Positions 1-64,000 of a DNA stretch of 64,000 bases are shown in pieces. The notes under the pieces are model-generated. The model had not been told where the DNA came from. It ran no database searches and saw only the letters and a list, made by a program, of their open reading frames with translations. The position numbers were made by a program, and so were the translations under genes. Numbering within the stretch: the stretch's first letter is position 1; every line of letters starts with the position of its first letter. This stretch comes from Sphingopyxis sp. BSN-002 (GTDB lineage: Bacteria > Pseudomonadota > Alphaproteobacteria > Sphingomonadales > Sphingomonadaceae): the NCBI RefSeq assembly GCF_022024275.1, contig NZ_CP091804.1, forward strand, positions 1,116,001 through 1,180,000. Direction: 5' to 3'.

Positions 1-1495
1 GATTGCGCGGCAGCGCGTCGATGAAGTCGATGCTCTTGGGCGCCTTGTATGCGGCGATCCGCTCGCGGGCCCAGCCAATGACGTCGGCGGCCTCGACCGT
101 CGCGCCCGCCGCGGGGACGATCAGTGCTTTCACCGCTTCTCCCCATTTATCGTCAGGGACGCCGATCACCGCAACGTCGGCGACCCCGGGACAGCCCATG
201 ATCGCGCTCTCGACCTCGGCCGGATAGACATTCTCGCCGCCCGACACGATCATGTCCTTGATCCGGTCATGAACGAAATAGAAGCCGTCAGGGTCGCGAA
301 AGCCGACGTCGCCGGTGCGGAGCCAGCCGTCCACCACCGTATCGGCGGTCGCCTCGGCGCGGTTCCAATATTCCTTCATCACAAGGTCGCCTCGGATCGC
401 GATCTCGCCGATCTCGCCATCGTCCAGCGCGCGCCCCTCGCCGTCGAGGATCGCCATCTCGGTCTGCGGCCAGGGCTTGCCGCACGACGTCAGCTTGCCC
501 GGAAGATCGTGCGCCGACGGCGACAGATAGGAACCGCCCCCCGAGCTCTCGGTCATGCCGTAAAACTGGACGAAATCGCAGCCGAAGGTCGCGCGTGCGC
601 GGCGCAGCACATCCTCGGCGATCGGCGAAGCGCCATAGGCGATCGAACGGAGCTGCGAATAATCGCCCGCTTCGGCTTCAGGTTGCTGGAGCATCATCTG
701 GATCATCGCGGGCGCGAGGAAGGCATGCGCGACCCGCTCCTCCGTCATCATCCGGATCGCGTCGCCGGCGGCGAAATCCTTGACCAGTACGAGCCGGCCG
801 CCCTGCGCAAGCCCCGAGAAGCTGACATTCGTTCCGGCAACGTGGAACAGCGGCATGACGATCATCACCGTTTCGTCCTCGCCATAAGCGAAGCCGTCGA
901 CCTCGGTCGCCATCTCGAGGAACCGGCGGTAGTTCCTGTTCGCGAGCACCACGCCCTTCGGCCGCCCCGTCGTGCCGCTGGTGTAAAGCTGCAGCACGTC
1001 GTCGGAGAGCTGCGGCTCATCCACAGGCGCAGTCGCCGACGCCCCGCCGAGCCAGGATTCCAGGCTCTCGAACGCCGGGTGCGCGCCATAAAGCGCCACC
1101 ACGTGCGGCGGCTCTGCGAGACCTTCCACCGCGGCGAGTGCGAGGTCGAAGAAATCTTCGCCGACGAACAAAAGCTTCGGCGCGGCATCGCCGAGAATGA
1201 AAGCGATCTCGCCGGCCGCAAGGCGGCAATTGACCGGCGCCAGACAGGCGCGCGCGCGCGCGGTTCCGAAGAAGAGCGGGTACCAGCCGTCATGGTTCTT
1301 GGTGAGGGCCGACACGCGATCGCCCGGAACGACGCCCGCCGCAAGGAGTGCGTTGGCGACACGGTTCGACGCCGCGTCAAGCTCGGCAAAGCTCGTCTCG
1401 CGCGCCCCGAATTTCACGGCCACCGCGCCCCCGCGTTTGCGGGCCTGCGCCGCCGGAATATCCGCCAGCGTCCGGATAGCCTCCAGATCGATCAT
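1..1495 (-). CDS. Acyl-CoA ligase, AMP-binding family (partial, C-terminal end missing)
   Basis: ATP-dependent acid:CoA ligase of the ANL superfamily, cytoplasmic. About 498 codons are visible and the reading frame runs off the left edge just after AAYKAPKSIDFIDALPRN, so only the last few residues (with the catalytic lysine of the A10 motif) are outside. The P-loop SGTTGRPKG lies near residue 170. The ATG at 1495 is preceded by GGGAGA at good spacing. It is divergent from the MetE-like gene, and a palindromic operator lies 35 bp upstream of its start, so it probably belongs to the MarR-controlled regulon. The substrate cannot be told; medium-chain or aromatic acids are both possible. It is a close paralogue of the ligase at 48999-50558. 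Confidence 0.88.
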   Translation of the reverse strand, partial: MIDLEAIRTLADIPAAQARKRGGAVAVKFGARETSFAELDAASNRVANALLAAGVVPGDRVSALTKNHDGWYPLFFGTARARACLAPVNCRLAAGEIAFILGDAAPKLLFVGEDFFDLALAAVEGLAEPPHVVALYGAHPAFESLESWLGGASATAPVDEPQLSDDVLQLYTSGTTGRPKGVVLANRNYRRFLEMATEVDGFAYGEDETVMIVMPLFHVAGTNVSFSGLAQGGRLVLVKDFAAGDAIRMMTEERVAHAFLAPAMIQMMLQQPEAEAGDYSQLRSIAYGASPIAEDVLRRARATFGCDFVQFYGMTESSGGGSYLSPSAHDLPGKLTSCGKPWPQTEMAILDGEGRALDDGEIGEIAIRGDLVMKEYWNRAEATADTVVDGWLRTGDVGFRDPDGFYFVHDRIKDMIVSGGENVYPAEVESAIMGCPGVADVAVIGVPDDKWGEAVKALIVPAAGATVEAADVIGWARERIAAYKAPKSIDFIDALPRN

Positions 1496-1529
1496 TTTGC
1501 TCTCCCAATCGTCGTTTCGACTTGAATTA

Positions 1530-1543
1530 GATAGAATACTAAG
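1530..1543. promoter_or_regulatory. Palindromic operator, copy 1 (MarR-type)
   Basis: GATAGAATACTAAG matches the consensus CTTAGTATACTAAG at 11 of 14 positions, with a perfect right half. It lies between the divergent CoA ligase (start 1495) and MetE-like gene (start 1582), near-equidistant from both, where a repressor could block both promoters. That a MarR protein binds here is inference. Confidence 0.6.
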
Positions 1544-1581
1544 CAAATGCTTGGCCAGCTAAAAATTCGAGAGGACCGGCC

Positions 1582-2634
1582 TTGTTCGACCACCCCATAT
1601 TGCCCACGACGATCGTCGGAAGCTACCCCCAGCCCGACTGGCTGATCGACCGCGAGCGACTGAAGGCCAGCCTGCCTCCCCGCGTTCGCGCCGAGACGCT
1701 GTGGCGCATTCCTGATCCCTGGCTCGCCGATGCGCAGGAGGCAGCAACGCTGATGGCGATCCGCGATCAGGAGGAACTGGGCATCGACATCGTCGGCGAT
1801 GGCGAGATGCGCCGCGAAAGCTATTCGAACCGACTTGCGACCGCACTGTCGGGGATCGATACCGAGAAGCACGGGACCGCGATCGACCGCACCGGCAACG
1901 CCAATCCGGTGCCGCTCGTTTCAGGTCCGATCCGGCGGGTGGCGCCTATAGAAGCACAGGATGCCGCCTTCCTCCGCCGCCATTCGACAAAACCGGTAAA
2001 GCTGACCCTGCCCGGCCCGTTCACGATGACGCAGCAAGCCGAGAACGGCTATTATCCCGACGCGAGATCGCTCGCGATGGACTATGCGGACGCGGTGAAT
2101 GCAGAAGTGAAAGACCTGTTCGCTGCCGGAGTCGACGTCGTCCAGCTCGACGAGCCCTATCTGCAGGCGCGTGCCGCCGAAGCGAACGCCTATGCGATCG
2201 AGGCGATCAACCGCGCGCTCGACGGTGTCGGCGGCACGACCGCGCTCCACATATGCTTCGGCTATGCGATGGTGCACCACGGTGCCGGCGCGACGGGCCC
2301 GAAGCCCAAGGCCTATGATTTCCTCGCGGAGCTCGAAGCCTCGGCGATCGACGTGATCTCGATCGAAGCGGCGCAACCGGGGCTCGATCCCGCAATCCTC
2401 GCCGAGCTGCCGACCAAGACGATCATGTACGGCGTCCTCGACCTGTCGATCCCCGAGGTGGAGACGCCCGAAGTGGTCGCCGGCCGCATCCGCGAGGCGC
2501 TGCGCTATGTCGATGCCGAGCGGCTGTGGATCGCCCCCGACTGCGGGATGAAGTACCACAGCCGCGAGCATAGCCAAGCCAAGCTGAAGGCCATGGTCGA
2601 CGGGACGGCGCTGGTGCGCGCGGAATTGAAGTAA
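1582..2634 (+). CDS. Short MetE-like zinc-dependent methyl/alkyltransferase (COG0620 family)
   Basis: This 350-residue protein corresponds only to the catalytic C-terminal barrel of cobalamin-independent methionine synthase, which is normally about 750 residues. All four zinc ligands of MetE have counterparts: His223 and Cys225 in LHICFG, Glu262 in VISIEA and Cys321 in PDCGMK. It should therefore bind and activate a thiol(ate) for alkyl transfer. The N-terminal VGSYPQP motif is also typical. The start is TTG at 1582, behind GAGAGG. Because it sits in a catabolic cluster, it may be a core-MetE methionine synthase, a demethylase passing methyl groups from the substrate, or a thiol alkyltransferase like epoxyalkane:CoM transferase. 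The sequence alone does not decide. Confidence 0.85.
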   Translation: MFDHPILPTTIVGSYPQPDWLIDRERLKASLPPRVRAETLWRIPDPWLADAQEAATLMAIRDQEELGIDIVGDGEMRRESYSNRLATALSGIDTEKHGTAIDRTGNANPVPLVSGPIRRVAPIEAQDAAFLRRHSTKPVKLTLPGPFTMTQQAENGYYPDARSLAMDYADAVNAEVKDLFAAGVDVVQLDEPYLQARAAEANAYAIEAINRALDGVGGTTALHICFGYAMVHHGAGATGPKPKAYDFLAELEASAIDVISIEAAQPGLDPAILAELPTKTIMYGVLDLSIPEVETPEVVAGRIREALRYVDAERLWIAPDCGMKYHSREHSQAKLKAMVDGTALVRAELK

Positions 2635-2636
2635 GC

Positions 2637-3329
2637 CTATGCGTCGATGAAGGCGTCCAGCAGCGGCACAACCGCTTCGGGCGCCTCGACGGTCGGCAGA
2701 TGCCCCGCCCCGGCGATCACCTCGAGCCGAGCGCCGGGGATCGCTGCCAGTATCTCCTCGTGGTGCGCACGGCTGGTGATTCCGTCCTTCTCGCCCCAGA
2801 TCAGCAAAGTCGGAACCGCGATCTCGCCGAGCCGCGGGCGGCTGTCGATCCGCGCCATGATCGCGCGCTGTTGCGCGAGGAAGGTTTCCGCCCCCGTATC
2901 GGCCGCCATCTGCCGCGCAATGCCGAGCAGGCGCGCGTCATTGCGCTTTTCTTCGGGGAACAGGATCGGGATGCGTTCCTCGACGACCTGATCGAACTGG
3001 CCGCTTTCGACAAGGTCGATATAGCCCTGCCTCCGCGCGGTCTGCGCCGGACCGTCGGCCGAAGCGAGCGTGGAAATCAGCGCCAGCTTCGCAACACGCC
3101 CCGGTGCGCGGCGCATCACCTCGAACGCGACGAAGCCGCCCATCGCATGGCCGACCAGCACGAACGTCGGAGGAGCGCTGTCGAGCAGCCGCTGCGCGAA
3201 ACCGCCGATCGTGTCATCACTCCGGTTGTCGGCGACGATTACCTCGCGGTCGCCCCATGCGTCGAGCAAGGGCCGCCACACGGCATCGGTCAAAAGCTGG
3301 CCGGTAATCAGAACAACAGGAAGCGGCAT
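2637..3329 (-). CDS. Alpha/beta hydrolase-fold protein with Ala at the nucleophile position
   Basis: A 230-residue protein of the MhpC/haloperoxidase-like alpha/beta hydrolase fold, last gene of the six-gene operon. The nucleophile elbow reads VGHAMGGF, so residue 62, normally serine in GHSMGG, is alanine. The other triad members appear intact: Asp in LLIWGEKDG and His in AGAGHLPTVE. It may be catalytically dead, or use a serine-independent mechanism (some cofactor-free dioxygenases and lyases keep this fold). The start ATG at 3329 shares its A with the TGA of the upstream dehydrogenase, so the two are translationally coupled. It converges with the MetE-like gene, 2 bp apart. Confidence 0.88.
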   Translation of the reverse strand: MPLPVVLITGQLLTDAVWRPLLDAWGDREVIVADNRSDDTIGGFAQRLLDSAPPTFVLVGHAMGGFVAFEVMRRAPGRVAKLALISTLASADGPAQTARRQGYIDLVESGQFDQVVEERIPILFPEEKRNDARLLGIARQMAADTGAETFLAQQRAIMARIDSRPRLGEIAVPTLLIWGEKDGITSRAHHEEILAAIPGARLEVIAGAGHLPTVEAPEAVVPLLDAFIDA

Positions 3330-4249
3330 CAGATCACCCGATGAAGAAGCGCTTCGCCTGCTGCGAGGCGGCGGCAATTTTCGTGCGCGACCCTGAGGCT
3401 GCGCACGAGCGTTTCCGGCGTGAGCCAGGCGATATGCGGTGCGAGCACCGCATTGGACAGGCCGAGCAACGGATTATCGCGCGACAGCGGCTCCTCGGCG
3501 AAGACGTCGAGTCCGGCGCCGCGCAGATGACCGCCGGTCAGCGCCTCGACAAGGCGGGCCTGATCTACGAGTTCGCCGCGTGCGGTGTTTACGAGCACCG
3601 CCCCTTTTTTCATCGCGAAAGGGTCGATGCTCGCGCGCGTCCCGTCGGTCAGCGGGATATGGAGCGAGACGATATCGCTTTCCGCCAGCAGGCGGTCGAG
3701 CGGCAGAAATTCATAAGGCACGTCGCGGGGACTGCGTGCGGTATAGACGACCTTCGCCCCCAGCGCCGCCAGTACCGGCGCCAATAGTTGTGCCGAATTG
3801 CCGAAACCGACGAGGCCCACGGTCCGCCCGCCGATCTCGCCGACGCTGTCGAGCTCGGACGGATCGGCGGTCCATCCCTCTCCGGCACGGGTGCGGGCAT
3901 CGAAGAAGCAGGTGCGCCGGAGCACCGCCATCATCAGCGACAGCGCCATCTCGGCGACAGCCTGGCTGTTGGTACCCGGCATGTTGCACACCGCAACGCC
4001 ATGTTCGCGTGCCGCATCGAGCGCGATGGTATTCACACCGACACCAAGCTTCTGGATCAGTTTCAGTTTCGGCGCCGACGCAATAAAATCCGGCGTCACC
4101 GGCGTCAGCACATGAAGCAGCGCGGTGATGTCGGACGCCACGGCGTCGAGCGGCGTCGCCTCGTCGACATGCACGACATTGTCCGCGCCGAAGATTGCAT
4201 CGACCGCTTCGCGAAAGCCCGGGCTTGGACGTGCGTGGAGAACGATCAT
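3329..4249 (-). CDS. D-2-hydroxyacid dehydrogenase, NAD(P)-dependent
   Basis: A 306-residue member of the D-isomer-specific 2-hydroxyacid dehydrogenase family (phosphoglycerate, glycerate and D-lactate dehydrogenases), interconverting a 2-hydroxy acid and a 2-oxo acid in the cytoplasm. The dinucleotide loop is VGLVGFGNSA at about 144-153, with the third glycine of GxGxxG replaced by alanine. The catalytic Arg224 (NTARGELVD), Glu253 (FAEEPL) and His272 (APHIAWLT) are all present with family spacing. The ATG at 4249 overlaps the enolase-like stop (ATGA), and the stop overlaps the next ATG. Context suggests it handles the oxo or hydroxy acid made around the kinase/enolase step. Confidence 0.9.
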   Translation of the reverse strand: MIVLHARPSPGFREAVDAIFGADNVVHVDEATPLDAVASDITALLHVLTPVTPDFIASAPKLKLIQKLGVGVNTIALDAAREHGVAVCNMPGTNSQAVAEMALSLMMAVLRRTCFFDARTRAGEGWTADPSELDSVGEIGGRTVGLVGFGNSAQLLAPVLAALGAKVVYTARSPRDVPYEFLPLDRLLAESDIVSLHIPLTDGTRASIDPFAMKKGAVLVNTARGELVDQARLVEALTGGHLRGAGLDVFAEEPLSRDNPLLGLSNAVLAPHIAWLTPETLVRSLRVAHENCRRLAAGEALLHRVI

Positions 4250-5544
4250 GCGGCAACCGCCCCGATCGACCCGGCGAATGCCGAGAAGCCCGCGAAGACC
4301 GCATCGGGGCCCAGCGCCTCCTCGATCCGCAGCATCTCGTTCCACTTCGCCATCCGTTCGGAGCGGGTGAAGCTGCCGACCTTCAGCTGTCCGGCATTCC
4401 AGCCGGTCGCGAGATGCGCGATGGTCACATCCTCGCTCTCGCCCGAGCGCGCCGAGACGATCGCTCCCCAACCGCGCGCTACGGCAGCGTCGAGTGCGGC
4501 CTTCGCTTCGGTGACCGTACCGATCTGGTTGACCTTGATCAGCGCCGCATTGCACACCGCGGCATCGCCCGCGCGTTCGACGCGCGCGGCGTTCGTGACG
4601 AGTACGTCGTCACCGATAATCTGGACGCTGTCGCCGATGGCGGCCGTGACCGCCGCCATCGTCGTCCAGTCGTCCTGTCCGGCCGGATCCTCGATCGACA
4701 GGATCGGATAGCGCCCGGCCCATTCGACGATGCGTCCGGCCATCTCCTCGCCCGAAAGGCGGCGATCGTCGAGCGCGAGGCTATAGCCATCGGCATCGCC
4801 CAGCTCGTTCGCCGCGATGTCGAGCGAGATAAACACCTCGTCGCCCGCACGGTGCCCGCTCGCCTCGATCGCCCGGGTCAACGTGTCGAGCGCGTCCTCG
4901 TTCGAGGAGAAGTTCGGCCACCAGCCGCCCTCGTCGGCGACCCCCGACAGCGGCCCCTTCGCCTCCATCAGCCTGCCCGCGGCGCGATAGACGTCGTCGG
5001 TGATTTCGAGCGCGCGGCGGAAACTGCCCGCCTTCGGGCACATGATCATGAAATCCTGCACGTCGGTGCGCCGCCCGGCGTGGGCACCGCCTCCGAAAAT
5101 CTGGATTTCGGGAAGCGGCACACGCACTTTTCGCCCGACGGCAAGATAGCGCCAGAGCGGCTCGCCGGCGTCGGCCGCCGCCGCGTGGAGCACCGCCATC
5201 GATACCGCCACCACGGCGTTCGCGCCGAGCCGTCCCTTGTTTGCACTATTGTCGAGCGCGCAGAGCGCCGCGTCGATCGCCGCCTGCTCGCGTGCGTCCA
5301 TGCCCTTGATCGTCGCCGCGATCTCCGACCCGATACCCGCCACGGCGCGATTGACGCCAAAGCCGCCGAACGCCTCACCCCCGTCGCGCAGATCGATCGC
5401 TTCATGTGCGCCACGCGAAGCGCCCGCGGGTGCGATAGCGCGGCCAACCACGCCCGATTCCAGCATTACCTCGGCCTCCACGGTGGGCCGGCCCCGCGAA
5501 TCCCAGAGCTGGCGGCCGGTGACGGAGGCGATACGCGAAGTCAT
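4246..5544 (-). CDS. Enolase-superfamily paralogue with altered active site
   Basis: A 432-residue full-length enolase homologue. Retained residues, in yeast enolase terms: Ser39 (here Ser43), His159 (His155), Glu211 (Glu205 in ADEGGW), the Mg ligands Asp246, Glu295 and Asp320 (Asp242, Glu285, Asp312), the base Lys345 (Lys337 in IKVNQIG) and Lys396 (Lys388). Changed residues: Glu168 is Asp164, and phosphate-side His373 is Ala365 in VSARSGES; the mobile loop SGAST reads AGASR. The machinery for proton abstraction and beta-elimination is kept while the substrate pocket differs, so it is probably not a glycolytic enolase. It is coupled by ATGA overlaps to a kinase upstream and a dehydrogenase downstream, which suggests elimination on a phosphorylated acid made by that kinase. 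Confidence 0.9.
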   Translation of the reverse strand: MTSRIASVTGRQLWDSRGRPTVEAEVMLESGVVGRAIAPAGASRGAHEAIDLRDGGEAFGGFGVNRAVAGIGSEIAATIKGMDAREQAAIDAALCALDNSANKGRLGANAVVAVSMAVLHAAAADAGEPLWRYLAVGRKVRVPLPEIQIFGGGAHAGRRTDVQDFMIMCPKAGSFRRALEITDDVYRAAGRLMEAKGPLSGVADEGGWWPNFSSNEDALDTLTRAIEASGHRAGDEVFISLDIAANELGDADGYSLALDDRRLSGEEMAGRIVEWAGRYPILSIEDPAGQDDWTTMAAVTAAIGDSVQIIGDDVLVTNAARVERAGDAAVCNAALIKVNQIGTVTEAKAALDAAVARGWGAIVSARSGESEDVTIAHLATGWNAGQLKVGSFTRSERMAKWNEMLRIEEALGPDAVFAGFSAFAGSIGAVAA

Positions 5545-6518
5545 GGATCAGTCCTTTTCCAGTTTGCGACCAGCACGTCCACCGGCTGCGGCGCAAGGAT
5601 AAGCGCGCGCGCCTGATCGCGCACGATGCGACGGTGAGCGGCATCGGTCAGATAGGGCGCCGGCGACTTTCCGTCGACGCGTGCAACGAGCAGGCCGGCG
5701 GTCAGCTTTCCCGCCCGCAGCAACAGGTCGTCGGCGACTTCCCATGAAATGCCGGCGCGATACGCCGCGACCAGTGCAGCCGCGCTCTCGACCAGCCGGA
5801 TGTCGTCCAGCCAGACCGCCTTCAGCAGCAAGTGGGTGACGCAGAAGGCGGGATCGAATGCCGGATCGCCATAGACCGCGCATTCGGCGTCGAGGAACAC
5901 CGGCGCGCCCGCGTTGACCAGAATATTCTTCGGGCTGACGTCGCCGTGAACGAGCGCGACCTTGCGCGACACAAGGTCGTCGGCGAGCGCATAGAGCGCC
6001 GGCGCTAGCTCCGTGTCCTTTTGCGCGACGTGCAGAAAGAACGGGTCGACGCGCAGTGCGCGAAACATCGCATCGTTCGGAAAAGCGTCACGGTCGTGGG
6101 CGCTATTGGCGGTGGCGGCGTGAACCTCGGCGATCGACCGGCCGACTTCCGCCGCAAAGCGGATATCGACCCTTCCGGCGGTCAGTTCGTCTTTCCACAC
6201 CGGGCAACCCGGCAGAAAGCGCATCGCGAAGGCATGCCCCGGCAGTTCGGCCAGCACTTCGGGCACGATCGCGGGGTCGACGGCGCGCGCGCGACGGAGC
6301 CAGCGCACCTCGCTCGTCCCGCGCTCGACCGGCGCGAGCCATTCGGCGGCGACCCGCAGTTGCGGTAACGGACGCTTGACCACGATCGGACCCGTGGGCG
6401 TATCGACCTTCCAGACGTCGCAGGATACCCCGCCGGTCAGCGGTTCGAGCACGACATCCTCCCTGCCCGCCAACCCGGCGGCGCGCAATTCCCGGACGAT
6501 GTCGGCCGTGGCGATCAT
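5541..6518 (-). CDS. APH/MtnK-type small-molecule kinase
   Basis: A 325-residue phosphotransferase of the aminoglycoside/choline/5-methylthioribose kinase fold. Lys48 in IVVKRPLPQ is the likely ATP-binding lysine. The catalytic loop HGDVSPKN gives Asp193 and Asn198, and FLDAEC gives the metal-binding Asp210. The segment around KRPLPQLR and the following E-rich helix resembles methylthioribose kinase more than antibiotic kinases. It starts 2 bp after the upstream hydrolase and overlaps the enolase-like gene by ATGA. Co-translation with an enolase paralogue suggests it phosphorylates a hydroxy acid or sugar-like metabolite. An antibiotic-resistance role is unlikely in this context. Confidence 0.85.
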   Translation of the reverse strand: MIATADIVRELRAAGLAGREDVVLEPLTGGVSCDVWKVDTPTGPIVVKRPLPQLRVAAEWLAPVERGTSEVRWLRRARAVDPAIVPEVLAELPGHAFAMRFLPGCPVWKDELTAGRVDIRFAAEVGRSIAEVHAATANSAHDRDAFPNDAMFRALRVDPFFLHVAQKDTELAPALYALADDLVSRKVALVHGDVSPKNILVNAGAPVFLDAECAVYGDPAFDPAFCVTHLLLKAVWLDDIRLVESAAALVAAYRAGISWEVADDLLLRAGKLTAGLLVARVDGKSPAPYLTDAAHRRIVRDQARALILAPQPVDVLVANWKRTDP

Positions 6519-6520
6519 GC

Positions 6521-7651
6521 TCAGAGCTTCTCCCTGATCCAGGCTCCGACGAGGTCAGCGGCATTCTGGCGCTCGCGGATCGAATCCTCGAAATAATGTG
6601 CGCCCTCGATCAGTTCGATCCTCTTGTCGGCCGATCCCAGGAAATCGAAAATCTTGCGCGCATCGCTCGGGAATACACCCGTGTCGGCAAGGCCCTGCAC
6701 GACGAGTGCGGGCGTGTCGTGCTTCGCCAGATGCGGCTGCCCCTGACACGGCGAGGTTTCGAGGCTCCACATGTTGAGCCAGGTCTTCAGCGTGTTGGCG
6801 CGGCCGATGCTCGGCGTGCGGTTGGCGATCTTCGGGTCGCCGCGATAGCACCAGTTGGGTTTGCGGTCCGACGGATCGATCGCCGGATCGACACAGCGGA
6901 TGTCGCCCCAGCAGCGGAACATCGGGAAAATGCGGTCCGGAATCCCCGCCGCGTTGAGACGCGCGAGCTCGGCCTTTGCCCAATCGGTGATCCGCTGGTT
7001 GCGCGCGCGCTGGCCGGCGCGATATTTTTCGATGAACGCATCTGAATAGGGCGGACCGTTGTCGGGATTGAATGGATCGAGTTCGGGATCGGTCGCAACC
7101 GGGTCATTCTCGTCGATCACCGACGCGTCCATCCAGTCGGTCAGCACTTCGGGGCGTCCCTGATGCGCGTTGAAGCTGATATAGAGATCGCCCTTGATCA
7201 GTTGCGCCAGCGCATCCTGTCCGATCGGGGGTAGCCGGTCGGTCAGGGTCGGCGCGATCGCCTCGGCCTGATAGGCGCCCATCAGCGAGCCGCCGCCCGA
7301 ATTGCCCAGAATGACGATCTGTTCGACCCCGGCCTCTTCCTTCAGCCACTTCATGCCGACGCCGATATCCAGAACTGCGTGCTCGAGCAGGAACTGGTCC
7401 TCGAACCCGCGATAGCGCGTGTTCCAGCCGAGGAAACCGAAGCCCTGCCGTGCAAAATACGGCGCGATATAATGTTCGGAGAAATCCACATTATAGTGGG
7501 TCGCGATGATGGCGACCTTCGGACGCTTGCCGCTTTCGGTCCAGTAGATCCCCTGACACGGATGTCCGCCAGCCTGGATGCGCGGCGCCGTCGGCGGCGC
7601 CCGCCCGATAAATTGCGCGTCCAGTCCCTCGATCCCGTTGGGGTCCATCAT
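6521..7651 (-). CDS. Alpha/beta hydrolase, substrate unknown
   Basis: A 376-residue serine hydrolase without signal peptide. The nucleophile elbow is ILGNSGGGS with Ser118; a late Asp (GLADTG) and His (EGAHYFE) complete a plausible triad. It is longer than simple esterases because of a roughly 150-residue cap region with a D/P-rich segment (DPELDPFNPDN) and several cysteines. The start is the tandem ATGATG at 7651, 6 bp after AGGAGAG; an upstream in-frame extension is only a shadow of the ligase gene. It is the second gene of the operon, 25 bp after the CoA ligase, and might hydrolyse an ester, lactone or thioester. Confidence 0.85.
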   Translation of the reverse strand: MMDPNGIEGLDAQFIGRAPPTAPRIQAGGHPCQGIYWTESGKRPKVAIIATHYNVDFSEHYIAPYFARQGFGFLGWNTRYRGFEDQFLLEHAVLDIGVGMKWLKEEAGVEQIVILGNSGGGSLMGAYQAEAIAPTLTDRLPPIGQDALAQLIKGDLYISFNAHQGRPEVLTDWMDASVIDENDPVATDPELDPFNPDNGPPYSDAFIEKYRAGQRARNQRITDWAKAELARLNAAGIPDRIFPMFRCWGDIRCVDPAIDPSDRKPNWCYRGDPKIANRTPSIGRANTLKTWLNMWSLETSPCQGQPHLAKHDTPALVVQGLADTGVFPSDARKIFDFLGSADKRIELIEGAHYFEDSIRERQNAADLVGAWIREKL

Positions 7652-7676
7652 CGTCTCTCCTGATTGTCGGTATGTT

Positions 7677-9311
7677 TCAGCGGGTAACTTCGAACGGCAG
7701 CCTGTACCCCTCGAGCCCCGCGCGGATCGCCTTCTTGTCGATCTTGCCGGTCGGCCCCAGCGGCACCTCCTCGACGAAAAGGACATCGTCGGGCATCCAC
7801 CATTTCGCGATCTTGCCGTCGAGATAGGCCTTCAGATCATCGGCGCAGGCCGCGGCGCCCGGTTTCAGCTGGCAGAGCAGAATCGGACGCTCATCCCATT
7901 TGGGATGTGCGATGCCGACGACGGCGGCGTTGGCCACGGCCTCGTGCCCCATCGCGATATTCTCGATCTCGATCGAACTGATCCACTCGCCGCCCGATTT
8001 GACGACGTCCTTCGCCCGGTCGGTGATCTGCATATAGCCTTCGCCGTCGATCGTGCTGACGTCGCCGGTGTCGAAGAAGCCCTCTTCGTCGAGAACATCG
8101 CCGCCCTCGCCGCCGAAATAGGCGCCCGCGATCGTCGGCCCCTTGATCATCAGTCGCCCGGGCGTCCGGCCGTCGTGGGGCAGCCGGTTGCCGGCATCGT
8201 CGACCAGCTTCATCTCGAGCCCGCAAAGCAGCCGCCCCTGCTTCAGTTTGTATGCCATCTGCTCGTCGTCGGCCTTCGCCGCGACCGAGGCGTTAGGCAC
8301 CGACACGGTTCCAAGCGGCGACGTCTCGGTCATCCCCCATCCCTGGATGACATCGACGCCATAATCGTCGCGGAAGGTCCGGATGATCGATTCCGGACAG
8401 GCCGACCCGCCGATCGTCACGCGCTCCAGCGTGGTGAAGCGCTTGCCGTTTTCCTGCATGTACTGGAGGAGCATCTGCCAGACGGTCGGCACCGCGGCCG
8501 AATAGGTCACGCCTTCCTGCTCGATCAGGTTGTAGATCGATTCGCCGTCCATCCGCTGCCCCGGCAGCACCAGCTTCGCACCGACCGCGGGCGCCGAATA
8601 GACGACACCCCACGCATTGGCGTGATACATCGGCACCACCAGCAGAACCGTATCGCGCGCCGACAGTGCCAGCGCATCGCGCTGCAGCGTCATCAGCGCG
8701 TGGATGTAGTTGGAGCGATGCGAATAAAGGACCCCCTTGGGGTTCCCCGTCGTTCCGCTGGTGTAGCAAAGCCCGCACGCGGCATTCTCGTCGAAGCCGC
8801 CCCAGACATATCCGGCGGGCTGACCCGCGATCCAGTCATCGAATGCGACGGCCTCGAAGCTCGTTTCCGGCATCGACGCGGCATCGCAAAAGAAGATCAC
8901 CTTCTCGATCGACGGCACCTGGGGCAACAACGCCTCGACCAGATCGGCGGTGGCCGGATCGGCGATCAGCAGCCGGTCTCCGGCGTGGTTCGCGATATAG
9001 GCGATCTGTTCGAGGAACAGCCGGGGGTTGAGCGTGTGGAGGACAACCCCCATCCCGGCCGCGCCGTACCACGCCGCCAGGTGCCGGGCGCTGTTCCAGC
9101 CCATCGTCGCAACCCGATCACCGCGCTTCATGCCGGCGGCGGCCAGCGCGTTCGAAACCCGCTTCGCATCGGCGTGAATGGCGGCATAGGTCGATCGGGT
9201 GACCCGCCCCTCGGCATCGCGCGAGACGATTTCGCGTTCGCCGTGCCACACAGCCGCATGGTCGATGATCCGGTCGACCGTCAGCGGCACATTCTGCATC
9301 AAACCGTCCAT
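7677..9311 (-). CDS. Acyl-CoA synthetase (AMP-forming), first gene of the kinase/enolase operon
   Basis: A complete 544-residue ANL-superfamily ligase. It shows the P-loop TSGTTGNPKG, the adenine-binding GWGMTETSPL and the C-terminal hinge ITDRAKDVVKSGGEW, with the catalytic lysine in GPTGKIDKKAIR near the end. The class is that of medium/long-chain and methylmercaptopropionate-type ligases. It is exported nowhere and should act on an acid brought in or made in the cell. The promoter region carries the palindromic operator 31 bp upstream of the ATG. The gene heads a minus-strand operon continuing to 2637, so CoA activation may be the first step of the pathway. Confidence 0.9.
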   Translation of the reverse strand: MDGLMQNVPLTVDRIIDHAAVWHGEREIVSRDAEGRVTRSTYAAIHADAKRVSNALAAAGMKRGDRVATMGWNSARHLAAWYGAAGMGVVLHTLNPRLFLEQIAYIANHAGDRLLIADPATADLVEALLPQVPSIEKVIFFCDAASMPETSFEAVAFDDWIAGQPAGYVWGGFDENAACGLCYTSGTTGNPKGVLYSHRSNYIHALMTLQRDALALSARDTVLLVVPMYHANAWGVVYSAPAVGAKLVLPGQRMDGESIYNLIEQEGVTYSAAVPTVWQMLLQYMQENGKRFTTLERVTIGGSACPESIIRTFRDDYGVDVIQGWGMTETSPLGTVSVPNASVAAKADDEQMAYKLKQGRLLCGLEMKLVDDAGNRLPHDGRTPGRLMIKGPTIAGAYFGGEGGDVLDEEGFFDTGDVSTIDGEGYMQITDRAKDVVKSGGEWISSIEIENIAMGHEAVANAAVVGIAHPKWDERPILLCQLKPGAAACADDLKAYLDGKIAKWWMPDDVLFVEEVPLGPTGKIDKKAIRAGLEGYRLPFEVTR

Positions 9312-9341
9312 GCGGCGGGCCTCTCCCTCATTCTCCAGAAA

Positions 9342-9355
9342 GATAGTATACTAAG
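9342..9355. promoter_or_regulatory. Palindromic operator, copy 2
   Basis: GATAGTATACTAAG matches the consensus at 12 of 14 positions and contains the self-complementary core TAGTATACTA. It is 31 bp upstream of the CoA ligase ATG and about 105 bp upstream of the divergent marR-type gene at 9460, so the ligase operon is the more likely target. Confidence 0.65.
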
Positions 9356-9459
9356 CATTTCGACAATGCAACGCCCCGCGCCTTGCCTCGCTCGCGCCGC
9401 TCTTATAGCGTGCCTGTGTCGGCGATCTGCCGGCAAACAGGGGCTATCGTCGGCGTAAC

Positions 9460-9894
9460 ATGCGCACCAATCAACTCATCATCGCGCTTTTCCAGCGCTT
9501 CTGCTGGCTCGACGAGGGCTTGCAGGCGCGGCTCCATGACCGCGGCTGGCCCGATGTAAGTCGTCCGCAATCGATGGTGATGACCAATATCGTCAGCGGC
9601 ATCGTTCGCCCTTCGGACATCGCGCGCAACCTTGGCGTGTCGCGTCAGGCAATCCACAGCACGATCAACCAGATGGTCGGGCTCGGCATGATCAAGCTCG
9701 CACCCGACCCCGACGACCGGCGGCACATGATCGTGTCGTTGACCGAAACGGGCGCGCGGATGCGGCAGGATGCCCAGCGCGCGATGGATGCACTGTCCGA
9801 CCAGCTCGCCGAGCGGCTGGGTCACGACCGCTTCGATGCACTGCTCGCAACGCTCGAAGCCGACTGGGGCGACAATATCGAGCGCAAGCCCTAG
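9460..9894 (+). CDS. MarR-family transcriptional regulator (first)
   Basis: A 144-residue winged-helix regulator. The recognition region IARNLGVSRQAIHSTINQMV is followed by a wing with DPDDRRHMIVSLT, the MarR hallmark. It is divergent from the CoA-ligase operon and its 3' end overlaps the FMN reductase tail by 4 bp. It is one of two candidates for binding the cluster palindromes. The N-terminal region is short and the ligand is unknown. Confidence 0.87.
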   Translation: MRTNQLIIALFQRFCWLDEGLQARLHDRGWPDVSRPQSMVMTNIVSGIVRPSDIARNLGVSRQAIHSTINQMVGLGMIKLAPDPDDRRHMIVSLTETGARMRQDAQRAMDALSDQLAERLGHDRFDALLATLEADWGDNIERKP

Positions 9895-10466
9895 GTTGCA
9901 AGCGCCCGGGCGACGGTGACGAGTCGGCTCGCCGTCATGTCGACCAACGAGGCCGGCAGCGCATCCTTCAGCTTTCCGGTTTCGTCGAAAGCCGCATGCG
10001 CATTCGGAATCAGGACCTGTTCGGGGATCACGATCGTCTGAATGGTCGAGAGAATCTGACGAAGGTGCATCAGACCGCGAAGGCCGCCGAACGGGCTGAT
10101 CGATGCCGACATGACTGCACTCGCCTTGCCGCGATAGGCGCTGAGCGCAACGAGCGATTCCTCGCCGGTGGGACGCGACGCCCAGTCGATCGCGTTCTTG
10201 AGCAGGGGCGAAACGGAGCCATTATATTCGGGCGAGACGAACAGCAGCCCGTCCTGCGCCGCAAACAGCGTCTTCAGCCGTCCTGCGTCGGCCGGAAAAT
10301 TGTCGGCTTCAAGGGCGGCCGAATAGAGCGGCAGATCGAAGCCCGCGAGGTCGACGTCGGTAACGACGGCACCCTGCGCTTCAAGCGCCTCGATCGCCAG
10401 TTTCCCCAGCGCGCGATTGAACGACCCCTCACGCACGCTCCCGACGACGACGGCAATCCTGATCAA
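9891..10466 (-). CDS. NADPH-dependent FMN reductase / quinone reductase family protein
   Basis: A 191-residue flavodoxin-like protein. The FMN phosphate loop GSVREGSFNRAL is at the N-terminus and SPEYNGSVSP at about residues 78-87 is the second family signature. It should reduce flavin or quinones with NAD(P)H in the cytoplasm. The start is TTG at 10466, preceded by GGGGAGGG. A palindromic operator sits 22 bp upstream. It could supply reduced flavin to an oxygenase outside the window or protect against quinones; no flavin monooxygenase is visible here. Confidence 0.88.
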   Translation of the reverse strand: MIRIAVVVGSVREGSFNRALGKLAIEALEAQGAVVTDVDLAGFDLPLYSAALEADNFPADAGRLKTLFAAQDGLLFVSPEYNGSVSPLLKNAIDWASRPTGEESLVALSAYRGKASAVMSASISPFGGLRGLMHLRQILSTIQTIVIPEQVLIPNAHAAFDETGKLKDALPASLVDMTASRLVTVARALAT

Positions 10467-10487
10467 TGGTCCCTCCCCTGCAATATA

Positions 10488-10501
10488 GTTAGAATACTAA
10501 C
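10488..10501. promoter_or_regulatory. Palindromic operator, copy 3
   Basis: GTTAGAATACTAAC is a palindrome with one mismatched pair and shares the TTAG/CTAA arms of the other copies. It is 22 bp upstream of the FMN reductase start, where it would overlap the promoter or leader. It also lies just beyond the 3' end of the second marR-type gene. Confidence 0.65.
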
Positions 10502-10533
10502 TTATTGCACGCGGAGTGCAAGGGGCCCCGATT

Positions 10534-11040
10534 TCAGGCCTTGATATCCGACAGCGTCGACAGCTTGGCGGTCTCGTCGGCAAGATTGTCGATCACGCGC
10601 CGCATCAGCTTCTGCAGCGTCTCGACCTCCGCATCGGTCATTCCGCGTGTCGCGACCTCATGAACCTCGGCGTTCATCGGGGCGAGGACCAGCTCGAGCT
10701 TTTTCGCATGCGGCGTCAGATAGATGAAGGTCTTGCGGCGATCGTCCTCGGTCTTCTTGCGTGTGATGAACCCCGCCTTTTCAAGGCCCTTCAGCGCCAC
10801 GACGGTCGTCGGCTCGCGCATCCCGACCCGCTCGCTGAGTTCGCGCTGGGTGATCCCGTCCTCGCGCCACAATTGACGGAGAAAGCGCCATTGCCCCGCC
10901 GAGACGTCGTGCGTCAGCGTTCCGCGTTCGAGCAGCCGCGAAAAGGAACGGAAAACGATACGCGCGAGATAGCCGATGCTGTTTTCCGGGTTCGTGTAAT
11001 ATTCCGCCGGATGCCGGAAGCCCTCGTTCTTCTTTGCCAA
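10534..11040 (-). CDS. MarR-family transcriptional regulator (second)
   Basis: A 168-residue winged-helix protein. The helix-turn-helix spans QRELSERVGMREPTTVVALK and the wing contains KKTEDDRRKTFIYLT. The long N-terminal helix (YTNPENSIGYLARIVFRSF) would form the dimer interface, as in regulators of aromatic catabolism. The start is TTG at 11040 after AAAGGGG. It is divergent from the LeuD-type gene, with the best operator copy between them, which favours this protein as the regulator of the cluster and of itself (inference). Confidence 0.88.
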   Translation of the reverse strand: MAKKNEGFRHPAEYYTNPENSIGYLARIVFRSFSRLLERGTLTHDVSAGQWRFLRQLWREDGITQRELSERVGMREPTTVVALKGLEKAGFITRKKTEDDRRKTFIYLTPHAKKLELVLAPMNAEVHEVATRGMTDAEVETLQKLMRRVIDNLADETAKLSTLSDIKA

Positions 11041-11137
11041 AGATTTTCCCCTTTGTCCGAACCTTAGAGCCCTATGATTCAGGCGGCAATATGCTTCGGC
11101 ACACCGATATGATTGGACAAGGCGGCTGACCGATTAT

Positions 11138-11153
11138 ACTTAGTATACTAAGT
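11138..11153. promoter_or_regulatory. Palindromic operator, copy 4 (perfect 16-bp palindrome)
   Basis: ACTTAGTATACTAAGT is a perfect 16-bp inverted repeat and the best of the five related sites. It lies between the divergent second marR-type gene and the LeuD-type gene, ending 15 bp before the proposed CTG start and just upstream of AAAGGAG. Bound protein would block the LeuD-type gene directly. Confidence 0.75.
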
Positions 11154-11168
11154 TAAAGGAGCAGGTCC

Positions 11169-11750
11169 CTGGAAAAATTCGCCCGCCTGACCGCAGTCGC
11201 CGCGCCGCTGGCGCTCGCCAATGTAGACACCGACATGGTCATACCGGCCCGCTTCATGAAAGCCCTGACGCGCGCGGGACTCGGACGGCATCTGTTTCAG
11301 GAACTCCGCTATGACGCCGCTGGCGGCGAGCGCCCCGATTTCATCCTGAATCGCGGCGCTTGCCGCCAGGCACAGATATTGATCGCGGATCGCAATTTCG
11401 GGTGCGGGTCGTCGCGCGAGCACGCCGTCTGGGCGCTCGCCGATTTCGGGATCCGATGCATCGTCGCGCCGAGTTTCGGCGACATATTCTCGGGTAATGC
11501 GCGCAAGAACGGCCTGCTCCTGATCCGCCTTCCCGACGCGCTGTGCGAACAGCTTCGCAACGAGGTGGAGCTCGCGCAATTCGCGCCGGTCACTATCGAT
11601 CTGGTCGATCAGCGGATCACGCTGGCGTCAGCCGAGGAGATTATGTTCGAAGTCGACCCCGACGACCGGCGGACGCTGCTGGAGGGTCTCGACGACATAG
11701 CGCGGACGATGCGGCACGAGACCGCAATCGCACGCTTCGAAAGGGCCTAG
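11169..11750 (+). CDS. Isopropylmalate dehydratase-type small subunit (LeuD-like)
   Basis: The small swivelling subunit of an aconitase-superfamily hydro-lyase, 193 residues, normal for LeuD. The conserved N-terminal motif ([20 protein letters not shown]) starts right after codon 11169, which is CTG; no ATG, GTG or TTG exists between it and the in-frame TAA at 11154. AAAGGAG ends 7 nt before it. The first ATG, at 11235, would delete the conserved NVDTD segment. [14 protein letters not shown] is the substrate-binding signature. The partner LeuC-type gene is convergent on the other strand and overlaps by 4 bp. In this cluster, a catabolic C4-C7 hydroxy-diacid dehydratase is more likely than leucine synthesis. 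Confidence 0.85.
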
Positions 11751-13165
11751 CCGAGGCTGGCGGGATCGGCGATGCATCCCGCGATCGCGCTTGCCGCGGC
11801 AAGGGCCGGGCTCATCAGATGGGTCCGTCCTCCCCGTCCCTGCCGGTTTTCGAAATTGCGGTTCGAGGTCGCGGCACACCGCTCGCCCGGTTGCAGACGA
11901 TCCGCATTCATCCCGACGCACATCGAACATCCGGGCTCGCGCCAGTCGAAGCCCGCCGATTGCAGGACCCGATCGAGCCCCTCCGCTTCCGCCTGCCTTT
12001 TGACGAGGCCCGAACCGGGCACCACCATCGCCCTGACGTGCGGTGCGACGCGGCGCCCCCGGGCGATATCCGCGACGACACGCAGATCCTCGATGCGGCT
12101 GTTCGTACAGCTTCCGATAAAGACGCGATCGAGCCGCGTGCCCGCGATCGGCGTCCCCGGCATCAGGTCCATATAGGCGAGGGCGCGTTCGGCAGCGGCA
12201 CGTTCCTCGGCGTCCGGAAATGTTGCGGGATCGGGAATCGGAGTATCGACGGCGATAACCTGTGACGGGTTCGTGCCCCAGCTTACCATCGGTCGCACGG
12301 CGGCGGCGTCAACGCGGACTTCGCGATCGAACAGCGCGCCCGCATCGGTCGGGAGGCCGCTCCAGCGCGTCAGCGCCGCAGCCAGCGCCGCGCCCGCGGG
12401 CACCGCCGGACGCCCCTCCAGATAGGAGAATGTCGTGTCGTCGGGGCCGATCAGTCCCGCGCGCGCGCCCATTTCGATGCTGAGGTTGCACAGCGTCATC
12501 CGCCCTTCCATCGACAGCTTCCGCACAGCCGGCCCCGCATATTCGATGACATGTCCCGTCGCGCCATCGACCCCGATCACCGCCAGCAGATGGAGCGCCA
12601 GATCCTTGGCATGGACGTGCGCGGCCAACCGCCCCTCAACGTGGATGCGCATGTTGCGCGATTTGCGCTGCCGGATCGTCTGGGTCGCCAGCACATGCTC
12701 GACCTCGGAGGTTCCGATCCCGAAGGCCAGCGCGCCGAACGCGCCATGGGTCGAGGTATGGCTGTCGCCGCAAACGATCGTCATCCCAGGCTGCGAACGC
12801 CCCTGCTCGGGCCCGACGACATGCACGATCCCGCCCCGTGGATCGCCCAGCGGGAAATTCTCGATCCCGAACCGGCGCGTGTTGTCGACAAGCGCCTCGA
12901 GCTGCGCCCGTGCCTCCGGATCGGACACACCCGCAGTTCCCGCCGCCTGCCCGGCGGTCGGCACATTATGGTCGGAAAGGGCCAGCGCCAGTTCGGGCCG
13001 GCGGACCGGCCGTCCTGCCGCGACCAGTCCGGCGAACGCCTGCGGCGAGGTGACTTCATGCAACAGATGCAGATCGATATAGAGGATCGTCTCGCCATCG
13101 TCGTCCGCAACGGCATGCGCATCCCATATCTTGTCATAGAGTGTGCGCGGAAAGGGCCGTGTCAT
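11747..13165 (-). CDS. Isopropylmalate dehydratase-type large subunit (LeuC-like)
   Basis: The 472-residue Fe-S subunit of an aconitase-family hydro-lyase. The three cluster cysteines are visible: one in [12 protein letters not shown] and two in [34 protein letters not shown] and the C-terminal [17 protein letters not shown] are family signatures. It should form a heterodimer with the LeuD-like protein at 11169-11750, yet the genes face each other tail to tail, each with its own upstream operator copy. True leuCD are normally in one operon beside leuB, which is absent here. The exact hydroxy-diacid substrate (for example a methylated malate) is unknown. Confidence 0.9.
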
Positions 13166-13194
13166 CGAATGGTCTTGCGTAGCGCCTGAAAATA

Positions 13195-13208
13195 CTTAGA
13201 TAACTAAC
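13195..13208. promoter_or_regulatory. Palindromic operator, copy 5 (degenerate)
   Basis: CTTAGATAACTAAC matches the consensus at 10 of 14 positions and keeps both TTAG and CTAA arms. It is 30 bp upstream of the LeuC-like ATG and about 100 bp upstream of the divergent hydratase gene. It is the weakest copy by sequence, supported mainly by its position. Confidence 0.5.
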
Positions 13209-13306
13209 TTATAGTCAGCACCGCCCGAAACGGGCAAGGACTTTCAACGCCAGCGCTCGACATCAGTCATCATTATTCATTTTTTTCATATCTTTAGGGG
13301 CATAAT

Positions 13307-14077
13307 TTGGTTGATCATCAAGCCTGCGCCGCGCGAATCCGGGCCGCCTACACGGGCCGTACCCTCCCCCCGATCCGCCATGCCGAGCCCGACGCGACCC
13401 TGACGGACGCGTACGCGATCCAGACGCTCAATCGCGATCACTGGGTGGCGGAGGGGCGAACGATCGTCGGCGCCAAGATCGGCCTGACATCGAAAGCCGT
13501 GCAAACGCAGCTCGGGGTCGACCAGCCCGATTTCGGCGTGCTGTTCGCCGACATGCAGGTTTTGGATACGGTGACTCCCGGCCGCCTGCTGCAACCGAAG
13601 GTCGAGGCCGAAATCGCCTTCGTTCTCGGCCGCGACATTACCGCGAGCGGCGATGATCCGGCCGGACTGGCCGGAGCAATCGCCTATGCGCTTCCTGCGC
13701 TCGAGATCGTCGACAGCCGCATCGCCGACTGGGACATCGGGATGGTCGATACGGTCGCCGACAACGCGTCGTCGGGACTCTTCGTTCTGGGCACCGAACC
13801 CGTCGATATCGGCGGCCTCGACCTTGCCGGATGCACGATGACCATGGCAAAAAACGGAGCTGTGGCATCGCAGGGCAGCGGCGCGGCCTGCCTTGGCAAT
13901 CCGCTGAACGCGCTCGAATGGCTCGTCTCGATGCGCATCGTACGCGGCGAACCGCTCAGGGCCGGCGACATCATTCTTTCGGGCGCGTTGGGTCCGATGG
14001 TCCCCGCAACGCCGGGAGACCGCTTCGAGGCCGGGATTGAAGGCATCGGCGGCATCGGCGTGACATTTGCCCGATAG
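13307..14077 (+). CDS. 2-keto-4-pentenoate hydratase family protein (MhpD-like)
   Basis: A 256-residue fumarylacetoacetase-fold protein of the MhpD/DmpE/DmpH type, which hydrate or decarboxylate 2-oxo-enoic acids using a divalent metal. Signatures are GAKIGLTS, DFGVLFADM, the metal-binding PKVEAEIAFVL (two Glu) and LEIVDSRIADW. The start is TTG at 13307 behind AGGGG, in a noticeably AT-rich leader. It is divergent from the LeuC-like gene and shares its operator region; an EamA-type transporter follows 99 bp downstream on the same strand. No ring-cleavage dioxygenase or 4-hydroxy-2-oxovalerate aldolase is in the window, so a standard meta-cleavage role cannot be claimed. Confidence 0.88.
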   Translation: MVDHQACAARIRAAYTGRTLPPIRHAEPDATLTDAYAIQTLNRDHWVAEGRTIVGAKIGLTSKAVQTQLGVDQPDFGVLFADMQVLDTVTPGRLLQPKVEAEIAFVLGRDITASGDDPAGLAGAIAYALPALEIVDSRIADWDIGMVDTVADNASSGLFVLGTEPVDIGGLDLAGCTMTMAKNGAVASQGSGAACLGNPLNALEWLVSMRIVRGEPLRAGDIILSGALGPMVPATPGDRFEAGIEGIGGIGVTFAR

Positions 14078-14176
14078 CCGATACGGTTTGCCGGGAACGG
14101 CGCGGGCGGCCGCTCGCGAGGGGAGACGAACGATTCCGCAAGACCATGAACCAGGCAGCCGGAGGTTGCGCCCGGC

Positions 14177-15088
14177 ATGAATCCCGTCTGGCTCCCTGCC
14201 TCGCTGCTCGGCGGCCTTTTCCAGGCATGGCGCACCGCGCTTCAGCAGCGCCTGCGGTCTGAACTCAGCGTCAGCGGCGCGGGCTTGGTACGCTATCTCT
14301 ACGGGCTTCCCTTCGCATTCGCTTTCGCGGTCCTGTGGCTCGGGATTCCCGGCACCCCGGTTCCGGCAGCGACAACGCAATTCCTCGGCTTTTCGGCCGC
14401 AGGCGCCATCACGCAGATGGCGGGGACTATCCTGCTGATCATGGCTTTCGGCCATCGAGGCTTCGTCGTCGGCACGGCGTTCTCGAAAACCGAGGCGATC
14501 CAGGCCGCGCTGGTAACCGCGCTGTTTCTCGACGAGCATCTTCCCCTGCTCGCGTGGGCCGGCATCGTCGTCGGCGTCGCGGGCGTGCTGATACTGGCGC
14601 TCGCGGGACAGGGCATTACCGCCCGCCAGATCGGACAAGCCCTGCGCCAGCCCGCCGCGCTATGCGGCCTTGGCGCGGGTTCGATGTTCGCCTGCGCCGC
14701 GATCGCGATCAAGCTTGCGACCGCAGAACTGAAGGGGGTCGATACGATCGGATCCGCGCTGGTCACGCTCGTTGTGGTGATGGCGATCCAAAGCGTCCTG
14801 CACCTCGCGTGGATCGTGGCCCGCGATCGCGAAACCCTGCGCGGCGTCTGGCGATCGTGGCGGACGTCGGGTCAGGTCGGACTGCTCTCGGCCCTTGGCT
14901 CGGCCTGCTGGTACACCGGATTTGCGGCGGCACCCGCCGCGCTCGTACGCATCGTCGGGCAGGTCGAGGTGATCTTCACGATCGCCTTCGCGCATTTCTA
15001 TCTGCGCGATACCGTACGCTGGCACGAGGTTCTGGGCCTGCTGCTCGTCGCCGCCGGCGTCATTCTGGCCCTCATCGCTGCCGCATGA
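14177..15088 (+). CDS. EamA/DMT-family transporter
   Basis: A 303-residue inner-membrane protein with about ten hydrophobic segments in two homologous halves, typical of drug/metabolite transporters. The start ATG has GGAGG 11 nt upstream. It follows the hydratase gene on the same strand, with no operator copy between, so the two may be co-transcribed. It could import the pathway substrate or export an intermediate. The family covers too many solutes to name one. It converges with the beta-glucosidase gene. Confidence 0.85.
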   Translation: MNPVWLPASLLGGLFQAWRTALQQRLRSELSVSGAGLVRYLYGLPFAFAFAVLWLGIPGTPVPAATTQFLGFSAAGAITQMAGTILLIMAFGHRGFVVGTAFSKTEAIQAALVTALFLDEHLPLLAWAGIVVGVAGVLILALAGQGITARQIGQALRQPAALCGLGAGSMFACAAIAIKLATAELKGVDTIGSALVTLVVVMAIQSVLHLAWIVARDRETLRGVWRSWRTSGQVGLLSALGSACWYTGFAAAPAALVRIVGQVEVIFTIAFAHFYLRDTVRWHEVLGLLLVAAGVILALIAAA

Positions 15089-15150
15089 GCGAACGCCGCC
15101 GCGCAACGTGCGGCCAGGCTATGCAGCAGCAATCATGTTCGCCCGATCCT

Positions 15151-17679
15151 TCAGTCGGCAACCACCTCGATCTCCCGGACTTGCCGGATATCGGCGGAAG
15201 ACGCCCCGGCCATGATCCTGTAGCGCCCGGGAGCAACCCGCCACTCGCCGCTCGCCGTATCGAAGCGCGAAAAGGCCCGGGGATCGAGCGTAACCGCGAC
15301 CTTCCGGCGCGCGCCCGGCGCCAGATCGACCTTCGCGAACCCGCGAAGCGCAATCGGCGCATCACCCTCGCCCGGCGCGACCGCGGCGACGTAAAGCTGG
15401 ACAACCTCCTTGCCGGCCCGCTTGCCTTCGTTGCGCAGCGTCAGGCTGACCGGCAGGCCCTTCTTCCCGTCCGTTCGCGCGGGGGCGGAAAGCCCCGAAT
15501 AGGCAAAGCTGGTGTAGCTGAGGCCGTGACCGAAGGCGAAGAGCGGTTTCACGCCCTTCGCCGCATAGCCGCGATAGCCGACGAGCAACCCCTCGGAATA
15601 GGGCGTCTTGGCTCCCTTGAGGTTGAGCGTATCGTCCTCGGTTCGCGCCGGGAAAGTCACCGGCAGTTTACCTGACGGATTGACCTTCCCGGTGAGCACG
15701 TTCGCGAGCGCCGCAGCGCCACCTTCACCCGGCAGCCACATGTCCACGATCGCGGGCGCATTACCGGCCCACGGCATCGTCATTGCTGCGCCAGCGTTCA
15801 CCACGACCGCAGCCTTCGGATTGGCGGCGATCACCGCCTCGACCAGCTTGTTCTGGTCGCCCGGCAGGTCGAGCGAGGTGCGGTCATACCCCTCTCCTTC
15901 GGTCGTCGACGAAGACCCGACGAACACGACGACCGCATCGACATTGCGCGCCGCGGCGACGGCTTCGTCGAACGAGGGCAACGGCTCGCGGATGCCAAAG
16001 CTCAGATATTCATAGGGTGTCTGCCCGGTGACATAGTCGATCCGGACGGGATAGCTGCGCCCGCCTTCGAGCTCGACCGAAACGGTCCGTCGGGGGATCG
16101 GAAAACCGAGCACGTCGCGGATATCGGGTTTCGCCGCGCTCTCCTTCGACAGCACCGTCTTGCCGTCGAGGGTGATCGTCGCATTTCCGGTACCGCGCGT
16201 GCTGAATTCGTAAGTCCCGCTTTTTTCAGGCCAGAACAGCCCCTCCCAGCGGAAAGCGGAATAGCCGGTGACCTGCGGCCCGGCGATATTGCCGCTGATC
16301 CGCTTCAGGAAGCTGGTCGCGGTTTCGCGTTTCACCGGTTCGCCGCTCATGTCGGCATTGGCGTAATAGGTCGCGGCGAGCCCCGCCACGCTGCGGTCGG
16401 CGCCGGGACTGAACAGCTTCGGATTGGCCCCCGGCGGGGTTTCCTCGTTGTCGACGCCCCTCGCGTAGACGATCTTCACGCCCGGAAGCGCAGCTTTCAG
16501 CGCCGCCAGCGGCGTACTCGTCTCGAACGGCACCACCGCCGAACTGCCCCCGCCCTGGATGCGCACCACATCCGCGTTCGGTCCGATCACCGCGAGCGAT
16601 TTGATCGACGCCGGGAGCGGCAATACGCCATTGTTCTTGAGGAGCACGATCGCCTCCTCGGCTGCGCTTTGCGCAAGGGCGGCATTGCGCGGCGTCACGT
16701 CTGCGACCGGCCGCGCTACTCCGCGCTCGATTGCTCCGCTGCGCACGATCAGCCGCACCATGCGGCGGGCATTGTCATCGATCTGCGCCGTCGTGACCTT
16801 GCCCTCATCGACGGCTTTCCTGAGCTTTGCGCCAAAATGGTTCGGCGGCCCGGGCATCTCGAGGTCCATTCCGGCATTGACCGTCGGCGCGGTTGAATGG
16901 ACCGCCCCCCAGTCGGATACGACAAACCCCTTATACCCCCACTCGCCCTTCAGAAGGTCGGTAAGCAGCCAGCGGTTCTCGGCGGCATGCGTCCCGTTGA
17001 TCTTGTTGTACGACGCCATCACCGACCAGGGATCGGCGCCCTTGATCACCGTCTCGAACGCAGGGAGGTAGATTTCGCGCAGCGTCCGCTGGTCGACGAC
17101 CGAATCGACGATAAAGCGGTTGGTTTCCTGGTTGTTCGCGGCGAAATGCTTGAGCGAGACGCCGATCCCGGCGCCCTGGGCGCCCCGCACATAGCCGAGC
17201 CCGATCTGGCCAGCCAGATACGGATCCTCGGAATAGGTCTCGAAATTGCGTCCCCAGCGCGGGGTGCGCACGATGTTGACCGTCGGTGCGAGCAGCACGT
17301 CGGCGCCGTGCGCAATCGTTTCCTTGCCGATCGCCGCGCCGACCTTCGCGGTCAAGTCAGGGTTCCACGTCGCCGCCATCGCAACGCCGACGGGGAAAAC
17401 CGTCGCGGGTTTGCCATCGGGCGAGCGCACGCCCGTCGGTCCGTCGGTCATGCGGATCGACGGGATACCGAGCCGCTCGACAGGGTTGAGCGTCATCGAG
17501 CTTTCGCCCGCAAGCAGCAGGATTTTCTCGTCGAGTGTCAGTCTTCCCATCAGGTCTTCGACGCGCGCCTCGACCGGGGCCGATGTGTCCTTGTAGATCA
17601 TATCCTGCGCCTGCGCGCCGGACAGCGCCACCGTCGGGGACAGCAGGGTTGCCGCCAGATAGGCTGTCCGGCTCTTCAT
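15151..17679 (-). CDS. GH3 beta-glucosidase with PA14 domain, exported
   Basis: An 842-residue family 3 glycoside hydrolase. A signal peptide ends at ALSGAQA. The N-terminal barrel carries the nucleophile Asp256 in VVSDWGAV; the second domain contains the usual GEGYDR acid/base region. A PA14 sugar-binding domain is inserted at about residues 420-560 (TYYANADMSG, TGNATITLDG), and a fibronectin-like domain closes the protein. ATG 17679 overlaps the upstream TGA (TGATG); a GTG one codon earlier is also possible. It is the last gene of the eight-gene operon starting at 29523 and should remove terminal beta-linked sugar in the periplasm after GH78 removes rhamnose. Confidence 0.93.
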   Translation of the reverse strand: MKSRTAYLAATLLSPTVALSGAQAQDMIYKDTSAPVEARVEDLMGRLTLDEKILLLAGESSMTLNPVERLGIPSIRMTDGPTGVRSPDGKPATVFPVGVAMAATWNPDLTAKVGAAIGKETIAHGADVLLAPTVNIVRTPRWGRNFETYSEDPYLAGQIGLGYVRGAQGAGIGVSLKHFAANNQETNRFIVDSVVDQRTLREIYLPAFETVIKGADPWSVMASYNKINGTHAAENRWLLTDLLKGEWGYKGFVVSDWGAVHSTAPTVNAGMDLEMPGPPNHFGAKLRKAVDEGKVTTAQIDDNARRMVRLIVRSGAIERGVARPVADVTPRNAALAQSAAEEAIVLLKNNGVLPLPASIKSLAVIGPNADVVRIQGGGSSAVVPFETSTPLAALKAALPGVKIVYARGVDNEETPPGANPKLFSPGADRSVAGLAATYYANADMSGEPVKRETATSFLKRISGNIAGPQVTGYSAFRWEGLFWPEKSGTYEFSTRGTGNATITLDGKTVLSKESAAKPDIRDVLGFPIPRRTVSVELEGGRSYPVRIDYVTGQTPYEYLSFGIREPLPSFDEAVAAARNVDAVVVFVGSSSTTEGEGYDRTSLDLPGDQNKLVEAVIAANPKAAVVVNAGAAMTMPWAGNAPAIVDMWLPGEGGAAALANVLTGKVNPSGKLPVTFPARTEDDTLNLKGAKTPYSEGLLVGYRGYAAKGVKPLFAFGHGLSYTSFAYSGLSAPARTDGKKGLPVSLTLRNEGKRAGKEVVQLYVAAVAPGEGDAPIALRGFAKVDLAPGARRKVAVTLDPRAFSRFDTASGEWRVAPGRYRIMAGASSADIRQVREIEVVAD

Positions 17680-18020
17680 CACTTGATCTCCGCCAGATCC
17701 TTGGCCGTCGCGGCCATCATCTCGTCGGTGATCTTGCCATTGGCATAGGGCTGAAGCTGCGTGAGGCTGATCGCCTTGAACATCTCATATTCGGGCAGTG
17801 CGATCATGCCCGGGAAATGCTTTTCGATCACCGCCTTGCCCTTCTCGTCGGCGACGATGTCCTGCAGCGGGGTGTCTAGCGAGAACTTCGCATCGGCCGC
17901 GGGGGCGGACGCAGGCGCAGCAGCGGGCGCCGGCCTCGCGTCGGCGGCAGGCGCCGGCGTGCCCTGCGCCAGCGCAGGCGATGCGAGCGTCAACAGGGTT
18001 CCAAGCAGGAGATATTTCAT
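17679..18020 (-). CDS. Small exported protein of unknown function
   Basis: A 113-residue protein. A clear signal peptide ([19 protein letters not shown]) is followed by an Ala/Pro-rich stretch of about 25 residues and then a compact alpha-helical domain ([41 protein letters not shown]). No catalytic motif is seen. It is translationally coupled on both sides: its ATG overlaps the CoA-ligase stop (ATGA) and its stop overlaps the GH3 start. That placement suggests a role linked to the glycosidase, such as an accessory or anchoring factor, but nothing in the sequence proves it. Confidence 0.8.
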
Positions 18021-19693
18021 CGGGATTCTTCCTTTCCAAATTCGGCGACCATTGCTTCTCTGATCAGATATTTCTGGATCTTCCCCGTCACCGTCGTGGG
18101 GAATTCCTCGACAATGCGCACATATCGAGGGATTTTATAGTGGGCGATCTGCCCGCGGCAGAATTCGCGGACCTGCCCGGGATCAAGGTCCGCTCCCGCT
18201 TTCAGGCGTATCCATGCGCAAAGCTCTTCGCCCATGCGCTCGTCGGGGATGCCGACAACGGCGACATCCTCGACCGCCGGATGCCGGAAAAGAAAATCCT
18301 CGATCTCGCGCGGATAGATGTTCTCGCCGCCCCGGATGACCATGTCCTTGAGGCGTCCGACGATATTGCCATAGCCGTCGGCATCGATCGTCGCGAGATC
18401 GCCCGAATGCATCCAGCCGTCGGCGTCGATCGACTCCGCCGTACGCCCGGCTTCGTCCCAATAGCCGATCATCACCGAATAGCCGCGGGTGCACAGCTCG
18501 CCGGGCTCGCCCGAGGGCACGATATTCCCTTCACCATCGACGATCTTGCACTCGAGGTGCGGCTGCACCCGGCCGATGGAACCCACGCGGCGCTCGAACG
18601 GATCGTCCGGCGCGGTCTGGAAGCTCACCGGGCTCGTTTCGGTCATGCCATAGGCGATCGTTACATCGCGCATGTGCAGGCGCTCGACGACCTGCCGCAT
18701 CAGTGGCTCGGGGCAGATCGCGCCGGCCATGCATCCGGTACGGAGCGACGAAACGTCGAACCGGTCGAAATCGGGGTGTGCGAGCACCGCGATGAACATT
18801 GTCGGCACGCCGTAGAGCGCCGTACAACGCTCGGACTCGACCGCCTGCAGCACGGCGTCGGGATCGAACCCTTCGGACGGATATACCATCGCGGCACCAT
18901 GGGTGATGCTGGCGAGATTGCCCATGACCATACCGAAGCAATGATAGAGCGGCACGGGAATGCAGATCCTGTCGTCCTCGCCCAGCCCCTGCGTACGGCC
19001 GACGAAATAGCCGTTGTTGAGGATGTTGCGGTGGCTGAGCGTCGCCCCTTTGGGCAGGCCGGTGGTGCCGCTGGTGAACTGGATGTTGATCGCATCGTTC
19101 GGATCGAGCATCGGGCCGATCGCCGCGAGACGCTGGCGGTCGGCGTCAGTCGCGAGCGCAGCCGCATCGTCGAAGCGCAGCCAGCCGGGCCGCGCATCCG
19201 TGCCGATCAGGATCAGCGAGCGCAGCGTCGGCAGCCGCGCGGCGCGAAGCTGACCGGGCGCGCTTGCGGCGACTTCGGGCGCGAGTTCCTCGATCATCGC
19301 GGGATAGTCGCTCGTCTTGAAACTCGTCGCGGCGACGAGCGCCGACAGGCCGACCTTGTTGATCGTATATTCGACTTCGGACAGGCGATAGGCCGGGTTG
19401 ATCGTGACGAGGATCAGCCCCGCGCGCGCCGCCGCAAACTGGGTCAACGCCCATTCCGCGCAATTCGGCGCCCAGATGCCGATCCGGTCGCCCGGGTTCA
19501 GTCCGAGCGCGAGCAGCCCTGCCGCAACCGCGTCGGCGCGTTCGAGCAGTTCGGCGAAGGTCCAGCGGATGCCCTGTCCGACCGACACCAGCGCATCGCG
19601 ATCGCCCCAGCGTTTGGCTGCAAGCGCAAGCGCGGTGCCGATCGTGTGGCCGATCAGCGGCGGCTCGGTGGCTCCCCTGACATGGCTCGTCAT
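18017..19693 (-). CDS. Fatty/aryl acyl-CoA synthetase inside the glycoside operon
   Basis: A 558-residue cytoplasmic AMP-forming ligase of the ACSF2/FadD-like group. The P-loop is [10 protein letters not shown], the adenine motif AYGMTETSP, and the catalytic lysine is near the end in [11 protein letters not shown] 19693 overlaps the tannase stop (ATGA), and its own stop overlaps the next gene, which fixes the start; longer in-frame extensions are shadows. It is the only clearly cytoplasmic enzyme in an operon of exported hydrolases, so it most likely activates the acid set free by the three esterases. Hydroxycinnamic, benzoic and fatty acids are all possible. Confidence 0.9.
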
Positions 19694-21288
19694 TTCCCCG
19701 GCGCCTCGCAGGCAAAGCTCGCGGCATCGTCGGTCGATCCCTTGCCGTCCCACTTCGCGACCTTCGGGAAGGAGCAGAGCGGACGGGTCCGGCCGGCCTT
19801 CGCCGGCAAGCCGATGTAGGCGAACAGGTCATTGTCATATTTGGTCGCGACGATCCGTTCGGGTGCCGGACCACCCTGCCGCCAGCCATCGATCGCGGTC
19901 AGCGGATCGAAATTATTGGGCCCGGGCCCGGCAAGGCAGTGCGACATGCCGGGAACCATGAACAGGCGGACCGAACTTGCCGCCGCGCGCGGATTCTCCA
20001 CGACGAGGCGCTCGTAATAATCGACCGTATTCTGCGCCGGGATCCCGGCATCGTTCCAGCCATGGTAGAGGATCAGCTTGCCGCCCCGCTTGTAGAAGGC
20101 GCGGAGGTCGGTGCTGTCGGCATCGAGATCGCCGCCGACACGTGCCCTTGCGAGTGCATAATCGCGCTCGAGGCTGAAATCGGCAAGCTGCCAGTCGGGA
20201 TTGGCATGAACGAAATAGCGGAAGAAGGCGGTGCCGAACTTCACATGCTGCGACGTCTTTCCGGTCAGCCACTGCGACCATGTCCCCGCTTCCGCCTCGG
20301 CGCCGGGAGAGAAACCAGGATAGAAGCTCTTGCCGTCGGAGCCCTTCGCCCCGTCATAGAACAGCTTCGCCGTCGCGACCTCGCCCGCGGTCAGGCAATC
20401 GGTGCCGTCACCGCCCTTGCACGCAAGCTTCGCGGGATCGAAATGACAGGATCGCGGATCGTCGATCACGCCGTCCTTTATCCCGTCGAGCGCGTCGCAC
20501 TGCCCGAGCGACGCCGCCTGCAACAGTTTCAGCTTCGCCATCGGCAGGTCGCCGCCGGGCTTGCTTGCCGCGACCGCATTGTTCGCAAAGGCGCTTGCCA
20601 TGCGCGTCCACGGCATCGCCGGAGCGCCCGCAATGATCGCGTCATAGTCGGCGGGGAATCGTTGCGCGAGCATCAGCGCCTGCCGACCACCGTCCGAGCA
20701 GCCGTGGAAATAGCTCGCGGCGAGCGGGCCTTCATAATAGGCGGCGATGACCTGCTTCGCGGCCTCCGCCCCGACATGATTGGCCCGCCAGCCATAGTCG
20801 CGGATTTTCTCGGGCGCGTTCAGTGCCCAGCTCGCATCGACATCGCTTTCGCTGACATGGCCCATGTCGGTACCGACCGTCGCATAGCCCTTTTGCACCG
20901 CACCGCGCATCAGGAGCGACGGCAACAGCATGTTGGCACCAAAGCCGCCATTGCCCGCGCCAAGCAGCTTGCCGTTCCACCCGGTGCGTTCGGGCAGCCA
21001 GACTTCGACCTTGATCGACGATCCCGCTACCGGCGAGAGCGTCGCCTGCACGCGGCAGAAGGCCGCAGGAGCCGGCAGGCCGGGCTTGCCCGCCTCGAGA
21101 TTGACCATCGCTCCGCCGGCCAGCGAGGTCGCGACATCGATCTTGCCATCCTTCAGCGCCATGCCGGTCAGCGCCTCGCAGCTCCCGACCTTCTGCGCAG
21201 ACGATGCAGGCGTCGGCGCCGGCTCGTTCGCAGTGCAGGCAGCGAGCAACGACCCGCCGGCGAGCAGGAAAAACGACGCGCCCCTCAT
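19690..21288 (-). CDS. Tannase/feruloyl esterase family lipoprotein
   Basis: A 532-residue serine esterase of the fungal tannase/feruloyl esterase family, which cleave galloyl or feruloyl esters. The N-terminus [18 protein letters not shown] ends in a lipobox with Cys18, so it is probably a lipoprotein facing the periplasm. The catalytic serine is near residue 198 in HGCSDGGRQ; the Asp and His lie in [13 protein letters not shown] and [10 protein letters not shown]. Paired cysteines near the active site are typical of the family. ATG 21288 overlaps the preceding stop (ATGA). Together with GH78 and GH3 it suggests acylated plant glycosides as substrate. Confidence 0.9.
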
Positions 21289-22148
21289 TTGCCGACGAGT
21301 CCCTGGCTGCGCATCCAGCCGCTCATCGCGTCGGTCCATGCGTCGCTCGGTTTGCCGCTCTTCTTCATGCCGAAACCATGACCTCCGCTCTCGTAAGTGA
21401 CGATCGTGCTGCTCGCGCCAGCTCCCTTCCACGCCGCGGCAAGGCGGACGCTGTCGTCGTAGGCCAGCTTGTCGTCCTTGGCGGCCGCGACGAACAGCGG
21501 CGGCGCCTTCTTCGGCACCGCGATTGTGTCGGGTAGCAGCCCCGGATAGATGGCGATCGCAAAATCGGGACGGCTCGCGGACTTGTTCGCCGCCAGCGTC
21601 CAGACCGTCACCGCGCCGCCTGCCGAAAAGCCCATCAGCCCGACGCGATCGGGTTTGATGCCATAGCGGCCGGCATGCTTGCGCACCCACCTGACCGCAT
21701 TCTCGCCATCGGCGGTCGCGAGCGGACGCAGCGGTTCGACCGCGGTACGTAGCGCGGGAAGATTGGCAAGATAGCGCATCATCTGCAGGGGAAAGTCCGC
21801 GCCGGTTTCTAGCAGGCGATATCTGAGCACGAACGCGGTAACGCCTTGGCTGTTCAGCCATCTGGCGACCGCCTCGCCCTCATTGTCGATCGACAGCATG
21901 TGAAAACCGCCGCCGGGGGCGACGATCACCGCCGTGCCATTGGGTTTTTCGGGGACATAGGGCGTGAGCGTCGCGTCGGACACATTACGCACGATCGTTC
22001 CGAACGGGCCGGTTTCGCGTACCTCCTTCGACGTCGCGGGAACCGGATCGGACGACAGGCGAATGGCCTCCCATGCACAAGCGGGGATCGCCACGATGGC
22101 AAGCGCGCCGGCGATAACGGCGGAGAGGCGCATGGTCAGGACTTTCAT
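21285..22148 (-). CDS. Exported alpha/beta hydrolase (acetyl-esterase-like)
   Basis: A 287-residue protein with signal peptide (cleavage probably after IPACA). The oxyanion region is IVAPGGGFHMLS, the nucleophile elbow GFSAGGAV, with Asp in AAAKDDKLAY and His in ESGGHGFGMK. This pattern is that of carbohydrate acetyl esterases and BD-FAE-like esterases found beside glycosidases. Both ends overlap neighbouring genes by ATGA. It probably removes acetyl or small acyl groups from the glycoside in the periplasm. Confidence 0.88.
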   Translation of the reverse strand: MKVLTMRLSAVIAGALAIVAIPACAWEAIRLSSDPVPATSKEVRETGPFGTIVRNVSDATLTPYVPEKPNGTAVIVAPGGGFHMLSIDNEGEAVARWLNSQGVTAFVLRYRLLETGADFPLQMMRYLANLPALRTAVEPLRPLATADGENAVRWVRKHAGRYGIKPDRVGLMGFSAGGAVTVWTLAANKSASRPDFAIAIYPGLLPDTIAVPKKAPPLFVAAAKDDKLAYDDSVRLAAAWKGAGASSTIVTYESGGHGFGMKKSGKPSDAWTDAMSGWMRSQGLVGK

Positions 22149-23611
22149 TTCTTTTCGCTCCGCGCTGCGGCGATGGCGGTGAGAGCGGGCGTAGCCGCCT
22201 GCGCCATCGTCGTCGCCTCGATACCGATCGACAGCAGCTGCGGCGCCGCGGGATCAAGCCGCGCCCAGACGGGCAGCCCCGCCCCGTTCGGATCGCCGGT
22301 CTTCGCAAAATTGGTCCAGTAGTCGCCAAGCTGCTTTGCCGCGGCACGGTCGGCAGCGGTCGCATCCGCAGGCAGGTTGCCGAACTGGAAGGCAACATCC
22401 GATGCATGAACCGCCCCGACGTCGGGCTTGCGCTGCCCCTCGGCGACATAGCCGAAGCGATAGAGGAAGGTTGGCACCCCCGCACGAGCCTGCAGCAGGC
22501 CGAAAGCGAGCGCCGGCTCAGCGAAGATAGCATCCCCGCCAAGCCGTCGGTTCGCCTCGTCCTCGCTGGCGTAAGCGGCCTTCACCATGGCTGCGGAGGC
22601 GCCAAGCGCCTTTTCCACCGGACCGTTCACCATTGCGCGGAACGGCACCGGGATGAAGCCGAGTTCGTCGTCGTTGCTGCCGACGATATAGGGAATATGG
22701 GCCTGTTTGCCTTCGGCGAAAATCGCCTCGGCGCCGGCCGGAACAATCGTGCCGTCGGTCATCGGGCCGGCGTAGCGGTCGTCCTCCTTGCTCATCAGCG
22801 CAATGCTGCCAAGCACCGTTTCGGCCGACAGCGCACGCAGTGCCGGCGCGTCGGGAGCGTTCGCGCGGACCGCGAACGCCTGCCCTTTCGCTTGTGCATC
22901 GGCGAGTGTCGGCCAGTCGTCGCGGCCGCCACCCGAGGCAACGATCGCGCGGGTGAACAGGCCTTTCGCGGCCGGCGACGCCATCAGGCGCGATACCGAT
23001 TCCCCGCCGGCACTTTCGCCGAAAATCGTGACCTTCGCCGGATCGCCGCCAAAGGATCCGATGTTGCGCCGGACCCATTCGAGCGCCGCAATCTGGTCCA
23101 TCAGGCCCCAGTTGCCGCCCTGCCCCAGCGCCGGATGCGCGAAGAAGCCGAAACGGCCGAGCCGGTAGTTGAAGCTGACGACCACGACGTCGCGCCTGGC
23201 AAGCAGGCTGCCGTCGGTTTCGGGCAAGGTCCCCGACCCGCCGACAAAGCCGCCCCCGTGAATCCAGACCATAACGGGCAGCTTCGCTCCCTTGACGGGT
23301 TTCGGCGTCCAGACGTTGAGCGTCAGGCAATCCTCGCTCATCGGACGCTCGCCCGGTTTGATCCCCGGCAGCGGGTTCTGCATGCAGTCGGGGCCATAGG
23401 CCGTCGCGTCGCGCGGCGCGCTCCAGGAAGCGACCGGCGCCGGCGCGCGCCAGCGCAAGTCGCCGACCGGCGGCGCCGCAAAGGGAATGCCCTTGAACGA
23501 CGTGATACCGTCGACGGTCGCGCCGGCAATCGGGCCGCTGTCCGTCGCCACTTGCTGCGCGGTCACGGGTGTCCCCAGAAGAGCGACCGAAACCAGTATT
23601 CCGCGGATCAT
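22145..23611 (-). CDS. Carboxylesterase type B, exported
   Basis: A 488-residue type-B carboxylesterase. The signal peptide is MIRGILVSVALLGTPVTAQ. Signatures: the N-terminal FKGIPFAAPPVG, EDCLTLNVW with a conserved disulphide Cys, HGGGFVGGSG (oxyanion hole), and FGESAGGESV with the catalytic serine near residue 199; the acid is in GSNDDELGF and the His in VHASDV. ATG 23611 overlaps the rhamnosidase stop. It is the first of three different esterases in the operon, which implies a multiply acylated substrate or several ester types. Confidence 0.92.
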   Translation of the reverse strand: MIRGILVSVALLGTPVTAQQVATDSGPIAGATVDGITSFKGIPFAAPPVGDLRWRAPAPVASWSAPRDATAYGPDCMQNPLPGIKPGERPMSEDCLTLNVWTPKPVKGAKLPVMVWIHGGGFVGGSGTLPETDGSLLARRDVVVVSFNYRLGRFGFFAHPALGQGGNWGLMDQIAALEWVRRNIGSFGGDPAKVTIFGESAGGESVSRLMASPAAKGLFTRAIVASGGGRDDWPTLADAQAKGQAFAVRANAPDAPALRALSAETVLGSIALMSKEDDRYAGPMTDGTIVPAGAEAIFAEGKQAHIPYIVGSNDDELGFIPVPFRAMVNGPVEKALGASAAMVKAAYASEDEANRRLGGDAIFAEPALAFGLLQARAGVPTFLYRFGYVAEGQRKPDVGAVHASDVAFQFGNLPADATAADRAAAKQLGDYWTNFAKTGDPNGAGLPVWARLDPAAPQLLSIGIEATTMAQAATPALTAIAAARSEKK

Positions 23612-26600
23612 TGCGCGCCTCCGGTGGTAAAAATGAAACGGCCGGGGCCGGTGCTGTAGACGGCGAAACCCGTCTCCTGCCGCACCGGTTCGGCGCCGGC
23701 GGGAGCCGCGATCGCACCGAAGCGCGTCGGCACCCATATTTCGCCCGCCGTGTTCGCGGGTACTTCGGCAGTCAACGTCAGCTTGCCGCCTTCAACCTTC
23801 CAGCCCGAAAAGGCGCGGCCATATACCGTGTCCATTGCGGCCTCGGCGCTCGCGAGCCCGTCAGGGATCGCCGGCTTGACCAGCACGATCTTGTACCCCG
23901 GAGCGCCCGGGCGCAGCCCCGCGAGCCGCTGGCGCATCCAGTCGGAAATCGACGCGAAATAATGATGATCGCGCGACCGGCTGTTCAGGCTCCAGGTCTC
24001 GAACATCGTCTTGTGGCCGTTCGCAATCCACCAGCCCCAGCCCGGTTCCTCCACGCGCGTCGCGACGCGGTAGGCAAGGTTCGCATGGCCATGGTCGCTC
24101 AGGATTTCGAGCAGATAGCGCGCACCGAATACACCGGTACGAAGCCCCTGCCGGCCCACGTCGTTCGCGATCGCGTCGGCTACGCCCTGCTCCCGCCCAT
24201 CGGGCACCATACCGAAGGCGAGCGGAAGGACATTCTGCACCTGGGTCGGCGGTCCGGCGACGCCTTTCGCATCGACGGTGCGATACCAGCCGTTCGCCGC
24301 GTCCCAATAGCGCGCATTATAGGCAACGCGGATATCCCCGGCGAGTTTCGCATAGCGCACCGCATCGTCCGTGCGGCCGATGATGGCCGAGGATCTGGCA
24401 AGCAAATCGGCCTCATGGAAAAAATAGGCCGTCGTCACCGCGTCGATGCCGCCGCCCCGCGCATTGCTATAATCCATTCCGCCCGCCGAAGCCCATTCGG
24501 ACAGGCCTGCCGAGCGCTGATAGTCCGGCGCCTTGATGTAGGTCGCGGTATAGTCGACCAGCCGGCGCTGCATCTCGTGATTGTCGGCGAGAACGCGCGT
24601 GTCGCCATAGGTCGTATAAAGCTCCCATGGCAGGATCATCGCCGCGACATCCCACGGCGTCGTCGGTCCCCAGATCACATTCCAGCCGGGGGTATTCTCA
24701 TAACCGTAAAAGGGCGTCGTCGGTGCGATCTCGGGAAGCTCGCCCTTGTCCGACTGTGCGTCGCGGAAATCGGCGAGCCATTTGGTCCAGACCCGGACGA
24801 TGTCGAGGCTGCGCGCCGCAGCGCCCGCCGAAGCCTGCGCGTCGCCGGTCCATCCATTCTTCTCGTAGGTCGGCGTGTCGGTCTGGAAGCCATGGAGATT
24901 GTTGAGGATCGACGCGGTCGCGGCAAAGTCGATCTGGTTCAGCAGCGCGTCGGCACTTGCAAAGCTGCCCGTGCGGGCAACCGCCGAATGGACGACCCGT
25001 GCGGTCAGCGCCCCGTCCGGCGGTTCGCCCGGAAAGCCTTCGACCTGTACATAGCGGAAACCGCGATAACCAAAGCGCGGCTCCCATTGTTCCACGCCCT
25101 TGCCTGCCAACGTGTAGCGGTCGGTCTGAAGCTGCGCGTCGATCAACCCGGCGGCGGGAACGACCTTGCCGTCGTCGGCAACGCGCTCGCTGGCCACCAT
25201 CGAAACGGTCGTACCACGCGGCCCCTCGACTTTCAGTACCGGCCGGCCCGCGATGATACGGCCGAAGTCGTAGACACGCACCCCCGGCGCAACCTCCTTC
25301 ACCGCGACCGGCGCGATATCCTCGACCGCCTCGATCGCTTCGCTGTTGGCAGCGACAATCTTCCCTGCCGGGCCGGCGACAACGGGCGCCGCCGCCCATT
25401 TGCGATCCCGGAATCCCGCCCGATCCCAGCCCGTCGGCACAAGGCGCGCGTCGAAACGCTCACCCCGGTGCACCGAATCGTTCAGCGTCGGGCCCGAGAT
25501 CGCACGCCAGGTCCCGTCGGTCGCGACCGTCCCCCGCGTGCCGTCGGTATAGACGATTTCGAGCTGCGCCTTCAGCGCGGGTTCGCCGTGCCAAGGGGCT
25601 GCGTGGAAATACCATTCATTGGGGTCGGTCAGCCCGTACCAGCCGCGTCCGAGTTCGGCGCCGATCACATTCTCGCCGCGGCGGAGCAGTCCGGTCACGT
25701 CATAAGCATAGCCGAGGACGCGCTTGTCATAGGCGGTGTACCCCGCACCGAGCGGCGATCCGACTTGCGAGCCGTTGATCGAGAGGCGCGGCATACCGGC
25801 GCCGGCGTAGTAGAGCCGCGCGGTCGCAACCGGCTTTGTGACACGAAAAGCCCGGCGAACCAGCGGCGCGGGCGCTTCGACCGGTAGTACGATGTCGACA
25901 CCCGGCACGCCGCTGGCAACAACCAGCCCGTCTTTCGCAATACTGCCCCCGGTGAAGGGATTGTCGCCGCCTGCAAAATCGAAAGCGACGGCGGGGCTCA
26001 GACTGCCCGAAACACGAACCGAATGGACCAGCGCAGCAGTAGCTTCCTTGCCCGCAAACCCGATCGTGCCATGCGCGTGCAGGTCGTTGTCGATCGTTGC
26101 CACGACGGCACCGTCGATGCGTGTGACGATGTGACCGCCCTTTGCCTCGATCGACAATCCGATGCGCCGCCCTTTCAGCGGAGCGGGCAGCCTGACCTGC
26201 CCCAGCCGTTCCATCTTGACCGCGGGGCTCGTCCCGCCGGGATAGCGGCGGATCGTCTGGATCAGTTCAGGGCCATTCTTGTCGTCGGCGAGCGTCCAGA
26301 CATAGGCATCGCCATAGGTCTTGCCGTTTGGCAGCGCCCGGAACAGGATATCGACGCTCTTGCCGGTCAGCGTCAGGTCGGCATCGAGCGTCAGGTCGCC
26401 CCAGACATGGTCACGCCGGACGGGCCCCGATATCCAGCGCGCCTGCCAGTCCGATGCGTCGAGCAGCCCCGTCTCCCACCAGGCAGGCGCGCTCCAGTCC
26501 GAGGCCTTGCCGTCCGCATCCCACACCTGCACCTGCCACCAGTAGCGCTGGCGCGATCCAAGCGTCGGGCCGGCATAGGCGATCTGCACATTGTCGCCCG

Positions 26601-26865
26601 ATGAGACCCGGCCGCTGTCCCACAGCGGCGCGGATTCGAGGCGGGCTTCCGAGGTGGCGACACGAATACGATAGGCGGTCTGACGGACCACCGGCGAGCG
26701 CCACGCAAGACGCGGGGCGGCGGTGTCGAGACCCAGCGGCGACGCGGCATATTCGGTACGCAGCTCCGCCGGGGCGTCGTCCTGCGCATGAGCAGGCGTG
26801 GTTGCAACGCCAACCATCGCGAGCGCGCCCCACAACAGGCCTCGCAAGCTTCCGATCAGCGGCAA
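23608..26865 (-). CDS. Alpha-L-rhamnosidase, GH78, exported
   Basis: A 1085-residue family 78 glycosidase that releases terminal alpha-L-rhamnose. The signal peptide ends at TTPAHA. N-terminal beta-domains contain SYRIRVA-like and WWQVQVWDADG motifs; a concanavalin-like domain of about 150 residues (near 165-310, LFRALPNGKTYGD) is inserted before the rhamnosidase N-domain (TARLYYAGAG). The (alpha/alpha)6 catalytic domain shows YEKNGWTGDAQ near residue 670 and NVIWGPTTPWD. The insert makes it longer than many GH78 proteins. The start is TTG at 26865 behind GGGAGG. It follows the TonB receptor by 12 bp and overlaps the esterase (ATGA). Confidence 0.93.
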   Translation of the reverse strand: MPLIGSLRGLLWGALAMVGVATTPAHAQDDAPAELRTEYAASPLGLDTAAPRLAWRSPVVRQTAYRIRVATSEARLESAPLWDSGRVSSGDNVQIAYAGPTLGSRQRYWWQVQVWDADGKASDWSAPAWWETGLLDASDWQARWISGPVRRDHVWGDLTLDADLTLTGKSVDILFRALPNGKTYGDAYVWTLADDKNGPELIQTIRRYPGGTSPAVKMERLGQVRLPAPLKGRRIGLSIEAKGGHIVTRIDGAVVATIDNDLHAHGTIGFAGKEATAALVHSVRVSGSLSPAVAFDFAGGDNPFTGGSIAKDGLVVASGVPGVDIVLPVEAPAPLVRRAFRVTKPVATARLYYAGAGMPRLSINGSQVGSPLGAGYTAYDKRVLGYAYDVTGLLRRGENVIGAELGRGWYGLTDPNEWYFHAAPWHGEPALKAQLEIVYTDGTRGTVATDGTWRAISGPTLNDSVHRGERFDARLVPTGWDRAGFRDRKWAAAPVVAGPAGKIVAANSEAIEAVEDIAPVAVKEVAPGVRVYDFGRIIAGRPVLKVEGPRGTTVSMVASERVADDGKVVPAAGLIDAQLQTDRYTLAGKGVEQWEPRFGYRGFRYVQVEGFPGEPPDGALTARVVHSAVARTGSFASADALLNQIDFAATASILNNLHGFQTDTPTYEKNGWTGDAQASAGAAARSLDIVRVWTKWLADFRDAQSDKGELPEIAPTTPFYGYENTPGWNVIWGPTTPWDVAAMILPWELYTTYGDTRVLADNHEMQRRLVDYTATYIKAPDYQRSAGLSEWASAGGMDYSNARGGGIDAVTTAYFFHEADLLARSSAIIGRTDDAVRYAKLAGDIRVAYNARYWDAANGWYRTVDAKGVAGPPTQVQNVLPLAFGMVPDGREQGVADAIANDVGRQGLRTGVFGARYLLEILSDHGHANLAYRVATRVEEPGWGWWIANGHKTMFETWSLNSRSRDHHYFASISDWMRQRLAGLRPGAPGYKIVLVKPAIPDGLASAEAAMDTVYGRAFSGWKVEGGKLTLTAEVPANTAGEIWVPTRFGAIAAPAGAEPVRQETGFAVYSTGPGRFIFTTGGAQ

Positions 26866-26877
26866 CCCAACCTCCCG

Positions 26878-29523
26878 TCAGAATTTGGTGCGGATACCGA
26901 AGGATACCAGCCGGCCGAGCGTGCTGCCATTGGTATAGCCCGAGGCACTGTTGAGGAACGGCGGGTCTGCGTCAAAGACATTATCGACGTTCAGCGTCAG
27001 CACCGTGTTCGCGAGCATGTCGCCAAGGTCATAGCTGAAGAACAGGTCGACGGTGTCGAACGCCGAGACGCGCTCCTGCGGCGCAAGGCCGATAACCGGA
27101 TAGCCGCTACGATGGTTGAGCGTCGCGCGCGCCGTGAAATCACCGACCGTGGCCCCGAGCCCCGCAGTGAAGAGGAAGCGCCCGGTCCCGTTCTTGAGGT
27201 CGTCATTGACCGGCCCGCCCTGCACGACCTGCGTTTCGCGGTTCAGGAGATAGGTGCCCGCGAAATTCGCACTCACCGAACCGAAACCGGTCGGGCGATT
27301 ATAGGCAAGGTTGAAGTCGATCCCGTCGATATTCACGGCACCGAGATTCGCCCGCTGCGCAAGAAACAGCACATAGGGCGAGCTGATCGCGAACAGCGTC
27401 GCAAGGTTCGGAACCCCGTCGATGCGCAGGTTGCCCGCCGCCGCCTGTGCCTGTGCCAGCGTCGGATTGAGGATATAGAAATCCGAATAGGCCGGCGTCG
27501 TGAACAACAGGGGCGAGGTGAACGGCGGGACCGCGATGGCGTCCTTGAACTTCACGTTGAAATAGGTCGCGCTGGCGACGAGCCCCTCGATCGCCGCGGG
27601 CTTCAGATCGAAGCCGAGCGACCAGGTATCTGCGCGTTCGGGTTTCAGGTTGGCATTGCCGCCGGCGATCGCGATCGTCGGGCGCAGCGCATCAAACGGC
27701 GAGCTGGTCGGCGCACGGAAGGGGCTGAAAGGCAGCACCTGGACGCGGGCGTCGACCGAATTGCCAAGGTCGGCAAGGCTCGGCGCGTGGAACGACGTGC
27801 CGTAGTTGCCACGGATCGTCAGCGCCTGGAACGGCCGCCACGTCACCCCGATCTTGGGATTGGTCGTGCTGCCGACGTCGCTGTAATCGTCATAGCGGAT
27901 CGAACCCGACAACTCGAGGCTGTAGAAACCGGGCACGCGATTGTCGGCGCCGAAGATCGGCACGAGCAGTTCGCCGAACAGCGACTTCACATTGCGCGCC
28001 GCATAGGCATTCGATCCGGTGACTGCCGCCTCGGGGCCACTGCCGGTGAACGAGCGGATATTCTCGTAATGATATTCGCCCCCCACCGCGAGGCGGATGT
28101 CACCGCCGGGCAGCGCGGTAATCGGGCCGTCGAGCACGACGCGGCCTTCAGCCAGTTCCTGCGTCGCCTCGCCATAGTTCACGAAATCGTCGATCGCCGC
28201 GAGAACAGCGGGCGATGTCGCCGACAGATTGTAGGGATTGAGCGCGGTCGCGGTCGTCGTGCCGTTCAGTGCAAGCGTCGCGGCGGTCGAATTGAACGAG
28301 CGTTCGGTCGATTCATTCTCGCTGCGCCCGAAGTTCGCGAGGGTTCGAAGTTGCCAGCCGCCCCCCAGCTCGAATTCGAAGCTGGGAGTGATACCATAGG
28401 AAGAGAAGCTCGACGGGCTGTCGTTGCTCGGCCCGAACACATTGTCGAACGCGAAGGAAACCGTCTGTGCGAGCTCGGTGCCGATCGGCTGGAAGAAGGG
28501 ATTCGCGGCGGTGATCGTGCTACTCATGCTGCTTTGCGCGCTGCGATGCAGCGTGTCGCGCTTCGACCAATAGGCTGACAGCTTGAACGCGACGGAATCG
28601 CTGAGATCCTGCGTCAGGCCCGCAAAGACGCTGTGGCGTTCCTCGCGCGGATAGATCGCCGCATAATCGGTCTGATCGCAGCGATTGACCCCGGGCGTCC
28701 TGCCGGGAAGCGCATAGGTCGTCGCGCCGACGGTGATGTTCGCGAGCGCACAGGCGGTGCTGCGGAAGTCACCGCCGCCGCGCGCCGTCTGGTTCGCTGT
28801 CGCATAGCCCCGGTCGAGGCCGATCAGATCGTCGTGCCAGGCGTAGGAATAGGAAATGAAGACCGACCCCGTGCCCCAGTCCTTGCCCGCGATGACGCTG
28901 GCATCGATCGTCTGGTAGTCCTTGGCAAAGCCATAGCGCGCATTGACGCCGATCCCGTTGTAGCGGTCCCGCGTGATGAAGTTGATCACGCCGCCGATCG
29001 CGTCCGAACCATAGATCGAAGAACCGCCGTCGGGGATGATGTCGACACGCTGGATCACGTCGGGCGGTATCACCGAGGGATCGAAGCTGGTCTGAAGGAT
29101 GCCCGCACCGACCATGCGATGGCCGTCGACAAGCACGAGCGTCGTCGAGCCGCCGCTCGCGCCCAGGTTGCGGATATTGGGGCGCACGATCGGATTGCCG
29201 AAATTGCCGAGCCCCGCGGGCACCGTGCCGAAATTGCCAACCTGCGGAATCGATGCGAGCAGGTCGTTCGCCGACGCCGCGCCCGAAGCAACAACGTCAG
29301 CCTCGCTGACAGCGACGACATTGGTCCCGACCGGCGCAACCCCGCGGAGCAGGGTTCCGGTGACGACGATATCGGCATCGCCGGGCGCTTCGGCTTCGGC
29401 TTCCTGCGCATGAACCGCGTTCGCGCCCAGCAGCGCGCCCGCGCATGCGATCGCCGAAATACCCCGTCGCCATGCGCGACGCCGCGCAACCAGATCCAGA
29501 CCCGCAGCCGTCATTGCCTTCAT
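26878..29523 (-). CDS. TonB-dependent outer-membrane receptor
   Basis: An 881-residue outer-membrane transporter. The signal peptide ends at GANAVHA; a short acidic stretch leads into DADIVVTGTLLRG and the plug domain (TTLVLVDGHRMVG, PPDVIQRVDIIPDGGSSIYG, GGVINFIT). A beta-barrel follows, ending in the terminal Phe of FGIRTKF. ATG 29523 has GGAGG 5 nt upstream; a longer in-frame extension lacks signal-peptide logic. It heads the rhamnosidase operon and should import the intact glycoside or its fragments across the outer membrane, powered by TonB. Confidence 0.92.
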   Translation of the reverse strand: MKAMTAAGLDLVARRRAWRRGISAIACAGALLGANAVHAQEAEAEAPGDADIVVTGTLLRGVAPVGTNVVAVSEADVVASGAASANDLLASIPQVGNFGTVPAGLGNFGNPIVRPNIRNLGASGGSTTLVLVDGHRMVGAGILQTSFDPSVIPPDVIQRVDIIPDGGSSIYGSDAIGGVINFITRDRYNGIGVNARYGFAKDYQTIDASVIAGKDWGTGSVFISYSYAWHDDLIGLDRGYATANQTARGGGDFRSTACALANITVGATTYALPGRTPGVNRCDQTDYAAIYPREERHSVFAGLTQDLSDSVAFKLSAYWSKRDTLHRSAQSSMSSTITAANPFFQPIGTELAQTVSFAFDNVFGPSNDSPSSFSSYGITPSFEFELGGGWQLRTLANFGRSENESTERSFNSTAATLALNGTTTATALNPYNLSATSPAVLAAIDDFVNYGEATQELAEGRVVLDGPITALPGGDIRLAVGGEYHYENIRSFTGSGPEAAVTGSNAYAARNVKSLFGELLVPIFGADNRVPGFYSLELSGSIRYDDYSDVGSTTNPKIGVTWRPFQALTIRGNYGTSFHAPSLADLGNSVDARVQVLPFSPFRAPTSSPFDALRPTIAIAGGNANLKPERADTWSLGFDLKPAAIEGLVASATYFNVKFKDAIAVPPFTSPLLFTTPAYSDFYILNPTLAQAQAAAGNLRIDGVPNLATLFAISSPYVLFLAQRANLGAVNIDGIDFNLAYNRPTGFGSVSANFAGTYLLNRETQVVQGGPVNDDLKNGTGRFLFTAGLGATVGDFTARATLNHRSGYPVIGLAPQERVSAFDTVDLFFSYDLGDMLANTVLTLNVDNVFDADPPFLNSASGYTNGSTLGRLVSFGIRTKF

Positions 29524-29650
29524 CGCATCCTCCCTGCACTCGCCTTGCGAGTAGTCCCTTTTGGCGGAGGCGCCTGTCCGGCAATATTCTTCCTCCGATG
29601 CCACGCTTCGACGAGCGTTTTTGCATCACTGCTCATTATTTGTCTTTAAC

Positions 29651-29680
29651 GATCACGTCAATGATCAAATTCAATCAACG
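29651..29680. promoter_or_regulatory. Probable DeoR-type operator upstream of the TonB receptor operon
   Basis: Three GATCA/ATCAA-containing units recur at 11-12 bp steps (29651, 29663, 29674). The central GATCAAATTC is identical to ten bases of the repeat array before rhaK (34087-34096). This makes a shared operator for the rhamnose regulator plausible. It lies about 130 bp upstream of the receptor ATG, in an AT-rich stretch of the intergenic region. Confidence 0.45.
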
Positions 29681-29732
29681 TTGCCCGCAGGCAAAGGCCA
29701 GCCGAAGCTCTTACTCAAGGGTTTTGGCGGAT

Positions 29733-30518
29733 TCAGGCGATGATGATGCGAATGCCGGCGGCTTCCATCATCGCCACATGGCGGGGATCGATCGCCGAAT
29801 CGGTGACGACCACGTCTATCTCGTCGAGCGCGCAGACGACGTTGCCCGAAGGACCAGAGAATTTGGAGCTGTCGACCAGAACAATGATCTCGTCGGCGCG
29901 CTCGATCAGGCGACGCTCGGCGGCGACGAGGATCACATCCGCCTGCATCAACCCGGCCGGCCCCATCGACGCCGCGCCCATGAACAGCTTCGGCGCATGA
30001 AAGCGCGGCATTCCGTCGTCGCCGGCGGCCGACAGAACGATATTCTGTTCACGAAACACCTGCCCGGAGGGGACGAGAATTCGCGTCGTCGGCTGCGGCA
30101 GCAGCGCGCTGACGATATGAAGCGAGTTGGTCAGGACCTGCAGGCTCAGGCCGTCGAGATGCGGGCACATCTGCAGCGTCGTCGAGCCGCCGTCGATCAT
30201 CACGCCCTCGCCCGGAATGCAGAGCGCAGCCGCGGCGCGCCCGATCGCTTCCTTGGCGGCGCGATTGCGGCCGATATTCTCGTGAAAGGGAATCCCGGAC
30301 AGCCCTTCCTCGGCGGCGGCCGGCCCGCCGGCACTGCCGCCAACCCGCTTGGCGCCGCCACGCACGCGAGTGATAACACCGGCCTCCTCCAGCCGGTCGA
30401 GATCGCGACGGATCGTGGCGGGGGATGCCGCGACACGCGCCTCCAGATCGCGGAACGACACAAAACCGCTCTCGCCAAGGCTGTCGAGGATCATTCTTTC
30501 GCGTTCGGCTGCGTGCAT
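29733..30518 (-). CDS. DeoR-family regulator of rhamnose utilisation
   Basis: A 261-residue repressor of the DeoR/GlpR family. The N-terminal helix-turn-helix has the hallmark SPATIRRDLDRLEEAGVITR and is followed by RGGA. The C-terminal sugar-phosphate sensor domain carries MIDGGSTTLQM and LVDSSKFSGPSG. It is in line with rhaD and rhaI, 60 bp after rhaI, as in rhizobial rha loci where the regulator is called RhaR. The effector is likely a phosphorylated rhamnose intermediate, and the targets are probably the repeat arrays at 34041-34102 and 29651-29680 (inference). Confidence 0.88.
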   Translation of the reverse strand: MHAAERERMILDSLGESGFVSFRDLEARVAASPATIRRDLDRLEEAGVITRVRGGAKRVGGSAGGPAAAEEGLSGIPFHENIGRNRAAKEAIGRAAAALCIPGEGVMIDGGSTTLQMCPHLDGLSLQVLTNSLHIVSALLPQPTTRILVPSGQVFREQNIVLSAAGDDGMPRFHAPKLFMGAASMGPAGLMQADVILVAAERRLIERADEIIVLVDSSKFSGPSGNVVCALDEIDVVVTDSAIDPRHVAMMEAAGIRIIIA

Positions 30519-30578
30519 CGGGGTCCCTGTCTGATTGCGTCTATTTGACGGGAGCTGCGCCGAGTTGCAATCGAATGA

Positions 30579-31874
30579 TTAGACGATCCCCGCCGCCGCC
30601 CCGGCTGCCTCGCGCTCCTGCGCCTTGCGTCCGCGCCACCCGCTGGCCCGATAGGCCGCAATCGCGTCGATCGCCCCGCCCGCTTCGGCGCGCGCCATCG
30701 CGAGAACCGGGGTGACATCGGTGCGATAGGCCGCGCGCAACGCCTGGAACGCCATCATCGTGTCATTGGCTTCCTGCGCCGCGAGCAGCGCTTCGCGATC
30801 GACGAGCAGCGCCTTGGTATAGGCCGCAACGATCGCCTCCGCCGACGAGAGCATGCTCTCGATCGGGTCGGTCACATTGTGCGACTGGTCGATCATATAG
30901 GCGGGGCGGAAATCGCCGCGCGGATTCATCTCGGCCTCGATCAGTTCGTTGAAGACCAGAAACAGCTGATGCGGGTTGATCGACCCCGAATCGAGATCGT
31001 CGTCGCCGTATTTGCTGTCGTTGAAGTGGAAACCTCCGAGCTTTCCGAAGCGGTGCAGTCGTGCGACAATCTGTTCGATGTTCACGTTCGGCGCATGATG
31101 GCCGAGGTCGACGAGGCACTTCGCCTTGTCACCCAGTTCCTGTGCGACCAGGATCGAGCTGCCCCAGTCGGAGATCACGGTGGAATAGAAGGCAGGTTCG
31201 AACATCTTGTGTTCGATCAGCATGCGCCAGCCGGAAGGAAGCGCCGCATAGACCTGCGAAGCGGCATCGAGATAGCGGTCGAGGCTGCGCCCCAGATCCT
31301 GCTGCCCCGGGAAATTGGTGCCGTCGCCGACCCAGACGGTAAGGTCGGTCGCGCCGAGTTCCCTGCCGATCTCGATGCACTCGATGTTGTGGGCGACCGC
31401 CTGCTCGCGCACTTCGGCACGCGTCGAGGAAAGTGAACCCGTGGCATAGCTGGCCGCCTGACCCGGCTGATCCTGAAACGTGTTGCTGTTAACTGCGTCG
31501 AAACCGAGACCCAGTGCCGCAGCCTCTTCACGCAGGGCGCGATAGTCGCTGACCCTGTCCCACGGGAAATGCGGGCTGACGCGCGGGGTCGCGCGGCCGA
31601 GCTGCTGGACGACAGCACAATCCTCGAGCTTTTCGTGAATGTTGGTCGGCTCTCCGGGGATCGGGAATTTCGCGAAGCGCGTGCCTCCGCGCCCGGCACC
31701 CCAGCTCGGTATCGCGACCGAGAAATCCGCAACCTTTGCCTTCACGGCGTCGATGTCGATCCCGCGCCGCCCCAATTGCCGGCCAAGGCTGTCGTAATCG
31801 TCGTCGAGTGCGCCGGCCAGCCCGACGTTCAGTCGCTCGATATCATCCTGTGCGAGCGGCAGGTTGCCGGCCAT
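30579..31874 (-). CDS. rhaI: L-rhamnose isomerase, RhaI type
   Basis: A 431-residue TIM-barrel isomerase converting L-rhamnose to L-rhamnulose in the cytoplasm, of the Pseudomonas/Rhizobium class rather than the E. coli RhaA class. Metal-binding residues are visible in LIEHKMFEP (Glu), VDLGHHAPN (Asp, His), GGFHFNDSKYGDDDLD and SVSPHFPWD-like segments near the N-terminus. The ATG at 31874 follows AGGAGA; a TTG one codon earlier is possible. It is 21 bp behind rhaD in one operon. Confidence 0.92.
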   Translation of the reverse strand: MAGNLPLAQDDIERLNVGLAGALDDDYDSLGRQLGRRGIDIDAVKAKVADFSVAIPSWGAGRGGTRFAKFPIPGEPTNIHEKLEDCAVVQQLGRATPRVSPHFPWDRVSDYRALREEAAALGLGFDAVNSNTFQDQPGQAASYATGSLSSTRAEVREQAVAHNIECIEIGRELGATDLTVWVGDGTNFPGQQDLGRSLDRYLDAASQVYAALPSGWRMLIEHKMFEPAFYSTVISDWGSSILVAQELGDKAKCLVDLGHHAPNVNIEQIVARLHRFGKLGGFHFNDSKYGDDDLDSGSINPHQLFLVFNELIEAEMNPRGDFRPAYMIDQSHNVTDPIESMLSSAEAIVAAYTKALLVDREALLAAQEANDTMMAFQALRAAYRTDVTPVLAMARAEAGGAIDAIAAYRASGWRGRKAQEREAAGAAAGIV

Positions 31875-31895
31875 CAAATCTCTCCTGCCCTTGTC

Positions 31896-34007
31896 TTATC
31901 GCGTGAAAGCCTGCGCGTTGCCCGCGTCGACGTTGATCATGTTTCCGGTCGACTTTGCCGACATATCGCTCGCAAGGAAATAGACCGCTTCGGCAACGTC
32001 CTCGGGCAGCACGTCGCGCTTGAGCATCGACCGGTTGCGATAATGTTCCTCGAGCTCGCTGCCCGCATCAATACCGTGCGCGCCTGCGCGCTCGCGCCGC
32101 CAGTCGCCGTCCCAGATACGCGATCCCTTGATCACCGCGTCGGGGTTGACCGTGTTGACCCGGATACCGGAAGGCGCGCCTTCGAGTGCAAGGCAGCGCG
32201 CAAGATGCAACGCCGCCGCCTTTGCCGACGCATAGGCCGAAGCGTTGGTCGCGGCCGCGATGCCATTCTTCGATCCGATGAACACGATCGAGCCGCAGCC
32301 TTGCGCCTTCATCAGCGGAAAGGCGGCGCGCGCGGTCAGGAAATAGCCCTGCGCCAGCACATCGTAATTGCGCTGCCACAGCTCGAGCGTCGTGTCCTCG
32401 ATCGGCGCCGACGAGGCGATACCGGCATTCGCGACCAGGACGTCGAGTCCGCCGAATTCGCGCGCGCAAACCTCGAAAGCTGCCGCCACCTGCGCTTCGT
32501 CGGTAACGTCGCATACGGCCGAGCGGATACGGTCGCGGCCGAACCGGCCTTCGAGGTCCTGCGTCGCCTTGGCCAGCGCGTCGGCGTCGCGATCGACGAG
32601 AAGCACGCACGCATCGTCGGCGGCAAGCCGCTCGGCGGTGGCCGCCCCGATACCGCCCGCGCCGCCCGTCACGAGCGCGATCCGACCCGCGAGAGGCTTG
32701 GGCTTTGGCATGCGCTGGAGCTTTGCTTCCTCAAGCAACCAATATTCGATGTCGAACGCTTCCTGTTCGTCCAGCCCGACATAGGCGCCGATTGCTTCGG
32801 CTCCTCGCATCACATTGATCGCATTCGCGTAAAATTCGCCCGCAAGCCGCGCGGTCGTCTTGTCACCGGCGAAGGTCATGCGCCCGATGCCGGGAACCAG
32901 CACCACGACCGGATTTGGGTCGCGCATCGCCGGCGAATTCGCGCGGGCGCATCGCTGATAATAGGCCGCATAACCGGCGCGATAGGCTTCCAGCCGCTCG
33001 GCGAGGTAGTTGGCATCTTCCAACCGCGCCGGATCGAGCACAAGCGGCGCAATCTTGGTGCGGAGGAAATGATCGGGGCAGGATGTCCCGATGGCCGCGA
33101 GCTTCGCGAAATTGCGGCTGCCGGCAAATTCAAGCGTCTCGGCGTCGTCGGCAAAATGGCCCACGCGGCGCCCCCCCATCAGGCCGCGGAGCGCCGGCAT
33201 CAGCTTCGCCGCCACGGCCGTGCGCTCGGCGGCAGGACGTGCCGCGACGACCTCTCCCCCGAATGCAGGGGCATCAGCCAGCCTGGCATTCAGATATCGG
33301 GCCGCATCTGCAATCAGCGCAATCGTGTTGTCATAACAGGCCCGGGCGCTGTCGCCCCAGCAGATGATCCCGTGCCCCGCAAGCATCACCCCGCGCAGCC
33401 CCGGATTGGCCGCGACATGATCGCGAAGCTTCAATCCCAGGTCGAAACCCGGGCGCTGCCAGGGAAGCCAGCCGACCGCACCACCCCAGATCGCCTGCGT
33501 CGCCGCCTCCCCCTCGCTCGACGCCGCGAGTGCGATGATCGCGTCGGGGTGGACGTGATCGACGTGCGCGAAGGGCAGACAGGCGTGGAGCGGTGTGTCG
33601 ATCGACGCCGCGCGCGGATTGAGCGCAAAGGTGCAATGCGGCAGATAGCCGACCATCTCGTCTTCGTGCGCGTGGCCGCGATAGAGGCTCTCGAGGCCGA
33701 GCAACTTGTCGAGATAGAGCGTCGAAAAGCCGTCGAGCTTCATCGACCCGATATCGCCGCCCGATCCCTTGACCCACAGAACCGGGACCGTTTCACCGGT
33801 CAGCGGGTCGAGCCCGTCGAGCTTGGCCGAGGTATTACCGCCGCCGAAATTGGTGACCGTCAGGTCCGAACCAAGGCAGTTCGACCGGTAAAGCAGCAGA
33901 TCTTCGGGCATCTTGTCCCTCGCCTCCTCGTCCGACCAGCGATTCGCCGGAATGGCGAACAGCAGCGCGGCGCGGGATTCAGGCGTGACATCCAGAAGAT
34001 CGGGCAT
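31896..34007 (-). CDS. rhaD: Bifunctional rhamnulose-1-phosphate aldolase / short-chain dehydrogenase
   Basis: A 703-residue fusion. Residues 1 to about 430 are a class II zinc aldolase: HAHEDEMVG and HVDHVHPDA give histidine metal ligands and GHGIICWG the third. Residues about 445-703 are an SDR: cofactor loop TGGAGGIG, NAG, and catalytic Tyr/Lys in YASAKAA. It should split L-rhamnulose-1-phosphate to DHAP and L-lactaldehyde and oxidise the lactaldehyde to L-lactate without release. The start is ATG 34007, beginning MPDLLDV as in relatives; its Shine-Dalgarno is poor. It is divergent from rhaK. Confidence 0.92.
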   Translation of the reverse strand: MPDLLDVTPESRAALLFAIPANRWSDEEARDKMPEDLLLYRSNCLGSDLTVTNFGGGNTSAKLDGLDPLTGETVPVLWVKGSGGDIGSMKLDGFSTLYLDKLLGLESLYRGHAHEDEMVGYLPHCTFALNPRAASIDTPLHACLPFAHVDHVHPDAIIALAASSEGEAATQAIWGGAVGWLPWQRPGFDLGLKLRDHVAANPGLRGVMLAGHGIICWGDSARACYDNTIALIADAARYLNARLADAPAFGGEVVAARPAAERTAVAAKLMPALRGLMGGRRVGHFADDAETLEFAGSRNFAKLAAIGTSCPDHFLRTKIAPLVLDPARLEDANYLAERLEAYRAGYAAYYQRCARANSPAMRDPNPVVVLVPGIGRMTFAGDKTTARLAGEFYANAINVMRGAEAIGAYVGLDEQEAFDIEYWLLEEAKLQRMPKPKPLAGRIALVTGGAGGIGAATAERLAADDACVLLVDRDADALAKATQDLEGRFGRDRIRSAVCDVTDEAQVAAAFEVCAREFGGLDVLVANAGIASSAPIEDTTLELWQRNYDVLAQGYFLTARAAFPLMKAQGCGSIVFIGSKNGIAAATNASAYASAKAAALHLARCLALEGAPSGIRVNTVNPDAVIKGSRIWDGDWRRERAGAHGIDAGSELEEHYRNRSMLKRDVLPEDVAEAVYFLASDMSAKSTGNMINVDAGNAQAFTR

Positions 34008-34040
34008 GAAGGAAACTCGTTGTTTCGTCGTTGAGCGGCT

Positions 34041-34102
34041 TGTATCGAAATCGCTGGCACTCTGCAATCAGTTTCGATAAAGTTCGATCAAATTCGGTCG
34101 CA
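34041..34102. promoter_or_regulatory. Operator array between rhaD and rhaK: three 10-bp direct repeats plus an inverted copy
   Basis: TTCGATAAAG, TTCGATCAAA and TTCGGTCGCA follow each other without a gap at 34073-34102, and an inverted copy (ATTTCGATACA on the minus strand) lies at 34041-34051. Helically phased direct repeats with a TTCGA core are typical of DeoR-family operators. The array is in the 115-bp divergent promoter region and could control both rha operons. Confidence 0.6.
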
Positions 34103-34122
34103 ACGAAGCAAGAGGGAGAGGG

Positions 34123-35541
34123 ATGAGAGGTCGCGCAACCATAGTCCTGGACGTCGGGAAAACGCTGGCAAAGCTCAGCCTATGGTCGCCTGACGGAGCG
34201 CTGATCGAACGGCGCGTGCGCCCGAACGAACGCGTCAGGGCGGCAGGCTATGCGGCGCTCGATACCGCAGGCATCGAGCTCTGGGCGACCGGAGTGCTTC
34301 GCCATTTCGGGACCCTCGCCGACGTCGGCGCGATTATCCCGGTCGGTCATGGCGCGGGCGTGGCGATCATCCGCGACGACCGGCTCGCCTGCCTTCCGGC
34401 CGACTATGAAGAGGCAATGCCGGTCCATCTTCGCGCAGCCTATGAAGCCGAACGCGGGACTTTCGCGGAAACAGGCTCGCCATGCCTGCCCGACGGCCTC
34501 AACCTTGGCGCCCAGCTGTTCCGCCTCGAGCATCTCGATCCGTCGCTGGCGCACGGCACCCGGATCTTGCCATGGGCGCAATATTGGAGCTGGCGGCTGA
34601 GCGGCGTCGCCGCATCGGAGGTCACCAGTCTCGGCTGCCACTCGGACCTGTGGAACCCGATCGCCGGGACGCCATCGCAGCTCGCCGAACGGCGCGGCTG
34701 GGCAAAAAGACTCGCGCCGTTGCGCCGCGCTGGCGACACCCTTGGCAGGCTGTCGTCGGACTGGACCGCGATCACGGGTTTGCCCGCAGATACCGAAGTG
34801 CATTGCGGGCTCCATGATTCGAATGCGGCCCTGCTCGCGGCACGCGGCTTCGCCGAAATTGCCGGGAATGAATCCACCGTGCTTTCGACCGGCACCTGGT
34901 TCGTCGCCATGCGATCGCCAAAGGATGCCGCGTCGGTCGACACCGGTCGCCTCGACGAGCGACGCGACTGCCTGATCAACGTCGATGCTTTCGGCAAACC
35001 CGTTCCGTCGGCCCGCTTCATGGGGGGGCGCGAGATCGAGACTCTGATCGGCCTCGACACGCGGCAGATCGACATCGCGCCCGACCAGCCGGCACTGCTC
35101 GCCGCCCTCCCCGAAGTCCTGACAGCCGGCACGATGGTATTGCCGACCTTCGCTCCCGGCTACGGCCCGTTCCCGCATGGGCGCGGAGGCTGGACCGCCG
35201 AACCTGCCGGATCCGAACGGCGTCGCGCGGCGGTATCGCTCTATGCCGCGCTCCTCGCCGACGCGGCGCTCGACCTCATCGGCACACGCGAGCGGCTGCT
35301 GATCGAGGGGCGCTTTGCCGAAGGACAGGTCTTCGTACGCGCGCTCGCCGCGCTGCGCCCCGACCTGCGCGTCTATGTCGGCAAGGCGCACAACGATGTG
35401 TCCTATGGTGCACTGCGCCTGCTCGACGCCGCGCTGCCGCCCGTCGAGCCGCTCGAGCAGGTGGAGCCGCTCGACGCCGACCTCGCCGCCTATCGCGCGC
35501 GATGGCGGCGCGAGAGCGAACGGATGGAAACCGCCGCGTGA
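34123..35541 (+). CDS. rhaK: L-rhamnulokinase, FGGY family
   Basis: A 472-residue carbohydrate kinase making L-rhamnulose-1-phosphate. The N-terminal phosphate-binding loop [14 protein letters not shown], the middle [12 protein letters not shown] (catalytic Asp) and STGTWFVAM match FGGY kinases of the rhamnulokinase/fuculokinase branch. The ATG follows GGGAGAGGG. It is the first gene of the plus-strand operon rhaK-lldD-rhaT, divergent from rhaD-rhaI. Confidence 0.9.
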
Positions 35542-36680
35542 AACCCGCATCGATCGGCGATTACCGCGAAGCGGCGCGGCAGCGCCTGCCGCATTTCCTG
35601 TTCGAATATTTCGACGGCGGCTCCTATGCCGAACGTACGCTGAACGCCAATATCGAGGATCTACAGGATATCGCGCTACGCCAGCGCGTACTGAACGACG
35701 TGTCGGCGATCGACCTGACGACGACGCTGTTCGGACAAGAACTGGCGATGCCGGTTGCGCTCGGCCCGATCGGGCTGGCGGGAATGGCCGCGCGCCGCGG
35801 CGAAGTGCAGGCGGCGCGCGCGGCGGCCGCGAAGGGCGTGCCCTTCACGCTGTCGACGGTATCCGCCTGTTCGCTTTCAGAAGTTGCGCGCGGTTCGCCC
35901 GCTCCCTTCTGGTTCCAGCTCTACATGGTACGGGATCGCGGCTTCCTGCGCGCGCTTCTCGAAGACGCGAACGCCATCGGTTGCCCCGTTCTTGTCTTTA
36001 CCGTCGACATGCCGCTTCCCGGCGCGCGGTATCGCGACCTTCGCTCGGGCCTTTCGGGCGCCCCCGGCTTGCGTGGACAAGCCCGCCGCGTCGGACAGGC
36101 TATGCGGCGACCCGGCTGGGCATGGGACGTCGGCCTTCGCGGCCGGCCGCATCAGCTCGGCAATGTAGCCCCACTGCTCGGCCCGAAGTCGGGGCTGGAA
36201 GACTTCCTCGGCTGGATGAAGGATAATTTCGACGCGAGCGTGACCTGGGCCGATCTCGATTTCGTGCGGGCCCACTGGAACGGGCCGATCGTTATCAAGG
36301 GCATCCTCGACGCCGAGGATGCGCGCCGTGCCGCCGAGGCGGGAGTCGACGGGATCATCGTATCGAACCATGGCGGGCGCCAGCTCGACGGTGTGCCGTC
36401 GGTGGTGCGGGCGCTGCCGGCGATCGCCGATGCGGTCGGCGACCGGCTGACCGTGCTGGCCGATGGCGGAGTGCGCTCGGGGCTCGACGTTGTGCGGATG
36501 CTTGCGCTCGGCGCGAAGGGCGTCCTGCTCGGCCGCGCGTGGGCCTTTGCGCTTGCGGCGGCAGGCGAAGCCGGCGTGCGGCATGTGCTCGACCTGATCG
36601 AGGCTGAAATGCGCGTCGCGATGGCGCTGACAGGTATGACGACTGTGGACCGGATCAAGGCGACTTCACTGGCCGCCTGA
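35538..36680 (+). CDS. lldD: FMN-dependent L-lactate dehydrogenase / alpha-hydroxyacid oxidase
   Basis: A 380-residue membrane-associated flavoenzyme of the LldD/glycolate oxidase family, oxidising L-lactate to pyruvate. Signatures: [12 protein letters not shown] near the N-terminus, [17 protein letters not shown] (FMN Lys) and the active-site [12 protein letters not shown] containing the catalytic His and substrate Arg, then [10 protein letters not shown]. The GTG start at 35538 overlaps the rhaK stop (GTGA). Here it finishes the rhamnose route by converting the L-lactate formed from lactaldehyde. Confidence 0.92.
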
Positions 36681-36701
36681 CCGGAACGAGGGAGAAAAGG
36701 G

Positions 36702-37760
36702 ATGGATGCGAACCCGCTGCTCGGCGTGTTCTTTCACTGGCTGGGCGGGCTGTCGTCGGCGAGTTTCTATGTGCCGTACAAACGCATCCGCGCATGGTCG
36801 TGGGAGATTTTCTGGATCACAGGCGGCATCTTCTCGTGGGCGATCGCGCCATGGCTGTTCGCCTCGATCCAGACGCACGACCTGATCGGCGTCCTCGGCC
36901 GCACGCCCGGCGACATCTGGTTCTGGTGCTGGTTCTGGGGCGCGATGTGGGGGCTTGGCGGGCTGACGTTCGGGCTCACCATGCGCTACCTCGGCCTCTC
37001 GCTCGGCATGGCGGTCGCACTCGGGCTGACGACGGTGATCGGCACGATGGGCCCCCCGATATTTCGCGGCACGCTCGGCGAATTGTTCGCGACGACGAGC
37101 GGACAGACGGTGTTTCTGGGCATCGCGATCACGCTGGCAGGCATCGTCATCGTCGCGCAGGCCGGGCGGCGCAAGGAGCGCGAGATGAACGACCGGGCCG
37201 CGCCCGAAAGTTCGGAGTTCGATCTCCGCAAGGGGCTCGCGATCGCGGTCTTCTCCGGCATCATGTCGGGCTGCTTCGCCTGGGGCCTCGACGCCGGCGC
37301 GCCGATCCGGGAGCTGACGCTGGCGGCGGGGACGGATCCGCTGTGGCAGGGCCTTCCCGTATTGTGCGTCGTGCTGCTCGGCGGGCTGACCACCAACCTC
37401 ATCTGGTGCGGTCTGTTGATCGCGCGCAACCGCAGCGTGCGGCAGTTTGCCGGCGCAGCCGCACCGGGCGCAACTGGAAAGCCGCCGCTGGCGCTCAACT
37501 ACGGGCTCGCCGCGCTCGGCGGGACGCTGTGGTATTTCCAGTTCTTTTTCTACACGATGGGCGAAAGTCAGATGGGCCGTTTCGGCTTTTCGAGCTGGAC
37601 CCTGCACATGGCGAGCATCATCCTCTTTTCGACGCTCTGGGGCTTTGCGCTCCGCGAATGGGCACCTGCCGGCCGGCGCACGCGCGCGCTCGTCTGGTTC
37701 GGGATCGCGGTGCTGATGGCATCGACGGTGGTGATCGGCCTCGGCAACAGCCTGGCCTGA
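36702..37760 (+). CDS. rhaT: L-rhamnose/proton symporter RhaT
   Basis: A 352-residue inner-membrane permease with about ten transmembrane segments, of the RhaT family. The N-terminal GVFFHWLGGLSSASFYVPYK and the NYGLAALGGTLWYFQFFFYT segment are characteristic. It starts 21 bp after lldD and closes the operon. It would bring rhamnose released in the periplasm by the GH78 enzyme into the cytoplasm. Confidence 0.92.
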   Translation: MDANPLLGVFFHWLGGLSSASFYVPYKRIRAWSWEIFWITGGIFSWAIAPWLFASIQTHDLIGVLGRTPGDIWFWCWFWGAMWGLGGLTFGLTMRYLGLSLGMAVALGLTTVIGTMGPPIFRGTLGELFATTSGQTVFLGIAITLAGIVIVAQAGRRKEREMNDRAAPESSEFDLRKGLAIAVFSGIMSGCFAWGLDAGAPIRELTLAAGTDPLWQGLPVLCVVLLGGLTTNLIWCGLLIARNRSVRQFAGAAAPGATGKPPLALNYGLAALGGTLWYFQFFFYTMGESQMGRFGFSSWTLHMASIILFSTLWGFALREWAPAGRRTRALVWFGIAVLMASTVVIGLGNSLA

Positions 37761-37764
37761 GCCG

Positions 37765-38055
37765 CTAGCCGGTCCGGGACACGTCGATGTCGGGCGGTGG
37801 CAGCCGGCGCCATCGCTCCGACACCTCGACCGGTTCGCCCAGACCGGCCCCGACGAAAAACAATGCGCTGCCCCCGCTGCTACAGAGAAAGGCGATCGCT
37901 GCGAGCAGCATCATGGGAAACGACGCATCGCGCGCCGATATGCCCGTCGCGACCTGATGGAGCCGCTCCCCGATCGCCCAGCCGATCGCAAGCAGGGCGA
38001 CCCCGACCATGCGCAGGCCGAAGTCGGGGACTGGATTCGCGTACCATCTCTTCAT
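37765..38055 (-). CDS. Small membrane protein of unknown function
   Basis: A 96-residue protein with two hydrophobic segments (about 14-30 and 47-70) and a polar, proline-rich tail (RRLPPPDIDVSRTG). No family is recognised. It converges with rhaT, 4 bp apart. Its Shine-Dalgarno GGAGGT is perfect but lies in the 3' arm of a 7-bp hairpin just before the ATG, so translation may be restrained. Confidence 0.65.
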   Translation of the reverse strand: MKRWYANPVPDFGLRMVGVALLAIGWAIGERLHQVATGISARDASFPMMLLAAIAFLCSSGGSALFFVGAGLGEPVEVSERWRRLPPPDIDVSRTG

Positions 38056-38058
38056 CTG

Positions 38059-38075
38059 GACCTCCGGAGGAGGTC
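38059..38075 (-). promoter_or_regulatory. Hairpin covering the ribosome-binding site of the 96-residue membrane protein
   Basis: In the transcript, GACCTCC, loop TCC and GGAGGTC form a perfect 7-bp stem with a 3-nt loop; the 3' arm is the Shine-Dalgarno itself, 3 nt before the ATG. A second inverted repeat (CCTACG/CGTAGG, 38081-38100) lies just upstream. A thermosensor- or attenuator-like role is possible but untested. Confidence 0.5.
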
Positions 38076-38177
38076 ATTCACCTACGCATCGTGCCGTAGG
38101 AATTCGAGAGCGGGAAAGGGCATCCGGCGTTGAGATTGCATAGGATCGGCGCAATTTCGGTGACGCCGCCGCCGGCC

Positions 38178-38903
38178 TCACCGCACGACCGGGCGCCCTT
38201 CTGTCGGAGTTTCATGCTCGACCTTCAACCGGTAGCCGATGCCAAGTTCGTTACAGATGATCTGCGGCCGCTGTGGATCCGATTCGAGCTTCTGACGCAA
38301 CGTCCGGACGAGCACGCGCAGATATTCGACATGATGCTCATGCTCGTGCGGCCAGACCTCGTTCATGATCTGGTTGTGCGTGATGACGCGGCCGGGAAAC
38401 CGGGCGAGCTGGGCGATCACGGCATATTCCTTGGGCGTCAGATGAACCTCCTTGCCGCCCTTGGTCACGGTATGCGCGACAAGATCGAGCGTCACGTCGC
38501 CAACGGTCAGGCCAAGGTTTCCGCCGTCGCGCGTCAGGCGATTGCGCAAGGCAACGCGGACGCGCGCGAGCAGTTCGTCGGTGTCGAACGGTTTGGTCAG
38601 ATAATCGTCCGCGCCGAGATCGAGCGCGGCCACCTTCTCGTCGGTTGCATCGCGCGCCGAAACGACGATCAGGGTTGTGTCCGACTGCTGCTTGAATAGG
38701 GGCACGAGCTCTAGCCCGTCGCGATCGGGCAGCCCGAGGTCGAGCAAGGTGATGTCGGGACGCTCGGCGCGCAGCCGCTCGGCCGCTTCGCGCGCATTTT
38801 CGGCCTCGACGATCGCATAGTCGGCGCGTTCGAGCGCGGCGCGGATCAGGCGGCGGATGTGGAGTTCGTCATCGACGACCAATATCTTGTGGCGCACTTT
38901 CAT
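38178..38903 (-). CDS. kdpE: KdpE response regulator
   Basis: A 241-residue OmpR-type response regulator. The receiver domain has the acidic pocket VVDDE, the phospho-accepting Asp in LLDLGLPDRDG and the Lys in LTKPFD. The C-terminal winged helix ends in VRTLRQKLESD and ELGIGYRL. Phosphorylated by KdpD, it activates the kdp operon under potassium limitation or osmotic stress. Its ATG overlaps the kdpD stop (ATGA) and it is the last gene of the operon. Confidence 0.93.
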   Translation of the reverse strand: MKVRHKILVVDDELHIRRLIRAALERADYAIVEAENAREAAERLRAERPDITLLDLGLPDRDGLELVPLFKQQSDTTLIVVSARDATDEKVAALDLGADDYLTKPFDTDELLARVRVALRNRLTRDGGNLGLTVGDVTLDLVAHTVTKGGKEVHLTPKEYAVIAQLARFPGRVITHNQIMNEVWPHEHEHHVEYLRVLVRTLRQKLESDPQRPQIICNELGIGYRLKVEHETPTEGRPVVR

Positions 38904-41569
38904 GGGATATCCCTGCCGGCCGGCGCCGTGATGAGCAATGGTTCGGGAATGCGGATGGTGAAGCGGGCGCCGTGGGGATCGCTGTTGTTGCCCGCCTCGA
39001 CCGACAGCCCCATCGCCTCGGCGAAGCCCTTGACGATCGCGAGGCCGAGCCCGGTTCCATGCTTGGCACGGTCACTGCCTTCAAGGCGCGTGAAAGTCTC
39101 GAACACGCGTTTTTCGTTGCCGGGCGCAATGCCGGGCCCCTGGTCGATCACCGACAGCAGGATCGCGTCGGCGGTACGATTGGCGCGGATCGTGATAGGC
39201 GTGCCGGGATCGGCGTAGCGACCCGCATTGTCCAGCAGGTTGATCAGACAATGGTGGAGCAACACCGGATCGACCCGGACGAGCGGGATGGTCGAGGCGA
39301 TGTCGATCCTGACCTCATGCCCCGCGAGCGAAGCGCGCGTGTCGTGCGCGGCACTCGCCGCGGCATCGAACAATTCGGTCGCCTCCACCTTCATCGGCAG
39401 CGCACCCGCCTCGACACGCACCATGTCGAGCAGATTCGAGACGAAACGATTGAGGCGCAGCGCTTCGGTCTCGATCGTCTCGGCCATTTCGGACGAAGGG
39501 TGGCGACGCATCTCCTGCGCCGCCGAGAGGATCGTGGTGAGCGGCGTGCGCAAGTCATGGCTGACCGACGACAGCAGGGCCGTGCGTAGCCGGTCGCGCT
39601 CGTCGACCTGCCGCGCGCGGAGCGAGGTTTCTTCCAGTTCCATGCGGTCGAGCGCGATCGACGCCTGGTCGAGCAGGCTCATCAGCAGCGGCACCTGATC
39701 CGACCGCACCGGTTCGTGCGCATCGTCGCGGGTCAACCCCAGCACGCCGAGCACCCCGCGCGTCGTGCGGAGCGGGTGGAACAGCCAATCCGAAGCGGTC
39801 AGCGTCGCCGAGCCGCGTCCGGCAGGCTGTTCATTGTCCATCGCCCATTGCGCGGCGGCACGCTCGATCTGCTCGAGCCGGTCCTCGGGCGGCACCGCCG
39901 CGCGGAGCATAGGACCGTCGGCCGAGGGCAGCAGCAGCACAGTCCGAACATCGAGCAGCCGGCCGACCTCGGCGCAGATCGCCTGCATCAGCGTGTCCTG
40001 ATCGGGCGCGGCGGTCAGCTGGCGCGAGAAGCTGGCGAGCGCGGCATTCTGGCGCGCGCTCGATTGCGCGAGATCGGCCTGCGCGCGGACGCGCGCTGCG
40101 AACTGGCTGGTGACCACCGCGACGCCGAGCAGCACGAGAATGCTGACGACATTCTCGGGATTGTTGACGGTGAGCGTGCCCGTCGGCGGCAGGAAGAAGA
40201 AATTATAGGCAAGACTCGACGCGAGCCCCGCGAACAGCCCGGCGCGCACGCCGAAGGTCGCGGCGGCGAACATGACCGGCACGAGATACAGAAGCGAGAT
40301 ATTGCCAAGGTCGATCGCTTCGAGCAGCAGGCGCCCGAGTACGGTCATCGCGACGACCATCGCGAGCGACACGACATAATGCGCGGGCTTGCCCCAGCGT
40401 CCGGGCAGTGCGGCCGCACGGCGCTGGACCGCCCGCGCATCGGACTCGCCCGGCAGGACATGTACCGCGACATCGTCGATCGTTCGCACCAGTTGGTCGA
40501 CAACGGAGCCGTGACGCATCTCGAACCACCAAGGCCGCGCCGACTTGCCGATCACGATCTGCGTCGCCCGGGCATCCTCGGCAAAGGCGCGCAGTCCCTC
40601 GACGACGCTTGCCGCCGGCACCGTCGCGGTCGAGGCGCCGAGGCGCGAGGCGAGCGCGAGCGTGTCGGCAAGCTGTCTGCGATCCTCGTCGGTCATGCTC
40701 TGGCTGCGCCGCGTCTCGATATAGACCGCCGTCCACGGCGCCTTCAGCGCATCGGCCAGACGCTTGCCGGCGCGAACCAGCCCCGCGGCCACCGGAAGCT
40801 CGCTGACCGCCACCACAATCCGCTCGCCGACCGCGAAGCTGCCGGCCAGCGCATGGCTGCGCACATGGTCGAGCATCTGCGCGTCGACCGCCTGCGCCGC
40901 ACGGCGGAGCGCAAGTTCGCGCAGCGCGGTCAGGTTCGATTTGGAAAAGAAGTGGGTAAGCGCGCGGCTCGCTTCCTGCGGGATATAGACCTTGCCGTCG
41001 CGGAGGCGCTCGATCAGTTCGTCGGGCGGGATGTCGACGACCTCGATCTCGGCATTTTCGAGGATCGAGTCGGGCACCGTCTCGCGGACGCGGACGCGGG
41101 TGAAGGATGCGACGACGTCGTTGAGGCTTTCAACATGCTGGATGTTGAGCGTCGAATAAACGTCGATTCCGGCATCGAGCAATTCCTCGACGTCCTGATA
41201 GCGCTTCGGATGCCGGCTGCCGGGCGCGTTGGTGTGCGCGAGCTCGTCGACGAGCACGAGCTGCGGATGCCGCGCAAGGATCGCGTCGATGTCCATCTCG
41301 CCGAGGCTGTGCCCCTGATGCTCGACCTGGCGCCGCGCGATGACCTCATGCCCGTGGACGAGCGCCTCGGTCTCGCGCCGCCCGTGCGTCTCGACCACGC
41401 CAACGACGACGTCGACCCCGGCCTCGCGGCGATGACGGCCATCGGTCAGCATCTCCCATGTCTTGCCGACGCCGGGCGCGGCGCCGAGAAAGACTTTCAG
41501 ACGGCCGCGGCCCTCCTGCGCCGCCTGACGCAGAAAGGCCTCGGGAGATGGTCGGTCGTTTCCGGTCAC
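38900..41569 (-). CDS. kdpD: KdpD potassium sensor histidine kinase
   Basis: An 889-residue membrane sensor. In order: the N-terminal KdpD domain with Walker A GAAPGVGKT at residues 29-37, a UspA-like domain, four closely spaced transmembrane helices (DUF4118, about 390-500), a GAF-like domain, the phospho-acceptor His in SVSHDLRTPL near residue 671, and the ATPase domain (LLDNAGRYAD, GPGIAPG, GTGLGLAI). The length is typical. It overlaps kdpC and kdpE by ATGA. Confidence 0.95.
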   Translation of the reverse strand: MTGNDRPSPEAFLRQAAQEGRGRLKVFLGAAPGVGKTWEMLTDGRHRREAGVDVVVGVVETHGRRETEALVHGHEVIARRQVEHQGHSLGEMDIDAILARHPQLVLVDELAHTNAPGSRHPKRYQDVEELLDAGIDVYSTLNIQHVESLNDVVASFTRVRVRETVPDSILENAEIEVVDIPPDELIERLRDGKVYIPQEASRALTHFFSKSNLTALRELALRRAAQAVDAQMLDHVRSHALAGSFAVGERIVVAVSELPVAAGLVRAGKRLADALKAPWTAVYIETRRSQSMTDEDRRQLADTLALASRLGASTATVPAASVVEGLRAFAEDARATQIVIGKSARPWWFEMRHGSVVDQLVRTIDDVAVHVLPGESDARAVQRRAAALPGRWGKPAHYVVSLAMVVAMTVLGRLLLEAIDLGNISLLYLVPVMFAAATFGVRAGLFAGLASSLAYNFFFLPPTGTLTVNNPENVVSILVLLGVAVVTSQFAARVRAQADLAQSSARQNAALASFSRQLTAAPDQDTLMQAICAEVGRLLDVRTVLLLPSADGPMLRAAVPPEDRLEQIERAAAQWAMDNEQPAGRGSATLTASDWLFHPLRTTRGVLGVLGLTRDDAHEPVRSDQVPLLMSLLDQASIALDRMELEETSLRARQVDERDRLRTALLSSVSHDLRTPLTTILSAAQEMRRHPSSEMAETIETEALRLNRFVSNLLDMVRVEAGALPMKVEATELFDAAASAAHDTRASLAGHEVRIDIASTIPLVRVDPVLLHHCLINLLDNAGRYADPGTPITIRANRTADAILLSVIDQGPGIAPGNEKRVFETFTRLEGSDRAKHGTGLGLAIVKGFAEAMGLSVEAGNNSDPHGARFTIRIPEPLLITAPAGRDIP

Positions 41570-42156
41570 GCGGGGGGTTTAGCCCCAAAGGCATCGAGTC
41601 GTCGATTGAGCTCGAACACATTGACGCGCGGCTCGCCAAGGAAGCCCAGAACCGGCCCTTCGACGCTCCGCTCGACCAGCCCGCGAACCGCCGCCGGATC
41701 GAGGCCGCGCGCCTTTGCGACGCGATCGACCTGATAAAAAGCCGCCTCGGGGCTGATATCGGGATCGAGCCCCGAGGCGGAGGTCGTCACCAGGTCAGGC
41801 GGGACATTGGCCCCTGGCGCCGTTTCGGAAAGTCTGGCCACGTCGGCCTTCACGCGATCAGCAAGCGCCTGCGAGGTCGGGCCGAGATTCGAGCCTGACG
41901 AGGCGAGCCCGTCATACCCCTTGCCCGCCGCCGACGGTCGCGTGTTGAAATAGCGCTCCGACGTGAAGGCCTGGCCGACGACGGTCGAGCCGATGATCTT
42001 GCCATTCTCCTCGACGACGCTGCCGTTCGCCTGGTTCGGGAAGAGCGCCTGCCCGACGCCGGTGAGTGCCAGCGGATAGGCGAGGCCGAGCAAAGCGGCG
42101 AAGAGCAACGTCATGACGAGCGCGGGGCGCAGCGAGGTGATGAGATCCTTGTTCAT
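41566..42156 (-). CDS. kdpC: KdpC, potassium-transporting ATPase subunit C
   Basis: A 196-residue subunit with one N-terminal membrane helix (ALVMTLLFAALLGLAYPLAL) and a periplasmic domain. Conserved segments include SERYFNTRPSA, SGSNLGPTS, PPDLVTTSASGLDPDISP and the C-terminal LGEPRVNVFELN. It stabilises the KdpFABC complex and aids potassium binding by KdpA. ATG 42156 was chosen because homologues begin MNKDL; longer frames overlap kdpB. Confidence 0.94.
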   Translation of the reverse strand: MNKDLITSLRPALVMTLLFAALLGLAYPLALTGVGQALFPNQANGSVVEENGKIIGSTVVGQAFTSERYFNTRPSAAGKGYDGLASSGSNLGPTSQALADRVKADVARLSETAPGANVPPDLVTTSASGLDPDISPEAAFYQVDRVAKARGLDPAAVRGLVERSVEGPVLGFLGEPRVNVFELNRRLDAFGAKPPA

Positions 42157-42166
42157 ATGTTTGTCC

Positions 42167-44200
42167 TCAGACCAGACCAAGGCCGCCGACGGCCAGGTCG
42201 ATGAGCTTGATGCCGATGAACGGCGCGACGAGACCGCCGAGGCCATAGATGGCAAGGTTGCGCGCGAGCAGCGGTCCCGCCCCCATCGGCTTATATGTGA
42301 CGCCCTTCAGAGCGAGCGGCACGAGCAGCGGGATGATCAGCGCGTTGAAGATGATTGCCGACAGGATCGCGCTCTCGGGACTGGTCAGCCCCATGACGTT
42401 GAGCACGCCGAGCCCCGGATAAAGCACGATGAACATCGCCGGGATGATCGCGAAATATTTGGCGACGTCGTTGGCGACCGAGAAGGTCGTGAGCGCCCCG
42501 CGCGTCATCAGCAACTGCTTGCCGAGCCCGACGACCTCGATCAGCTTGGTCGGGTCGCTGTCGAGATCGACCATATTGCCCGCCTCGCGCGCCGCCTGCG
42601 TGCCGGTGTTCATCGCGACGCCGACGTCGGCCTGCGCGAGCGCCGGCGCGTCGTTGGTGCCGTCACCGCACATTGCGACGAGGCGCCCGCCCTGCTGTTC
42701 CTTGCGGATCAGCTCCAGCTTGTCCTCGGGCGTCGCCTGCGCGAGGAAATCATCGACCCCGGCCTCGGCGGCGATCGCCGCCGCGGTGAGCGGATTGTCG
42801 CCGGTGATCATCACCGTGCGGATGCCCATCGCTCGCAGTTCGCCGAAGCGTTCGCGGATCCCCGCCTTGACGATATCCTTGAGGAAGATCGCGCCGAGCA
42901 GCTGACCGTCCTTCGCGACCGCCAGCGGGGTACCGCCGGCGCGTGCGATCTCATCGGTGATGCGGCGGAGTTCGGTCGCCGCCGCCGTCGCCCCTGCGCC
43001 GGGATTGGCCCGCAGCACCGAGTCGACCGCGCCCTTCTGGATCACGCTGTCGCCGAGCTTGATACCCGAGATGCGCGTCTGTGCGGTGAAGGGAATGACC
43101 TCGGACCCCGCGGGCAGGTCGGTCATCGTCTGGCCGAACTTCTCGCGTGCCAGCGCCACGATCGAGCGGCCTTCGGGCGTCTCGTCGGCAAGGCTGGCAA
43201 GCAGGGCGGCTTCCGACAATACCGCCATCGACTGGCCGCCGACTGGCCGGAATTCGGTCGCCTGACGGTCGCCGACGGTGATCGTGCCAGTCTTGTCGAG
43301 CAACAGCACGTCGACGTCGCCCGCGGCCTCGACCGCGCGGCCCGACTTGGCGAGCACGTTGAAGCGCACGAGGCGGTCCATGCCCGCGATGCCGATCGCC
43401 GAGAGCAGCGCCGCGATCGTCGTCGGGATCAGCGTGATCAGCAGCGCCGCGAGGATCGCGACGGGGATGCTGCCGCCCGCGTAGGAGGCAAAGCCCGGGA
43501 TGGTGCCGACCGCGATCAGGAAGATAATCGTCAGCCCGACGAGCAACAGCGTGAGTGCGATCTCGTTCGGCGTCTTTTGCCGCTCGGCGCCTTCGACGAG
43601 CGCAATCATACGGTCGAGAAAGCCCTGCCCCGGATTGACGGTAACGCGGACGCGGATCTCGTCCGAGATGACGCGCGTACCCGCAGTCACTGCGCTGCGG
43701 TCGCCGCCCGCCTCGCGGATCACCGGCGCGCTTTCGCCGGTGATCGCGGCCTCGTTGACCGACGCGACGCCCGCGACGACTTCGCCGTCGGAGGGGATCA
43801 GGTCGCCCGTTTCGACGAGCACGACATCGCCGACCTTGAGCGCGCTCGCGGGCACGTCCTCCCACGCCTTGCCGTCCTTCAGCCGCTTGGCGGTGAGATC
43901 GGCTTTGGTCGCACGGAGCGAGGCGGCCTGCGCCTTGCCGCGCCCTTCGGCGAGCGCCTCGGCGAAAGTGCCGAAAAGCACCGTCAGCCAGAGCCAGATC
44001 ACGAGCTGCAGCTTGAAGCCGGTCGCGAGACCGTCGTGGCCGACGACGAGCAGCACCGTCAGCAGCGCCGCGACGACCGCGGTGGTGAACATAACCGGAT
44101 TGCGGATCAGCTCCTTGGGGTTGAGCTTGCGGAAGGCGTCGCCGATCGCCGGGACGATCAGGTCAGCCGTGAAGAGGGACTTGGTTTCAGACCGAGTCAT
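42167..44200 (-). CDS. kdpB: KdpB, P-type ATPase catalytic subunit
   Basis: A 677-residue type IA P-type ATPase. It shows the TGES dephosphorylation loop, the phosphorylated Asp in [10 protein letters not shown] near residue 303, the hinge [18 protein letters not shown], and about seven transmembrane segments. It hydrolyses ATP to drive K+ uptake through KdpA. It lies 12 bp after kdpA and 10 bp before kdpC. Confidence 0.95.
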
Positions 44201-44212
44201 TTTCGATAATCC

Positions 44213-45916
44213 TTAGAAAAGCTGGCCGTTGATCATCGCGAGATGATCGGCGATCGGACCGAGCGCGAGGCCGGGCAGGAAGGTCAGGCCGCCGACGATC
44301 AGCACGATGCCGATCAAAAGGCCCGTCCACAGCAGCCCGGTGGTCGGGAAGCTGCCCGCGGTTGCCGGCGTATATTTCTTCGCTGCCAGACTGCCCGCGA
44401 TCGCCAGCATCGGAACGATGATGAAGAAGCGGCCGATCCACATCGCGACGCCGAGCAGCCCGTTGTAGAAAGGCGTGTTCGCGGTGAGGCCCGCAAAGGC
44501 CGAGCCGTTGTTGGCGACGGCGCTGGTGAAGGCGTAGAGGATTTCGGAGAAGCCGTGCGGACCCTTGTTTAGCGGGCCGGCAAGACCCGCTTCGGTCACC
44601 GACGCGATGGCGGTCAGGCCGAGAATCATCAGCGGCAGCACCGCGATCGCGAGCACCGCAAGCTTGACCTCGCGCGCCTCGATCTTCTTGCCGACATATT
44701 CGGGCGTGCGTCCGACCATCAGCCCCGCGACGAAAATCGCGAGTATCGCAAAAAGCAGGAAGCCGTATATGCCCGCGCCGACACCGCCGACGACGACCTC
44801 GCCGAGTTGCATGTTGAACAGCGGGATCAGGCCGCCCAATGCCGTGAAGCTGTCATGCATCGCGTTGACCGCGCCGCACGAAGCCGCCGTGGTGACCACC
44901 GAGAAAAGCGATGAGGCGGCGATGCCGAAGCGGACCTCCTTGCCCTCCATATTGCCGCCGGCGGCGCCGAGCTGATGGAGGATCGGGTTGCCCGCGGCTT
45001 CCTGCCAGTAAGTGATCGCGACCCCGGCGAGGAAGATCGTCACCATCGCGGCGAGGATCGCCCATCCCTGACGCGGGTTGCCGACGGCCTTGCCGAAAGT
45101 CCAGGTCAGCCCGAAGCCGATCGCGAAGATCGAGAGCATCTGGACAAGGTTCGTCACCGCGTTCGGGTTTTCGAACGGATGCGCCGAGTTGGCGTTGAAG
45201 AAGCCGCCACCGTTGGTGCCGAGCATCTTGATCGCTTCTTGGCTCGCGACCGGCCCCAGCGCGAGCGTCTGCTTCATGCCTTCGAGCGTCGATACGTCAA
45301 CCGAGCCGGCGAGCGTCTGCGGCACGCCGTTCGCGATCAGGAAGATCGCATAGACGATGCAGAGCGGCAGCAGCAGATAGAGCGTCACGCGCGTCATGTC
45401 GGCCCAGAAATTGCCGATCGTCTTCATCTCGCGCCGCGCAAAGCCGCGGAACAGTGCGAAGGCGAGCGCGATGCCCGTCGCCGCCGACAGGAAATTGTGG
45501 ATCGTCAGGCCGAGCATCTGGCTGAGGTTCGACATCGTCGATTCGCCGCCATAGCTTTGCCAGTTGGTATTGGTGGCAAAGCTCACCGCGGTGTTGAACG
45601 CGAGATCGGCGCTGGTTCCGTCATAGCCGAGCGGATTGAACGGCAGCACACCCTGCAGGCGTAGCACCGCATAGGTGAAGAGCAGCAGCACCGCGTTGAA
45701 GATCAGCATGTGGACCGCATAGCGGCGCCATCCCTGCTCTTCGGTCGGGTCGATCCCCGACAGGCGGTAGAAGCCCGTCTCGACCGGTCCCAACACATGG
45801 TGCAGCGGGGTACGGCGACCTTCGTAGAGCGCGAAGAGCCACTGCCCCATCGGCTTGGTGAGCAACAGCAGGATGCCGACGAAGGCGGCGATGAGAAGCC
45901 ATCCCTGAAACGTCAC
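44213..45916 (-). CDS. kdpA: KdpA, potassium channel-like subunit
   Basis: A 567-residue membrane protein with ten or so helices and four selectivity-filter-like loops, for example [18 protein letters not shown] and [10 protein letters not shown]. It binds and translocates K+. The start is GTG at 45916, preceded by AAGGAGG at ideal spacing; that ribosome-binding site lies just past the kdpF stop. Confidence 0.95.
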
Positions 45917-45928
45917 GGGGCGCCTCCT

Positions 45929-46018
45929 TCAGAAGCGTTCGGGCCGCGCAAGCACGGCGACGAGATAGGAAAGAAGGCCAAGCGCGGTGATGCCCGCGAG
46001 CCAGAGGTCGAGTGCCAT
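45929..46018 (-). CDS. kdpF: KdpF, small stabilising subunit
   Basis: A 29-residue single-helix peptide beginning MALDLWLAGIT and ending LARPERF. Size, the hydrophobic helix, the RPERF tail and position directly before kdpA all match KdpF, a lipid-like stabiliser of the KdpABC complex. Confidence 0.85.
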   Translation of the reverse strand: MALDLWLAGITALGLLSYLVAVLARPERF

Positions 46019-46030
46019 GACGATCGATCC

Positions 46031-46114
46031 TTATGCGTCGTCGCACAGGCGCGCGTAGCCGAGGCTCGCGGCAAGAAGGATCAGGACGATGCCGATCCAG
46101 AAGAGGTCCTGCAT
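46031..46114 (-). CDS. 27-residue membrane peptide ahead of kdpF
   Basis: A short frame beginning MQDLFWIGIVLILLAAS and ending ARLCDDA, stopping 12 bp before kdpF. It has one hydrophobic helix. It could be a co-translated membrane microprotein of the Kdp complex or a leader peptide. A purine-rich ribosome-binding site is weak (CCGGAGCAAATCC before the ATG). No family is recognised; the call rests on composition and position. Confidence 0.55.
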   Translation of the reverse strand: MQDLFWIGIVLILLAASLGYARLCDDA

Positions 46115-46417
46115 GGATTTGCTCCGGCAAGGCGCCGGCCGCGGGATGCGGCGCGAGTCGTCTGCGGAGCGTCAGATAGGAGAGGGTCGCGTTTGAATTC
46201 GAGAGCGCGAAAACCCGCCTCGCATAGTATTTCCATATGATTTTCCGGATTTGGTCATCGCGGGCCCACCGATCGCAGGCTCCGGCGTCAATCGGCCATC
46301 AACCGATACCGGACGGTCCGCTTCTTGCGAACCACGCCGACAAGGTTACGATGCCGGGGAGCGCGCCGCGGGTTTGTCTTTTTCCGGCGGCTGACGGCGC
46401 CCGGCGGGACGAGGCCC
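46115..46417. other. 303-bp intergenic region with the presumed kdp promoter
   Basis: No gene is supported here. An AT-richer stretch at about 46222-46255, containing CATATG, is the likeliest place for the minus-strand kdp promoter and KdpE binding, but I see no convincing match to a known KdpE site. The right part is G+C-rich and leads into the VOC-family gene. Confidence 0.4.
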
Positions 46418-46861
46418 ATGAAAAAGCGAATTGGCGATCCTTGGATTCCCGCGCCGGATTATGGCGTGCGGCTCCCCCGGTTCACGGCGAACCTCGTTGT
46501 TAGGGACATTACCGCCTCCCTGAGCTTTTACCGGGAGGTGCTTCATGCCCAGGTTCACTATTCCGATCCCGACTTTGCGGCGCTTCGCATTTTGGGGACC
46601 GAGTTGATGCTGCATGCCGACCACACCTACGAAAACAGCCCGTGGGCGGACCGCCTGCAAACTGGCGAAGCGCGAGGTCTGGGCGCCGAACTCCGCCTGT
46701 TCGGCATGAATCCCGACGAACTCGCGGAACGGGCACGCGCAACGAATAGCCTGTTCAGGGAGGTGTCCGTTCGCGGGCATGGATGGCGCGAGGCAATGGT
46801 TCGCGACCCGGACGGCTATGTGTGGGCAGTCGGCGAAGCAGCTACGAATCCGTCGGCCTGA
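46418..46861 (+). CDS. VOC/glyoxalase-fold protein
   Basis: A 147-residue single-domain vicinal-oxygen-chelate protein (glyoxalase/bleomycin-resistance/dioxygenase fold). It shows NLVVRDITASLSFYREVL, the metal-site Glu region TELMLHADH and the terminal VRDPDGYVWAVGEA. The ATG at 46418 follows GGACGAGG. The function cannot be narrowed; it stands alone between kdp and tRNA-Trp. Confidence 0.82.
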   Translation: MKKRIGDPWIPAPDYGVRLPRFTANLVVRDITASLSFYREVLHAQVHYSDPDFAALRILGTELMLHADHTYENSPWADRLQTGEARGLGAELRLFGMNPDELAERARATNSLFREVSVRGHGWREAMVRDPDGYVWAVGEAATNPSA

Positions 46862-46912
46862 GCTGGCGGCAACCGGTCGTCCGCCTGTGAAATCGGGAGT
46901 CGTGGAAGGGCC

Positions 46913-46988
46913 TGGCAGGGGCAGCAGGACTTGAACCCGCGACCCTCGGTTTTGGAGACCGATGCTCTACCAACTGAGCTATACCCCT
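46913..46988 (-). tRNA. tRNA-Trp (anticodon CCA)
   Basis: A full cloverleaf on the minus strand: acceptor AGGGGTA pairs with TGCCCCT, the D-arm is GCTC-AGTTGGTAGA-GC, the anticodon stem TCGGT/ACCGA encloses CTCCAAA, and the T-arm is GCGGG-TTCAAGT-CCTGC. The 3' CCA is encoded. No secE-nusG pair follows, although that is a common arrangement in other bacteria. Confidence 0.97.
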
Positions 46989-47066
46989 AGGCCGGAGTGC
47001 GCCCCTAGCCCGATTGCCGGGCTGGAGCAAGGGGTATGACGGGTTGTCTATTGCAACCCGCCTGTT

Positions 47067-48017
47067 ATGCGCGAAGCCGGCATGACCGCTGCTTCCCCTT
47101 CCGGCCCGCCGCAGCACTATCTGGGCGGCATCGCGCTGCGCCTGCTTGCGATGGCAAGCCTGTCGTTCATGTTCGTGCTCGTCAAATATATCGACCAGGC
47201 GGGCATCCATCTGGCCGAGAGCCTGTTCTGGCGGCAGGCCCTCGTCGTCCCCATCCTGCTTGTCTGGATTCGCGCGACGACCGGCGGCTTCGCGTCGCTG
47301 AAAACGCAGCGCATCGGCGCGCACGCGCGGCGCGCGGCGATGGGCCTCACCGGCATGGCGTGCAATTTCGGCGGGATGATCTTCCTGCCGATGGCAGAGG
47401 CGACGACGATCAACCTGTCGGTACCGATCTTCGCGGTTATTTTCGCGGCAATCCTGCTCGGCGAGCGGACCGGGTGGCAGCGCTGGAGCGCGGTGATCGT
47501 CGGCTTTGTCGGCGTCCTCGTCGTGCTCAACCCCGGCGCCAGCTTTGCCGCCGGCTTCGGCGGCGAGCATGGCATGGGCACGCTGATCGCACTCGCCGGC
47601 GCTGTGATGACAGCGTTGATCACGATCGCGGTGCGTGACCTCGGCCGCACCGAGCCCGCGGCGACGATCGTCTTCTGGTTCAGCCTGCTCTCGATGATCC
47701 CGCTCGGGATCGCCCTGCCCTTCGTCTATACACCGCACAGCGCGCACGAGTGGCTGCTGCTGATCGGCCTCGGCTTTTCGGGGGCGGTGGTGCAGATGTC
47801 GCTCACAGGCGCCCTGCGACTAGCGCCAGTCGCGGTCGTCATCCCGATGGATTATTCGGCGCTGCTCTGGTCGATCGCGTGCGGCTGGTGGTTCTTCGGC
47901 ACCTTGCCCGCCGACACGACCTGGATCGGCGCGCCGCTGATCATCGCGAGCGGCCTGTTCATCGCCTGGCGCGAGCATCGCCGCCATATCGACCGACCGA
48001 AGGAGGTTGCCGCGTGA
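47067..48017 (+). CDS. EamA/DMT-family transporter
   Basis: A 316-residue inner-membrane protein with about ten helices in two repeats, typical of drug/metabolite exporters (VFVLVKYIDQ-like first repeat, PMAEATTINLSVPIFAVIFA, and PLDYSALLW-like PMDYSALLW in the second). An alternative ATG at 47082 is equally likely, since neither start has a strong ribosome-binding site. It is coupled to the glutathione transferase by a GTGA overlap. Substrate unknown. Confidence 0.85.
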   Translation: MREAGMTAASPSGPPQHYLGGIALRLLAMASLSFMFVLVKYIDQAGIHLAESLFWRQALVVPILLVWIRATTGGFASLKTQRIGAHARRAAMGLTGMACNFGGMIFLPMAEATTINLSVPIFAVIFAAILLGERTGWQRWSAVIVGFVGVLVVLNPGASFAAGFGGEHGMGTLIALAGAVMTALITIAVRDLGRTEPAATIVFWFSLLSMIPLGIALPFVYTPHSAHEWLLLIGLGFSGAVVQMSLTGALRLAPVAVVIPMDYSALLWSIACGWWFFGTLPADTTWIGAPLIIASGLFIAWREHRRHIDRPKEVAA

Positions 48018-48631
48018 CGTTGCCCATATTGTACCACTGCGCCGACGCCCGCTCACTCCGCTGCCTGTGGGCGGTCGAGGAGACCGGGATCGACGTCGAC
48101 CTGCGCCTGCTCAGATTCCCGCCGCGCGCGTTCGAGCCCGACTATCGCGCGGTGAACCCCCTGATGACGATCCCGGGCTGGGTCGAGGACGGCCGGCTGA
48201 TGACCGAGTCCGCCGCGATTTGCGAGCGGATCGCGGAGGGCACGCCGCTCGAGGTACGCCGCGAAGAGGCCGATTATTGGGACTGGCGGAACTGGCTGCA
48301 CCGCAGCGACGCGACGCTGACATTCCCGCTCGCGATCATGATCCGTTACACACGTGTCGAGCCCGAGGAGCGGCGGCTGGCGCAAGCCGTCGAGGACTAC
48401 AAGGCCTTCTTCGGCGGCCGCGCGAAGAGCATCGAGGCGGCGCTGGCGGATGGGCGCGAATGGCTGGTCGCGGGGCGCTTCACCACAGCGGACATCGTGA
48501 TCGGCTATGCCGCCTTTCTCGCGACGACGCTGGGCGCGAGCGATGTGCTGGGCGTTGCAACCAAGGCGTGGCTGGAGCGGTGCATGGCGCGCGACGGGTT
48601 CAAGCGGGCGCGCGAGCGGCAGAAGATTTAG
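48014..48631 (+). CDS. Glutathione S-transferase family protein
   Basis: A 205-residue protein. The thioredoxin-like N-domain has HCADARSLRCLWAVEE (the usual Ser/Cys position by helix 1) and the cis-Pro segment NPLMTIPGWVEDG, followed by the glutathione-binding TESAAICERIAE. The helical C-domain ends with FTTADIVIGYAAF. The GTG start at 48014 overlaps the transporter stop and has AGGAGGT 6 nt upstream. Confidence 0.88.
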   Translation: MTLPILYHCADARSLRCLWAVEETGIDVDLRLLRFPPRAFEPDYRAVNPLMTIPGWVEDGRLMTESAAICERIAEGTPLEVRREEADYWDWRNWLHRSDATLTFPLAIMIRYTRVEPEERRLAQAVEDYKAFFGGRAKSIEAALADGREWLVAGRFTTADIVIGYAAFLATTLGASDVLGVATKAWLERCMARDGFKRARERQKI

Positions 48632-48656
48632 CCGCCGCCCTAAGCCCTGACCAAGG

Positions 48657-48977
48657 TCAAACCTGAAAGAAGCCCCATCCGTCGGCTTGACCACCCTCGT
48701 TCCGGGCGAGGGCATCCAGCGATGCTTCGGTAGAGGTGATTTCCTCCGGAGAAGGGACCATTTCCTTGGTGACGATTACGTCCCAAGGCGCTTCGCCATC
48801 CTCGGTTGCGACCACATTGACCCGAAAACCAGCCTGCCGCGCACGATCCGCAAATCTTTCGGCAGAGGATCTGTCAGTGAAAATATGAGCAAAATCTACC
48901 GGACGCGCTCGATGCATATCGTCTCCGCGCTCGGCTAACCTCTGCAGAATCGAAGTATTTTCATCGAGAAGCGACAT
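48657..48977 (-). CDS. RraB-like (ribonuclease E inhibitor domain) protein
   Basis: A 106-residue acidic protein. The overall pattern, a leading acidic helix, ARPVDFAHIFTDRSSAERFA, and the C-terminal GGQADGWGFFQV, matches the RraB domain, whose best-known member inhibits RNase E in gammaproteobacteria. ATG 48977 was chosen over TTG 48983 for its Shine-Dalgarno spacing. It may modulate RNase E, but the domain also occurs in proteins of unknown role. Confidence 0.72.
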   Translation of the reverse strand: MSLLDENTSILQRLAERGDDMHRARPVDFAHIFTDRSSAERFADRARQAGFRVNVVATEDGEAPWDVIVTKEMVPSPEEITSTEASLDALARNEGGQADGWGFFQV

Positions 48978-48998
48978 ATCCAACCTGACTGCCCCCGC

Positions 48999-50558
48999 TC
49001 AATTCACCATCCGCTCATAGCCCTCCCAATAGGGGGCGCGCAGATCCTTGCGCAGGATCTTGCCCGAGGCATTGCGCGGCAGCGCCTCGATCACGTCGAC
49101 GCTGCGCGGGGCCTTGAAGGCGGCGATGCGTTCGCGGGCCCACGCGATGATGTCGGCTTCCTCGACACTCATCCCGGGCTTGGGCACGACGACAGCCTTC
49201 ACCGTCTCGCCCCATTTCTGGTCGGGGATGCCGATCACCGCGACCTCCTGCACCGCGGGATGGCCGAAGATCGCGCTTTCAACCTCGGCCGGATAGACAT
49301 TCTCGCCGCCCGAGATGATCATGTCCTTCATCCGGTCGTGGATGAAGAGATAGCCGTCCTCGTCGAGATAGCCCGCATCGCCGGTGTGGATCCAGCCATC
49401 CCCGGTCATCGTCTTTGCGGTCGCATCGGGCAGGTTCCAGTACCCGATCATATTGTTCGACGAGCGGGTGACGACCTCGCCGACTTCGCCCGTCGGCACG
49501 CTCCTGCCGTCGGGACCGAGGATCAGGATCTCGACACCGGGCAGCGCCTTGCCGGCCGAGCGCATTCGCGCATTACCCTCGGGATCATGATCCTCCGGCG
49601 GCAGCATGCAGATCGTGCCCGTCGTCTCGGTCATGCCATAGGCCTGGATGAAGTCGGCGCCGAACATCCTGATGCTCTGGCGCAGCAGTTCGAGCGGGAT
49701 CGGCGCGGCGCCATAGAGGATATATTTGAGCCGGCTGTAATCGACGCTCGCGCAGCGCGGATGCATCAGCAGCATCTGCAGCGCCGCCGGAACGATGAAG
49801 AAGCGCGTCACGCCATGCTGCTCGACCGCGTCGAACACGCCGTCGGGGTTGAATTCGGACAGGATCACGCCGGGCAGCCCCGAGACGAGCGCCATGACGC
49901 CAAGACCGGTGCCGCCGATATGCGCACATGGCATCGCAACCAGCACCGCCTCGTCATCGTCCCATTTGGTATAGGCAAGGTCGCTGTCGGCCGAATGCTT
50001 GCGCAGCGCGAAGAGGTTGCGGTTCGACAGCACCGCGCCCTTCGGATTGCCCGTGGTGCCCGAGGTATAGAGCTGAAGCACCGCGTCATCGCCGTCGGCG
50101 GGTTCGAACGGCGCGCGTGCGGTGCGCTCGATCAGCGCCCGCGCCTCGTCGGCACCGATGATCTGCGGATCATGCTGCAGTTTGCCCGCGAGCTGCCCGG
50201 GCACGGCCTCGAAACCGGGGCCGGTGAAGACGATCTTCGCCTTTGTGTCGTTGACGACATAGGCCCACTCGGTCGGCGAGAGACGCCAGCCGATCGGCGC
50301 CATCACGATGCCCGCACGCGCCGCGCCGAAGAAGAGCGTGAAATACAGGTCGCTGTTCTTGCCGATCCACGCGATGCGGTCGCCCTTTTGCAGGCCTGCG
50401 GCAAGCAGCGCCGAGGCGACCCGCGCGGTGCGCTCCTCGAGCTCGCCATAGGTGAAGACGCGATCCTCCTCGCGCATCGCAAGACGTCCGGGCCGATCCT
50501 CCGCCCAATGGGTAATGAACTCGTCGAACGTAAACAGGTCCGAAACATCCGCGGCCAT
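48999..50558 (-). CDS. Acyl-CoA synthetase, AMP-forming
   Basis: A complete 519-residue ANL-superfamily ligase. The P-loop is TSGTTGNPKG, the adenine motif AYGMTETTG, the hinge IHDRMKDMIISGGENV and the catalytic lysine NASGKILRKDLR. It is closely related to the partial ligase at 1-1495 along its whole visible length, so the two are paralogues about 48 kb apart. It is monocistronic as far as can be seen, 15 bp after... before the RraB-like gene on the same strand. It probably activates fatty or aromatic acids. Confidence 0.92.
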   Translation of the reverse strand: MAADVSDLFTFDEFITHWAEDRPGRLAMREEDRVFTYGELEERTARVASALLAAGLQKGDRIAWIGKNSDLYFTLFFGAARAGIVMAPIGWRLSPTEWAYVVNDTKAKIVFTGPGFEAVPGQLAGKLQHDPQIIGADEARALIERTARAPFEPADGDDAVLQLYTSGTTGNPKGAVLSNRNLFALRKHSADSDLAYTKWDDDEAVLVAMPCAHIGGTGLGVMALVSGLPGVILSEFNPDGVFDAVEQHGVTRFFIVPAALQMLLMHPRCASVDYSRLKYILYGAAPIPLELLRQSIRMFGADFIQAYGMTETTGTICMLPPEDHDPEGNARMRSAGKALPGVEILILGPDGRSVPTGEVGEVVTRSSNNMIGYWNLPDATAKTMTGDGWIHTGDAGYLDEDGYLFIHDRMKDMIISGGENVYPAEVESAIFGHPAVQEVAVIGIPDQKWGETVKAVVVPKPGMSVEEADIIAWARERIAAFKAPRSVDVIEALPRNASGKILRKDLRAPYWEGYERMVN

Positions 50559-50657
50559 TGCATCGCTCTCCTCGAATCGCGCCTTTCCGCGCGTTCCGGC
50601 AAGGCTAGCAACTGGCTCGGTCAGGTAAAGACGCGATTGGCCGACCTGCCACGACTG

Positions 50658-51293
50658 TCAGCCTGCTTTGCGGAAGAGCAGCATCAGATTGTTCGCGGGC
50701 ATGGCGCGGCGTTCGGTAAAGGCAAAGCCGGCCTCTGCCGCTGCGGCGACGACGTCCCGCGTATCGCGCAAACCCCATTCGGGGTTGCGGGCGCGCAGGC
50801 TGGCGTCGAACGCGATGTTGCTTTCGGCGGTCGCGACGTCGGCCTCGACATAGGGGCCATAGAGGATCAGCGGTGCTCCGGCCGGCAACAGGCGGACGGC
50901 TCCTGCGAACAGCCCCGTCGTCGCGGCCCATGGGCTGATATGGACCATATTGACGCAAAGAACGGCATCCGCCGCGACCGGCGGCCAGTCGGCGGCCGAT
51001 GCATCGAGCGCGAGCGGCGGCGCGATGTTGGCAAGCCCGGCCTCCCCGCTCCACGCGGCGATCGAAATCAGCGCATCGCGATCGGGGTCGCTCGGTTGCC
51101 ATATGAGCCGCGGAAAGGCTGCGGCGAAATGGACGGCATGCTCGCCCGATCCGCTTGCGATCTCCAGCACCGTGCCGGATGGCGGCAGCCAGTCGGCCAG
51201 CACCTCCGCGATAGCGTCGCGGTTGCGCAGCGTCGCAGGTGCGTGGCGCTTCGCATCGGCACCGCCCTCGCCGGGCGTCCAGGGTCCGGTCAC
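50658..51293 (-). CDS. DUF938-family SAM-dependent methyltransferase-like protein
   Basis: A 211-residue class I methyltransferase fold. The SAM-binding loop is VLEIASGSGEHAVHFA and the family signature WQPSDPDRDAL follows; NMVHISPW and LYGPY are also typical of DUF938. GTG 51293 overlaps the preceding stop (GTGA). The methyl acceptor is unknown. Confidence 0.87.
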   Translation of the reverse strand: MTGPWTPGEGGADAKRHAPATLRNRDAIAEVLADWLPPSGTVLEIASGSGEHAVHFAAAFPRLIWQPSDPDRDALISIAAWSGEAGLANIAPPLALDASAADWPPVAADAVLCVNMVHISPWAATTGLFAGAVRLLPAGAPLILYGPYVEADVATAESNIAFDASLRARNPEWGLRDTRDVVAAAAEAGFAFTERRAMPANNLMLLFRKAG

Positions 51294-51796
51294 AGCCGCT
51301 TCGCGCGCGCTTCGGCGAGCATCCGGCGCGCGCGGAGAAAGATTTCGATCCGCTGGAAAGCGATGAACCCAAGCGCGAACGCCATCAATATGTCGGTCGC
51401 GGCCATCAGCCCCGCATGCCCCGGCCCCGCCATCTGCACCGCCATCGCGCGCGAGCCGCTGCGGATCGCGATGAGCGCGACGATGAAGATCAGCGCTGCG
51501 GGCGAAACCGTCTGGCTGAGTTCGTGCGTTTCGGGGTCGACCGCGACATGCATCAGCTTGCCGCGCCACCAGCCGAGACCGGCCCCGACAGCGAGTGCGA
51601 CGAGGCACCACAGCCAGGTCAGGCCATGCGGAGGCGCGCTCCAGAACACGAAGCCGACGATCGCCGCGTAAAACGCGGGGAGGATCCACAACCGCTCGAG
51701 CCGCAGGCGCCGCGCCTTGCCCACCGAGCGCAGGCGGAAGAAAAGCACCACCGCGATGATCGTCCCCGGAATGGCATATTGTGCGACCGCGGTCAT
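51290..51796 (-). CDS. Membrane protein, DUF1453/CcdC-like
   Basis: A 168-residue protein with four or five hydrophobic segments. GLGWWRGKLMHVAVDPETH between the third and fourth segments resembles the conserved motif of CcdC/DUF1453 proteins. It lies in a run of small membrane-protein genes and is coupled to the DUF938 gene. Function unknown. Confidence 0.75.
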   Translation of the reverse strand: MTAVAQYAIPGTIIAVVLFFRLRSVGKARRLRLERLWILPAFYAAIVGFVFWSAPPHGLTWLWCLVALAVGAGLGWWRGKLMHVAVDPETHELSQTVSPAALIFIVALIAIRSGSRAMAVQMAGPGHAGLMAATDILMAFALGFIAFQRIEIFLRARRMLAEARAKRL

Positions 51797-51803
51797 GGTT
51801 TCG

Positions 51804-52250
51804 TCATCCCTTCGCTTGCGCCCGAGCGCGCCGTTCGCGCACGATCAGCCACAGGAACAGGCCGACCGGCCCGACCATAAGCGTCAGGAACAGAAAAGGA
51901 AATTGCACGATCCGGCTGAAGCCCTTCGCGTCGGCGTCACGCGCGATCCACATGCCGGTGAACAGGTCGAAGGCGAGGTAATGCACCCACCCGAGCGTCG
52001 CCCCGCCCGGCGTGTCGAACAGCTTCATCACGCCTGTGATCGAGGAGAAGTCGCCGCCGCTCGCGCCGCCCGGATCGATCCCGCCCGAAAGGAAGCCGGC
52101 GATCAGCACCAGATAGAGAAGGCAGAGCAGGAACACGCCCGCATACATGATCGCCGACAATATCCGCGGGCTGCGGGGTGCGAAGGCGAGCAGCGCCCAG
52201 CCCGCGAAAGCCCAGTAATTCGCCGCCAGATAGACGCTGTTCCAACCCAT
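51804..52250 (-). CDS. ABA4-like (DUF4281) membrane protein
   Basis: A 148-residue protein with four transmembrane segments. WVHYLAFDLFTGMWIARDA followed by a long hydrophobic FLFLTLMVGPVGLFLWL matches the ABA4/DUF4281 family, named after a plant protein needed for neoxanthin formation. Its bacterial role is unclear; a link with carotenoids is only a guess. The ATG has GGGAG 7 nt upstream. Confidence 0.78.
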   Translation of the reverse strand: MGWNSVYLAANYWAFAGWALLAFAPRSPRILSAIMYAGVFLLCLLYLVLIAGFLSGGIDPGGASGGDFSSITGVMKLFDTPGGATLGWVHYLAFDLFTGMWIARDADAKGFSRIVQFPFLFLTLMVGPVGLFLWLIVRERRARAQAKG

Positions 52251-52277
52251 GATGTCTCCCTCCCCCCTTTTTTGCTT

Positions 52278-52622
52278 CTAGATCAGCCCGCCGAGTCCGA
52301 AGACCACGATGCCGCCGAACAGGGCGATCAGGCCGACTGCGACGATCAGCAACGTAAGGCGCGCTGCAGGCAGCCGCCGGGTTGCGAGGAAAGCGGCGGC
52401 AAGGCCGAAGCCGAATGCGAGCAGCGGCCCGTAAAGGAACGCCCAGTCATAGCTGAACTCGCGGCGGACCCTGACCATCTCCCACTGCTCGACGACGAGC
52501 CCGTACAGGGTGATGGCTGCAAGCCATACCGCGACGAAAACGACCGCGAACAGCGCGCCGCCTGCAAGGCATCCTCCGACACTGTTCCGGGTCTCGTTGC
52601 CAGCCGGATCGGACCCCGTCAT
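52278..52622 (-). CDS. Small membrane protein of unknown function
   Basis: A 114-residue protein with three hydrophobic segments (about 18-42, 62-80, 88-112) and a conserved-looking cysteine in GGCLAGG. No family is recognised. It is 9 bp after the exported DUF4440-like gene and 27 bp before the ABA4-like gene, so it is probably co-transcribed. Confidence 0.7.
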   Translation of the reverse strand: MTGSDPAGNETRNSVGGCLAGGALFAVVFVAVWLAAITLYGLVVEQWEMVRVRREFSYDWAFLYGPLLAFGFGLAAAFLATRRLPAARLTLLIVAVGLIALFGGIVVFGLGGLI

Positions 52623-52631
52623 CTGATACCC

Positions 52632-53555
52632 CTACTCGGCGATATAGCGCCACGGACCGGTCGGCGTATCACGATGCCAGATCGTGAAAAAGGGTGATGA
52701 CGGGATCGGCGCGTCAGGCGCAAGCCCGGGCGGGCGCTGCTTCGGCGTGATCCGGCCGAAGCTGACGCCAAGATCGCCGGCGGCCGAGACGATACCGAAG
52801 TCCGGACCCCAGTCGATCGACAGGCCGGGCACGGGTTCGGGGTCGAAGCCGGCGGCGATCGCGGCAGCGCTTTCGGTATAGCCTGCGCCCGCGCCCATAT
52901 TGATCGCGTCGACGCGGCCATATTCGGCAAAGGCCGGACCGACGCCGACGACCTGCGCCTTCGCCGCAAAGGCGCGCTCGGCGGCAAGCAATGTTTCCAA
53001 GGCGTCTTGCTGCGCCGCGCCGCGCCATGCCGCGGCGTCAGGCAGTCCCAGAGGGCGGAACAGGCTTTCCACCGCCCCCTCGGGCCGCGGCGCGCGCTTG
53101 TAGGCGAGCGCGCGCCAGCCTTCCGCCGTGCGGCCCCAATAGGTCATATATTTTCCGGGTTGCTTTGTCCCATCGGGCTGGGTGATCGTGAGATAGCCCG
53201 CAGTGAAACCCTGCCTGCCATCGGCCGAAATGCCGCCACGTACCGGTATCCATTCGGCGCGCGCCTCGGCCGCCGTCGGATTTGCCTTCAGATAGGCGAG
53301 AATCTCGTCGCGCGAACGCAGGAAAGGCTTGGCTCCGCGTGCCGGCAGCACGGCATCGGGCGCCAGCATTGCGGCGACCGCATCGGGGAACGGCAAGTCG
53401 CGCGCCTTTTCGGCGAAAGCCTTGTCGACTGCCACCAGCTCGGCAAGCTGCGCTTCCGGGCTGGTTGCGACAGCGGCAACGGGCTCGCCCGCTTGCGCGG
53501 CAGCCGGAACCGCCGTGACAAGGATCGACCAGAACAGAAGAGGCGACATGGACAT
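52632..53555 (-). CDS. Exported protein with two SnoaL/DUF4440-like halves
   Basis: A 307-residue protein. The signal peptide ends at PAAAQA. Two NTF2-like halves are visible: one from about 38-155 (AVDKAFAEKARDL, YMTYWGRTAEGWRALAYKR) and one from about 185-307 (LLAAERAFAAKAQ, FFTIWHRDTPTGPWRYIAE). The second ends in the W..YWHRD-like signature usual for DUF4440 proteins. Ligand or reaction unknown. It follows gcvPB by 39 bp on the same strand. Confidence 0.8.
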   Translation of the reverse strand: MSMSPLLFWSILVTAVPAAAQAGEPVAAVATSPEAQLAELVAVDKAFAEKARDLPFPDAVAAMLAPDAVLPARGAKPFLRSRDEILAYLKANPTAAEARAEWIPVRGGISADGRQGFTAGYLTITQPDGTKQPGKYMTYWGRTAEGWRALAYKRAPRPEGAVESLFRPLGLPDAAAWRGAAQQDALETLLAAERAFAAKAQVVGVGPAFAEYGRVDAINMGAGAGYTESAAAIAAGFDPEPVPGLSIDWGPDFGIVSAAGDLGVSFGRITPKQRPPGLAPDAPIPSSPFFTIWHRDTPTGPWRYIAE

Positions 53556-53594
53556 TTCTCCTTCCGGCCGGTGGCCCTGAAGGGAAAAGTCCCG

Positions 53595-55183
<1,589 letters not shown>

Positions 55184-55187
<4 letters not shown>

Positions 55188-56542
55188 GCCAGCACCTCCT
55201 TCAGCGCCGCGGCAAAGGCGGCGATATCCTCTTCGGTCACCGTTTCGGTCACCGCGACGACAAGACCGTTCGCGAGACCGTCATTGCCGGGATAGAGGCG
55301 CCCGAGCGACACACCGCCAAGCACGCCCTTTTCGGCAAGCTGATGAACGACCGGCCGCGCCGCCGTCGGCAACAGCAGCGTGAATTCGTTGAAGAAGCCG
55401 CCGTTCATCACCGACACCCCGGGAACCTTGGCCAGTTCGGCGGCAGCCAGCTTCGCGCGGTTGTGGTTGATCGCAGCGAGCTGGCGCAGGCCCGCCTCGC
55501 CGAGCAGGGTCATGTGAATGCTGAAGGCCAGCGCGCAAAGCCCCGAATTGGTGCAGATATTGCTCGTCGCCTTCTCGCGGCGAATATGCTGCTCGCGCGT
55601 CGAGAGCGTCAGCACGAAGCCGCGCTTGCCATTCGCATCGACCGTCTTGCCGCACAGACGCCCCGGCATCTGGCGAACATGTTTCGCCTTGCACGCGAAG
55701 AGGCCCACATAAGGTCCGCCGAACTGCAGACCGACGCCGATGGACTGGCCTTCACCGACGACGATGTCGGCGCCCATCTCGCCCGGCGCCTTGATCAGGC
55801 CGAGCGCGACGGGCTCGGTGACCACGGCGATCAGCAGCGCGCCTGCCGACTGGCACGCGTTCGCGAGCGCGGTCATGTCGTCGATACGGCCGAGAATGTC
55901 GGGATACTGGACGACGACGCAGCTCGTCTCCTTGTCGATCGCCTGCGCCAGCGCCGCCCAGTCGGTCCCGGCCTCAAGGCTGGGGTCACCGTCGACGAGC
56001 ACATCGCCGGTATATTTCGCCATCGTCCGCGCGACGCTGCGATAGTGCGGATGGAGGCCCGTCGAGAGCAAAGCCTTGCCCCGCTTGGTGACACGCCGCG
56101 CCATGACGATCGCTTCCCAGCAGGCCGTCGAGCCGTCGTACATCGACGCATTGGCGACGTCGGTGCCGAGCAGGCGGGCGACCTGGCTCTGGAATTCGAA
56201 CAGCATCTGCAGCGTGCCCTGCGCGATCTCGGGCTGATAGGGAGTGTAGGCGGTCAGGAACTCGCCGCGCTGGATCAGGTGATCGACGCTCGAAGGCACA
56301 TGATGGCGATACGCGCCGGCGCCGAGGAAGAAGGGGCCGTCGCCCGCCGCCACGTTGCGACGTGCCAGCGCCGCCATATGGCGCTCGACCGCAAGCTCGC
56401 TCGCATGGTTCGGCAGGCCGGGGATCGTACCGTCGAACCGCGCCTCGGTGGGCACGTCGACGAACAGATCGTCGATCGACGACGCGCCGACGGCGGCGAG
56501 CATCGCCGTCCGGTCGTCGCTGGTCAGGGGAAGATAACGCAT
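55184..56542 (-). CDS. gcvPA: Glycine dehydrogenase (decarboxylating) subunit 1
   Basis: A 452-residue partner subunit of GcvPB, fold type I but without the PLP lysine. It begins [35 protein letters not shown] and [12 protein letters not shown] are family signatures. It starts 3 bp after the glycosyltransferase-like gene and is translationally coupled to gcvPB. Confidence 0.95.
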
Positions 56543-56545
56543 GAA

Positions 56546-57370
56546 CTACTCCGGAGAAGAAGCTGGTTTGGCAGTAAAAATCTGGGCGGTATCGGCCAGT
56601 GATCCGGTGAAGACCGTCGGACCCGCGTGCGTGGTCCGGACCCATGGTGCGAGCCAGATGCGAAAGCCCGCATCCCGAACGCGGCGACAAAAGGCATAGT
56701 CATCCGACAGCAAAGCCTGACTTTCGGGTTCGATCAGCGGGCAAAAGAAGGCCGCTTCCAGCTCGCCGATGCCGTGCGTCTGTCGCTCGAGCGGGTCGGG
56801 CCGGAAAACGAGCTCGGGCAACGCCTTGCGCAGTCCCTCAAGCACCTCGCGGCGGATCAGCATCATCGCGGTGCCGAGCCGCGACAGTTCGACAAGCTCG
56901 GTCAGCTTGAAATTCTGGTTCGGGTTCAGGAAGTGCAGCGCGAACTCGCCCGCATAGCGCGCGAGTTCGGCGGGATTGTCCTTGGCCAGCCCTGCCTCGA
57001 CCGCCCGCGCGACATTGTGCCAGCTGATCATCCGCCGCGGATAGGCGCTGCCGAGCACCCCGACTTCGGGATTCGCATCCATCGCCCGGATCAGCGAAAA
57101 AATGTCGTCCGGCGCGAAATCTATATCGGCATCGACGAACAGCATGTGCGTGCAATCGCTCGCGAGGAACATTGCGGTCAGGACGTTGCGCGCCCGCGTG
57201 ATCGACGGCTGGTAGAGGATGAATTCGAAACGCACCGACAGGCCGATTGCCTGCGCGCGGAGCGCGAGCGCGAGCGCCGCGCGGACATAGGTCCCCTGCG
57301 CGCCTTCATAGATCGGTGTCGCCACCATCAGGCGGCAATTGGCAAGCGCGGCGTCGGTCATCGGCACCAT
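56546..57370 (-). CDS. GT-A-type glycosyltransferase-like protein within the gcv operon
   Basis: A 274-residue cytoplasmic protein. The N-terminal MVATPIYEGAQGTYVRAALA and the nucleotide-sugar-type acidic motif MLFVDADIDF (about residues 75-84) are those of a GT-A fold; RARNVLTAMFLAS resembles Anp1/Mnn9-like and GT2-like enzymes. DDYAFCRRVRDAGFRIWL is a typical acceptor-side ED-like motif. It lies between gcvH (30 bp) and gcvPA (3 bp), so it is expressed with glycine cleavage. An inner ATG (57361) is an alternative start. The acceptor is unknown. Confidence 0.78.
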   Translation of the reverse strand: MVPMTDAALANCRLMVATPIYEGAQGTYVRAALALALRAQAIGLSVRFEFILYQPSITRARNVLTAMFLASDCTHMLFVDADIDFAPDDIFSLIRAMDANPEVGVLGSAYPRRMISWHNVARAVEAGLAKDNPAELARYAGEFALHFLNPNQNFKLTELVELSRLGTAMMLIRREVLEGLRKALPELVFRPDPLERQTHGIGELEAAFFCPLIEPESQALLSDDYAFCRRVRDAGFRIWLAPWVRTTHAGPTVFTGSLADTAQIFTAKPASSPE

Positions 57371-57400
57371 CCTCCTCCCTCCCGCAGAAGGGACCAGCGA

Positions 57401-57772
57401 TCACAGGTCGGCGATGAAATCCTTGTAAGCCTGCGCGTTCATCAGCGCGTCGAGCTGGCTCTTGTCGGTCAGCGTCATGCGGAAGAACCAGCCTTCGCCT
57501 TCGGGATCGCTGTTCACCAGCGCGGGATCTTCCTCGAGCTGGCCATTGCCCTCGGTGACGACGCCGTCGACCGGGGCGTAGACATCGCTCGCGGCCTTCA
57601 CCGATTCGACCACGGCCGCGTCCCCGCCCTGGCTCAGTTCGGCGCCGGTGTCGGGAACCTCGACGAAGACGATGTCGCCAAGCTGCTCCTGCGCGAAGTC
57701 GGTGATGCCGACCGTCGCGACATCGCCGTCGACGTCGATCCACTCATGTTCTTCGGTGTAATAACGCGGCAT
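57401..57772 (-). CDS. gcvH: Glycine cleavage system H protein
   Basis: A 123-residue lipoyl carrier. The lipoylated lysine is Lys59 in [13 protein letters not shown]. It shuttles the aminomethyl group from GcvP to GcvT. It follows gcvT by 3 bp. Confidence 0.96.
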
Positions 57773-57775
57773 GGG

Positions 57776-58909
57776 TCAGCCTCCCTGTTTGCGGACATAA
57801 TTATGCGGAACGAAGGGCATCGCGGCGACGGTGCAATGCACCCGTTTGCCACGAACCTCGGCAGCGATCGCCTTGCCGGGTACGGCATGATCGCGCGGAA
57901 CATAGCCCATCGCGATCGGCGCGCCGACGCTGGGAGCAAAACCGCCCGAGGTCACGACGCCGATTTCGGTGTTGCCGTCGAACAGCTTCGCGCCCTCGCG
58001 CACGGGCAGCTTGCCGTCGACAAGCAGGCCGACGCGCTTGCGCGGCGGGCCGTCCTCGAGGTGACCGAGGATGCGCGCGGCGCCGGGGAAGCCATGCTCC
58101 TCGCGGCGGCGCTTGCTGATCGCAAAAGCGAGGTCGCCTTCGACCGGATCGACCTCGTCGTTGAGGTCGTGCCCATAAAGGGGCAGCCCGGCCTCGAGGC
58201 GGAGCGAATCGCGGGCGCCGAGACCGATCGGCTTGACCTCTTCCATCGCGCAGAGCGCGTCGGCGAAAGCTTCGAGCGCCTCGTTCGGCAGCGAAATCTC
58301 GAAACCGTCCTCGCCGGTATAGCCCGAGCGACTAAGGCCGATCGCATGGCCGTTCCAGGTCGCGCGCGCCGCCTGCATGAAGACCAGCCCTGCCGCCTCG
58401 GGCACCAGCCGCGCAAGGGCATCGACCGCTTTGGGCCCCTGCAGCGCGAGCAGGCCATAATCCTCATTGTGATTGAGGTTGATATCGTCGGGCAGATTCT
58501 CGCGCAGGTGCCCGATGTCCTCCCACTTGACCGCGCCATTGACGACGATTCCAAACTGGTCGCCTTCATTGGTGATCATCAGATCGTCGAGAATGCCACC
58601 GTCCTCGGCCAGCAGCAGCGAATAGCGCATGCGGCCCGGCTTGAGCGCCGAGATGTCGCCGGGGACGAGCGTTTCGAGTGCGTCGGCAGCGCCCTCGCCG
58701 GAAATGGCCAACTGGCCCATATGGCTGACGTCGAACAGGCCGGCGTTTTCGCGGACCCACAGATGCTCGGCCATGATGCCTTCATACTGGATCGGCATCC
58801 AGTATCCGGCGAACTCGACCATGCGGCCGCCCTTGGCGCGGTGCCAGGCATCGAGCGGCAGGGTCGCGGTCTCGACCGCCTCTTCGCCTGCAAATTCCGT
58901 TTCGGTCAT
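57776..58909 (-). CDS. gcvT: Glycine cleavage system T protein (aminomethyltransferase)
   Basis: A 377-residue THF-dependent aminomethyltransferase. Signatures: MVEFAGYWMPIQY, LFDVSHMGQ, ISRSGYTGEDGFEI-like LSRSGYTGEDGFEI and the catalytic-site Asp region. ATG 58909 gives an N-terminus like homologues; the in-frame extension upstream would run into the riboswitch. It is the first gene of the operon, about 70 bp after the second aptamer. Confidence 0.94.
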   Translation of the reverse strand: MTETEFAGEEAVETATLPLDAWHRAKGGRMVEFAGYWMPIQYEGIMAEHLWVRENAGLFDVSHMGQLAISGEGAADALETLVPGDISALKPGRMRYSLLLAEDGGILDDLMITNEGDQFGIVVNGAVKWEDIGHLRENLPDDINLNHNEDYGLLALQGPKAVDALARLVPEAAGLVFMQAARATWNGHAIGLSRSGYTGEDGFEISLPNEALEAFADALCAMEEVKPIGLGARDSLRLEAGLPLYGHDLNDEVDPVEGDLAFAISKRRREEHGFPGAARILGHLEDGPPRKRVGLLVDGKLPVREGAKLFDGNTEIGVVTSGGFAPSVGAPIAMGYVPRDHAVPGKAIAAEVRGKRVHCTVAAMPFVPHNYVRKQGG

Positions 58910-58979
58910 GTCGTCAGTCTCCCGCGGTTGACATGGCGAACGCGCGGCCGTGCGCCGCGGTTTCCGCCATGCCCCCTCT

Positions 58980-59180
58980 GTCACGGGAACCTGAGAGTTT
59001 TCCCCCGTCGGCCGAATATCGGCGCCGGGGTTACCCCTTCGGTGGTTCCGGCAAATGGCCGGAACGCTTTCCAGAGTGTCCGTTCCAGCCGCGCGGTCCA
59101 GGTACCTGAGAGTTTCCGGGGCGGTTGCTCCTTCGGTGGCGGATCAGGTTGCCCTGCCCCGCGCTCTCCCGCGCGTCCGG
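58980..59180 (-). promoter_or_regulatory. Tandem glycine riboswitch (two aptamers)
   Basis: On the minus strand the leader of gcvT carries two copies of the glycine aptamer core: CCACCGAAGGAGCAA then AACTCTCAGGTACC (about 59100-59175), and CCACCGAAGGGGTAA then AACTCTCAGGTTCC (about 58984-59081). The tandem arrangement is classical and switches gcv expression on with glycine. The 331-bp stretch 58910-59240 holds no gene; the riboswitch fills most of it and its promoter should lie at about 59180-59240. Confidence 0.95.
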
Positions 59181-59240
59181 TCGAATCTCCCTGTGGAGGT
59201 CCGACAGACGCCCGAGCCTTGGCGCTGCGCCTTTGCGGAG

Positions 59241-59885
59241 TCAATCGGCGAGCGCGCGGATCGCGTCGTTTTCGTGGATATGCGCGCCCGGCGCCGGATT
59301 GCCGACCAGAGCGCCGATCGCTTTTGCGACCTTTTCCGCAGGAATCGAACGGTAGCGCCGTAGCGATCCGTGAAGCAGCGCATCGGATAGCGGCGCGGCG
59401 ATCATCGCAAGCCCTTCACCCAACCGCGGCGGCCCCTGCCGGTCGCCCGTCAGCAGCCCCGGACGCAGCAAGTCAAGCCGGTCGAAACCCAGCTTGCGCA
59501 GACCATCCTCGGCCTCGCCCTTGGTACGAAGATAGAAATTACCGGCCTTCGCATTTGCTCCGACCGAACTCACCGAAATCAGATGGGTGCTGCCAGCTTT
59601 CCTCGCCCCCTCGGCGACCGCAAGCACCAGATCGTGATCGACCGCACGAAAGGCCGGCTGCGAACCGGCCTGCCGGATCGTCGTCCCGAGGCACGAGATC
59701 ACCGTCGCCGGCTTTTCGGCCGCGACAATATCCGGCCAGCGCTCGGGCGGGGCGACGATCAGCCGGTGACGCGCCGGAAGATCGGCAATCTCACGCCGTG
59801 CAAGGATCGTCAGAGGCTCCGCAGCATGCACGACGACCGACTGGCCGACGAGCCCGGTCGCCCCGACGATCAGCGTGTCAGACAT
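59241..59885 (-). CDS. NAD(P)-binding, NmrA/HTATIP2-like Rossmann protein
   Basis: A 214-residue short Rossmann-fold protein. The cofactor loop is LIVGATGLVGQS at the N-terminus; SVSSVGANA and YLRTKGEAE resemble atypical SDRs of the HTATIP2 type, and LLRPGLLTGDR follows. The start ATG at 59885 lies 8 bp inside the end of the dGTPase-like gene. The catalytic role is unknown; it may be a redox sensor rather than an enzyme. Confidence 0.83.
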   Translation of the reverse strand: MSDTLIVGATGLVGQSVVVHAAEPLTILARREIADLPARHRLIVAPPERWPDIVAAEKPATVISCLGTTIRQAGSQPAFRAVDHDLVLAVAEGARKAGSTHLISVSSVGANAKAGNFYLRTKGEAEDGLRKLGFDRLDLLRPGLLTGDRQGPPRLGEGLAMIAAPLSDALLHGSLRRYRSIPAEKVAKAIGALVGNPAPGAHIHENDAIRALAD

Positions 59886-61050
59886 GGGCAAGCGCCTCCG
59901 GTACCGCATCGCGTCCGAAGATTTCGGCATAGCGATCGGTGGCATAACGGTCGGTCATCCCGGCAATATAGTCGCCGATATGGCGCACTGTCGCGCATTC
60001 TTCGCCAGGCAACCGCGAGGACCAGTCGTCGCCCATCAGCCGCGGATCGTTCGCATAGGCTTCGAACAGCCGGGCGATAACATCCCTGGCGCCCGCTGCC
60101 GCGGCGATCTGCGATGGGTGGTGGTAGAGATTGGCGTACATGAACCGCTTGAGGTCGCGCTCCTTGCGCGCGAGGCCGGCGGAGAAGCCGCCGAGCGTGC
60201 GGCCCGCGGCCCTCACCTCGCCGGCACTCCGCACGCCGGCGTCGGCGACGTTCGCCTGCGTCGAGGCGATAACGTCGTTGACCATCACGCCGATCTGGTC
60301 GCGTACGAGTTCGCGGAGCAGGCGGTCGCGCGGCGCGGCCGGAAAACGCGCCTCGACCTCGCGGAAATTGGCCGCGACGAAGGGTTGCTCCATCAGCTGG
60401 TCGAGGGTCAGCAAACCCGCGCGCAGTCCATCGTCGATGTCGTGATTGTCATAGGCGATGTCGTCGGCGACCGCCGCAATCTGCGCCTCGAGGCTCGCAT
60501 GGCTGCGGAGGTCCAGCGGAAATTCGGTGTCGATATCGGCCAGCGCCCAGCCCGGATGCCGGACGGGGCCGTTATGCTTGGCAAGCCCCTCCAGCGTTTC
60601 CCACGTCAGGTTGATCCCGTCGAACAGCGGATAAGGGCATTCAAGCCGCGCAAGCGTACGAAGCGTATGCCCGTTGTGATCGAAGCCGCCATGCTCGAAC
60701 ATGGCGGCCTTCAGCGCATCCTCGCCGGCATGGCCGAACGGCGGATGGCCGATGTCATGGGCAAGACAGAGCGCCTCGGTCAGATCCTCATTGAGTCCCA
60801 GAGCGCGCGCGATCCCGCGGCCGATCTGCGCCACCTCGATGCTGTGGGTCAGACGAACGCGATAATGATCGCCGTCGGGCGCGACGAAAACCTGCGTCTT
60901 GTGGCGCAGGCGGCGGAACGCAATCGAATGGATGATGCGGTCGCGGTCGCGCTGGAAGACGTCGCGCGGTCCGCGCACGACGCGGCCGCGCTCTTCATGG
61001 AAACGCCCGCGACTGTTTTCCGGTTTGCTGGCGCAGTCGGCGGTGCTCAC
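59878..61050 (-). CDS. dgt: Deoxyguanosinetriphosphate triphosphohydrolase-like protein
   Basis: A 390-residue HD-domain phosphohydrolase of the Dgt family. The N-terminal RGPRDVFQRDRDRIIHSIAF and FRRLRHKTQVF are family signatures; metal ligands are in LTHSIEVAQ, CLAHDIGHPPFGHAGE and ADDIAYDNHD. It hydrolyses dNTPs to nucleosides and triphosphate in the family. The GTG start at 61050 overlaps the SPOR-protein stop (GTGA). Confidence 0.92.
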   Translation of the reverse strand: MSTADCASKPENSRGRFHEERGRVVRGPRDVFQRDRDRIIHSIAFRRLRHKTQVFVAPDGDHYRVRLTHSIEVAQIGRGIARALGLNEDLTEALCLAHDIGHPPFGHAGEDALKAAMFEHGGFDHNGHTLRTLARLECPYPLFDGINLTWETLEGLAKHNGPVRHPGWALADIDTEFPLDLRSHASLEAQIAAVADDIAYDNHDIDDGLRAGLLTLDQLMEQPFVAANFREVEARFPAAPRDRLLRELVRDQIGVMVNDVIASTQANVADAGVRSAGEVRAAGRTLGGFSAGLARKERDLKRFMYANLYHHPSQIAAAAGARDVIARLFEAYANDPRLMGDDWSSRLPGEECATVRHIGDYIAGMTDRYATDRYAEIFGRDAVPEALAHV

Positions 61051-63011
61051 TTGACCGGGTCGACGTCCTGGCCGGCTTCGCTGTTGAACAGGAAACCGTC
61101 CCCGCCCGCCTTCTTGTAGTCGCCAAGCCAGTCCTGCGCCGCCTTGCGGTCCTTGAACGGCCCGACCAGCAGACGCCGTGTCTTGCCCCATTCGGTGGTC
61201 GCGCCGGACTTGCCCTTGAATACGGCCGGGCTCTTCTTCGCGAACTTGCCGAAGTCGGTTGCGAGCGCCTTCGCGTTCGCGCCGGTTGCAACCTGCACCC
61301 AGATGCGAGCCGGATTGGCCTTCTTTTCGGCGGCTTCGGCCTTCGCTTTCGCGTCTGCCTCGGCCTTCGCTTTCGCCGCGGCGTCGTCCTTCACGCGCTT
61401 TGCCGCTTCCGCCGCATCGGCGCGCTTCTTGTCGTCGCGGAGTTTCGCCAGGGTATCGGCACCGATCGCATTGTCGGTCGGCGCCAGTTCTTCCGGCGGA
61501 ATCTCGATCGAATCGGCAATGGCGGCGAGCGACGCCAACGGCGCGGCCGGGTTGACCTGCGGCTGCGGCGTCGCGGCGGCAACCGTCGGCGGCGCAGCGG
61601 CAGGCGGAGGCGCTGCAGGAGAATCGCGGCCGATGTCGGCGATCGAGAAGCCCGGACCGACAGGTTCGGCCGATTGCACCGGACCGGCTCCGGTCGACGG
61701 AGGCGTGGCAACAGACGCCGCCGGCGTTGGCGCCGGCCCCGAAGCAGGTGCGACCGCCCCGGAAGCTGCAGGCGTCGCCGGACCATCCATCCGGACGACC
61801 GTCGGGGACGGCCCACCGGCCGACGGGAACGGATTTGCAGCCGTAGGCCCGGCCTGAACGACGACGGGCGCCGGCCCACCCGCCGACGGAAAGGGATTCT
61901 CCGCCGTCGGCCTGCTCGCCGCGAGTGCGGGCTGCGTGGCTGCGGGCGCGGGCTTTGGCGCAGGCGTGACAGCCGGAACGCGTCGCTCGGCATAGGCCGG
62001 ACCGGGAAGGCGACCCGCCGGCGCGGGTGCAGGCGTCGGCTTCGATGCAGCGCCCGAAGGCTTGCCGCGCTTTCCGGTCGCCGCCGGTGCGGGGGTAGGC
62101 GCCGGCGCGGGCGCAACCGCAGCGACTTGCACGGGCTTCCTGCGCGGCCCCAGCTCTCCCGACGGGAAACGCCCGAAGTGCGCCGCCGCTGCCTGCTGTG
62201 CGGGGTTCAACCGGTCCATTTGCGTCAGATATGGCAGGATATTCTGCGCCAGCGCCGGTGGCATCGTCGCGTTGACGATTTCGGTTGCTTCGGCATCGCG
62301 ACCGTTCATCGCGAGGATCATCGCGCGCAGCCGCCACGCGGCGCGATCCTGCGCCCGGAGCTGCGGTGTGAGCAGTTGCACCGCGCGGTCGGGTTCGCCG
62401 CTGATCCCGAGCGACAACGCATAGCGGCGCGTCGTCTCGTCATTCGGGACGAGCGACAGGGCGAGCTGATAGTCCCGCTGCGCGGCGTCCTGCTGGCCCA
62501 GCAGATCGCGCGCGAGGCCGCGATCGGCAAGGAAGAGCCGTTCCGGCGCACCGAGCAACTGCGCCTCGCCGAAATAGTCGAGGGCCCGGGTCGGGTTCTC
62601 CATGTGAACCATTGCCGAACCGAGCGCCGCCTTGATCGCACCGTCGCGCGGGCTGGCCTGTTCGGCGCGCGTCAGAAAGCCGATCGCGGCGCGATAATCC
62701 TCAAGGTCGATCGAGGCCCGGCCGGCATCGAGCAACGCCATCGTGTCGTTGCCGTTGGTCGCAAGACGGCCGAGCGCGGAGGACAGCAGCGCCCGCGATG
62801 CGGTGCGCCGCTCCATCGCGGCCTTGGTCGCCGCATCGGGCGGAGTGGACTGAAAGGCATGCGCCGGCGCGCAGAGGCCGGTCGTCAGCAACAGCGCACC
62901 GAACGCGGCGGCATAACACCGCGCGCGTCCGTAGCTGGCGGTCAACGGAGTTTGCCGCTCTGATTTCGATCGCCACAGGGGCAAGTCACACCATCCCGTT
63001 CCGACCCGCAT
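61047..63011 (-). CDS. Exported TPR and SPOR-domain protein
   Basis: About 654 residues. An N-terminal hydrophobic segment ends at CAPAHA, probably a signal peptide; the true start may be the TTG at 62945, because the ATG at 63011 would give an unusually long leader. TPR-like repeats occupy about 75-270 (LDAGRASIDLEDYRAAIGFL). A Pro/Ala-rich linker of about 230 residues contains NPFPSAGGP twice, then an Ala/Lys coiled stretch, and a C-terminal SPOR domain (IWVQVATGANAKALATDFGK, RLLVGPFKDRKAAQDWL) that should bind denuded septal peptidoglycan. Its place beside ftsZ supports a division role. Confidence 0.85.
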   Translation of the reverse strand: MRVGTGWCDLPLWRSKSERQTPLTASYGRARCYAAAFGALLLTTGLCAPAHAFQSTPPDAATKAAMERRTASRALLSSALGRLATNGNDTMALLDAGRASIDLEDYRAAIGFLTRAEQASPRDGAIKAALGSAMVHMENPTRALDYFGEAQLLGAPERLFLADRGLARDLLGQQDAAQRDYQLALSLVPNDETTRRYALSLGISGEPDRAVQLLTPQLRAQDRAAWRLRAMILAMNGRDAEATEIVNATMPPALAQNILPYLTQMDRLNPAQQAAAAHFGRFPSGELGPRRKPVQVAAVAPAPAPTPAPAATGKRGKPSGAASKPTPAPAPAGRLPGPAYAERRVPAVTPAPKPAPAATQPALAASRPTAENPFPSAGGPAPVVVQAGPTAANPFPSAGGPSPTVVRMDGPATPAASGAVAPASGPAPTPAASVATPPSTGAGPVQSAEPVGPGFSIADIGRDSPAAPPPAAAPPTVAAATPQPQVNPAAPLASLAAIADSIEIPPEELAPTDNAIGADTLAKLRDDKKRADAAEAAKRVKDDAAAKAKAEADAKAKAEAAEKKANPARIWVQVATGANAKALATDFGKFAKKSPAVFKGKSGATTEWGKTRRLLVGPFKDRKAAQDWLGDYKKAGGDGFLFNSEAGQDVDPVK

Positions 63012-63040
63012 CGCCCGTGCGGCGGCCGTTCAACGCCCTG

Positions 63041-64000
63041 TTACTGGTTGTTCTGCCGTCCGAGGAAGCGCGGGATATCCACCCCGTCGCCCTTGTCCTC
63101 GTCGGCTTCGGGCGTTGCCGAGCCGCGCGACAGTCGCGACATGCGCTCGAACAGCGTCCCGCCGCCGATCGACCGCGCCGGTGTTTCTTCGGTCGCAGGC
63201 GCCGCGTGGGGGCCTGCCCCGGATGCCGGGAGTGACCCATAGGTCGGCGCAGGCGCTTCGGGCTCGCTCAGCACCAGCTCGTCGCTGGTGTCGTCATAGC
63301 TCGCGGCAACCGTCGACAGCTCCATCGGCTCTTCGTCGGCCTGCGCCGTGGCGGCAGGCGCTTCGGGTTCGGGACTCGACAGCGAGAAGCCCGGGGTCGG
63401 ATCGGCTTCCTCGACCACCGCCTCGACCGGCGTCTCCTCGACGGCCGGCTCGATCGCCTCTTCGGCGACCGGCGTCGGCGGTGCGGTGCGCGCAGGCTGG
63501 AACGAGAAGCTGCGCGTCGCAGGCGCCGCCTGTGCGTGCTCGCCCGTTCCGTCGATGCCCGTCGCGACGACCGACACGCGGATCTTGCCGTCCAGATTGT
63601 CGTTGAAGGCGCTGCCCCAGATGATGTTGGCGTCGGGATCGACCAGTTCGCGAATATGGTTCGCGGCCTCGTCGACTTCCATCAGGCGCATGTCCTCGCC
63701 GCCGGTGATCGAGATGATGACGCCCTTGGCGCCGGCCATCGACACGCCGTCGAGCAACGGATTCGCGATCGCCTTCTGCGCCGCCTCGAGCGCGCGGCCA
63801 TCGCCTTCGGCCTCGCCGGTGCCCATCATCGCCTTGCCCATCTCGCGCATCACGCTGCGCACGTCGGCAAAGTCGAGGTTGATGAGGCCGGGCATGACCA
63901 TCAGGTCGGTGATGCCGCGGACGCCCTGCTGCAACACTTCGTCGGCCATCGTGAACGCTTCCTTGAAGGTCGTGTTCGGATTGGCGACCAGGAAGAGATT
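63041..64000 (-). CDS. ftsZ: FtsZ, cell-division GTPase (partial, N-terminal part beyond the window)
   Basis: The last 319 residues of FtsZ; the gene enters from the right edge. The visible part begins in the C-terminal half of the GTPase core ([44 protein letters not shown]). A long acidic, Pro/Ala-rich linker of roughly 150 residues follows, then the conserved peptide [12 protein letters not shown] that binds FtsA and other partners. The long linker is usual in alphaproteobacteria. Confidence 0.96.

Follow-up and report, generated by a model that had tools for sequence, protein, structure and literature searches.

In E. coli, the GarL-GarR-GarK route uses an aldolase and a dehydrogenase to feed glycerate kinase, which forms 2-phosphoglycerate, and the route ends in glycolysis. 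A segment of the serine cycle comprises hydroxypyruvate reductase, glycerate kinase, enolase and phosphoenolpyruvate (PEP) carboxylase. LvaA and ACAD10/11 are APH-type kinases that take part in acid catabolism. L-rhamnose is among the sugars with a 2,4-diketo-3-deoxy acid hydrolase route. In the routes of this kind for D-arabinose and L-fucose, the hydrolase releases glycolate or lactate (PMC6336799).

We analysed a window of 64,000 nucleotides from Sphingopyxis sp. BSN-002 (contig NZ_CP091804.1, positions 1,116,001 to 1,180,000), in which the gene of an APH-type kinase (kin) adjoins the gene of a variant enolase (eno). Like the Gar route, the present loci would have an aldolase or a dehydrogenase feeding the kinase and a glycolytic end; unlike it, they have a kinase of the APH family instead of glycerate kinase class I or II (GK-I, GK-II), with a dedicated variant enolase next to it. 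The succession of dehydrogenase, kinase and enolase, with PEP carboxylase added in rhizobia, follows the logic of the serine cycle segment, but both the kinase family and the enolase variant are different. With LvaA and ACAD10/11 the cluster shares an APH-type kinase in acid catabolism accompanied by CoA ligases, whereas the kinase partner here is an enolase and not an acyl-CoA dehydrogenase. FAH and SDR partners are common to the 2,4-diketo-3-deoxy acid hydrolase routes and to the loci that we call sugar-type, but the kinase-enolase pair occurs in the latter and not in the passages of PMC6336799 on D-arabinose and L-fucose. We propose, with a probability of about 45%, that the kinase and the variant enolase are a dedicated two-step module making PEP from a glycerate-like acid within a larger MarR-regulated cluster. 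Its role is probably to bring a small acid, on which the normal enolase does not act, to a fuel molecule of central metabolism.

Gene cluster and operator-like sites

The preliminary description placed six genes at 2637-9311, and reading of the sequence confirmed both the genes, which lie on the minus strand, and their spacing. Gaps of 25 bp (ligB/abH1) and 2 bp (abH1/kin) are followed by overlaps of 4 bp (kin/eno), 4 bp (eno/HADH) and 1 bp (HADH/abH2, TGATG). The gene identities were supported by Pfam for five of the six; abH1 gave only two weak hydrolase matches, both below the cut-off. The order ligB-abH1-kin-eno-hadh-abH2 was found again in 26 of the 28 kinase loci compared, and the two exceptions are a short contig beginning at kin (L016) and a locus without a ligB match (L026). 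It turned out that the six-gene boundary was too narrow. The conserved cluster also includes the second CoA ligase (ligase A, present in most compared loci and preceded by an operator-like site), the MetE-like gene, the FMN reductase gene, two MarR genes and the aconitase-type pair (Table 1), and this wider cluster is retained in most of the Sphingopyxis relatives found.

Table 1. Genes and operator-like sites of the cluster, in window coordinates
Feature	Position	Strand	Remarks
Acyl-CoA ligase A	1..1495	-	PF00501/PF13193; gene continues ~70 bp beyond window start
Operator-like site TGCTTAGTATTCTATCT	1529..1545	-	between ligase A and MetE-like gene
MetE-like cobalamin-independent methyltransferase domain	1582..2634	+	PF01717
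abH2, PcaD-like alpha/beta hydrolase fold protein	2637..3329	-	Pfam Abhydrolase; Ala at nucleophile position
D-2-hydroxyacid dehydrogenase (HADH)	3329..4249	-	Pfam 2-Hacid_dh
Variant enolase (eno)	4246..5544	-	Pfam Enolase_N + Enolase_C
APH/MtnK-like small-molecule kinase (kin)	5541..6518	-	Pfam APH PF01636
abH1, alpha/beta hydrolase-like protein	6521..7651	-	GNSGGG nucleophile motif; no family above cut-off
Acyl-CoA ligase B (ligB)	7677..9311	-	Pfam AMP-binding; PRK06018 subfamily
Operator-like site TGCTTAGTATACTATCT	9341..9357	-	upstream of ligase B
MarR-family regulator 1	9460..9894	+
NADPH-dependent FMN reductase family protein	9891..10466	-
Palindromic operator-like site	10488..10501	+	3 mismatches; upstream of FMN reductase gene
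MarR-family regulator 2 (MarR2)	10534..11040	-
Perfect palindrome CTTAGTATACTAAG	11139..11152	+	between MarR2 and aconitase_C gene
Aconitase C-terminal (LeuD-like) subunit	11235..11750	+
Aconitase (LeuC-like) large subunit	11747..13165	-

Ligase B scored 855.6 bits with PRK06018 (cut-off 766). The second hydrolase, abH2, had been called nucleophile-less, and the nucleophile position is indeed Ala in all 40 of the loci that have a homologue, among them the copies from the window itself. Identification of abH2 as the 3-oxoadipate enol-lactonase PcaD was not supported: the catalytic Ser is absent, and the score was 87.6 bits against a cut-off of 255.85. The GNSGGG motif of abH1 is kept in 34 of 35 loci. 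The MetE-like protein has a PDCG motif in all 31 loci with a homologue, and its motifs presumably form a zinc site. The two CoA ligases, the hydrolases and the MetE-like protein may break down a larger carboxylic acid under the control of a MarR regulator.

A palindromic site is common to the promoters of the cluster and rare in the rest of the genome. Over 28 loci, 99 operator-like sites were counted, compared to 9 in one shuffle. As a control, the operator pattern was read backwards and gave 0 matches in G000, 1 in G122 and 2 in G293; because of this, the few operator matches in the relatives G122 and G293 are partly at chance level. MarR2 is perhaps the regulator that binds these sites.

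The kinase and its pairing with a variant enolase

The motif HGDxSPKN is present in the kinase at all 69 loci with a homologue. APH (PF01636) was the only Pfam match of the window kinase, and this search placed it in neither of the two glycerate kinase classes, I and II (PF02595, PF13660). It does not appear to be the S-methyl-5-thioribose kinase MtnK either, since it scored 50.7 bits with TIGR01767, below the cut-off of 275.

A check of adjacency across genomes showed that the pairing of the kinase with the enolase-like gene is conserved. The variant enolase adjoins the kinase in 28 of 28 loci of the first kinase set, in 11 of the 15 family genomes with the kinase (G150 counted via the short locus L040), in 6 of 8 further kinase genomes (in the other two it lies within 8 kb) and in 3 of 3 additional new ones; these counts and the next are not independent samples, as species may overlap among the sets and loci L108-L126 and L130-L131 were picked by their enolase. 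In the opposite direction, the kinase was found in all 22 other genomes that came up through the variant enolase (E <= 1e-134), adjacent in 18, at 1.7 kb in one and on another contig in three. Among the matches listed, no title or abstract opening in the literature described a kinase that has an enolase paralogue as its partner, and the four proteins compared with the PADLOC library gave no match.

The pairing has exceptions. Of the 15 family genomes with the kinase, four lack the variant enolase, and only a normal enolase accompanies the kinase in the related G085, G242 and G277 (83% complete) and in the distant G048. Loci L049 and L052 carry the kinase and a MarR gene with no variant enolase. 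Such loci would suit a kinase that chiefly detoxifies or tags a compound, like other kinases of the APH family to which it belongs, while the enolase takes another intermediate of the pathway. We consider this very unlikely, given that the kinase accompanied the variant enolase in 22 of 22 genomes and that the start and stop codons of kin and eno overlap in most loci, including those of Rhodococcus, Haladaptatus and Persicobacter.

Active-site residues of the variant enolase

The window enolase is close to the housekeeping enzyme (phosphopyruvate hydratase, TIGR01060, EC 4.2.1.11). It exceeds the family cut-off (459.6 bits versus 300) and shares with it both domains, the metal ligands, the lysine base, the general acid and the phosphate-binding residues. 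The difference lies in D164 and A365, which replace yeast Glu168 and His373. In an alignment of 106 distinct rows (86 variant and 20 normal enolases), position 164 is Asp in 86 of 86 variants versus Glu in 20 of 20 normal enolases, and position 365 is Ala in 85 variants and Gly in one versus His in all 20 normal enolases. All 106 rows keep the equivalents of yeast S39, H159, D246, E295, D320, K345, R374, S375 and K396, and 105 keep that of E211, the exception being a Lys in the distant L077. The base, metal and phosphate residues are thus retained. We take Glu168 and His373 to be the residues that serve the 3-hydroxyl in the normal enolase. The role of Glu168 at the C3-hydroxyl is in part described in PMC4450660.

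On the tree, the variant enolases lie on one side of a single branch with a support of 100/100. A normal enolase is additionally present in 20 of 20 genomes tested, so the variant is not the sole candidate for the glycolytic enolase. Judging by its active-site residues, the paralogue is probably not an ordinary 2-phosphoglycerate enolase, as the preliminary description had supposed, and, as far as sequence can tell, its pairing with the kinase recurs. Public records label the variant genes as glycolytic enolase, and a separate catabolic activity may hide under this textbook name. The predicted structures were poor, with a mean pLDDT of 56.8 for the kinase and 67.1 for the enolase.

The natural reading of the pair is that it phosphorylates and then eliminates. 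A small 2-hydroxy acid would be phosphorylated by the kinase at its 2-hydroxyl. With its preserved lysine base and two metal ions, the variant enolase would then eliminate the group at C3 to give PEP. The acid would resemble glycerate without being the D-glycerate that is handled by the cell's other enzymes. Our first guess is L-glycerate and our second a C3-altered lactate; we favour an acid of these two kinds at modest odds. The retained lysine base suggests that the stereochemistry at C2 is unchanged, which counts against L-glycerate. More broadly, and somewhat short of an even chance, Proteobacteria, Actinomycetota, Bacteroidota and haloarchaea may hold a second, hitherto unnoticed enolase specificity that works with a dedicated APH-type kinase, converting L-glycerate or a lactate with a C3 leaving group into a phospho-acid unused by the known enolase and then into PEP. 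If this is true, PEP can be reached by a second way that has a kinase to itself, and nature offers a test of the enolase residues that set the substrate. The pair would then also flag soil and marine bacteria that have undescribed pathways for sugar acids and aromatic acids.

Gene neighbourhoods and the candidate substrate

The preliminary description had the dehydrogenase act after the enolase on an unspecified oxo acid. The neighbours of the pair elsewhere suggest instead glycerate or a close relative as the input and PEP as the product, and the dehydrogenase is more likely to work ahead of the kinase: in the window operon, HADH probably makes the hydroxy acid from a 2-oxo acid. PEP is suggested because a PEP carboxylase gene adjoins the HADH and kinase genes in four Rhizobium plasmids; in one Pararhizobium it lies by them with a LacI gene intervening. 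In the one PEP carboxylase of a kinase cluster that was tested, the motifs that we take to be those of the PEP site are intact. A glycerate-type input is suggested by several other neighbours. L128 has a tartrate dehydrogenase, above its cut-off, next to the pair. In the haloarchaeal L078, the gene of a GarL-like aldolase (234 bits, cut-off 407) is divergent from the pair. A Bacteroidota plasmid has an ALDH-kinase-enolase run. In the sugar-type loci, FAH and SDR follow the kinase and the enolase, and this FAH scored 352 bits (cut-off 500) as a relative of didehydro-deoxy-rhamnonate hydrolase. HADH points the same way by its nearest solved chain, 2cuk, a glycerate dehydrogenase/glyoxylate reductase; its best NCBIfam match reached 176 bits, below the cut-off of 455.

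The tartrate dehydrogenase and the D-specific family of the dehydrogenase argue for D-glycerate, which the normal enolase could finish. On a plain D-glycerate route, the kinase would be an APH-type D-glycerate 2-kinase, and its partner a diverged but ordinary 2-phosphoglycerate enolase retained within the operon to serve local flux and regulation. The GarL-like aldolase, the nearest solved chain of HADH, the TIGR01060 score and the four genomes with the kinase but no variant enolase all agree with this. Moreover, when 20 genomes with the kinase were searched for GK-II and GK-I, 11 showed neither, including G122 and G293 from the same genus as the window, and in these 11 the kinase could simply be the D-glycerate kinase. 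The remaining nine genomes, that of the window included, have a GK-II family gene, and one of them (G1020) also has GK-I. The window genome holds a normal enolase besides its GK-II family gene, so that the pair would be redundant there if its substrate were D-glycerate. The idea that the pair is this genome's only glycerate kinase and enolase fails for the same reason, an exclusion that does not extend to the 11 genomes without GK-I or GK-II. With a normal enolase in every genome tested and two active-site residues altered in every variant homologue, the plain D-glycerate route seems unlikely.

The altered residues, which we take to serve the 3-hydroxyl, next to a preserved base and phosphate site, would also fit a C3 leaving group other than hydroxide. 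The kinase would then phosphorylate a lactate that carries a sulfonate, thioether or aryl ether at C3, or a dihydroxy acid branched at C3, and the variant enolase would expel the group to give PEP or a PEP analogue. A sulfoquinovose isomerase is the sole NCBIfam match of the Persicobacter isomerase at E <= 1e-20 (159 bits, cut-off 700), and TauD or PhyH dioxygenase genes lie a few kb from the pair in L109, L110 and L134. However, there is no one C3 substituent that would suit every context, and we regard this explanation as decidedly unlikely. The Paracoccus plasmid locus had suggested a sulfolactate route (phosphosulfolactate to PEP and sulfite). The region also holds UxaA-family genes, presumably SuyAB-like, and what we take to be an hps-like set, which weaken this route. 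In rhizobia and Cupriavidus, the pair has ring-cleavage-like genes close by; these are no obvious source of glycerate and count against the glycerate-like acid of our favoured reading. GST-family genes, one recognised by Pfam and the others by eye, are found near the window cluster and would be in keeping with a C3 group other than hydroxide.

Composition and conservation of the gene cluster

The window corresponds to G000:C1:1116001-1180000 of a 3.73 Mb genome assembled as one contig. Reading of the sequence bore out the preliminary description of six genes packed with gaps of 25 and 2 bp and three ATG/stop overlaps. Its gene assignments were supported by Pfam and NCBIfam, except for hydrolase 1, which gave only sub-threshold matches.

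Features discussed in the text
Feature	Sequence	Position	Strand
Six-gene cluster	window	2637-9311	-
Hydrolase 2	window	2637-3329	-
Variant enolase	window	4246-5544	-
APH/MtnK-like kinase	window	5541-6518	-
MetE-like gene	window	1582-2634	+
Aconitase-type subunits	window	11235-13165	
Palindromic sites	window	1530, 9342, 10488, 11139	
ORF with third asymmetric site	window	14177-15088	
Glycine riboswitch aptamers	window	58968-59181	-
Enolase-like gene and kinase homologue	L077	7259-9984	
Kinase	L049, L052	near 9.4-10.5 kb	
Dehydrogenase-enolase-kinase run	L055	2.2-10.2 kb	

The conserved unit exceeds six genes. Searching with the kinase yielded 28 loci, most of which share the order aconitase pair, MarR2, FMN reductase, MarR1, CoA ligase B, hydrolase 1, kinase, enolase, dehydrogenase (HADH), hydrolase 2, MetE-like gene, CoA ligase A, although loci on short contigs are truncated and single genes lack a match in a few. 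No match was found among these 28 for the FMN reductase and MetE-like genes in L024, or for ligase B and the MetE-like gene in L026. The named relatives belong mainly to Sphingopyxis; one is a Novosphingobium, and a few further relatives are other sphingomonads.

The aconitase-type subunits are convergent, with an overlap of a few bases, rather than forming one operon, and this order is retained in most of the 28 relatives. The single-domain MetE-like protein shows 93-99% identity wherever it is present among the 28 loci, which is unusually high for a catabolic cluster gene. Hydrolase 2 has an alpha/beta hydrolase fold with Ala at the nucleophile position in 40/40 loci, and its reaction may be altered or not a hydrolysis.

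The window contains four palindromic sites that resemble CTTAGTATACTAAG, versus 0.04 expected. Across the 28 loci there were 99 such sites versus 9 in the control, which was one base-shuffled set. Most of the 99 lie within 260 bp upstream of the ligase B, ligase A, MetE-like, MarR2, LeuD-like or FMN reductase genes (a site between divergent genes was counted for both), and five precede none of the genes examined. With up to 2 mismatches allowed, the window genome contains three copies of the asymmetric form, two at cluster promoters and one inside an ORF, versus zero for the reversed pattern; the latter also matches 1-2 times in two relatives. MarR2 is the putative binder of the site. Elsewhere, the window carries two matches to Rfam RF00504 (48.6 and 60 bits), a tandem of glycine riboswitch aptamers.

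Residues and phylogeny of the variant enolase

The housekeeping (normal) enolase of the window genome is 44% identical to the variant, and a normal copy is also present in all 20 variant-bearing genomes tested. Regrouping by residue 365 split the 106 rows into 86 distinct variants and 20 normal enolases, which differ sharply at 11 positions. Position 164 is Asp in 86/86 variants versus Glu in 20/20 normal enolases, and position 203 is Ala (84) or Cys (2) versus Gly in 20/20. Position 365 is Ala (85) or Gly (1) versus His in 20/20; as the grouping criterion this column is circular as evidence, whereas column 164 and the tree topology are independent of it. A maximum-likelihood tree, built after thinning the 106 rows to 81, has a single branch (100/100 support) that parts 61 variants from 20 normal enolases; the L077 row is very long and its placement is unsure.

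Asp164 and Ala365 replace Glu168 and His373 of yeast enolase, which serve the 3-hydroxyl. The equivalents of Lys345, Lys396, His159, the metal ligands and the phosphate-binding Ser39, Arg374 and Ser375 are constant in 106/106 rows, and that of Glu211 in all but L077. Since the Glu168/His373 equivalents are altered and the base, phosphate and metal positions are kept, the changes fall at the site of leaving-group handling. PMC4450660 gives Lys345 as the base and Glu211 as the acid, and describes a contact of Glu165, by our reading the counterpart of Glu168, with 2-phosphoglycerate.

L077, on an Enterobacter chuandaensis plasmid, holds a much diverged enolase-like gene with Lys at the general-acid position. 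It is divergent from a kinase homologue and adjoined by U32 peptidase, aminotransferase and MFS genes; perhaps this arrangement is a relative of the kinase-enolase pair with a biosynthetic role.

Distribution and pairing of the kinase and variant enolase

Both genes are a minority trait. The kinase was found in 15/298 genomes of the family (E <= 1e-10), 9/398 of the phylum sample (E <= 1e-20) and 4/274 of a second class (E <= 1e-25), and the variant enolase in 23/337 genomes of the class (E <= 1e-134).

Of 91 loci given to the distance survey, 87 had a kinase match over 60% of the kinase length. In 73 of these, a variant enolase is encoded on the same strand no more than 200 bp away; in 12 an enolase-like gene is farther away or on the opposite strand (one is the very distant L077), and in 2 the survey found no enolase-like gene. 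Searches seeded with the kinase placed the variant enolase adjacent to it in 28/28 loci of the first relative set, 11/15 family genomes (G150 among them, from a short locus), 6/8 other genomes of the phylum sample, with the remaining two within 8 kb, and 3/3 others of the second class. Seeding with the enolase recovered the kinase in 22/22 other genomes of the class: adjacent in 18, at 1.7 kb in one and on another contig in three, in one of which the enolase is at a contig end. However, four genomes (G085, G242, G048 and the 83% complete G277) contain the kinase, and the variant enolase was not found in them, which counts against the pairing.

At L049 and L052, whose genomes lack the variant enolase, the sole other homologue of the window cluster seen is a MarR2-like gene, and the surroundings look like housekeeping genes (by eye, L049). 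We read the kinase there as a remnant or as having a different use.

Neighbouring genes and the input acid

The window genome has both a gene of the glycerate kinase family GK-II and a normal enolase, so D-glycerate would need neither the kinase nor the variant enolase there. Among 20 genomes tested, nine carry GK-II, one of them with GK-I as well, and neither family was found in the other 11. The redundancy argument fails in those 11, where the APH-type kinase may be the glycerate kinase.

In our view, the common thread of the neighbours is conversion of glycerate or a very similar acid to PEP. In four Rhizobium plasmids a PEP carboxylase gene adjoins HADH and the kinase, and Pararhizobium has the same neighbours except for an intervening LacI gene; the one PEP carboxylase aligned to that of E. 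coli keeps the motifs of the PEP site. Tartrate dehydrogenase (546 bits, cut-off 470) adjoins the pair at L128, an aldehyde dehydrogenase immediately precedes it in Persicobacter, and GarL-like aldolase (below cut-off) and dehydratase-like genes lie near it in Haladaptatus. An FAH protein and SDRs come after the pair in Paracoccus, Roseibium and Sinorhizobium; the Paracoccus FAH is a relative of 2,4-didehydro-3-deoxy-L-rhamnonate hydrolase (352 bits, cut-off 500). L-glycerate is a candidate input acid that would fit the L-sugar type of these partners, but it is at odds with the D-specific dehydrogenase and the retained base.

An extradiol-dioxygenase-like VOC protein, a cupin and a Zn alcohol dehydrogenase lie by the pair in Rhizobium, Cupriavidus, Paraburkholderia and Sphingobium; aromatic-type loci fit the glycerate-to-PEP thread least. 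The changed leaving-group pocket would suit a C3-altered lactate, another candidate input, yet no single context suits all loci, and its sulfonate version lost support in Paracoccus. Genes for a TonB receptor and for GST, SMP-30, CMD and VOC-family proteins lie past ligase A, and would point to a hydrophobic organic acid as the cluster substrate. In another family genome, the dehydrogenase-enolase-kinase run of L055 adjoins genes named by eye as NahE-like aldolase, aldehyde dehydrogenase and RraA-like.
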